Part shown: one piece after another, positions 1 to 31,353 of the stretch
How the letters are laid out: every line of letters begins with the position of its first letter
Numbering within the stretch: position 1 is the stretch's first letter
Source: a virus
DNA length: 31,353 bases
IMG/VR virus record: IMGVR_UViG_3300046169_000060
Span: 1-31,353 of that record
Strand: one strand, 5' to 3'
The notes under the pieces: generated by a model
Databases searched by the model: none
What the model was told of the DNA's origin: nothing
The model's input: only the letters and a program-made list of their open reading frames with translations
Made by a program: the position numbers and the translations under genes

Positions 1-522
1 CAGGTTGTTGCGAAGCTGCGGCAAGAGCTTTACCGGGCATTTGATAAGCTCGAAACGAAAGGCAAGCCTATTCATTCTATTCTTGCTGACCAGATCGAGC
101 AGGACGCCGCAGGAACGCTAAGCAAGCTATCCCGATTCTTGCCGCAAGAGGTAAACGTAGGTGGCGGCTCAGAGTTCGCGCTGGCGCTTGGTGAAGTTGC
201 TAAGCGGATCGCAGAGCAAAGCAGTCTGATGCAGCTCAAAGAGGGGGCAATATCTAATGAAGATACTGCTATTGATGTGCAAGATGCTGAAATTGTTGAA
301 GAAGTTGATCCGCTAGTTGCACAAATGCGAAACCATGTGCAAAAAATCAAAGTATTAGCACCCGAGCCTGAACCCGAACCTGAGCCTGAACCTGAACCAG
401 AGCCAGCGCCAAAGCCTAAGCCTGAGATTGTACCGCCTAAGTATAAGGAAGCTAAGCCAAAGCGCGGCAAGAAGGGCAGGCCTAGCAGGATTGAGCTGCG
501 CCTATCAGGCGAGGCTGATTGA
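1..522 (+). CDS. terS: Terminase small subunit, 5' end missing
   Basis: The frame is open from the first base to a TGA at 520-522, so the gene starts outside the window. The visible 173 residues begin with a helical segment (KLRQELYRAFDKLETKGKP, then a DAAGTLSKLSRFLP stretch) that resembles the DNA-recognition region of phage small terminase subunits. This is followed by an acidic middle, a run of about nine Pro-Glu pairs near residues 120-138, and a Lys/Arg-rich tail (about residues 145-170). Small terminases recognise the packaging site and load the large subunit. Its place directly before terL supports this. The (PE)n linker plus basic tail is an unusual addition that could act as a stiff spacer to a DNA-binding end. 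The function call rests on context and a recalled family pattern, not on a catalytic motif. Confidence 0.72.
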   Translation, partial: QVVAKLRQELYRAFDKLETKGKPIHSILADQIEQDAAGTLSKLSRFLPQEVNVGGGSEFALALGEVAKRIAEQSSLMQLKEGAISNEDTAIDVQDAEIVEEVDPLVAQMRNHVQKIKVLAPEPEPEPEPEPEPEPAPKPKPEIVPPKYKEAKPKRGKKGRPSRIELRLSGEAD

Positions 523-681
523 CCCCCACCGGGTCGCGCGAGCGGGGGCGGCTATATATATGTATATACACCACACCATCCCCCACCCCCCCCCGCCTTC
601 CTTCTGCCGCCCCTTAACGTCCCCCCACCCCCCCCGATTTCCCCCTCGCCACCCCCTGCCGCCCCCTCGTGCAGATTTCGT
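523..681. other. C-rich intergenic stretch between terminase genes
   Basis: No convincing gene lies here. Just after the terS stop is a GC-rich imperfect dyad (CCCCC at 524-528 facing GGGGG at 544-548). Next comes an alternating AT block (about 553-568), then a strongly one-sided C-rich tract (580-666) with C runs of 5 to 9. Runs at 621-626, 628-635, 641-645, 652-656 and 662-666 are separated by only 1 to 6 bases, so the minus strand fits the usual G-quadruplex pattern. Such composition is seen nowhere else in the window. Being next to terS, the region is a reasonable candidate for the packaging (pac/cos) site or a replication/transcription block. Neither role is shown by the sequence alone. 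Confidence 0.6.
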
Positions 682-710
682 TTGACCACAGTCACCGTGA
701 ATATTATATT
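682..710 (+). promoter_or_regulatory. Strong sigma70-type promoter upstream of terL
   Basis: TTGACC at 682-687 and TATATT at 705-710 are separated by exactly 17 bases, close to the sigma70 consensus. Transcription should begin near 717. It is the best-looking promoter in the window and points toward terL and the virion genes, so it is the likely late promoter. Confidence 0.7.
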
Positions 711-716
711 CGTATT

Positions 717-810
717 ACAATGGCTTTCTCCGTCTGGTTTAGTCATTCTCCTCCCGACACGCCCTCCCTGTGTCACCCTCACAACTGGCCCCCTCGTGGG
801 GCCTTTTTTT
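717..810 (+). ncRNA. Candidate short leader RNA ending at a terminator
   Basis: The promoter at 682-710 and the terminator at 787-810 would together yield an RNA of about 95 nt. In lambda-like phages the late promoter pR' is followed by terminator tR' and yields a short RNA unless an antiterminator acts. The layout here is the same in kind but shorter. No family of RNA is recognised. An alternative is that the stretch is translated (see the mini-ORF at 720-827). Confidence 0.45.
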
Positions 811-827
811 CTGCCGAGTACACCTGA
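720..827 (+). CDS. Possible 35-aa leaderless leader peptide before terL
   Basis: An ATG at 720 lies about 3 nt from the predicted transcription start, so the message would be leaderless. The frame runs 35 codons straight through the terminator hairpin (787-803) and stops with TGA at 825-827, whose A is the first base of the terL ATG (827). The layout would allow translational coupling to terL, which lacks a clear Shine-Dalgarno sequence, or ribosome-dependent opening of the hairpin. The peptide is Pro/Ser/His-rich and matches nothing I recognise. It may be chance. Confidence 0.25.
   Translation: MAFSVWFSHSPPDTPSLCHPHNWPPRGAFFSAEYT
787..810 (+). terminator. Rho-independent terminator before terL
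   Basis: GGCCCC (787-792) pairs perfectly with GGGGCC (798-803) around a 5-nt loop, followed at once by seven T (804-810). It lies only 17 bp upstream of the terL ATG, downstream of the promoter at 682-710, so it should cut most late transcripts unless overcome. Confidence 0.8.
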
Positions 828-2236
828 TGCCTCGCCCCAAATCTCCCCCAGCGCCATCTACTGCTGATCTTTTGCTGGCCCTTCACCATGACCCTGTGCT
901 TTTCGTGCAGTCTGTACTTGGTGCCGAGCCTCAGCGATGGCAGCGTGAAGCGCTTGAGGCCGTGCGTGACGGCCCTCGTGTTGCCTGCAAGTCGGGCCAC
1001 GGTGTAGGCAAGTCTGCATTGTTGAGTTGGGTTATACTTTGGTACTTGATTACCCGTCCTTGTCGTATTGTTTGCACGGCGAACAGCGCCAACCAGTTGA
1101 GCCAAGTGTTATGGGCAGAAATACAAAAGTGGGCGCGTCAGATGCCGAAGGGCTTGCAGGGCCAGCTTGAGATCACCTCTGATAAGATCAGTGTTAAGGG
1201 TGTGGATAGCTCCTGTCATGCGCGGGTGAGCCGCAAGGAGAACCCTGAGGCATTGCAGGGTTTTCACCATGAGAGGCTTTTGTTTGTCATTGATGAATGC
1301 TCTGGCGTTGATGACATTATCTTTGAGGTTGCGCAGGGTGCATTATCTACTGCTGGGAGTAAAATCCTGATGGTGGGCAATCCTACGCGAAACTCTGGGT
1401 ATTTCTATGAGGCGTTTCATAAGAATGCCCATCGCTGGCATAAGATGACTGTTAGTTGTGCTGATGCTGATTATGTGAGCGAAGACTTTATCGAGGACAT
1501 GGCCCATCAGTATGGCGAGGACAGTGCGATATTTGCTGTCCGGGTACGCGGTGAGTTTGCCGAGACCTCTGAGGACAGCCTGATACCGCGCCATTTGGTC
1601 GAGTCTGCTGTTGGGCGTGATGTTGAGGCTATGACTGTGGCTCCGATTTGGGGCTTAGACCCGGCTAGGTTTGGCGGGGATCGCACGGCTTTGGCCAAGC
1701 GTCAGGGCAATGTGTTGACTGAGCCTATCAAGGCTTGGCAGGGCAAAGACCTGATGGAGACTGTTGGTTTAATTCTTGCTGAGTGGGAAACCACGCCGTT
1801 TATGGACAGGCCCAGCGAGATTTGCGTTGACAGCATTGGCGTTGGTGCTGGTGTTGTTGATCGTTTGCGTGAGCTTGGGATGCCTGCTCGTGGTGTGAAT
1901 GTTGCTGAAAGTCCTGCTTTGGGCAATCGTTATCAGCGTTTGCGTGACGAGCTTTGGTTTAAGTGTCGTGAGTGGTTTGAGGCTAGGGATTGCCAGATGC
2001 CTGACCATGAGGAGCTTTTGCAGGAATTGTGTAGCCTGAGGTTTAAGATTTTGTCGTCTGGCAAGTTTAAAGCTGAGGGTAAGGACGAGATGAAGAAGCG
2101 TGGTTTACGCTCGCCAGACTTGGCTGATGCTTTTGTGCTGACCTTTGGCACACAGGCGGTTCGTGCTGCTGGTTCGGTTTCGTCTTACGGGTATAGCGGT
2201 GAGTTAGACTATGGGAATAATAGCTGGATAGTGTGA
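827..2236 (+). CDS. terL: Terminase large subunit
   Basis: This is the ATP-driven packaging motor and headful nuclease, acting at the portal of the empty prohead. The 469-aa product shows a Walker A motif (GHGVGKS, residues 57-63), Walker B (LLFVIDE, 151-157), and a coupling motif near NPTR (185-188). The RNase H-like nuclease has acidic residues in GLDPARFGGD (about 276-285), in ICVDSIG (about 332-338) and in RSPDLADAF (429-437). I chose ATG 827 over the upstream in-frame GTG at 770 because the latter would read through the terminator hairpin and adds 19 residues without family resemblance. There is no clear ribosome site, but a TGA-ATG overlap with a mini-ORF suggests coupling. Its stop overlaps the ATG of the next gene. 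Confidence 0.95.
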   Translation: MPRPKSPPAPSTADLLLALHHDPVLFVQSVLGAEPQRWQREALEAVRDGPRVACKSGHGVGKSALLSWVILWYLITRPCRIVCTANSANQLSQVLWAEIQKWARQMPKGLQGQLEITSDKISVKGVDSSCHARVSRKENPEALQGFHHERLLFVIDECSGVDDIIFEVAQGALSTAGSKILMVGNPTRNSGYFYEAFHKNAHRWHKMTVSCADADYVSEDFIEDMAHQYGEDSAIFAVRVRGEFAETSEDSLIPRHLVESAVGRDVEAMTVAPIWGLDPARFGGDRTALAKRQGNVLTEPIKAWQGKDLMETVGLILAEWETTPFMDRPSEICVDSIGVGAGVVDRLRELGMPARGVNVAESPALGNRYQRLRDELWFKCREWFEARDCQMPDHEELLQELCSLRFKILSSGKFKAEGKDEMKKRGLRSPDLADAFVLTFGTQAVRAAGSVSSYGYSGELDYGNNSWIV

Positions 2237-2421
2237 TGTGGACAGCAGTGATCTTGGTATGCGCTTCGCAGGCCTGTCACGCTGTGGGTGGTCCTATTAT
2301 GCCGAGCCGGGAGACTTGCGAGTTTGACATGCGGCAATACGGCGTTGCTTACATCGCCCAGCGTTTTCCCAATGCTCATATTGCTGACATGAAATGCGTT
2401 GAGTGGGGAGAGCCAACCTAA
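2236..2421 (+). CDS. Small cysteine-containing secreted-like protein
   Basis: The 61-aa product starts at ATG 2236, whose A is the last base of the terL TGA. The N-terminus (WTAVILVCASQACHAVG) resembles a short signal peptide or membrane anchor. The remainder has further cysteines (in ETCEF and MKCVEW) that could form a disulfide after export. I do not recognise a named family, though small export-type proteins of this style are common in marine phages. Its stop shares one base with the next ATG (2421), so it belongs to the tight terL-portal operon. Confidence 0.6.
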   Translation: MWTAVILVCASQACHAVGGPIMPSRETCEFDMRQYGVAYIAQRFPNAHIADMKCVEWGEPT

Positions 2422-2696
2422 TGGCTATGACGAGAGCTGAGAAGATAGCTGCTGCTAAGAAGCGGCACAACTTTAAGCGCATTAATACGCCTCGCCGTGG
2501 TGGGCCTAAGAAGTTTGAGGTTTTGGCTGTTGAGGGCAACGAGGTCAAGAAGATCAACTTTGGTGACAAAGACATGTCTATCAAGAAGAACAACCCTGCC
2601 AGAAAGAAGAGCTATTGCGCTCGCTCTGGTGGAATTAAGGGCAAATCAAGCAAACTGTCGGCTAATTACTGGTCGCGCAAAGCGTGGGATTGTTAA
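2421..2696 (+). CDS. Conserved small basic phage protein
   Basis: The 91-aa product is rich in Lys/Arg, with an MTRAEKIAAAKKRHNF start, a central FEVLAVEGNEVKKINFGD segment and an SIKKNNPARKKSYCARSGG motif, ending in KSSKLSANYWSRKAWDC. The FGD...M..KK.NPARRKS-type pattern is one I recall from uncharacterised proteins next to the terminase and portal genes of aquatic phages. No function is known to me. The start at ATG 2421 overlaps the previous stop and has GGGGAG upstream at 2405-2410. Its high charge and position suggest DNA binding or a head/packaging accessory role (inference). Confidence 0.7.
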   Translation: MAMTRAEKIAAAKKRHNFKRINTPRRGGPKKFEVLAVEGNEVKKINFGDKDMSIKKNNPARKKSYCARSGGIKGKSSKLSANYWSRKAWDC

Positions 2697-2699
2697 GCT

Positions 2700-2846
2700 A
2701 TGATGTATGTAAAGCGTTATTCTAACCCTAACCCGGGCAAGAAGCCTGAGGTTGAGTCTGAGGTAAAACCGAAAGCCAAGCCTAAGAAGTCTTACAAGCG
2801 CAAGAAAGCTGGCACGGCTACGGGAAAGTATAGCTCTGATGGCTAA
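2700..2846 (+). CDS. 48-aa lysine/proline-rich mini-protein
   Basis: The product opens with two Met codons (2700 and 2703) and then KRYSNPNPGKKPEVESEV. The second half is almost entirely Lys/Pro/Ala (KPKAKPKKSYKRKKAG). It overlaps the next gene by 8 bases and follows the previous stop by 3. There is no strong ribosome site, so translation may depend on its neighbours. No family is recognised. The bias toward Lys matches the other small genes in this run, supporting a shared DNA- or nucleoprotein-related role. Confidence 0.5.
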   Translation: MMYVKRYSNPNPGKKPEVESEVKPKAKPKKSYKRKKAGTATGKYSSDG

Positions 2847-2994
2847 TCGCAAGACTGAGCCTAAGCCGAAAGACCCCAAGCTTTATTCTCGCGTCAAGAG
2901 CGAGGCTAAGAAGAAATTCAAGGTTTACCCTTCGGCATATGCGAATGCTTGGCTGGTGCGTGAGTATAAGAAGCGCGGCGGGAAGTATGCGTAA
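2839..2994 (+). CDS. 51-aa basic protein, DUF5872-like N-terminal half
   Basis: The product carries DPKLYSRVKSEAKKKF followed by VYPSAYANAWLVREYKKRGG. That motif resembles the front part of proteins I recall as the DUF5872 family, found in aquatic phages and giant viruses. In those proteins it is usually followed in the same chain by a G-L-x-x-W-F segment. Here that second part is in the next gene, whose ATG (2994) overlaps this TAA. Together the two genes look like one family member split in two. The family assignment is from memory. Function is unknown. Confidence 0.6.
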   Translation: MANRKTEPKPKDPKLYSRVKSEAKKKFKVYPSAYANAWLVREYKKRGGKYA

Positions 2995-3212
2995 TGTCTT
3001 ATTCTGGTGGATTGACCAAGTGGTTTGCCGAGGATTGGCGGGATGTAAAGACGGGCAAGAAGTGCGGTCGTAGTGGCAAGGGCAAGAAGACGCGCCCATA
3101 TCCCGCTTGCCGCCCTGCGAGCAAAGCAAAGTCAGCATCAGCGAAGAAGACTGCCAAGAAGAAGACAGGCCCAGCTCGCGTTAGCTGGAAGTCTAAATCA
3201 AGGAGAACGTAA
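2994..3212 (+). CDS. 72-aa basic protein, DUF5872-like C-terminal half
   Basis: The product begins SGGLTKWFAEDWRDVKTGKKCGRS and continues with a Lys/Arg/Pro/Ala tail (RPYPACRPASKAK and a long run of K, A, S). The GLTxWFxEDW element resembles the second block of DUF5872-like proteins. GGGAAG upstream and a TAATG overlap with the previous gene argue for coupled translation. A 1:1 product ratio with its partner is therefore likely, as expected if they act as a split protein (inference). Two cysteines in the middle might bind metal, but no full zinc-finger pattern is seen. Confidence 0.62.
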   Translation: MSYSGGLTKWFAEDWRDVKTGKKCGRSGKGKKTRPYPACRPASKAKSASAKKTAKKKTGPARVSWKSKSRRT

Positions 3213-3268
3213 TGCCGGGTTATCACAAGGGCAAAAAGAAGCCCAAGAAGAAGTCTAAAGGTAAGTAG
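3212..3268 (+). CDS. 18-aa lysine-rich mini-protein
   Basis: This tiny ORF has a strong ribosome site (AAGGAG at 3200-3205) and an ATG that overlaps the previous stop (TAATG). It encodes MPGYHKGKKKPKKKSKGK and stops immediately before the portal ATG at 3269. Eleven of 18 residues are basic. The Shine-Dalgarno sequence, exact fit between two genes and the same Lys bias as its neighbours make a real product plausible. It could alternatively serve mainly to deliver ribosomes to the portal start. Confidence 0.5.
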   Translation: MPGYHKGKKKPKKKSKGK

Positions 3269-5284
3269 ATGGCTAATATGGATGACATGCGCTTTCGCAG
3301 TGTTTTGCAGCATGAGATACAGAGCGCTGTCAATTATTATGACTCAGAGTTCAGCCAAGAGCGCAGCGATATATTAAGCTATTATCTTGGTGATCCGTTT
3401 GGCAATGAGGTTGAGAACCGTAGCCAGGTGGTGGCCACTGAGGTCAGCGATACGATTGAGTACATCATGCCAAGCTTGATGAAGATGTTTGCATCTTCGC
3501 CTGAGTTTGCGCGTTTTTTACCGCGTGGCCCTGAGGATGTGCAGGCTGCTGAGCAGGCGACTGACTTGGTGAACTTTGCGATTAACCATGACAACCCCGG
3601 CTTTCGGGTCATACATAACTGGTTCAAGGATGCTTTGCTGTTTAAGCAGGGCTGTGTGAAGTTTCATTGGGCTGAGACTGATACTACTGTTAGCGAAAGC
3701 TATGAAAGCCTTACCGAAGATGAGCTTACGCTGCTTATTTCCGACCCTGCGATAGAGATTGTTTCGCAAGATGTTACGGAGATGGGCATGGTTGGCCCTG
3801 ATGGCAGTGAACTGCCTATGGATCGCCGCTTTTCTGTAGAGGTAAAGCGCATCAAGAAGTCTGGCTCTGTTAAGATTGACAACGTACCGCCAGAAGAATT
3901 GATCTTCTCTCGCCGCGCAACTGCTCTCGAAGATTGTTCGTTTATAGCTCACAGGACGCAAGTTCGCGCTGGCGATTTAATTGAGCAGGGTTATGACCCT
4001 GACATTGTGCTGCGATATGCGGGCTATGATGATTTAGACGACGAGGCCGAGCGTCAGGCGCGGTTTGAAGAACTTGAGTCTGGCGATGACTTTGAGAGTG
4101 CAGACCCCACGATGCGCGAGGTGTTGGTCACTGAGGCTTACATTCGTGCGGATTATGATGGGGATAATATACCTGAGTTGCGCCGTGTGGTGGCTTTGGG
4201 TGATGGCGTTGAGGTGCTTGAGAACGAGCCGTTTGACCATGTGCCATTTGCTTTGCTGTCGCCCATCTTAATGCCGCACCGAATGGTTGGGCGAAGCGTT
4301 GCCGAGATGGTGATGGATTTGCAGGTCATTAAGTCGAGCATCATGCGCCAGATGTTAGACAATCTTTACCTGACGAATAACAGCAGGGTTGGCGCAGTTG
4401 AGGGGCAGGTTAATCTTGATGACTTACTTTCGTCGCGTCCGGGTGGCATTGTTAGAATGCGTGCGCCGGGAATGGTGCAACCTCTTGCTGTCCCGCAAAT
4501 CGGGAACTCTGCGTTTGCAATGCTGGAGTATGTGGATCAGATTCGTGATCAGCGCACGGGTTTTTCTAAAGCTTCGATGGGCCTCGATCCGAGTACGCTA
4601 CAAAGCACGACTGCGAGTGCTGTCAATGCGACTATCCAAGGTGCGCAGCTTAAGATTGAAATGATTGCTAGGGTTTTTGCTGAAACGGGATGCCGTGATT
4701 TAGCAAAAGGTGTTTTACATTTGCTGCAAAAGCATCAGGACAGCGAGCGTGTTGTGCGTATTCGTGGTGAGTTTGTAAGCATTGATCCTCGTGCTTGGGC
4801 GAATGGCTTTGATTTGAGCATTGAGGTTGGCCTTGGTAATGGCCGCGAAGATGAAAAGATGGCTATGCTTGGTCAGGTTGCGGCGAAGCAAGAGCAAATC
4901 ATACAGCAATACGGCGTTGTTAATCCAATCGTCAGCCCCAGCCAATATGTAAACACGTTAAAGCGCATTAGCGAGATGGCTGGCTTCAAGGACACCGACC
5001 AGTTTTTCTCTTCTGGTGAGCAAATAGATGCGCAAATCGCTCAGAAGGCTCAGGCTTCGCAGGCGGCTAAACAGCAGGCTGGCGGTGCTGGGATAGAGCA
5101 GGCCAAATTGCAGGCTGAGATAGCGTTGAAGCGTGAGAAGATGCAGGCTGAACTGGCGCTTGAGCGTGAGAAAATGCAGGCTGAGCTTGAGTTGCGCAGA
5201 TTTGAGCTTGAGGCTGAGTTACAGCTTCGCCAGCAGAAGTTGGCGTTTGGCGGTAATGTTTCGGACAACCTGCCAAGAGCATGA
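3269..5284 (+). CDS. Portal protein, P22-like
   Basis: This 671-aa protein forms the ring at the capsid vertex through which DNA enters and leaves. The N-terminal half (residues about 1-300) matches the pattern of podovirus portals: a helical start with ERSDILSYYLGDPFGNE, the RSQVVATEVSDTIEYIMPSLMKMF region, and FKDALLFKQGCVKFHW. The middle (FALLSPILMPHRMVGRS, then a long helix and SKASMGLDPSTLQSTTAS) resembles the portal core. Residues about 580-660 form a long Gln/Glu/Lys coiled coil with repeated (A/E)LxxEKMQAEL units, likely a C-terminal barrel. Length and order after terL fit a P22-type portal. Its ATGA overlap links it to the next gene. Confidence 0.92.
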   Translation: MANMDDMRFRSVLQHEIQSAVNYYDSEFSQERSDILSYYLGDPFGNEVENRSQVVATEVSDTIEYIMPSLMKMFASSPEFARFLPRGPEDVQAAEQATDLVNFAINHDNPGFRVIHNWFKDALLFKQGCVKFHWAETDTTVSESYESLTEDELTLLISDPAIEIVSQDVTEMGMVGPDGSELPMDRRFSVEVKRIKKSGSVKIDNVPPEELIFSRRATALEDCSFIAHRTQVRAGDLIEQGYDPDIVLRYAGYDDLDDEAERQARFEELESGDDFESADPTMREVLVTEAYIRADYDGDNIPELRRVVALGDGVEVLENEPFDHVPFALLSPILMPHRMVGRSVAEMVMDLQVIKSSIMRQMLDNLYLTNNSRVGAVEGQVNLDDLLSSRPGGIVRMRAPGMVQPLAVPQIGNSAFAMLEYVDQIRDQRTGFSKASMGLDPSTLQSTTASAVNATIQGAQLKIEMIARVFAETGCRDLAKGVLHLLQKHQDSERVVRIRGEFVSIDPRAWANGFDLSIEVGLGNGREDEKMAMLGQVAAKQEQIIQQYGVVNPIVSPSQYVNTLKRISEMAGFKDTDQFFSSGEQIDAQIAQKAQASQAAKQQAGGAGIEQAKLQAEIALKREKMQAELALEREKMQAELELRRFELEAELQLRQQKLAFGGNVSDNLPRA

Positions 5285-5538
5285 GTGATCTTATAGACGA
5301 GCAACATCGCGGAGCGAGAGCTGCGGCGATATTGCGTGAGCCTTTGGTGATAGAGGCTTTTGAGGAATTACGAAAAACGTATGTCGAAGGTTGGTCAGGA
5401 AGTGACCCGAGTGACACCGCTTTTCGTGAGCAGTGTTTCCATTTGCTGAAAGCATTGGAAGCCTTCCAGTTACACTTTGAGAGTGTTGTGCAGACGGGCA
5501 AGATGGCCAGTCAGCAAATGGATGCGCTGCGAAAATAG
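5281..5538 (+). CDS. Small helical protein after portal
   Basis: This 85-aa, mostly helical and charged protein starts inside the portal stop (ATGA at 5281-5284). It shows the pattern LIDEQHRGARAAAILREPLVIEAF and a WSGSDPSDTAFREQ middle, and ends in a helix. I recall similar small unnamed proteins between portal and scaffold in podovirus-like phages. It could be a portal or scaffold partner. No enzymatic motif is visible. Confidence 0.65.
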   Translation: MSDLIDEQHRGARAAAILREPLVIEAFEELRKTYVEGWSGSDPSDTAFREQCFHLLKALEAFQLHFESVVQTGKMASQQMDALRK

Positions 5539-5563
5539 TCCTTAACAATTTGGAGAATTAAAT

Positions 5564-6514
5564 ATGTCTGGTACTCCTAGTGAATCCAGCCTTTCGCAGC
5601 ATGATGCTGTAAACTTACTTTTGAACACCCAAGCCCCTCCCGAGGTAAGCGAAGAGGTTCAAGAGCAAACCGCCGAAGCGAATGAAGTAGAGGCACCCGA
5701 AGCTGAAAGTGTAGAAGTTGAGGCCGCTGATGACAGCCAAGCCGAGATAGAAACGCAAGAGGTTGAGGAAGACAGTGAAGAGGTCGAGACTATCGACACT
5801 TATGCTGTCAAGGTTGATGGCCAAGAAGGTGAGGCCACGATTGATGAACTCATCAAGAGCTATCAGCTAGAAAAAACGGCTCAGAAAAGACTACAAGATG
5901 CGGCTGAGCAGCGTAAAGCTGTTGAGGTCGAAAAAGCGTCTACTGAGCAGGCTCGTCAGCAGTACGAGCAAGCCCTTAACTTAATGGCTCAACAATTACA
6001 GCAAAGCACCCAGCCTAGAGATCAGGCATATTGGGATGGGCTGTATGAGAGCGACCCGCTGGAATATGTTAGGCAGCGCGACCAAGAGCGTGACGCTCAA
6101 GCCAAGCAGCAAGCTGTGCAGGCCGAGCAGATCCGAATGCGTCAGATCAAACTGGCAGAAGAGCAAAAGAAGCTTTTGGAACTAATCCCTGAGTGGAAGG
6201 ATTCAGAAGTTGAGGCTCGTGAAAAGGCAGCTATTGCAGGCTATGCGCAATCCAAAGGTTGGACTACGCAAGAGCTGAATAATGCCATTGACAGCCGTTA
6301 CGTTGATCTTATGCGCAAAGCCTACCTTTACGATAATTTGCAGTCACAAAGGCCAATCGCTGCAAAGAAGGTAAAGGCGGCTCCTAAGATGGTGAAAAGT
6401 GGGCAACCCAAAACTAAGGGCGACTCTGCAACAGAGCGAAAGCGCAAAGCTTTTGACACCCTGAGGAAGTCCGGCAGCAAGGATGCTGCTGTTCAATACC
6501 TCTTAACCCGCTAA
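5564..6514 (+). CDS. Scaffolding protein (probable)
   Basis: This 316-aa protein lies between portal and capsid genes, the usual place for the scaffold that shapes the prohead and leaves before packaging. Residues about 20-85 are very acidic (many Glu/Val repeats). Residues about 100-215 are predicted coiled coil rich in Gln/Glu/Ala. The last 50 residues are basic (KKVKAAPKMVKSGQPKTKG, TERKRKAF), as expected for a capsid-binding tail. TGGAG sits upstream of ATG 5564. There are no catalytic motifs, so a protease role is unlikely. Confidence 0.82.
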   Translation: MSGTPSESSLSQHDAVNLLLNTQAPPEVSEEVQEQTAEANEVEAPEAESVEVEAADDSQAEIETQEVEEDSEEVETIDTYAVKVDGQEGEATIDELIKSYQLEKTAQKRLQDAAEQRKAVEVEKASTEQARQQYEQALNLMAQQLQQSTQPRDQAYWDGLYESDPLEYVRQRDQERDAQAKQQAVQAEQIRMRQIKLAEEQKKLLELIPEWKDSEVEAREKAAIAGYAQSKGWTTQELNNAIDSRYVDLMRKAYLYDNLQSQRPIAAKKVKAAPKMVKSGQPKTKGDSATERKRKAFDTLRKSGSKDAAVQYLLTR

Positions 6515-6530
6515 CTTTTAGGAGGCCATT

Positions 6531-7475
6531 ATGGCTACTTACACTAGCTCAACCGCCATTGGCGAGAGAGAAGACCTGAGCGATGTGATTTACCGCATTG
6601 ACCCGGATGAAACCCCCCTTGTGAGCAATTCGCAAAAGGAAACTACCAAGGGTATTTTCCACGAGTGGCAAGTGCAAGAATTGGCTGCTGCTGTTGACAC
6701 AAACTATGTCAACGAAGGCGCTGATTATTCTTATGCAAACCCAAGCCCAACCACACGCCTTGGTAACTACCACCAGATTAGTGTGCAGGCTGCTTCTGTT
6801 TCCAACACTCTTGATGTGGTGGACAAAGCTGGGCGCGATAAGGAAACTGCATATGTTAAGGTCTTAAAAGGCCTCGAGCAACGGCGTGACATTGAGAAGT
6901 CTTTGTTTAAAAACGAAGCTCGCTCTGCGTCTGATCCTCGTAAAGCTGCGAAGCTTATCACCTGGATTACCAATGTTGATGCACCCGGAGATATGGCTGC
7001 TGCAACTGGTGACGGTTCTGACGCTGCTGACCTTACTGGTACGGCTGCTGCATTAACCTTGGCGAAAATCGACGCTGCTATGCTTGCTGCATATACAGAT
7101 GGCGGCTCGCCAAACATGTTGCTGATGTCACCAACCAACAAGCAGAACTTTTCAGGTCTGTCTTCTGGTTCAGTGGCAACAAACCAGATCACAATGACAG
7201 CGCCTAAAGAGGCGTCAATCATTGGCTCAGTTTCACTTTACTTGTCAGACTTTGGCGAGTTGAGCGTGACTGTTGATCGTCAGTGTCCAAACTCAGAAAT
7301 GTATTTGATTGACACCGATTATGTATGTCTTGGCTCACTGCCCGGTCGTATGTTTAGCGTTTCTGATGTTGCATCTACTGGTGACGCAACCAAGTTCGCA
7401 ATCGTGTCTGAGTGGACATTGATCGTGAAGGCTCCAAAAGCCCATGCGGCTGTGATTGGTCTGAACGGCTCATAA
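6531..7475 (+). CDS. Major capsid protein, SU10/DUF5309-like
   Basis: This 314-aa HK97-fold capsid candidate has the family's recognisable start: YTSSTAIGEREDLSDVIYRI, a DETPLVS element, then HEWQVQELAAA, and a NYVNEGADYSYANP stretch. A near-perfect ribosome site (AGGAGG at 6520-6525, 5 bases before the ATG) fits a highly expressed gene. It is followed by a strong terminator at 7504-7528, which would raise the relative level of capsid message over the genes beyond. Length is normal for the family and I see no cleavable pro-domain. Confidence 0.9.
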   Translation: MATYTSSTAIGEREDLSDVIYRIDPDETPLVSNSQKETTKGIFHEWQVQELAAAVDTNYVNEGADYSYANPSPTTRLGNYHQISVQAASVSNTLDVVDKAGRDKETAYVKVLKGLEQRRDIEKSLFKNEARSASDPRKAAKLITWITNVDAPGDMAAATGDGSDAADLTGTAAALTLAKIDAAMLAAYTDGGSPNMLLMSPTNKQNFSGLSSGSVATNQITMTAPKEASIIGSVSLYLSDFGELSVTVDRQCPNSEMYLIDTDYVCLGSLPGRMFSVSDVASTGDATKFAIVSEWTLIVKAPKAHAAVIGLNGS

Positions 7476-7503
7476 GCCAAAACAACATTAACTAAACCTG
7501 CAA

Positions 7504-7528
7504 GGGGCTGCTTCGGCGGCCCCTTTTT
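7504..7528 (+). terminator. Terminator with UUCG tetraloop after capsid gene
   Basis: Eight paired positions (7504-7511 with 7516-7523, one G-T wobble) enclose a C(TTCG)G tetraloop, one of the most stable RNA loops, followed by five T. It stands 29 bp after the capsid stop and ends 13 bp before the next gene, with no clear promoter between. It therefore probably acts as a partial terminator that sets the capsid-to-tail gene ratio. Confidence 0.85.
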
Positions 7529-7541
7529 CTTTGAGGCGAGT

Positions 7542-7862
7542 ATGAAAAAACTAATAAACTCCGACCCTCTTACGGGAAAGAAAACTTACTTCCACGGCGA
7601 AGCTGATGGCAACTATGTCAGCACTGAAATGGACGTTACGCCCATTCTTAACACTGCCAAGGAAGAGGCTAACAGTTGGCGTTATGGCTCACTGATTGGC
7701 AACACCCAAAAGCATAAGCAAAAGGTCGCGGATATACCTGCGCCTCTGTATTACTCCTTGGTGGAAAAATTCGGTCAGCCGAAGGAAAATCCAACTGAGT
7801 GGCGCAGATGGCTGAATGACCGCGAAAATCGTTTCTTTAGAACAACTGGCGGCACAGTGTAA
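7542..7862 (+). CDS. Conserved structural or assembly protein, 106 aa
   Basis: The gene starts at ATG 7542 after a GAGGCGAG ribosome site. The product begins MKKLINSDPLTGKKTYFHGE and contains HKQKVADIPAPLYYSLVEKFG and an EWRRWLNDRENRFFRTTGG end. I recall proteins of this kind between capsid and adaptor genes in many podoviruses, without a known role. It has no signal peptide or membrane segment. TAATG overlap with the next gene suggests coupled synthesis. Confidence 0.65.
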   Translation: MKKLINSDPLTGKKTYFHGEADGNYVSTEMDVTPILNTAKEEANSWRYGSLIGNTQKHKQKVADIPAPLYYSLVEKFGQPKENPTEWRRWLNDRENRFFRTTGGTV

Positions 7863-8485
7863 TGGCAATCTCAACCTATGCAGAGCTACAGACAGCGATA
7901 GCCAACTTTTTGGCGCGTTCTGACCTAACCTCGCAAATCCCTGACTTTATCACGCTTGCTGAGTCTCGCATGAGCCGTGAGCTTGAAACTCGTTCACAGG
8001 AAAAGCGGGCGCAGGCGTCTACCTCTGCTAGTGATGAGTTTATCAGTTTGCCGACAGACTTGCGTAAAATTCGTTTGGTGAAGCTAAACACCGATCCGAT
8101 TGATGTGCTGGAATACGCATCGCCAAAGGATTACTACGAAACCTATGCCACATCTGGCGGTGGTCGGCCCAAGATTTACACGGTTGTTGGCGCTGAGCTT
8201 GCGCTGCGCCCGGTGCCTGACAGTGTAATGACTGTTGAGATAATCTATTCGGAAGATGTTTCGGCTTTATCCGACAGCAACACCACCAATACTGTGCTTA
8301 CCCGCCATCCTGATACTTACCTTTATGGGTCACTTTTTGCTGCCCATATGTTCCTGATGGATGAGGCTAGAGCTACGCAGTATGACGCTTTGTTCACTAG
8401 GGCGATGGAAGAAATAAAGAAGGACAGCGAGAAAGCATTTTACGGTGGGCCTTTGGCAATGAAATCGGATTACTCAGGAGCTTAA
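7862..8485 (+). CDS. Head-completion / adaptor protein
   Basis: This 207-aa protein starts with TYAELQTAIANFLARSDLTSQIPDFI, then LAESRMSRELETR, then a PTDLRKIRLVKLN strand and a LRPVPDSVMTVEIIY element. This is the pattern of phage adaptor (gp10/gp6-like) proteins that bind below the portal ring and connect it to the tail. The C-terminal part, with HPDTYLYGSLFAAHMFLMDE, is helical, as in that family. Position two genes after the capsid fits. Confidence is good for the adaptor family and moderate for its exact ring position. Confidence 0.8.
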   Translation: MAISTYAELQTAIANFLARSDLTSQIPDFITLAESRMSRELETRSQEKRAQASTSASDEFISLPTDLRKIRLVKLNTDPIDVLEYASPKDYYETYATSGGGRPKIYTVVGAELALRPVPDSVMTVEIIYSEDVSALSDSNTTNTVLTRHPDTYLYGSLFAAHMFLMDEARATQYDALFTRAMEEIKKDSEKAFYGGPLAMKSDYSGA

Positions 8486-8488
8486 CCA

Positions 8489-8875
8489 ATGTCAGCAATG
8501 TCCGACTATTTAGAAAACAAGGTGCTTGATCATGCGTTAGGCACTTCGGCTTATACATTCCCATCGCAGGCCTATCTTGGGCTTAGCACGGGAAGCTTAG
8601 GCGATGATGCCTCAGGCACAGAGCTTAGCGGCAATAACTATTCTCGCGTGGCGATAAACTTTGATGCTGCTTCTGGCGGCACAACTGATAACAGCGCTGC
8701 TGTAGAGTTTGCGGCTGCAACTGGTAGCTGGGGAACCATTAGCCATTTTGGCATTTACGATGCGTCATCTTCTGGCAACTTGCTAATCCACGGCGCTTTC
8801 TCTGCGTCAAAAACCATTGCTACTGGTGATATTCTGCGCGTTGCGGCGGGAGACTTAGATATAACGGCAGCATAA
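8489..8875 (+). CDS. Conserved small virion protein (neck or tail)
   Basis: The 128-aa product starts MSAMSDYLENKVLDHALG, followed by YLGLSTGSLGDDASG, NYSRVAINF and a beta-rich end with WGTISHFGIYDASS. I recall this layout from phage proteins labelled tail-fibre-like or neck proteins. AGGAG lies 8 bases before the ATG. It is predicted mostly beta-strand, with no signal peptide. A role in head-tail joining or decoration is inferred from position only. Confidence 0.68.
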   Translation: MSAMSDYLENKVLDHALGTSAYTFPSQAYLGLSTGSLGDDASGTELSGNNYSRVAINFDAASGGTTDNSAAVEFAAATGSWGTISHFGIYDASSSGNLLIHGAFSASKTIATGDILRVAAGDLDITAA

Positions 8876-8876
8876 C

Positions 8877-9575
8877 ATGGCTGAGATACTTGGCCCTACC
8901 CTTGAGCAGCTTGATGCTTGGGGGTCTATGGATGCGCTTGATGCCTTTGGTACGCTTGAGCAGCTAGACAACCTAAACCTGTTTGAAACAACAGGCGCGG
9001 CTTCTGTTAGTGCTTCGGCAACTTCTGTTGCAACAAAAGTTAGAACTATTAGCGCAGCGGTTAGTTTAGCCGTTACGCAAAGCAGTAGTGCAACCCGAAT
9101 ACAGAGCGTTTCTGCCAGCGTTACGGGCGCTGCATCTGTTGCTGCAACGGCTCGCTTTACTGTGTCTATGGCTGGTTCTGCCAGCGTTGCGATTACAGCC
9201 ACGGGCGCTGCTGAAAGAGTACAGCTTGCAAGCGCTGCTGTAGACTTGGCGCTCACCACTGTGGCTGAGCAAAAGGCTGTGCTTAGCACCAGCGCTGCTG
9301 AAAGCATTGCTCTTACGGCTGAGGCTAGGGCTGAGTTTACCGTCTTGATGGCGGGCGCTGAAAGCATTGCTATCACGACAAGCTTGATTGCTGAAAAGCT
9401 AGGCGAGGCGTGGGGCGATATTGCTGCTGGTGGTGAGGCTTGGTCTGACATTTCTGCGGGCAGCGAGGCTTGGTCAGATGTGTCGGCTGGCAGTGAAACT
9501 TGGTCAGACTTGGCCGCATCTAATATTGCATTTGTCCAGCAAAGCGCTGGCTCAGAGAATTGGCTTAATCAATGA
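8877..9575 (+). CDS. Ala/Ser/Thr/Val-rich repeat structural protein
   Basis: The 232-aa product opens with LEQLDAWGSMDALDAFGTLEQL. It then has a long low-complexity stretch (residues about 40-175) of Ala, Ser, Val and Thr with an approximate repeat of the type SASVTGAASVAATAR/FTVSMAGSASVAI. It ends with four to five copies of a W(G/S)D(I/V/L)(S/A)AG unit, roughly ten residues each (residues about 180-216). The composition suggests a beta-rich fibrous virion part. It overlaps the next gene by ATGA. I recognise no family. The central repeat could vary in number between relatives. Confidence 0.7.
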   Translation: MAEILGPTLEQLDAWGSMDALDAFGTLEQLDNLNLFETTGAASVSASATSVATKVRTISAAVSLAVTQSSSATRIQSVSASVTGAASVAATARFTVSMAGSASVAITATGAAERVQLASAAVDLALTTVAEQKAVLSTSAAESIALTAEARAEFTVLMAGAESIAITTSLIAEKLGEAWGDIAAGGEAWSDISAGSEAWSDVSAGSETWSDLAASNIAFVQQSAGSENWLNQ

Positions 9576-11029
9576 TACCTTTTGGCGAATGGCTACCTGA
9601 TCAGTCGGATTTTCAAAACCCCGGCGCTACGATTGCAACCAATGTTATACCTGCTGCGCGTGGCTATCGCCCGTTTGCTAGTTTAACTGAGGTTTCTGCT
9701 GCTGCTACAGACAGGCTGCGCGGTATATACGCCACCAAGGCAACAGATGGCACAGTGACTACTTTTGCTGGTGATCAGGGCAAGCTTTACAAGCTCGACA
9801 ATTCTGACTTTAGCTTAGCCAGCACCAACACTGGTTACACCATGTCCAGTGATATGTATTGGGATTTTGTCAGGTTTGGCGATGAGGTTATCGCTGCTGG
9901 CTCTGACAGCGATGTTTTGCAGGGCTTTACTATTGGCACTGACAGCGCCTTTTCGGCTATAAGCGGTGCGCCTGCTGCAAGGCATTTGGCCGTTATTCGT
10001 GATTTTGTGGTGACAGCAAATGTTACCTATAGCTCAGCAACGCATCGCAGCCGGGTGCGCTGGTCTGCTATTAACGATGCTACAAGCTGGACTATCGGCA
10101 GCAATCAGGCTGACTTCCAAGACATACCTGATGCTGGGCATATCACAGGCTTGGTTGGCGGTGAGTTTGGCGTTGTGCTGATGGAAAGAGCTATTGCCAG
10201 AATGCAATACGTTGGCTCTCCGTTGATCTTTACCTTTGAGAAGGTGGAGACTGGCCACGGGTGTAACTACCCCAATAGTGTTGCCTCACTTGGCCCGACA
10301 CAGGTGTTTTACCTTGCTGACGATGGCTTCTTTATGTTTGACGGTCAGCGAAGCATTCCGATTGGCGCTGAGAAGGTTGACCAGTTTTTCTTTGATGACT
10401 TGGACTTTGCCAACAGCGATAGAATAAGCTGCGCGATTGACCCGGAAAACCAGGTGGTTATGTGGGGCTATCCGTCTGTTAGCGGCGTTGGCAATCCTGA
10501 TAAAATACTGGTGTATAACTACGCAGTGCAGCGTTGGTCGATTGTAAAGCTTGACCATGAGCTTTTGGCGTCTTCTTTGACGCCCAGCTTTACCGTTGAA
10601 AGCTTAGATGCGCTAAACGCTAGTCTTGATGGTTTGACCACATCGCTGGACAGTAGGTTTTACGCTGGTGGATTTTTTCAGCTCAGCGCTGGTAAGGACA
10701 AAAAGATACACACGGTTACGGGTGCGCCTCTTGATGCTGTGCTTGAAACGACTGAGTTTGAGCCTGCAACCATGCGGCAATCGCTGATCCGGGGCGTTAC
10801 GCCATATGTAACCTCTCGCAGCACAACGCCCACTATGACGGTTCAAGTTGGGTCGCGCTCAAGGCAAATTGATAGCCCAAGCTTTAGCACAGCGGTTTCG
10901 CTTAACGATGATAACAACTGCCCAGCGCGTAGCAGCGGCAGGTATCACCGGGTGCGCGTCAACGTGTCTGGCACTTGGCGTTACGCTTTAGGCATTGATG
11001 TTGATGCTGTTGGCATGGGCAAAAGATGA
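9572..11029 (+). CDS. Tail nozzle / stabilisation-like protein
   Basis: This 485-aa, beta-rich protein begins IPFGEWLPDQSDFQNPGAT. It carries repeated WD-like blades (WDFVRFGDEVIAAG, RWSAINDATSWTIG, DIPDAGHITGLVGG, YLADDGFFMFDG, CAIDPENQVVMWGYP, YNYAVQRWSIV), the pattern of a beta-propeller. Proteins with this layout in podovirus-like phages form the tail nozzle or plug DNA after packaging. It is the largest protein between adaptor and ejection genes, which fits. The assignment is from motif resemblance and order, without catalytic residues to confirm it. Confidence 0.78.
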   Translation: MIPFGEWLPDQSDFQNPGATIATNVIPAARGYRPFASLTEVSAAATDRLRGIYATKATDGTVTTFAGDQGKLYKLDNSDFSLASTNTGYTMSSDMYWDFVRFGDEVIAAGSDSDVLQGFTIGTDSAFSAISGAPAARHLAVIRDFVVTANVTYSSATHRSRVRWSAINDATSWTIGSNQADFQDIPDAGHITGLVGGEFGVVLMERAIARMQYVGSPLIFTFEKVETGHGCNYPNSVASLGPTQVFYLADDGFFMFDGQRSIPIGAEKVDQFFFDDLDFANSDRISCAIDPENQVVMWGYPSVSGVGNPDKILVYNYAVQRWSIVKLDHELLASSLTPSFTVESLDALNASLDGLTTSLDSRFYAGGFFQLSAGKDKKIHTVTGAPLDAVLETTEFEPATMRQSLIRGVTPYVTSRSTTPTMTVQVGSRSRQIDSPSFSTAVSLNDDNNCPARSSGRYHRVRVNVSGTWRYALGIDVDAVGMGKR

Positions 11030-11349
11030 CCGACTTTAACTATGTTAAGCTGCCAGCAGCGGGTGCTGATCCAAGGCAAACGGCGCAAGCTGTAAACCTG
11101 CTGATTGATGGTAAGTTTAACTCCACGGGAACAGTAACGCTAACTGCAAGCGCAGCTTCTACTGCTGTTACTGACTACCGCGCTGGGCCTGATAGTGTGA
11201 TTGTTTTCACACCAACAACGGCCAATGCTGCTGCTGAGCAAGGCGGCGGCACTATGTATTTGTCTGCAAGAGCTAAGCAGGGTTTCACATTAACCCATGC
11301 GAATAACTCCCAGACCGACAGAACCTTCCTCTACATCGTGATCGGATAA
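11026..11349 (+). CDS. Conserved small beta-rich virion protein
   Basis: The 107-aa product has PRQTAQAVNLLIDGKFNSTG, a TLTASAASTAVTDYRAGPDS segment, VIVFTPTTANAAAEQGGG and a final LTHANNSQTDRTFLYIVIG. I recall this order of short blocks from widespread unnamed phage structural proteins next to tail genes. Its start lies in the stop of the nozzle-like gene (ATGA). It has no membrane segment. A role as a small tail or spike part is likely but not proven. Confidence 0.7.
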   Translation: MTDFNYVKLPAAGADPRQTAQAVNLLIDGKFNSTGTVTLTASAASTAVTDYRAGPDSVIVFTPTTANAAAEQGGGTMYLSARAKQGFTLTHANNSQTDRTFLYIVIG

Positions 11350-11396
11350 CTAAGGGCTTCCCGCAAGGGCATTGAGGCTCACAAAGGACTCGCATT

Positions 11397-13889
11397 ATGG
11401 CTACCACAACTACACAAACGTCTAATTTGCCTCCTGCTGTGCAGGCTGCATTAGAAGCTGCTTATACTAACTTTAATCCCTTTGAGCAGGCATTTAATGC
11501 GGTAGATGCGTTTAACCCCACTGCACCAACTTTAGGCATTGAGCAGCTTAGCCAAGCAGAACTTGATGCAATTCTTGCTGCGCAAAATGCCTTGGCGACA
11601 ACCCCTACATTTTTGTCAGATGCGCAAACCGGGTTAAGCGGATTACTAGGCGGGTCTATTGATACCACTGAGCTTGTAAACCAGCTTAACCGCGCTGCTC
11701 TCACTGCGCCCGGCGTTGATGCAAGCGGATTAGCCACTGCTGCTGGGCAGGCTGCTGATTTTACAAACCTTCAAAACCTCATTGGCTCAGGAATTGATAC
11801 TTCTAGCTTGTCTAATATTTTAGGCGACAGAGCAGATTTAACAGGTTTATCCACGGCGGCGGGTGCAGCGCTTGACACCAGTGGTCTGACAGATGCGGCG
11901 GCAGCGGCGGTTGATACATCTGGAATAACCACAGCAGCGGGCCAAACAACTGACGTTTCTGGGATTACAGGCGCAGCAGCCAATCAGGCAAACACTGCTG
12001 ACCTTATTAGGGCTGCTGGTCAAGCGACAGACACGGCTGGCATTATTGATGCGGCTGCACAGCAAGTAAGTGCTTCTGACCTGATAAACGCAGCAAACCA
12101 AGCTTCAAGCACTGCTGGTGTTACTCAGGCTGCTGGGGCGCAGACTGACCTTCAAACAATTCTTAACGCAGCGCAACAAGCCACTGACGCAAGCAATATT
12201 GTGGCGGCGGGTAATCAAGCGGTTGATACATCAGGCTTGGCTAATATTGCCAATCAACAGAATGCGGCGGCTGGCCTGCTTGGCGGCATGGCAAGTGGTA
12301 GTACAAACCCATTTCTGCAACAGCAAATAGATAGTGCTATTGGCAATACTGTTGATAGGATTAGCTCTCAATACGCTCTTGGTGGACGTTTAGGGTCTGG
12401 CAGTTTTGCTGAAAGCTTAGGCGAGGGTATTGCGGCTGCAACGGCTCCTGTTCTGTCGCAAAACCTACAGCAAGACCAAGCAAGGCAACTGCAAGCGGCA
12501 CAGGCTCTTGGCTCTGTTTCGGGGCAAGACATTGGGCGTCAGCTTGCAGCAGCAGAGCTTGGCGTGAATGCGCAGCAGGCTAATATCAACAGAGCATTAC
12601 AAGCTGCGCAGAGTGCAGCGGGATTGCAGCAAGCTGATCTTTCTCGTGGGCTACAAGGTGCAACCAGCGCTGCCGGGCTACAGCAGGCAGACTTAGCTAG
12701 GGCTTTGTCTGGCGAACAAACTGCCCTTAGCGCCCAACAGGTAGATTTAGCCCGCGCCTTGACTGGACAGCAATCGGCGGCAGATATTGCAGCGGCAAAT
12801 GCAAACCGGGCGTTGGCTGGGCAGCAGGCTGCGGCGGGTGTTCAACAAGCTGACTTAGCGCGAGGATTATCTGGCCAACAAACAGCCTTAGCGGCGCAAC
12901 AGGCAGATTTAGCCAGAGCGCTTTCTGGCCAACAGGCTGCTGCCGGGTTGCAACAAGCAGACCTAGCTAGAGCGCTTACAGGCGCAACTTCTGCTGCTGG
13001 TATTGAACGGTCAAACTTAGCTCAAGCGCTGCAAGGGCAAACCTCTGCTGCACAGCTAGGTCAGGCCGATTTAGCCAGACAGTTAAGCGGTCAGGGGCAG
13101 CTTGTCGATGCGGCTAACACAGGCATTGCACGGGATGCACAGATTGCTGGGCTTTTGACAGATGCAAGTCGAGCGGGCATAGGCCAGCAGGCAAGCATTG
13201 CGCAGTCTTTGCTGGGCGCACAGCAATCCGATTTGGCAAGACAGCAGCAAGGGCAGTCGGCTTTGGCGGGAATTGCCACAAGCGATGCTGGAAGAGCGCT
13301 GCAAGCGGGTCAAACGGATGCGCAGATTAATGCAACTTTAGCCAATCAATTAGCCCAAGCTTCAGAAGCTAATGCTAGAACGCAGCTTTCTGGTGTTGGC
13401 CTTGCTCCCGGTCTGCTTTCAGCAGAGCAATCGCTTGCCAATCAGGCTGCGCGTTTGGGTGCGCTTGAGCGCGGCATTGGTCAAGCTGGCAATGAAGCAA
13501 CGTTTAACCAATTAGCGCAGCAAAACCTGCTTGACCAAAACAGGCTGAGCGCATTGCAGGCAGCAGCAGGTATGGGAAGCGGTTTGTTTGGCACCACGCA
13601 AACGACAAGCACTCCCGGCCCGTCAGCGCTGCAAAGCACCTTGGGCGGCGGTCTGCAAGGCGTTGCTGGCGCTGGCTTAGCGGCAGACGCTTTGGGCATG
13701 ACCTTAGGGCCATACGGGGCATTGGCTGGCGCTGCTGTTGGTGCGCTGGCTGGTGGCATTCCAAACGTTGATTTGCTTGGTGGCTTGCCAGAGGTTGATT
13801 TGCTTGGCGGTCTACCTGAGGTTGATTTGCTTGGTGGCGGCGGTGGCGGCGGCATAGATTTTATCGGCGGCTTAGGCAGCTTGTTTTAG
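11397..13889 (+). CDS. Giant Ala/Gln repeat protein, probable ejection protein
   Basis: This 830-aa protein is dominated by helical repeats. Residues about 85-300 carry some ten imperfect 17-residue units of the type (D)TSGLxxAAGQAx. Residues about 390-580 carry about a dozen units like QQADLARALSGQQ(T/A)AL, mostly 13-17 residues apart. Near the C-terminus are a glycine-zipper-like hydrophobic stretch (about 775-797) and three 9-residue units (VDLLGGLPE) followed by seven Gly. A long helical, Ala/Gln-rich chain with a membrane-prone end, lying between nozzle and fibre genes, suggests an internal protein that is ejected to make a trans-envelope channel (like T7 gp14-16 or P22 gp7/16/20). Homology to these is not visible. 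A fibrous tail part is the alternative. Confidence 0.7.
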   Translation: MATTTTQTSNLPPAVQAALEAAYTNFNPFEQAFNAVDAFNPTAPTLGIEQLSQAELDAILAAQNALATTPTFLSDAQTGLSGLLGGSIDTTELVNQLNRAALTAPGVDASGLATAAGQAADFTNLQNLIGSGIDTSSLSNILGDRADLTGLSTAAGAALDTSGLTDAAAAAVDTSGITTAAGQTTDVSGITGAAANQANTADLIRAAGQATDTAGIIDAAAQQVSASDLINAANQASSTAGVTQAAGAQTDLQTILNAAQQATDASNIVAAGNQAVDTSGLANIANQQNAAAGLLGGMASGSTNPFLQQQIDSAIGNTVDRISSQYALGGRLGSGSFAESLGEGIAAATAPVLSQNLQQDQARQLQAAQALGSVSGQDIGRQLAAAELGVNAQQANINRALQAAQSAAGLQQADLSRGLQGATSAAGLQQADLARALSGEQTALSAQQVDLARALTGQQSAADIAAANANRALAGQQAAAGVQQADLARGLSGQQTALAAQQADLARALSGQQAAAGLQQADLARALTGATSAAGIERSNLAQALQGQTSAAQLGQADLARQLSGQGQLVDAANTGIARDAQIAGLLTDASRAGIGQQASIAQSLLGAQQSDLARQQQGQSALAGIATSDAGRALQAGQTDAQINATLANQLAQASEANARTQLSGVGLAPGLLSAEQSLANQAARLGALERGIGQAGNEATFNQLAQQNLLDQNRLSALQAAAGMGSGLFGTTQTTSTPGPSALQSTLGGGLQGVAGAGLAADALGMTLGPYGALAGAAVGALAGGIPNVDLLGGLPEVDLLGGLPEVDLLGGGGGGGIDFIGGLGSLF
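13767..13841 (+). repeat. Three 27-bp tandem units in the ejection-like gene
   Basis: Units begin at 13767, 13794 and 13821, exactly 27 bp apart, each starting GTTGATTTGCTTGG. They encode VDLLGGLPE twice and then VDLLGG leading into a glycine run. The spacing keeps the frame, so copy number could change without breaking the protein. Confidence 0.85.
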
Positions 13890-13898
13890 GAGTTTAAA

Positions 13899-15446
13899 AT
13901 GCAAGGATTATTAAGCACGTTTGCCAACAAGATAGGCGGCTTATCTACACCGCAAAAGCTTGGGCTTTTCTCAGCAGGTTCAGCTTTTAGCAGTGGTCAA
14001 AGCCCAGCGCAGGCAATGCAAACCGGGCTTGGCACTTTCCAAAACTTTCAGAATGTTGCTGAGTCTCGTAAGCGCAAAGAAATGCTGAGTAAGCTTGTTT
14101 CAGAGGGCGGCTTTACAGAGCAAGAGCAAGCGTTGATTTTGGCAAGCCAAAACCCGGCGGCAGTGGCAGCACAAGTTCGCGCTGCAAAGCAAAGCAGGGC
14201 TGATGCAGCAGCGGCAAGGGCGGCGAGTAAGGTTTCTATGACAACCTTAGGCGCTGACGAGGTTGCAGCTCTTGGCCTTCCAATGGGTACGATTGTTCAG
14301 CGAAACAATAATACTGGGGCGCTCGATGTGGTCAGCAAGGCTACTTCTACAGACACAGACCCAAAGTCAAACTTAGGTAAGCTTTCTGCTGATTTCGCGG
14401 CAGGCCTTATCTCAAAAGAAGAGTATGATGCGGGGGTTAAAAAGGCTACATTTGTAACTCAAGCGAGTGACAACACCCCAGCAACATATAAAGCACTGCA
14501 ATTACGCGCCCAAGATGCTGGGCTAGAAGTTGGTTCTCCTGAGTATGCAGAGTTTATGAAGAACGGTGGTAAATTTGGCAGCGGAGACAGGTACCAAAGC
14601 AAAGGAAGCTACAAGCTTTCTGATGGCACAATAATTGGTGAGCTAAACTTTGATAAACAAACTGGGGAATATTTCTACGGCACTGGTGATGATAGAACAG
14701 TTGTAGATATTGCTTCTGCACAGCCTTTAACTGACAGTTACTTCAATATTGGCGTTCCTAACACATCTCAATTTCAAAAGCTGCGCACCCAAGTCAAGGA
14801 TGACCAAACAAGCTTAAAGCGCTACCAAAGCTACTTGCAGAATATTGATGATGCTGGCGTTGGGCTTGAGCGCCTTGGTGATCAAATGTCCACCTACTTT
14901 AAGACATTGTTTTCAACTAATGCCAAGCCTTACGGACTGACTGAAAGCGAACTTGCGCTCAAAATTGCTCAGGGTGAACTGCAAGGGCTAATTGGTCGCT
15001 CACGGATTGAAACTGTTGGCGGCGGTGTAATGACCGAGCAAGACGCCTTGCGGATTATTACGAACTTGGGCGGTAATGTTGACTATCTTCAAAACCCGGA
15101 AGTTGTGCGAGCGCAAATCTCGCGTTTATTTGAAGACAAATATTCTGGCTACGAGGACAATCTAAGGGCTTACAACACTGCGGTCGATGCTCGTTATGGC
15201 GCTCTTAATTACGACAAGCTTGAGCCAGTTAAAATTGATCCATCGCTGCTTGACCCGAAAGTAGCAAACAATCTTGGGCTTTCTGACACGATCGAACTTC
15301 TCGAAATTGGAGCGCAAGCATTCCCAGAGCAAGCTAGTGGCCTATCGACATTGAGTGTTGAGGCTCTTTTAGCCATCGACACAGATACGCTTAATGAAGA
15401 GCAAAAATCTGCTCTGATTGAAGAATATGACAAGAGGGGCTTTTGA
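13899..15446 (+). CDS. Probable second ejection / internal virion protein
   Basis: This 515-aa protein starts after TAGGAG with LLSTFANKIGGLSTPQKLGLF and a FQNFQNVAESRKRKEMLSKL helix. It continues with an Ala/Arg-rich helix (about residues 85-110) and a mixed middle (WxxG-free; YKLSDGTIIGELNFDKQ, residues about 246-262). The second half is long and helical. I recognise no family. The N-terminal 40 residues resemble those of other uncharacterised phage internal proteins rich in SxPQxLG. Its place between two other large helical genes suggests a set of three ejection proteins. Its stop overlaps the next ATG. Confidence 0.6.
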   Translation: MQGLLSTFANKIGGLSTPQKLGLFSAGSAFSSGQSPAQAMQTGLGTFQNFQNVAESRKRKEMLSKLVSEGGFTEQEQALILASQNPAAVAAQVRAAKQSRADAAAARAASKVSMTTLGADEVAALGLPMGTIVQRNNNTGALDVVSKATSTDTDPKSNLGKLSADFAAGLISKEEYDAGVKKATFVTQASDNTPATYKALQLRAQDAGLEVGSPEYAEFMKNGGKFGSGDRYQSKGSYKLSDGTIIGELNFDKQTGEYFYGTGDDRTVVDIASAQPLTDSYFNIGVPNTSQFQKLRTQVKDDQTSLKRYQSYLQNIDDAGVGLERLGDQMSTYFKTLFSTNAKPYGLTESELALKIAQGELQGLIGRSRIETVGGGVMTEQDALRIITNLGGNVDYLQNPEVVRAQISRLFEDKYSGYEDNLRAYNTAVDARYGALNYDKLEPVKIDPSLLDPKVANNLGLSDTIELLEIGAQAFPEQASGLSTLSVEALLAIDTDTLNEEQKSALIEEYDKRGF

Positions 15447-17032
15447 TGTCAGATCAATTACAGCTTTTGCAGTTACGTCAGCGTCAAGCGCGGGCTAGAG
15501 CCGCTCAGCAGCAAGCGTCAGCGGTCAAGCCGCCCGTCGAGCCGCAAGGAAACCTTTTCCGCGATCTTATTCGTGCTGGTGCGCAAGGCTTATCGTTTGG
15601 CACTGGTGATGAAATTGAGGCCTTTGTAAGAAGCAAAGTTGGAGATCAAACTTATGCTGAGAACCTTGGGACTATACGGTCTGAAATAAAAAGCTTTGCA
15701 GATGACAACCCCGGCATTGCACTGGGTGCTGAGATAGCTGGCTCAATACCTACTGCACTTGCTGGTGGAGCTGGGCTTGCGCGGCTTGGCGTCAAGGGTG
15801 CGCTTAAAGTGGGCGGCATTGAGGGTGCTGCATATGGCTTTGGCGCTGGCGAAGGTGGCGCGGCTGAAAGAGCAACGAATGCAGCGGTAAGCGGGGCGCT
15901 TGGCGCAGGCATAGGTAAAACGGCAGACATGGTTTTTCCCAAAGTGGGGGAAGCGGCTAGTCAGCTCTTAAAAGAGGGCGTCAGGCTTACGCCCGGTCAG
16001 CGTGTTGGTGGAATGACTAGAGCGCTTGAGGAAAGAGCCACATCCATTCCGTTTGTTGGTGATATTATTGAGGCCACAGAGCAAAACGCTATGAGTGACT
16101 TCAATCGTGCTGCAATGAACACATCCATGCGAATACTTGGCAAAGGCGGCAGGAAAATACCAAAAAAGCTCCAAGGTCAAGAAGCCTATCAGTTTGCGAA
16201 AGATCAGCTAGACGAGGCTTATGCTAGAGTAATCCCAAAACTAAAAGCAGACGTTGGGAGCGAGTTTGAAGATGGTCTAATAAAGATCATACAGGACAAT
16301 GCAGATTTAGGCGAAGATGGCCTTAAAACATTCCAAGCGAAATTGCAGAAAATATTAGCCTCAAAGGTAACGTCTGATGACAGAATGCTTAGGGGTGACG
16401 TTCTGAAAACTGTTGATAGCGATTTGGGCTTTGAGGCTACCAAGTTTCTTAAAAGCAGCGTGGCGTCAGAAAGAGATTTGGGCAGTGCTTTGTCAGAGGT
16501 TCAGACTCTTCTTCGTCAATCAATGGAAGGCATTAGCCCCCAAGCTAACCGCGAATACAAAAAGGTTCGCACGGCGTTTAGAACGCTTCTGCCCGTTAGA
16601 AAAGCTGTCGTGGCAGCTAGTACACGGCAAGGGAATTTTACCCCAGCGCAGCTTTTAAGAGGCTCAAAGGCGACAGACCAAAGCCGTGATAAAATATTAA
16701 CTGCAACAGGCAAGGCTCCACAGCAGCAGCTAGGCTCTGCGGCACAGGAAGTCATTGGCAGAACTATTCCAGACAGCGGCACTGCTGAAAGAGCTATGCT
16801 TGGCGTAATGCTAAACCAGCTCAGAAATCAGCCCGGCGCTACCCTTGGCGGCGGGGCTTTAGCAACAGGTTTAACTGGGTTGGCATACTCTAACCCTCTT
16901 GGCCGATCAATAACGTCAGGCTTGCTGCAAACCCCGCGCATAGCAGGCGTTGGTGGCGCTCCGGCAATCGGGGCAACGGCAGCAGGGCCGACAATCGAAC
17001 AGTTAAGACTTCTTGAGGAAAGGCTAAGATAA
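15446..17032 (+). CDS. Probable third ejection protein, Gly/Ala-rich
   Basis: The 528-aa product starts at ATG 15446, overlapping the previous TGA by one base (an upstream in-frame TTG at 15443 adds only one residue). Residues 1-35 form a Gln/Arg/Ala helix. Residues about 90-170 are rich in Gly and Ala with the order ALGAEIAGSIPTALAGGAG and GALGAGIGKTADMVFP, a membrane-inserting character seen in phage ejection and internal proteins. The middle (about 180-400) is helical and charged. The last 70 residues are again Gly/Ala/Leu rich. Role by position and composition is inference. Confidence 0.65.
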   Translation: MSDQLQLLQLRQRQARARAAQQQASAVKPPVEPQGNLFRDLIRAGAQGLSFGTGDEIEAFVRSKVGDQTYAENLGTIRSEIKSFADDNPGIALGAEIAGSIPTALAGGAGLARLGVKGALKVGGIEGAAYGFGAGEGGAAERATNAAVSGALGAGIGKTADMVFPKVGEAASQLLKEGVRLTPGQRVGGMTRALEERATSIPFVGDIIEATEQNAMSDFNRAAMNTSMRILGKGGRKIPKKLQGQEAYQFAKDQLDEAYARVIPKLKADVGSEFEDGLIKIIQDNADLGEDGLKTFQAKLQKILASKVTSDDRMLRGDVLKTVDSDLGFEATKFLKSSVASERDLGSALSEVQTLLRQSMEGISPQANREYKKVRTAFRTLLPVRKAVVAASTRQGNFTPAQLLRGSKATDQSRDKILTATGKAPQQQLGSAAQEVIGRTIPDSGTAERAMLGVMLNQLRNQPGATLGGGALATGLTGLAYSNPLGRSITSGLLQTPRIAGVGGAPAIGATAAGPTIEQLRLLEERLR

Positions 17033-19521
17033 TGGCTAAGACAAAGATCAGCGAATATGACGCAACAGCGGCCAATAACACTGACATAGACAGCATTAAC
17101 ATTGCTGAGGGTATGGCCCCGTCAAACGTAAACAATGCCATTCGTGAGCTTATGGCGCACCTCAAGGATATGGACGCTGGCACACAGGCTTTGACCAGTC
17201 CACAGCTAACCTCTGCTGATATAAACGGTGGCACGCTGGACGGCGTAACGATTGGCGGCGCTTCTGCCGGGGCGGGTACTTTTACCAACCTAACAGCCAC
17301 AGGCACGACAACCTTAGCTGGCGCTAGTACATCAGCGGATATTACCTTCGGCGACAACGACAAAGCCATCTTCGGTGCTGGGTCTGACCTACAGATTTAC
17401 CATGATGGGTCGGATAGTTATATTGATGAAGCTGCTGCGGGTGATTTATACATTCGTGCTTATGATAGACTAAAGCTAAACAACTACACTGATAACGCAG
17501 CTATGTTAAATGCTAAGTCTGGTGCAGAAGTTGAGTTGTATTACAATGGGGGGCTAAAACTCGCCACCAGCAGCAGCGGGGTAGACATCACAGGGGTTTT
17601 GTCCAGCGATGGTCTGACTTCTGAAACATCCGATGGTATTCCGTTAACTCTTAACGGCGGTGCTAATGCTTCTTTTGTGCAGTTTACTGGTGGAACTTCT
17701 GATGACTTTAGGTTTGGCACAGTAAACTCTAAAGGAACGCTGTCGGTTACAAATTCTACGGATGATCGTTATATTTTAGATATAGGCAACAGCGGCGACA
17801 TCAGCTTCTACGAGGACACAGGCACCACGGCAAAGTTCTTCTGGGATGCGAGTGCTGAGAGCTTGGGGATTGGAACGAGTTCGCCTGATAATACCTTACA
17901 CTTACTTTACACTGATAACACTACATATACTGACGGTCTGGATGATCAGGGTCTACAGATTGAGAATAACTCAACAACCACTAACGCATATACCCAAATA
18001 CATTTTAGAACGTATAACACGGACAGTTATATTCGCAGTATAAATACTGGTTCGGGAGCGAGTGATTTAAGTTTTATTACAGACGCTAACGGAACAACAG
18101 AAGCCATGCGCATCGACAGCTCAGGTAATGTTGGGATTGGGACGACTTCGCCTAGCCGACTTTTGACAATTTCTCCGTCTTCTGGTTCTGCACAAATTGC
18201 ACTTGTAAGTCAGGATAGCAGCCTATCTGAGGTTCTGTTCGGCGATGCCGCAGATGATAACGTTGGCCGTGTCTACTATGACCATACTTCAAACTTTATG
18301 TCGTTGTGGACTAACGGATCAGAACGCATGCGCATCGACAGCAGCGGTAACTTGCTGGTGGGTAAACCGACAACTGCATTTGGAACTCAGGGTGTACGGC
18401 TGTCCAGTGTTGGTACTGTTATCGCTACTTCTAATGGAAACGCCCCTGCGGAATTGAACAGACTGACATCAGACGGGACAATTTTGGGTCTGTACAAAGA
18501 CGGCTCCACTGTGGGGAGTATTGGGTCAGCTAGTGGTGCAACCATTTATATTGATGGTGGATCACAGTTTGCGGGTCTACAATTTGGCGGTGACGGATCA
18601 AGTGAGGGACGTATAACTCCACGCAGGAATGGTGCATCTGCTGATGCTGCAACGGATTTAGGTACATCTTCACTGCGCTTCAAAGACATCCACCTCAGTG
18701 GCAGCGTGTACGCAGACTTAATACGCCATAAAGATGATACAGATACTTATATTCAATGGCCTGGAAACAACACTCTTGCGTTTAATACTGGCGCTTCAGA
18801 ACGCATGCGCATCGACAGCAGCGGTAATGTTGGGATTGGAACGAGTTCGCCAGCTAACTTACTGCATATTCGTGGGGGTGCAGCAACTTTAGAGATTGAT
18901 AGCTCAACGAACACAGCCAATCTTGACTTTGATAATAGCACCCAAACGGCACGAATACAGCTAGCAAACAACGATCTTACTACTTTAGTTGGCGGCACAG
19001 AAGCCATGCGCATCGACAGCAGCGGTACAACATCATTTCATGGTATATCTGGCAGAGCAACTGGATCAACTGGTCATTTATCTATTAGTGAGCAAACTTA
19101 CAACAGAAGTTATCTTGAAAGTGCGACTACAACTACATCATCTATTACCTTAATGGCATTTATTAACCCCAATGGCGCTATTGGCTCTATTTCGGTTAGC
19201 GGTTCCTCAACTGCTTTCAATACATCATCCGACTACCGCTTAAAAGAGAACGTAGTTGAAATGACAGGCGCAACAGATCGTGTGAAACAACTAGAGCCTA
19301 AGCGTTTTAACTTTATTGCTGATGCAGACACAACGGTTGATGGCTTTTTAGCACACGAAGTTCAGTCAGTTGTGCCAGAAGCAATCACAGGCACAAAAGA
19401 TGCAGTCGATGCAGACGGTAATCCAGAATACCAAGGCATTGACCAAAGCAAGCTAGTGCCGCTCTTGGTTGCTACAATACAAGAACTAGAGGCACGGATC
19501 ACTGCCTTAGAAAACGCCTAA
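17032..19521 (+). CDS. Tail fibre with S74 self-cleaving chaperone
   Basis: This 829-aa fibre is probably the host-binding appendage. Residues 1-100 (ISEYDATAANNTDIDSINI, NVNNAIRELMAHLKDMD) look like a virion attachment domain. Residues about 100-700 are beta-rich and contain repeated blocks ERMRIDSSGNVGIGTSSP and variants. The C-terminal about 98 residues form an intramolecular chaperone of peptidase family S74, with SSDYRLKENV at 732-741. Ser733 and Lys738 lie five residues apart, as in the Ser-Lys dyad of that family. The LAHEVQSVVPEA element and a final coiled coil also fit. Cleavage is expected just before Ser733 once the trimer folds, removing the tip. The start overlaps the previous stop (TAATG). 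Confidence 0.9.
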   Translation: MAKTKISEYDATAANNTDIDSINIAEGMAPSNVNNAIRELMAHLKDMDAGTQALTSPQLTSADINGGTLDGVTIGGASAGAGTFTNLTATGTTTLAGASTSADITFGDNDKAIFGAGSDLQIYHDGSDSYIDEAAAGDLYIRAYDRLKLNNYTDNAAMLNAKSGAEVELYYNGGLKLATSSSGVDITGVLSSDGLTSETSDGIPLTLNGGANASFVQFTGGTSDDFRFGTVNSKGTLSVTNSTDDRYILDIGNSGDISFYEDTGTTAKFFWDASAESLGIGTSSPDNTLHLLYTDNTTYTDGLDDQGLQIENNSTTTNAYTQIHFRTYNTDSYIRSINTGSGASDLSFITDANGTTEAMRIDSSGNVGIGTTSPSRLLTISPSSGSAQIALVSQDSSLSEVLFGDAADDNVGRVYYDHTSNFMSLWTNGSERMRIDSSGNLLVGKPTTAFGTQGVRLSSVGTVIATSNGNAPAELNRLTSDGTILGLYKDGSTVGSIGSASGATIYIDGGSQFAGLQFGGDGSSEGRITPRRNGASADAATDLGTSSLRFKDIHLSGSVYADLIRHKDDTDTYIQWPGNNTLAFNTGASERMRIDSSGNVGIGTSSPANLLHIRGGAATLEIDSSTNTANLDFDNSTQTARIQLANNDLTTLVGGTEAMRIDSSGTTSFHGISGRATGSTGHLSISEQTYNRSYLESATTTTSSITLMAFINPNGAIGSISVSGSSTAFNTSSDYRLKENVVEMTGATDRVKQLEPKRFNFIADADTTVDGFLAHEVQSVVPEAITGTKDAVDADGNPEYQGIDQSKLVPLLVATIQELEARITALENA
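18097..19020 (+). repeat. Dispersed direct repeats inside the fibre gene
   Basis: ATGCGCATCGACAGC occurs four times, within repeats at 18097-18120, 18319-18350, 18796-18827 and 18997-19020. The second and third share 32 identical bases, and the first and fourth share 24. A linked block, GGGATTGG(A/G)ACGA(G/C)TTCGCC, follows near 17866, 18132 and 18832. They encode the MRIDSSGNVGIGTSSP units and could recombine to lengthen or swap fibre segments. Confidence 0.8.
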
Positions 19522-19533
19522 AGGAGAAACACT

Positions 19534-19845
19534 ATGGCAATAACTTACACTTGGACTATCCCAACACTAGAACACGAAATCGCTGACGGTGGCGTTTATG
19601 TAGCCCACTGGCGCTGCACAGGCGTTGATGACGATGGCAACACAGCATCAGCTTATGGCACTTGTGGCCTAACCTACGATGCTTCTGCTGCTGATTTCAC
19701 ACCATATGACGATATAACTGAGGCTCAAGCTCAAGGCTGGGTCTGGGGTCATGTATCCCAAGAGGATACTGAAGCTGCCATAGCGTCAAAAATCGACGCA
19801 ATGGTAAATCCAACGACTGCCTCTGGAACACCTTGGGCAGCATAA
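19534..19845 (+). CDS. Small conserved phage protein, 103 aa
   Basis: The gene follows AAAGGAG. The product reads MAITYTWTIPTLEHEIADGGVY, then VAHWRCTGVDDDGNTASAYG, DFTPYDDITEAQAQGWVWGH and a helical end. I recall this layout from small phage proteins beside tail-fibre genes (possibly the DUF7936 group, from memory), with no known role. It may accompany the fibre or be a virion part. It has no signal peptide or membrane helix. Confidence 0.65.
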   Translation: MAITYTWTIPTLEHEIADGGVYVAHWRCTGVDDDGNTASAYGTCGLTYDASAADFTPYDDITEAQAQGWVWGHVSQEDTEAAIASKIDAMVNPTTASGTPWAA

Positions 19846-19865
19846 CTTAAACAGGAGCAGTATTG

Positions 19866-20093
19866 ATGGCAGATAAACAAGCAAAAACCATCACGATTAA
19901 CGATCAGGATTACACGGAAGACCAGCTTACCGACCAGCAAAAGATCATCATAAACCATGTGCAAGACTTGGAGCGCAAAATCCGCTCAGCACAGTTTAGC
20001 CTTGATCAGATGACAGTCGGGCGTGAGGCTTTTGTAAACATGCTGACGGGTTCACTAGAGGCTGAGCCTCAGGATGCAGAAGTGGTAAACTAA
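19866..20093 (+). CDS. Small helical protein, DUF6447-like
   Basis: I chose ATG 19866, with AGGAG about 6 bases upstream, over the in-frame TTG at 19863. The 75-aa product has a short beta start (KTITINDQDYTEDQLTDQQK) followed by a coiled helix (INHVQDLERKIRSAQFSLDQM) and an acidic tail. This resembles small phage proteins I recall as DUF6447. Function unknown; it is probably a small partner of fibre or lysis proteins. Confidence 0.62.
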   Translation: MADKQAKTITINDQDYTEDQLTDQQKIIINHVQDLERKIRSAQFSLDQMTVGREAFVNMLTGSLEAEPQDAEVVN

Positions 20094-20095
20094 AT

Positions 20096-20329
20096 ATGGA
20101 AATGGGCGCTTTGTGGTCAGCAGGTCTAACTGCTGCAATAGGATTGGTTGGCTATGTATTACACAGCGCTTACGCAGAAGTGCAGAGACTTAACATCTTG
20201 CTGAACAAAACCCGCGAGGAAATGGCTCGTGAGTATGTCACTAAGGTAGACAGCTCTGCCGTGATGGGCCAAATCGTTGCCCGCTTTGACCGTATAGAGG
20301 AAAAGATAGACCGCTTAATGGAGCGCTAG
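20096..20329 (+). CDS. Membrane-anchored coiled-coil protein
   Basis: The 77-aa product has one N-terminal membrane segment (about residues 4-24, LWSAGLTAAIGLVGYVLHSAY), then a charged helix (VQRLNILLNKTREEMAREY) and a C-terminal coiled coil (ARFDRIEEKIDRLMER). An N-in anchor with a periplasmic coil is the layout of i-spanins and of some pinholins. It lies two genes after the fibre, some 1.1 kb before the main holin candidate. Lysis role is inference. Confidence 0.6.
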   Translation: MEMGALWSAGLTAAIGLVGYVLHSAYAEVQRLNILLNKTREEMAREYVTKVDSSAVMGQIVARFDRIEEKIDRLMER

Positions 20330-20500
20330 TTGCTCTGCAAATTGACCGCCATTTTGGTGGGGGTCTACACAGGTGGCGAGCTTTACACAGCTTGTCAGTA
20401 CCGCTGCCCAAGGGAGCGGTCTTTTTTTTACTATCACTATCCCAAAACAATCAGGGTGCCTTACGGGGCGCTCTGTCCAAGCTATGCGAGGGTAAAATGA
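20330..20500 (+). CDS. Possible 56-aa secreted cysteine protein across a terminator
   Basis: The frame fills the gap between two genes exactly. TTG 20330 follows the previous TAG directly, has GGAG at 20320-20323, and the TGA at 20498-20500 overlaps the next ATG (ATGA). The product has a signal-like start (KLTAILVGVYTGG), then GELYTACQYRCP and a CPSYARVK end, i.e. cysteines in a C-x3-C...C arrangement. A strong terminator hairpin (20400-20429) lies inside it. The T8 run would also permit slippage into the next frame, which stays open to 20495. Both the exact fit and the hairpin look real, so the stretch may do two jobs. Alternatively the ORF is chance. Confidence 0.35.
   Translation: MLCKLTAILVGVYTGGELYTACQYRCPRERSFFYYHYPKTIRVPYGALCPSYARVK
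20400..20429 (+). terminator. Rho-independent terminator in the accessory block
   Basis: ACCGCT (20400-20405) pairs with AGCGGT (20415-20420); the inner CCC/GGG may extend the stem. C and eight T follow (20422-20429). It would end or weaken fibre-operon transcription before the lysis genes. It lies inside a possible small ORF (20330-20500). Confidence 0.7.
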
Positions 20501-20961
20501 TTGACCCGGCAACAGCAATTATGGCGGCGTCTACTGCATTCAATGCGATTAAGAAGGGCTGTCAGATTGGCCGTGATCTTGAAGGTATGGCTGGCGACTT
20601 GGGCCGTTGGTCTAAGGCTATTGCCGACTTCGACTTTGCAGCCAAGCGCGTAGAAAATCCGAAGTGGTATCAGGCTATGGGCGGTTCTGTTGAAGCTATG
20701 GCTATGGAGCTTTTCGTACAGAAAAAGCAAAAGGAAAACATGCGCGACGAGTTGCGCCAGTGGATTAGCGGAACGCTTGGCCCTAGCGCTTGGCAAGAGT
20801 TAATCCGCATGGAAAACGAAATACGGCAAAAGCAGAAAGAACAGGAATACAAGCGCATTGAGCGCAAGGAATCCATCATAGCTTGGTCTGCCGGGTTTTT
20901 CCTATTCTTGCTGGCGACAGGCGCTTTGTTTGGCTTTGTTTATCTTGCGGTGAATTATTGA
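20497..20961 (+). CDS. Single-membrane-helix protein, 154 aa
   Basis: ATG 20497 follows GAGGG and is preferred over the upstream in-frame start at 20392, which would read through the terminator. The product has a helical N-terminal part (MIDPATAIMAASTAFNAIKKG, then DLGRWSKAIADFDFAAK), a charged coiled middle (VQKKQKENMRDELRQW and the EIRQKQKEQEYKRIERKES helix), and a C-terminal membrane segment (about 128-150). I recall unnamed proteins of this layout in marine phages near lysis genes. A tail-anchored coiled coil might be a spanin partner or a virion/membrane factor. The next ATG overlaps its TGA. Confidence 0.65.
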   Translation: MIDPATAIMAASTAFNAIKKGCQIGRDLEGMAGDLGRWSKAIADFDFAAKRVENPKWYQAMGGSVEAMAMELFVQKKQKENMRDELRQWISGTLGPSAWQELIRMENEIRQKQKEQEYKRIERKESIIAWSAGFFLFLLATGALFGFVYLAVNY

Positions 20962-21218
20962 TGGCTGACGGTTTGTCTGGCGTTGGATCAGCGCCGTTTA
21001 ACGTGCAGTCAGACATACATCAGCAAACGCAAAGCCGGGAGCGCATCGAGGCTCATATGGAAGCCCAGCGCTTAGACAAGGAGCATCGCCAGACGCATCT
21101 GCGTGAGGCTGATCTTCGGGCAATACAAGAAAAGCAACGCGCTGCGACTTACACCAGCAATGGCCAGATTTTACCAAGCAAGCTTCCGCAAGGCTTGGTG
21201 ATCGACAAGGAGATTTAG
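20961..21218 (+). CDS. Small charged helical protein, 85 aa
   Basis: The ATG at 20961 overlaps the previous TGA (TGATG). The middle (SRERIEAHMEAQRLDKEHRQ) is a highly charged helix, and the C-terminus (GQILPSKLPQGLVIDKEI) is less structured. It has no signal peptide, no Cys and no recognised family. Its setting between a membrane protein and holin candidates suggests an accessory role in the late operon only. Confidence 0.55.
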   Translation: MADGLSGVGSAPFNVQSDIHQQTQSRERIEAHMEAQRLDKEHRQTHLREADLRAIQEKQRAATYTSNGQILPSKLPQGLVIDKEI

Positions 21219-21219
21219 C

Positions 21220-21435
21220 ATGGCAAGCACCATCATTGATGACTACAAGATATTCCCCCGGCTTATGATGCTGGTGGTCACGATCTTAACCTATCAATCT
21301 GTGCATTGGTACATGGGTTTACCCAACCCATCAAACGGTCAGGCTGGCCTTGTTAGCGTGTGTATGGGCGCTTTGACTGGTTGTTTTGGCATTTGGATGA
21401 ACAAGGAAGCTAAGACCGATAGGGGCAGTAAATGA
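21220..21435 (+). CDS. Two-helix membrane protein, holin candidate
   Basis: AAGGAG precedes ATG 21220. The 71-aa product has two membrane segments: residues about 12-30 (FPRLMMLVVTILTYQSVHW) and 42-61 (AGLVSVCMGALTGCFGIWM). A short turn with PNPSNG lies between them, and a basic tail (NKEAKTDRGSK) ends the chain. Small two-helix proteins with charged ends just before a lysozyme gene are typical class II holins. Its stop overlaps the ATG of a second holin candidate, so the two may act as holin and regulator. Confidence 0.6.
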   Translation: MASTIIDDYKIFPRLMMLVVTILTYQSVHWYMGLPNPSNGQAGLVSVCMGALTGCFGIWMNKEAKTDRGSK

Positions 21436-21815
21436 TACAAGCATTGCTGGGGCCAATCACACAGCTTGCGGGGTCATGGCTGGATGCCAAAACCACCAAG
21501 CAGGCAGCAGATGCAAAGCTCAAGCTGACTGAGGCCGAAGCCAAGGCCAAAATCATGCTGAGTGAAAAGACAAGCGTAGCCGATTGGGAACGCATTATGG
21601 CGCAGGGTACGCAGTCCAGCATTAAGGACGAAGTGGTGACTTTTGCTGTTCTGGTGCCAGTAATACTTTGCTTTGTGCCGGGCATGGAAGACACCGTGAA
21701 AAACGGCTTTGATCGTTTGGCTGAGCTGCCTGAGTGGTACACTTGGCTGGTGTTTACTGTCTGCACGGCTGCTGTTGGCATTCGTGGCGGCAAGCAATTC
21801 TTCGGGAAAAAATAA
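21432..21815 (+). CDS. Holin of the 3TM / GTA type (probable)
   Basis: This 127-aa protein has an N-terminal amphipathic stretch (QALLGPITQLAGSWLDAK), then a charged helix (KLKLTEAEAKAKIMLSEK) and SVADWERIMAQ. Two clear membrane segments follow near residues 68-85 (VTFAVLVPVILCFVPG) and 101-118 (YTWLVFTVCTAAVGI). This layout, with DWExxMAxxSxxSxKDE, matches holins I recall from gene-transfer agents and alphaproteobacterial phages (3TM holin). It would permeabilise the inner membrane so that the lysozyme can reach the wall. It overlaps both neighbours. Confidence 0.72.
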   Translation: MIQALLGPITQLAGSWLDAKTTKQAADAKLKLTEAEAKAKIMLSEKTSVADWERIMAQGTQSSIKDEVVTFAVLVPVILCFVPGMEDTVKNGFDRLAELPEWYTWLVFTVCTAAVGIRGGKQFFGKK

Positions 21816-21916
21816 TGGAACTTTGGCAATGGATAGCTCTGTTCAGCGCTGTGAGTTTGAACACCATCGTCAACTGTTGGCGTCTTTATGTGGAGATAAA
21901 GCGAAATGAAAAATAA
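21815..21916 (+). CDS. 33-aa single-helix membrane peptide
   Basis: The ATG at 21815 overlaps the holin TAA, and the ORF runs 11 bases into the lysozyme gene. The product is MELWQWIALFSAVSLNTIVN followed by CWRLYVEIKRNEK: one membrane helix and a basic tail. It could be an antiholin, a pinholin or a short leader that couples lysozyme translation. It is too short for family recognition, but its exact overlap with both neighbours supports it. Confidence 0.5.
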   Translation: MELWQWIALFSAVSLNTIVNCWRLYVEIKRNEK

Positions 21917-22442
21917 CTTTGACCAAGCCTTAGAATGGCTGCTTGTCCACGAAGGTGGCTTTACAGCGGATAAGCGAGACCCCGGCAACAACGGTGACGG
22001 GCATGGAAACCAAGGGTCTACAAATCTAGGCGTTACCTCTAAAGTTTGGGCTGACTATACTGGCCAGCCTGCACCCATTGAAGTAATGAAAAAGCTAAAG
22101 CCCAGCGATGTTGCGCCGCTTTACAAGAAGAAATACTGGAATCGCATTAAGTGTGACCAGCTTCCACAGGGTGTTGACGTTTTTTGCTTTGACTGGTGCG
22201 TAAACTCTGGGCCAAAACGCCCAGCGCAGGCCTTGCAGCGCATTATTGGTGCAACAGCAGATGGCGTGATTGGCCCCAAGTCTTTGCAGGCTGTAGCTAA
22301 TTTTGATGAGCATGAAGTGCTGGAAAAGATGCACGACAGCAGGCAGAAGTTTTACGAAAGCTTAGGGCATTTCAAAACGTTTGGCCGAGGCTGGACGCGG
22401 CGTAACGATGAAATGCTAGAGCAGGCGCAAAGCCTTTTGTAA
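21906..22442 (+). CDS. Endolysin, GH108-type lysozyme
   Basis: This 178-aa enzyme cuts the glycan strands of peptidoglycan. The catalytic glutamate is in LVHEGGF (Glu16), followed by DPGNNGDGHGNQG and TNLGVTSKVWADY, the signature of the GH108 (ZliS-type) domain. The C-terminal half (GATADGVIGPKSLQAV) matches the linked peptidoglycan-binding domain. I see no signal peptide, so release needs a holin, which fits the genes upstream. Length is normal. The start overlaps the 33-aa peptide gene by 11 bases. Confidence 0.9.
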   Translation: MKNNFDQALEWLLVHEGGFTADKRDPGNNGDGHGNQGSTNLGVTSKVWADYTGQPAPIEVMKKLKPSDVAPLYKKKYWNRIKCDQLPQGVDVFCFDWCVNSGPKRPAQALQRIIGATADGVIGPKSLQAVANFDEHEVLEKMHDSRQKFYESLGHFKTFGRGWTRRNDEMLEQAQSLL

Positions 22443-22446
22443 GGCA

Positions 22447-22842
22447 TTGTCTAACAACACCTGCGCCAAGGGCCGCGCTGGTGAGTTCTTCGTAGCGTTT
22501 ATTTTATCCAAGCACTTTCACATTGAGAGCTTTTTGGTGGATAAGACCGAAGATGACCTATGGGTGCGTCACCCTGATGGAAGCATCAAGCGCGTACAAG
22601 TCAAGTCAGCATTGCCAAAAAAAGCTAGGGGAAATCGTGGTGCTTATACTTATTTGCAGCGCCGTGAGCCTGACTGTGATTACCATGCTTTTGTGGCGCT
22701 TGATCTTGATTTGGCGATTTTGGAGCCTTCTAGCTTTTTACGCCAGCGAAAGCACCTCACGTTCTACCCGGAAGACTTCACCTTCGAGAACATGATTCTG
22801 AGCTTCCAGCAAACCTTGGATGTGCAAGCTCTTGCTTATTGA
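22447..22842 (+). CDS. PD-(D/E)XK-like nuclease next to attP
   Basis: The frame has only a TTG (22447) as start, 5 bases after the lysozyme stop. The 131-aa product has GRAGEFFVAFILSK (Glu13), EDDLWV (Asp37) and VQVKSA (Gln51, Lys53) in the order E...D...QxK of PD-(D/E)XK nucleases such as Hjc-type resolvases. The second half has CDYHAFVALDLDLAIL and an aromatic stretch near LTFYPEDF. It could resolve DNA branches before packaging, or act on host DNA. It is the last gene before the attachment region, a spot that often holds lysogenic-conversion or cargo genes. Confidence 0.65.
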   Translation: MSNNTCAKGRAGEFFVAFILSKHFHIESFLVDKTEDDLWVRHPDGSIKRVQVKSALPKKARGNRGAYTYLQRREPDCDYHAFVALDLDLAILEPSSFLRQRKHLTFYPEDFTFENMILSFQQTLDVQALAY

Positions 22843-22866
22843 AATTACACAAACGAAAAATTGTGC

Positions 22867-22882
22867 AAAACCTGTTGACAGG
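22867..22882 (-). terminator. Weak terminator after the att core, minus strand
   Basis: On the minus strand CCTG (22882-22879) pairs with CAGG (22874-22871) around TCAA, then TTTT follows (22870-22867). It would lie downstream of the restored host tRNA-Arg after integration and could end its transcript. The stem is short, so support is modest. Confidence 0.35.
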
Positions 22883-22911
22883 CCCAGCAAGTAAAATTAA
22901 CGTAGGACACT

Positions 22912-23030
22912 GTTATTACTTGGAAATAATGGTGACCCCGGCAGGATTCGAACCTGCAACCTGCCCCTTAGGAGAATGTTTTATTCTTTTATAGGCATAA
23001 AGGCTTCCCCAAAACTTTCCTAGTAATAAC
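22912..23030. repeat. Inverted 15-bp repeats flanking the att core
   Basis: GTTATTACTTGGAAA (22912-22926) and TTTCCTAGTAATAAC (23016-23030) are inverted copies with 14 of 15 positions matching. They frame the tRNA core with spacers of 3 bp and 41 bp. They could bind integrase, an excision factor or a host factor. They are too far apart to be a simple RNA hairpin. Confidence 0.75.
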
Positions 23031-23037
23031 AACGAGT

Positions 23038-23061
23038 AAAAGGCGTTTTGCGTCTTTTTTT
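23038..23061 (+). terminator. Terminator between att core and integrase
   Basis: AAAAGGCG (23038-23045) pairs with CGTCTTTT (23051-23058), with one G-T pair, around TTTTG. T continues to 23061. It would stop late transcription coming through attP before it reaches the integrase. After integration it would block readthrough from the host side toward int. Confidence 0.6.
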
Positions 23062-23166
23062 ATGTAAGAAGCCATGCGTGTTTGCATAAAATAGTTACAC
23101 ATTGGGTTACACAGGTTGACTAAAACAATCTAATTTGACTAGATGTGAATATTGAGGATTGAGAGA

Positions 23167-23373
23167 GTGAAAACTATTAAAATCACAGTACACGGGGAAA
23201 ACCTTCTACAAAAGCTTGCGGATATGCGTAAAAAATTTACCGACAGCGAGCATGTAGAAATACAAGAAGCTTATCTGCAAGCCATGTTTCCCCTTGAGAC
23301 TGAAATCATCGAGGAGATATGCGATGCCAACGATTTTGAAGCTGAGCAACCTGAGACTGTACCAGTCCAGTGA
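23167..23373 (+). CDS. 68-aa protein preceding int, possible excision factor
   Basis: I chose GTG 23167, with GAGAG just upstream, over a TTG at 23152. The product starts KTIKITVHGENLLQKLADMR, continues with KKFTDSEHVEIQEAYLQAMF and ends acidic (DANDFEAEQPETVPVQ). It overlaps the integrase start by 50 bases in another frame. Small genes at this place often encode excisionases, but I see no clear helix-turn-helix or winged motif. Codon use looks normal in the part before the overlap. Confidence 0.5.
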   Translation: MKTIKITVHGENLLQKLADMRKKFTDSEHVEIQEAYLQAMFPLETEIIEEICDANDFEAEQPETVPVQ

Positions 23374-24433
23374 TCGCGGCTTTCAGTTAGTCTGGAAAGA
23401 CAAAAAGACCAACAACCTCGTTAGGCGGCAAGTACCGCCTGACATCATTGACCCGCAAGCCTATGCTATAAAGATGAACCCTCTCGTCGGGCGTGGCTTG
23501 CTGGACATTGACAAGCGAAACTTCACCCTTGCCCGGCTTACGCCAGAATATCATGCCTTGCTGGATGAGCAGGTGCATAACTTTGTGCAGGGCCATAAGT
23601 ATGCCGACAAGATTCGCCCAGCGCGGCGAGACTGCGTTATGTCGCACATAAAGTTGCACATATTGCCCGCCTTGGGTGATCAGCCTATTGATCGAATAGA
23701 GCCAATCGACATAGCCAACCTGCAAGATGATCTTCGGCAAATCATGCTGCCGCAAACGGTCAACCCGGTGATTGGCACATTGTCTCGCATGATGAAGTTC
23801 TTTGTGCGGCGCGGGTATATCGACAGCAATCCATGTAGAGACATAGACCCGCTTCGGGCTGTAAAGTCTGACCCGCGTTATACTCCCAGCAAAGAGGAAG
23901 TTGAGCGTGTGATTGCGCAATGCTCAGGCTGGAAGAAAACTATGGTTATGCTGGCTGCTGGCACTGGTATGCGGATTAGCGAAATCTTGGCTTTGGAATG
24001 GGGCAATATATCTGGCGATACGATTAGCATTGAGGCGGGCGTAGTTAAGGGCAACATAGGTGCGCCTAAGACGCGAGAAAGCCGCCGTAAGTTGCGCGTG
24101 GATGCGCGGCTAAAGGTTAGGCTGTCAGAAATGCGATTGCAAAGCACGGGTGCATTTTTGTTCACCAATAGGAATGGCAGATTGTTTAGCTCAGTGGATG
24201 TGCTGAACAGGGTGCTATACCCGGCGGTGGCCAAGGCTGGTGTGCAGAAGTTTGGCTTTCATGGATTGCGCAGGTTTTACGAGAATGAGCTGGAAGCGCA
24301 GGGCGTCAGGAAAGACCATATACAGCGCTTGATGGGCCATGAGATTGGCAGCAAGGTGACCGACAAGCATTACCGTGTGGTGCGTCAGGAAGATGTGCTG
24401 CGGGATGACTATGTGATAGAGGTGGGGGGTTAG
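23324..24433 (+). CDS. int: Tyrosine integrase
   Basis: This 369-aa recombinase should join attP to attB in the host tRNA-Arg gene. Residues about 85-165 form the SAM-like core-binding domain. The catalytic domain (about 185-369) shows Arg217 (GTGMRISE), Lys249 (PKTRESRR), His313 and Arg316 (HGLRR), His339 (LMGHE) and the nucleophile Tyr350 (TDKHY), so it is complete. The N-terminal 60 residues likely bind arm sites. I chose ATG 23324, with GAGGAG at 23311-23316, over an upstream TTG (23294). The gene reads away from attP and its stop overlaps that of the repressor on the other strand. Confidence 0.95.
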   Translation: MPTILKLSNLRLYQSSDRGFQLVWKDKKTNNLVRRQVPPDIIDPQAYAIKMNPLVGRGLLDIDKRNFTLARLTPEYHALLDEQVHNFVQGHKYADKIRPARRDCVMSHIKLHILPALGDQPIDRIEPIDIANLQDDLRQIMLPQTVNPVIGTLSRMMKFFVRRGYIDSNPCRDIDPLRAVKSDPRYTPSKEEVERVIAQCSGWKKTMVMLAAGTGMRISEILALEWGNISGDTISIEAGVVKGNIGAPKTRESRRKLRVDARLKVRLSEMRLQSTGAFLFTNRNGRLFSSVDVLNRVLYPAVAKAGVQKFGFHGLRRFYENELEAQGVRKDHIQRLMGHEIGSKVTDKHYRVVRQEDVLRDDYVIEVGG

Positions 24434-24439
24434 CCCCCC
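24424..24439. terminator. Hairpin holding two stop codons
   Basis: GGGGGG (24424-24429), loop TTAG, CCCCCC (24434-24439). The loop holds both the int stop (TAG 24431-24433, plus) and the repressor stop (TAA, minus 24432-24430). No T run follows on either strand, so it may pause or stabilise messages or separate the two convergent units, rather than act as a classic terminator. Confidence 0.5.
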
Positions 24440-25092
24440 GACCTGCTGCGCTGACTACCGACAACAACGTGGATGCCATTTAGGTCAGCCCTGTTGAAAT
24501 GCACAGGCTTATTGCTGCGCACATCTTTAACGATGGCTTTGTCTTCGGTAAGCTCTACAAGCTCACGAAAGATGCCAACGATTTTATCTTGCTGCTGGAA
24601 TATTAGCACAACGTCATCTTTTGGCTGTGCGTCCAGCGTTGGATCAACAAAGAGTGTATCGCCAGAAAAATACCTTGGTTCCATTACAGATCCAAAATTC
24701 ACGGCGGCATACGCTTCGCCCGAGTAGTCTAAAAAGGATGGCTTTCTGATTTGCGTTTGCGCAGCACTTCCTGCGCGAATAATAAACCCATCACCTTTGT
24801 CAAAAGTTTGGCCCATTGTTTGTTTCTCATTGTACAGCGGTATGAAGATGGCTGTGCCTTGAGCTTGCGTAAATGATCGAAATGCTGGCTGCACTTCCGT
24901 AGCTTCATCCATAAGTTCAGCTACGTTTACATTTAGCGCTTCTGCTATTCTCATTAGCTTATCGGCAGCGGGCGCTTTTATAATGCCCTTCTCGATTTTG
25001 CTGATGTTGGCTTGGCTTACCTTGCTTAGCTCCGCTAGTTGCTCCTGCGATACATTTAATTCGCGTCTAATTTTGTACAGCTTTGTGTACAT
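24430..25092 (-). CDS. CI-type phage repressor with altered S24 domain
   Basis: This 220-aa protein has an N-terminal XRE helix-turn-helix (about residues 5-60; NVSQEQLAELSKVSQANISKI) and a C-terminal S24 peptidase-like domain from about residue 100. In LexA/CI the catalytic Ser precedes Met in the SMEP motif. Here the order is GSVMEP (134-139), so Val136 takes that place. The lysine position (lambda FKKL) reads FREL (175-178), i.e. Glu177. Both catalytic residues appear lost, suggesting a repressor that cannot cut itself. GGAGAA lies 5 bases before the ATG. It should maintain lysogeny by binding between itself and the Cro-like gene. Confidence 0.88.
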   Translation of the reverse strand: MYTKLYKIRRELNVSQEQLAELSKVSQANISKIEKGIIKAPAADKLMRIAEALNVNVAELMDEATEVQPAFRSFTQAQGTAIFIPLYNEKQTMGQTFDKGDGFIIRAGSAAQTQIRKPSFLDYSGEAYAAVNFGSVMEPRYFSGDTLFVDPTLDAQPKDDVVLIFQQQDKIVGIFRELVELTEDKAIVKDVRSNKPVHFNRADLNGIHVVVGSQRSRSGG

Positions 25093-25268
25093 AAGTGTTC
25101 TCCAACTTTCCCCGGCGATCTATTGCCCGCCCAACTACAAAAATAACGTGAGAGGCTCATTATAATGGCCCCAAGGTTTAAAGCGTAGCTTGGCCCTCTT
25201 GCTGTGTTGCACCAGCTAGAGACTGCAATGCCGAAAAAGCCGACCGCATTATTCTTCATATTTTGCAT
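25056..25268 (-). CDS. Possible 70-aa ORF upstream of the repressor
   Basis: On the minus strand an ATG at 25268-25266 follows AGGGAGA with good spacing. The ORF runs 70 codons and overlaps the repressor start by 37 bases. The product (MQNMKNNAVGFFGIAVSSW, then a Cys-containing middle and CTQSCTKLDAN) has a mildly hydrophobic first half. I do not recognise it. It would be translated from the same leftward transcript as the repressor and could be a leader ORF or an antirepressor-type small protein. The strong ribosome site is the main support. Confidence 0.35.
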   Translation of the reverse strand: MQNMKNNAVGFFGIAVSSWCNTARGPSYALNLGAIIMSLSRYFCSWAGNRSPGKVGEHLCTQSCTKLDAN

Positions 25269-25423
25269 AATATTCTCCCTATAATCAAGCTTAAACTATA
25301 CGGATCTGAATAGAAGTCAAGATGATACTTATAACTTTACGCATATTTTTATTCTAAATAGTCTTGACCTGAATATTTTATTCACATAACCATTATGCAA
25401 ATCAACATATTGGGGTGTGTAAA
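25269..25423. promoter_or_regulatory. Divergent control region between repressor and Cro-like gene
   Basis: This AT-rich stretch separates the leftward repressor unit from the rightward early operon. TCTTGACC (25362-25369, plus) and TCTTGACT (25322-25315, minus) face away from one another with about 40 bp between, forming -35-like boxes for divergent promoters. Candidate -10 boxes are TATAGT on the minus strand (25300-25295; spacer only 14) and CATTAT on the plus strand (25391-25396; spacer too long), so exact promoters remain uncertain. The mirrored TCTTGAC units may also be operator half-sites. Confidence 0.6.
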
Positions 25424-25645
25424 GTGCAGCTATACGAATACTTGCATGATGAAAATATAAGCCAAACCGACTTTTCCAATAAGATCGGAGTCTCACAGCC
25501 AACATTAAGCAGATATGTGAATGGTGATAATATTCCGTCTGTCATAATTGGTTATAAAATCGAAAAGGCCACCAAAGGTGCAGTCAAATGTAGAGACTGG
25601 GAGATTTTACAAAAGGCTTTAGCTAAGGCTACTGCCAATGGTTAA
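25424..25645 (+). CDS. Cro-like XRE regulator
   Basis: The 73-aa product has one helix-turn-helix (ISQTDFSNKIGVSQPTLSRYV) near residues 13-33, then GDNIPSVIIGYKIEKATKGAV, typical of small Cro/C2-type repressors. I chose GTG 25424, 8 bases after GGGG, over GTG 25415, which lacks a ribosome site. It opens the rightward early operon, divergent from the CI-type gene, so it should repress the repressor promoter on the lytic path. It overlaps the next gene by 8 bases. Confidence 0.8.
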   Translation: MQLYEYLHDENISQTDFSNKIGVSQPTLSRYVNGDNIPSVIIGYKIEKATKGAVKCRDWEILQKALAKATANG

Positions 25646-26063
25646 TGCCCGCGATAAGGGTCGCAGAGGCGAATACCAAGTCGGCCAGCAATACTTTGAG
25701 CATATGGGGATTCGCCTCAAGCGCGACATCGAGCAGTACCGCGCTGCTGATCATGGCGATTTGCTTGCCGATGGCGACTTCGACTGGCCGTTTTGCATTG
25801 AGGTAAAAACCTATGGCGGGCTGAATGTAACGCATCAGCCAAGCTGGTGGGAACAGGTCAGCAAAGCAGCAAATGCGCAAAACCTAATGCCCGTGCTGTG
25901 GTACAAGTATGACCGCCGGGATTGGCGAGTAGTCATGCGGGCCAACAACGTCAGCTTTGCGCTGGGCGGTACGCTTGGCCACGATGACATGCTGTTCACC
26001 ATGAGCGCTGAAACCTGCTTTTACCTCAGCAGAGAAATACTGGCGGCGAGGGCATTGGCATGA
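25638..26063 (+). CDS. Holliday-resolvase-like PD-(D/E)XK nuclease
   Basis: The 141-aa product begins with NARDKGRRGEYQVGQQYF (Glu12), then GDFDWPFCIEVKTYG with Asp48, Glu55 and Lys57 in the D...ExK order of PD-(D/E)XK nucleases. A conserved-looking HQPSWWEQ and YDRRDWRVVMR follow. Small enzymes of this kind resolve branched DNA during phage replication or recombination, and its position first after Cro in the early operon fits. It is distinct from the other nuclease at 22447-22842, which has QxK. Confidence 0.72.
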   Translation: MVNARDKGRRGEYQVGQQYFEHMGIRLKRDIEQYRAADHGDLLADGDFDWPFCIEVKTYGGLNVTHQPSWWEQVSKAANAQNLMPVLWYKYDRRDWRVVMRANNVSFALGGTLGHDDMLFTMSAETCFYLSREILAARALA

Positions 26064-26221
26064 GCATTTGTCTAACCTGTGATGGCGAGGGGTATTACGA
26101 AAAGGAATACGCAGTCGCAGATTATGTAAACGGTGGTTTTCTCGCAGCAAAATGGGTGCCTTGCGAATATTGCTTTGGCTCTGGCGAAGACTTTGATGTG
26201 CTGGACGATAGCGATGAGTAA
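26060..26221 (+). CDS. 53-aa double CxxCxGxG zinc-finger protein
   Basis: The product contains CLTCDGEG (residues 4-11) and CEYCFGSG (35-42), two copies of the DnaJ-type CxxCxGxG motif that together can hold one zinc ion. An acidic tail follows. The ATG overlaps the previous TGA (ATGA). Small stand-alone proteins with this motif are common in phages and may act as chaperone or adaptor pieces. The role is not known. Confidence 0.7.
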   Translation: MSICLTCDGEGYYEKEYAVADYVNGGFLAAKWVPCEYCFGSGEDFDVLDDSDE

Positions 26222-26405
26222 CGCCGTTTTCATAGCCTTTGCTGCATTCACCAGCTTTGACGATTGCGTAGCGTTCAGCCACCAGAATGACCTCTATGAC
26301 AAGCTGCCTGAGCAATGCGTCAAGCTGCAAAGTAATGCGTCCAGCTATGCGCCTTACTTCACGCCAAAACCACCACACAAGCCAAACCAAGGGGGAAGCC
26401 AATGA
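26214..26405 (+). CDS. 63-aa early protein of unknown role
   Basis: The ATG at 26214 lies in the last codons of the zinc-finger gene (8-base overlap), and the TGA overlaps the next ATG (ATGA). The product starts SNAVFIAFAAFTSFDDCVAF, weakly hydrophobic, and ends in a Pro/Ser/Lys tail (YFTPKPPHKPNQGGSQ). No family is recognised. The tight overlaps support expression. Confidence 0.5.
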   Translation: MSNAVFIAFAAFTSFDDCVAFSHQNDLYDKLPEQCVKLQSNASSYAPYFTPKPPHKPNQGGSQ

Positions 26406-26647
26406 GCGAAGAACGCCCGCAAGGCAATAAGCCTTCAATCAGTCAATCACTTCTAGCCAAGTATGACAGGTCAAAGCCACCCAGCGAAGAACGCCCGCAA
26501 GTTTATGTGATGAGCATACGCCGCAAAGCCGAAATCATGAAGGAAGACCTGCGCAAAACGCCGCCCCGGTTTACCCAAAGCCAACGCTGCGAGGAAATCA
26601 TCACGCTGTGCGAATTGCTGGAAAACAGCTTGGCGAAACAGCTATGA
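26402..26647 (+). CDS. 81-aa early protein with a duplicated motif
   Basis: The product contains SEERPQ twice, at residues 2-7 and 28-33, encoded by a 19-bp direct repeat (26405-26423 and 26483-26501; 78 bp apart, in frame). The second half is a charged helix (SIRRKAEIMKEDLRK, then TQSQRCEEIITLCELLENSL). It overlaps both neighbours through ATGA. There are no known domains. It might be a small partner of the exonuclease encoded next. Confidence 0.55.
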   Translation: MSEERPQGNKPSISQSLLAKYDRSKPPSEERPQVYVMSIRRKAEIMKEDLRKTPPRFTQSQRCEEIITLCELLENSLAKQL

Positions 26648-27447
26648 CCCATACATTCGGCATACATCACAGCATTTCCAATGAAGACTACCACTCCACC
26701 AAGCAGATCGAGGGCCATACGGCAGTCAGCAGCAGCTTTGCAAAAGCTTGGCATAACCTTACGCCAGCTCATGCTGTGGCTGACAAACCGTTTCGCACCA
26801 GCACAGCTTTTGACATAGGCACAGCCACACATAGCTGGGCGCTCGAAGGTGTGCTGCCAACCAAAGGCCCAGCAACAAGGCGTGGCGCGGCATGGCAAAA
26901 CGCTGTGGCCGAAGCTGAGCTATTAGGCAGCACCGCGCTGACCGAAAGCGATTACGAGCGGGTTGAGCAAATGGTGCAAGCTCTGCACCGCAACCCAGCA
27001 ATAGATAAACTGCTCAGCCATAAGCAAGGTATCGTTGAGGCAAGCGTGTTTGCCCTGCATGACAGCGGCATTTGCATGAAAGCCAGACCTGATCTGTATC
27101 TCGAAAAGCAGGGCATTATGGTTGACCTTAAAACAACGCAAAGCGCTGAGCCTTACGATTTTGAACGCAAAGGTATTCACGGGCTGGGCTACGGGCTGCA
27201 AGCCGCTTGGTATTGCAAAACGCTAAGCCTAGCCGGGGTGGATATAAAGCGCTTCCTATTCGCAAACGTAGAAAAAGAGCCACCTTTTGCCACCAGCATA
27301 GTTGAGGTGGGCGATGCGCTGATGAAGCACTGCTCAGAGGCAGTAGAGCGCATCCTGCAAGAAATAACAGAGGCCGAACAAACCAACACCTACGCAACGG
27401 GGTGGCCCACTGTTCACGTTGCTCAACTGCCAGCTTGGCTGGATTAA
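26644..27447 (+). CDS. RecE-like PD-(D/E)XK exonuclease
   Basis: This 267-aa enzyme probably resects dsDNA ends for recombination. The motifs are in RecE/exonuclease VIII order: His63 (ATHSWALEG), Glu132 (GIVEASVF), Asp150 (KARPDLY), Asp161 and Lys163 (VDLKTT), and Gln186 with Tyr190 (QAAWY). I chose ATG 26644, in the stop of the previous gene, over 26608. Such exonucleases usually work with an annealing protein. The SSB-like protein two genes on could serve, since no RecT or Erf is seen here. Confidence 0.82.
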   Translation: MTHTFGIHHSISNEDYHSTKQIEGHTAVSSSFAKAWHNLTPAHAVADKPFRTSTAFDIGTATHSWALEGVLPTKGPATRRGAAWQNAVAEAELLGSTALTESDYERVEQMVQALHRNPAIDKLLSHKQGIVEASVFALHDSGICMKARPDLYLEKQGIMVDLKTTQSAEPYDFERKGIHGLGYGLQAAWYCKTLSLAGVDIKRFLFANVEKEPPFATSIVEVGDALMKHCSEAVERILQEITEAEQTNTYATGWPTVHVAQLPAWLD

Positions 27448-27466
27448 TCAAAAATGGAGAATGAGA

Positions 27467-28306
27467 ATGAATGCACTAACAGGAAAGTTTATCCAAGTAG
27501 AAGTAAGAAAAATAACGGCATCTGCTGCCGAAAAACTACTCGAAAAAAACCATAAAAATCGCAAGCCTCGCAAGTCACACATCCAGCACTTAGCCCGGCA
27601 AATGTCAAAGGGCAGATGGAAGCTTAGCCCGCAGCCTATTGTAATCACAAAATCAGGCAACCTTGTTGACGGTCAACACAGGCTAATAGCGGTTGTGGAA
27701 AGCGGGGCAACGATAGAAGTGCTTGTCGCCATAATTCCTGATGAAAGCCAGCAAGAAATATTTACCGTGCTAGACCAAGGTGCTGCTAGAAGTGTAGCGG
27801 ATATTTTGCATGAAGATCGTCGCATTATTTTGCCAATCAACTTCTTGCTACGCGCTGGAATAGGCATAAACAAAGCATCACCAGAAGATGTGCAAATATT
27901 GCTGAACAGTGAAATGGGAAGCCTGTTGCGCATCTTGCATAACGAAATCAAGCCTAGCAGCAAAACATGGAAGCACACGGCATTTCGTGCTGCCTTTTGC
28001 GTTGCGGTGCTAAGCAACTCAGTCAGCAAAGAGAAAGCAATCAGCGCGTACAAAAGCCTAAACGAAGATGCGCTGACAGATTGGCCTAAGGTTTTTGCGG
28101 CGCTTTACCGCCAGCTTAACGAATTAGATCGGCCAATTATAACAAGCGGTAGATCATTGGATAACGACTTTTTTATTCGCGGGTTGTTTGCGTTTTTACA
28201 CTTCAACAAACCCACCAAATCAATCCGCATCACACCCAGCTTCAAAGAAGACGCCAAGAACATGGTTCAAAGCGTTTTAGAAGACCTTGGCGCAGCTCGC
28301 GCTTAA
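27467..28306 (+). CDS. ParB-like nuclease/CTPase-domain protein
   Basis: The 279-aa product has a ParB-type N-terminal domain: ITASAAEKLLEKN, KSHIQHLARQMSKGRW, LSPQPIVITKSGNLVDGQHRL (key DGQHRL at 68-73) and a VLVAIIPDE element. The rest (about 95-279) is helical, with EDALTDWPKVFAALY. I chose ATG 27467, 6 bases after GGAGA, among three close Met codons. There is no ParA nearby, so plasmid-style partition is unlikely. Related stand-alone proteins sit among phage recombination genes with unclear functions, perhaps DNA binding or nicking. Confidence 0.75.
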   Translation: MNALTGKFIQVEVRKITASAAEKLLEKNHKNRKPRKSHIQHLARQMSKGRWKLSPQPIVITKSGNLVDGQHRLIAVVESGATIEVLVAIIPDESQQEIFTVLDQGAARSVADILHEDRRIILPINFLLRAGIGINKASPEDVQILLNSEMGSLLRILHNEIKPSSKTWKHTAFRAAFCVAVLSNSVSKEKAISAYKSLNEDALTDWPKVFAALYRQLNELDRPIITSGRSLDNDFFIRGLFAFLHFNKPTKSIRITPSFKEDAKNMVQSVLEDLGAARA

Positions 28307-28329
28307 TCAAAAACCACAGGAGAAAACAA

Positions 28330-28941
28330 ATGCAACACAAGTTGTTAAACGTAGACGCACTTTGGCCAAAACTTGACAGGCCATATAAGTTTGACCCGGC
28401 GCAAAACAGATCAGTGCCGACCGAAGCTACCGACCCGGATGGTAAATATGAGGTCAACCTAATTGTTCAGCCAGAGCAGGCTAAAGAGCTGGCCAAGGTT
28501 ATGGTGGATGCCTTCAAAAGCAAAGCACAAGCCGATTGGCCAGCATGGTCGCCAAAAGGGCTGGACGATATTTTCAAGAAAGATGAAAGCGGGTGCTACA
28601 TCGTTAAGCTCACCAAAAAGACATACGGTGAGGCCAACAGCAAGCCAAAGCAGTTTGACGATAAAGGCCAACCTTGTGCTGACGATTTTCAGCTAACAAG
28701 CGGATCAAAAGTTCACGCTATGGTTGGCGTCAAGCCTTGGAAATACGCTGGCAAGTCAGGCGTAACGCTGCGCCCGGAAGCTATTAAATGGGTAGAGCTA
28801 AAAGAGCGCATCATGGCTGACCCATTCAGCGATGGCAGCGCCCCTGCCCCAGCAAATGATGATCCATTCGGTTTAACCGCAAGCGAAGCCAAGGCTGCGC
28901 CAAGTGCGGCTGACAGCTTCGATGATGAAATACCGTTTTAA
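28330..28941 (+). CDS. Single-stranded DNA-binding protein, DUF2815-like
   Basis: This 203-aa protein starts after AGGAGA. The core (residues about 5-155) has LLNVDALWPKLDRPYKFDP, YEVNLIVQPEQAKEL, DWPAWSPKGL and KVHAMVGVKPWKYAGKSGV, the pattern of phage DUF2815/SSB-type OB folds. A disordered, acidic tail ends with DSFDDEIPF, the classic SSB tip that recruits replication partners. It lies between the exonuclease/ParB genes and the primase-helicase, so it likely protects single strands during both recombination and replication. Confidence 0.85.
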   Translation: MQHKLLNVDALWPKLDRPYKFDPAQNRSVPTEATDPDGKYEVNLIVQPEQAKELAKVMVDAFKSKAQADWPAWSPKGLDDIFKKDESGCYIVKLTKKTYGEANSKPKQFDDKGQPCADDFQLTSGSKVHAMVGVKPWKYAGKSGVTLRPEAIKWVELKERIMADPFSDGSAPAPANDDPFGLTASEAKAAPSAADSFDDEIPF

Positions 28942-28944
28942 CGA

Positions 28945-30723
28945 ATGCCTGACTTTCCAGCCGCATATTGGTCGCAATACGGGCAGGCCATCATTAACCA
29001 GCTTGAGCTTAAAAAGCTTGCAGTTGGGGAATGGCATGGTGCCTGCCCGAATTGCGGCGGCAAGGATCGCTTCTGGATAAGCGAATATAAAAGCGAAGTC
29101 AGAGTGCATTGCCGACAGTGCAACGACTTCGCTGAAATACAAAAAGCACTAACCAGCATGGGTCTATGGCCCAGCAAAGATAATATTGTGCAGTTGAGGG
29201 AACGAGAAGTGCCTAATAATCAAGATTGGTTTGAGGATGACGCACCCTATCACATCAGAAAAGGTGTAGAGCTGCACGGCGCTGTGCTGGATGGCAATAC
29301 GGTGGTCGTGCCCCTGTTTAACGCGCAACGCGAAAAAGTTGGCCACCAAAGAATAAGCCCGGATGGACAAAAGCGCTTTTCCACAGGCCTAGCTAAAGAT
29401 GGTGCCTTTGGCGTGTGCGGAAAAATAACGCACGGAAAAGCGTACATATGCGAGGGCTGGGCCACAGCCTGTAGCGTTTACATGGCGCACCAAGAAGATG
29501 AACAAGCAGAACAATGCGCAGCTATATTTGCACTAGACGCTGGCAACCTGCCAAAGGTGTGCGAAGCGCTGCAAGAAGCCTTCCCAAAGCTGGAATTGGT
29601 CATAGCCGCAGATAATGACGAGCCGGGCATAAAAGCAGCTAAAGCCACAGGTAAACCATATGCAGCGCCCGGCACAAAAGGAGCAGACTGGAACGACATA
29701 CATGCAGCCTTAGGTGCAGCAGCGGTAAGGCAAGGGCTGCGCGGAGCCAAAACCCCGGCAAAGCTGTTTACGCATGTGTCCGACATAGAGATGAAGCCGC
29801 CAGCGTGGCTTATCGAGGGGATGCTTGAGCAAGAGGCGCTAACGATGTGCTTTGGATCGCCCGGCGCAGGCAAAACATTCGCTGTGCTGGATATGGCAAT
29901 GTGTATTGCAGCAGGCAAAGCATGGCATGGCAAGGAAGTTGAGCAAGGGCTGGTGCTGTACATCGCTGGCGAGGGCCATGCAGGCTTTGCAAGACGGGTC
30001 GCAGCTTGGTCAAAGGTCAACGATGTAAGCTTGGATGAGGTGCCGTTCTATAAGTCTAACTCAGCAGTCATAATGAATGACGAAACAGACGCCGAAGACT
30101 TGCAGCAAGAACTGCAAAGCATAGCTGATAGCATTGGCAAGCCAAAGCTTATCGTGCTGGATACATTAGCAAGAACCATGATTGGCGATGAAAATAGCTC
30201 AGAGCGAGTCGGGGAATACATAAAGGCATTAGACAGCATAAAGCAGCAATATAACTGCACCGTGCTAATCGTGCATCACACCGGGCATGGCAATCAAAAC
30301 AGGGCTAGGGGTAGCTCAGTGCTTTACGGGGCGCTGGACGCTGAGTTCAAGGTTGGCACATGGGGCGATAATATGGTGCTAATAGAAAGCACCAAAATGA
30401 AGGACGCCGAAGAGCCAGAGGCAATGGCGTTTCTCAAAATGCCAGTCGAGTTGGTAACGCCAAACGGGGATGAAACTAGCTCGCTCGTGCTGGAATATAC
30501 GCCAGACAAACCACGCAGCAAGAAAGACCCGGATTACATTCGGCAGGTAATAATTGACCAGATCAACACGGTGGATGCGTTCGGGGAAGCGCAAAGAGCA
30601 GACCTAAAAGAAGCTGTTGGGCTGGAGCTGGAATGCTCTCAAAGGACAGCAAATAGATACATCAAAAAGCTGATCGACGAGGGTGTTTTGGCCCAGCGCG
30701 GCGGTGCTGTGGTGGTGGCGTGA
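28945..30723 (+). CDS. Primase-helicase replication protein
   Basis: The 592-aa product joins three parts. A zinc ribbon holds Cys34/37 and Cys56/59 (CPNCGGKDRF ... CRQCND). A TOPRIM primase core has Glu170 (YICEG) and Asp223/Asp225 (AADNDEPG). A RecA-like helicase has Walker A GSPGAGKT (304-311), Walker B LIVLD (402-406) and a HHTGHG element (444-449). A C-terminal helix-turn-helix (SQRTANRYIKKLIDEG) could bind origin DNA. It should prime and unwind for the host polymerase. Directly downstream lies an iteron cluster that may be its origin. Confidence 0.93.
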   Translation: MPDFPAAYWSQYGQAIINQLELKKLAVGEWHGACPNCGGKDRFWISEYKSEVRVHCRQCNDFAEIQKALTSMGLWPSKDNIVQLREREVPNNQDWFEDDAPYHIRKGVELHGAVLDGNTVVVPLFNAQREKVGHQRISPDGQKRFSTGLAKDGAFGVCGKITHGKAYICEGWATACSVYMAHQEDEQAEQCAAIFALDAGNLPKVCEALQEAFPKLELVIAADNDEPGIKAAKATGKPYAAPGTKGADWNDIHAALGAAAVRQGLRGAKTPAKLFTHVSDIEMKPPAWLIEGMLEQEALTMCFGSPGAGKTFAVLDMAMCIAAGKAWHGKEVEQGLVLYIAGEGHAGFARRVAAWSKVNDVSLDEVPFYKSNSAVIMNDETDAEDLQQELQSIADSIGKPKLIVLDTLARTMIGDENSSERVGEYIKALDSIKQQYNCTVLIVHHTGHGNQNRARGSSVLYGALDAEFKVGTWGDNMVLIESTKMKDAEEPEAMAFLKMPVELVTPNGDETSSLVLEYTPDKPRSKKDPDYIRQVIIDQINTVDAFGEAQRADLKEAVGLELECSQRTANRYIKKLIDEGVLAQRGGAVVVA

Positions 30724-30725
30724 AA

Positions 30726-31166
30726 ATGGCCCCAGGACACGCTCAGGACAAAATAAAAAGGGGTTGTCCCGGCTGTCCTGAGGGTTTGTCCTCGTGTCCT
30801 GAGTTTTGTCCTGAGAAAGTTAAGCAAAAACAATGGTTTATAAAAGCTCAGGACAAACTCAGGACAGACCTAGGACAAACACGGGTCACTATAAGGTCAC
30901 TCAGGACAAACCCCGTGTCTCTAGACACGGGTTGTCCTGTCCTCAAGACCTGCCCGGAGAAATGGAAAGATTATTCATTACTTGGTGAAAAAGAATTTCA
31001 ATCTTTGCTGGAAGAAATCACCTGTCTTGCTGAGTTGGAAGGCTTAGCCAATCGCAGGAAAATTCTAAACGCTCCGCAGCTCACCCGGTGGAATGAAAGC
31101 CAGCGCCAAATGCTGATCACCCGAAAGCTTGAATTGCAAAACATGAAGAAAGGGAAACGCAAATGA
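30726..31166 (+). CDS. Iteron-encoded Cys-Pro-rich protein
   Basis: The start is either ATG 30726 or GTG 30720, which overlaps the helicase TGA. The first about 75 residues are encoded by the AGGACA repeats and therefore read as CPGCPEG, SSCPEFCPEK, CPVLKTCPEK and similar. The second half (residues about 78-146) is an ordinary charged helix (EKEFQSLLEEITCLAELEG, ESQRQMLITRKLELQNMKK). The stop overlaps the next ATG. The N-terminal part may be read for the sake of the DNA sites rather than the protein. The C-terminal half is more likely the functional piece. Confidence 0.55.
   Translation: MAPGHAQDKIKRGCPGCPEGLSSCPEFCPEKVKQKQWFIKAQDKLRTDLGQTRVTIRSLRTNPVSLDTGCPVLKTCPEKWKDYSLLGEKEFQSLLEEITCLAELEGLANRRKILNAPQLTRWNESQRQMLITRKLELQNMKKGKRK
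30734..30943. repeat. AGGACA iteron cluster with palindrome, candidate origin
   Basis: AGGACA occurs 12 times in 210 bp. Forward copies begin at 30734, 30745, 30850, 30861, 30872 and 30903; reverse copies (TGTCCT) at 30774, 30787, 30795, 30807, 30933 and 30938. Several forward copies are exactly 11 bp apart (30734/30745, 30850/30861/30872), about one helical turn, with CTCAGGACAAA the fuller unit. At 30912-30931 CCCGTGTCT and AGACACGGG form a perfect 9-bp palindrome around CT, bracketed by inverted AGGACA copies at 30903 and 30933. Between the groups (30813-30849) the DNA is A/T-rich. Iterons, palindrome and an adjacent helicase gene are typical of replication origins. Confidence 0.8.
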
Positions 31167-31353
31167 CAGAAGCAGAAATAGGCGAAGCGTGGCTGGCGTG
31201 GGAAAGAGCGCAGGTCAAAGCAGGACGCCGCCCAGCGCTGCCTTGCGATATAGATTACAGCAATAAAGTGGAAAGCCTCAGCATTGACCAAATAGCAGTG
31301 CTTACAAGCTTGCGGGTGCATGGCGCTCAAACCAGCGTAGAGCTTGCCACAAG
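31163..31353 (+). CDS. Unknown early protein, 3' end missing
   Basis: The ATG at 31163 overlaps the previous TGA (ATGA), and the frame is open to the window edge. The visible 63 residues start MTEAEIGEAWLAWERAQVKA, followed by GRRPALPCDIDYSNKVESLS and a helix with IDQIAVLTSLRVHG. No domain is recognised. It continues the early operon past the candidate origin. Confidence 0.55.
   Translation, partial: MTEAEIGEAWLAWERAQVKAGRRPALPCDIDYSNKVESLSIDQIAVLTSLRVHGAQTSVELAT

Follow-up and report, generated by a model that had tools for sequence, protein, structure and literature searches.

A candidate replication origin with lineage-specific iterons and a conserved palindrome downstream of a primase-helicase gene in a temperate phage and its relatives

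The stretch of DNA analysed here (the window) comprises positions 1 to 31,353 of the IMG/VR virus record IMGVR_UViG_3300046169_000060, and the cluster of repeats and the palindrome located at 30734-30943, just downstream of a primase-helicase gene, are very probably the site at which replication of this phage starts. A replication origin had been proposed in the original prediction, and this reading was supported by comparing the sequences of relatives. In the mechanism that we propose, the primase-helicase encoded upstream would use its C-terminal winged helix to bind the AGGACA iterons, the A/T-rich stretch between the iteron sets would melt and the RecA-fold helicase would load on the melted stretch without a separate loader. 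The palindrome between inverted iterons would be extruded as a DNA hairpin and, more speculatively, this hairpin might offer a start site to the Toprim primase of the same protein, possibly on both strands given that the palindrome is self-complementary. We have high confidence in this reading as a whole, i.e. a temperate-phage origin with iteron binding by a winged helix, A/T melting, helicase self-loading and a hairpin.

The proteins encoded in the window include a phage integrase, CI-like and Cro-like regulators, an SU10-type portal protein, a terminase, a virion protein and a lysin. Satellites are recognized by their lack of virion genes and, given that the window has its own portal, terminase, virion and lysis genes, the carrier is a full phage and not a satellite. 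The CI-like repressor is encoded at 24430-25092, and a protein with a weak N-terminal match to a ParB-like domain is encoded at 27419-28306, between the exonuclease and SSB genes. The segment 580-666 is strongly C-rich, containing several runs of 5-9 C, and stands out from the rest of the window. The GC skew of a complete relative, Roseobacter phage CRP-406, was monotonic and uninformative with regard to the origin.

The primase-helicase gene (28945-30723, plus strand) encodes a Zn-ribbon, a Toprim domain, a RecA-fold helicase of the AAA_25 type and a C-terminal winged helix, as judged from Pfam matches (AAA_25, 1e-41; Toprim_3, 3e-7; Zn_Ribbon_Prim, 3e-5) and an AlphaFold model with a pLDDT of 84.6. 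In its primase-helicase part the protein matched T7 gp4 by fold, and its helicase domain matched RSF1010 RepA (TM 0.73 by target length), which was also the one sequence relative with a solved structure (E 2e-4). The predicted winged helix, which is the proposed iteron binder, is encoded at 30529-30720 (plus strand) and had the order H-E-H-H-E-E in the full-length model. When modelled as a domain it reached a pLDDT of 89.8 and aligned to many winged-helix DNA-binding domains with Z up to 9.9. Foldseek returned no match with E <0.001 for the C-terminal domain and only generic winged-helix matches, and we therefore do not claim any closest winged-helix family; the P4 alpha domain was absent among the Foldseek matches listed, which excludes nothing.

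The repeats begin 11 bases past the helicase stop codon. Searching the window for AGGACA gave six copies on the plus strand (30734, 30745, 30850, 30861, 30872 and 30903) and six on the minus strand (30774, 30787, 30795, 30807, 30933 and 30938), as compared to a mean of 0.23 and a maximum of 3 copies in 5000 dinucleotide shuffles of the same 210 bases. No 6-mer was present in more than 8 copies in any other 210-base stretch of the window, and those that were this frequent were runs of C. The left set found by the motif search consists of two forward iterons exactly 11 bp apart (30734-30750) followed by four reverse iterons (30774-30812), the latter being kept in loci L001-L003 and partly in L004 and L006. 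The right set contains three forward iterons at exact 11-bp steps (30850-30877), and its GACA columns were invariant or nearly so in a MAFFT alignment of relatives. The spacing between neighbouring reverse copies was 5 to 13 bp. Between the two sets lies an A/T-rich stretch (30806-30845) that is a candidate melting site, with an A+T content of 72.5%, which is within the top 0.5% of the 40-base stretches of the window, and a AAAACAAT-like stretch was found at the matching place in L004-L018, where the reading frames differ.

The remaining iterons frame the palindrome CCCGTGTCT-CT-AGACACGGG at 30912-30931; within the 31,353 bases, no other perfect inverted repeat has arms of 8 or more and a loop of 4 or fewer. 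A forward iteron, identified by motif search and alignment, forms its left flank (30903-30908), and two reverse iterons with one base in common form its right flank (30933-30943). When the palindrome and its flanking iterons were folded as DNA, a 16-pair stem with a two-base bulge was obtained (-16.4 kcal/mol; z -7.2 for the plus strand and z -6.6 for the minus strand). The twelve AGGACA copies with six on each strand, the 11-bp steps, the A/T-rich spacer, the 20-bp palindrome inside inverted iterons and the position directly after the primase-helicase gene had all been described in the original prediction, and every one of these features was recovered.

To place this arrangement among relatives, loci were collected from two viral-contig scans, one genome-contig scan and one phage record; a DNA search of phage records had given one short match only and protein-level searches were therefore used. 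The resulting 228 loci (numbered with the prefix L) were reduced to 130 non-redundant clusters on the basis of shared words in the origin region. Within the 300 bases around the helicase stop codon, 108 of the 130 clusters contained some 7-mer at least four times, a level that was reached in about 2% of 7,226 other 300-base stretches from the same loci, and in 101 no other stretch of the locus equalled the repeat count at the helicase stop. The spacing of same-strand repeats across the relatives peaked at 11-12 bp. The repeat itself differed between lineages: CAGGACA in the kin of the window, AAAGACA in L008 and L009, TTGGACA in L012-L018, GCGGGACA in other loci, GCTGGAAA in CRP-406, GTGGGGA or AAGTGGG in enterobacterial elements, and ATTCCAA and CGTCACG in loci from planctomycete assemblies. 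As judged from these sequences, the predicted origin design is common to many distant phages and phage-like islands, each lineage having its own repeat. The paper describing CRP-406 (PMC12629253) mentions no origin, iteron or hairpin; coverage of the literature was partial and an earlier description is possible.

The distance between iterons was correlated with the distance between C-terminal domains when the helicase core was held constant (partial Mantel r 0.312, p 0.001, n=109), and the converse correlation of iteron with core given the C-terminus was lower (partial r 0.144). Given that C-terminal and core distances are themselves correlated (r 0.90) and that the loci are not fully independent, part of this signal reflects shared ancestry, and the test is supportive rather than proof. 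A second observation came from L010 and L099, whose DNA is 92% identical up to the middle of the helicase gene and again from 257 bases past its stop codon, while the intervening segment, which covers the second half of the helicase, the winged helix, the iterons and the hairpin, gave no alignment except for one 46-base piece. This pattern indicates that the putative initiator and its site were swapped jointly as a cassette that begins midway through the helicase gene and ends with the origin; since the swapped stretch includes part of the helicase, the winged helix is not singled out. Co-variation and joint exchange thus back the C-terminal domain of the helicase as the likely binder, one of two candidates that had been named at the outset.

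The other candidate was the ParB-like protein, and the iterons could in principle be an operator or centromere for this protein or for the CI-like repressor, serving partition or regulation. The weak ParB-like domain match in the window and the fact that clustered repeats are known also at centromeres are in line with this idea, but CRP-406 retains both iterons and palindrome and has nothing ParB-like annotated in its replication region, including the place that corresponds to 27419-28306 in the window. In addition, the iteron sequence tracks the C-terminus of the helicase and is exchanged with it, and across the family the repeats lie 3' of the gene for this protein. We therefore regard an operator or centromere as very unlikely and binding by the ParB-like protein as not borne out.

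Palindromes between inverted iterons were recurrent across the helicase family. With a strict CTNNAG centre and arms of at least 6, palindromes near the helicase stop were found in 28 of 130 clusters, whereas 0.58 would be expected on the basis of the remaining parts of these loci, and the letters of their arms varied. Compensatory changes were counted in 14 comparisons between related hairpins of equal length, which were paired by their own axis because the MAFFT alignment was out of register in the hairpin. The changed arm pairs comprised 25 that were compensated, none with a single wobble change and 4 that were broken, mostly at the stem ends; independent change of the two sides would have given about 2 compensated pairs. 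Already the nearest pair, the window and L002, with helicases that are 97% identical, differed by one compensated change. Given that the hairpins were picked as palindromes, the choice of examples favours perfect pairing; such selection does not explain the enrichment of the centre or the changes between near-identical pairs. From these patterns in the sequences we infer that the palindrome forms a DNA hairpin or cruciform that is conserved as a structure while its letters change.

The CTNNAG palindrome was mostly absent in L021-L080 and other enterobacterial kin, whose inverted iterons often enclose a TATATA-type element instead. The hairpin is accordingly not universal, and the TATATA-type element points to a second type of origin within this helicase family. 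Palindromes of up to about 45 nt were present just past the helicase stop in L165-L180 (planctomycete and Chloroflexota assemblies), with iterons within the stem and CCTTAAGG or CCCTTATAGGG at the centre. DnaG-type primases begin opposite CTN, and the 5'-CT in the loop region of each strand would be compatible with the start of a primase of this type, which is at present speculation.

A hairpin at this position might instead act as RNA in the helicase mRNA, as an attenuator or in translational control of the next gene. The genes are co-directional, the palindrome precedes a conserved small ORF and the fold is stable, all of which would fit such a role. The changes in the arms, on the other hand, include no single change of the G-U type, an RNA element would not be expected to contain direct 11-bp repeats or to have letters that vary by lineage in step with a DNA-binding domain, and the palindrome had no terminator-like match except on the minus strand. 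Rfam gave no match at curated thresholds, the best being microRNA hairpins far below their gathering scores. An RNA element is thus highly improbable. The same small probability is assigned to a rolling-circle origin, in which an HUH endonuclease would nick the palindrome as in geminivirus-like origins. Its anatomy is similar with respect to lineage-specific iterons and a hairpin whose arms vary freely around a conserved centre, but no HUH replication nuclease was detected among the 20 window proteins scanned (small or undetected ones are possible), none is annotated in the complete CRP-406 genome, and the neighbouring protein is a primase-helicase.

An open frame (30720-31166, plus strand) runs through the repeats into a conserved small protein, and it had been suggested that the same DNA acts as gene and origin at once. 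The original prediction had also named the conservation of iterons versus amino acids in relatives as a check, and this comparison did not favour a dual role. In the repeat part, differences were spread evenly over codon positions 1/2/3 (14/14/13 versus L004 and 15/14/16 versus L006), whereas downstream there was a third-position excess (26/12/35 and 26/13/33, respectively), i.e. coding constraint was seen only at about 30949-31166. The frame was closed inside or after the origin in 13 of the 27 relatives having the downstream protein, and in L012-L018 the iterons and the palindrome persist in a different reading, with the small ORF beginning after them in most. The even distribution of changes and the closed frames indicate that the repeats are not kept for the protein, even if translation may pass through them. 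That the repeats are in essence the Cys-Pro-rich N-terminus of a real protein, with the DNA symmetry being secondary, is therefore extremely unlikely, the frame being open from 30720 in the window and L001-L006 but without codon constraint over the repeats. In most close relatives the origin is followed by this small conserved protein, which has a core resembling LEGLANRRKxLNAPxLxRW...RKxEL (30949-31166 in the window; L004, L010, L012, L081 and others); it had no Pfam, PHROG or NCBIfam match and could be a replication accessory protein.

The layout is shared by a full phage, by a cultured marine phage and by loci that come from many groups of bacteria. It is conceivable, with somewhat less than even confidence, that these loci represent a widespread class of phage origins, in which a single fused primase-helicase-winged-helix protein would recognize both lineage-specific iterons and a CTNNAG-centred hairpin that primes the two strands, with initiator and origin moving as an exchangeable cassette. 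The commonest repeat 3' of an AAA_25 helicase gene provides a rule for finding origins in uncultured phages, the pairs of domain and binding site across lineages form a natural set for learning winged-helix specificity, and the role of the conserved hairpin is directly testable.

The closest known layout is that of the SaPI/PICI satellites, whose origins are located 3' of rep, with two iteron sets around an A/T-rich stretch and a C-terminal domain that binds the iterons (PMC6092414, PMC7581432), a rep-ori layout that one paper called unique to those satellites. The window is similar in that its putative origin lies immediately 3' of the initiator helicase gene, with two iteron sets flanking an A/T-rich region, and in that the helicase has a predicted C-terminal winged helix with which the iterons appear to co-vary. 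It differs in having an extra conserved palindrome and in that its carrier is a phage which itself encodes a portal, a terminase and lysis proteins. Function was tested in one of these papers for the pri-rep-ori of EcCICFT073, in which GGTAGACA repeats are found 3' of the primase gene; unlike the window, this element carries a Rep of the 'DNA primase family' and not a RepA-family helicase. A PICI-like island at tRNA-Pro in the chromosome of E. coli ETEC1749 (L230) has a 'helicase RepA family' gene (8530-9945) followed by AAAAGTGAGGA repeats and then ProQ/FinO and PerC genes, a PICI-like plan and gene order, and partial or better matches to this stretch were present in 805 of 5,426 complete E. 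coli genomes.

The oriV of RSF1010 (IncQ) also contains iterons, and replication starts at stem-loops with RepA helicase, RepB' primase and RepC as separate proteins (PMC4234260, PMC4538821). The window shares the RepA-type RecA fold, but has the three tasks on one fused protein instead of three, a Zn-ribbon/Toprim primase instead of the AEP-type RepB', no separate RepC and a single symmetrical palindrome instead of two ssi stem-loops. In plasmid pRN1 and phage BIP-1 a stem-loop origin, conserved in structure but not in letters, lies downstream of a primase-helicase-winged-helix gene (PMC4234260). The stem-loop of the window is likewise 3' of the gene and conserved in structure rather than letters, whereas in pRN1 an AEP primase and an SF3 helicase take the place of Toprim and AAA_25, the stem-loop is far longer (about 100 nt) and iterons are absent. 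The helicase of P4 alpha is of the SF3/D5 type, and the AAA_25 helicase of the window with its RecA fold is set apart from it on this basis. Like the window protein, P4 alpha, which acts with ori/crr, combines a Toprim primase, a helicase and an origin-binding winged helix in one protein (PMC4234260). The window thus joins iterons like those of PICIs to a stem-loop and to a single protein for the three tasks; the kind of origin is already known, and the PICI layout together with a hairpin in a full phage is a variant of it. Given that this layout is found in phages as well as satellites, we suggest that it is one origin system, common to both and traded between them.
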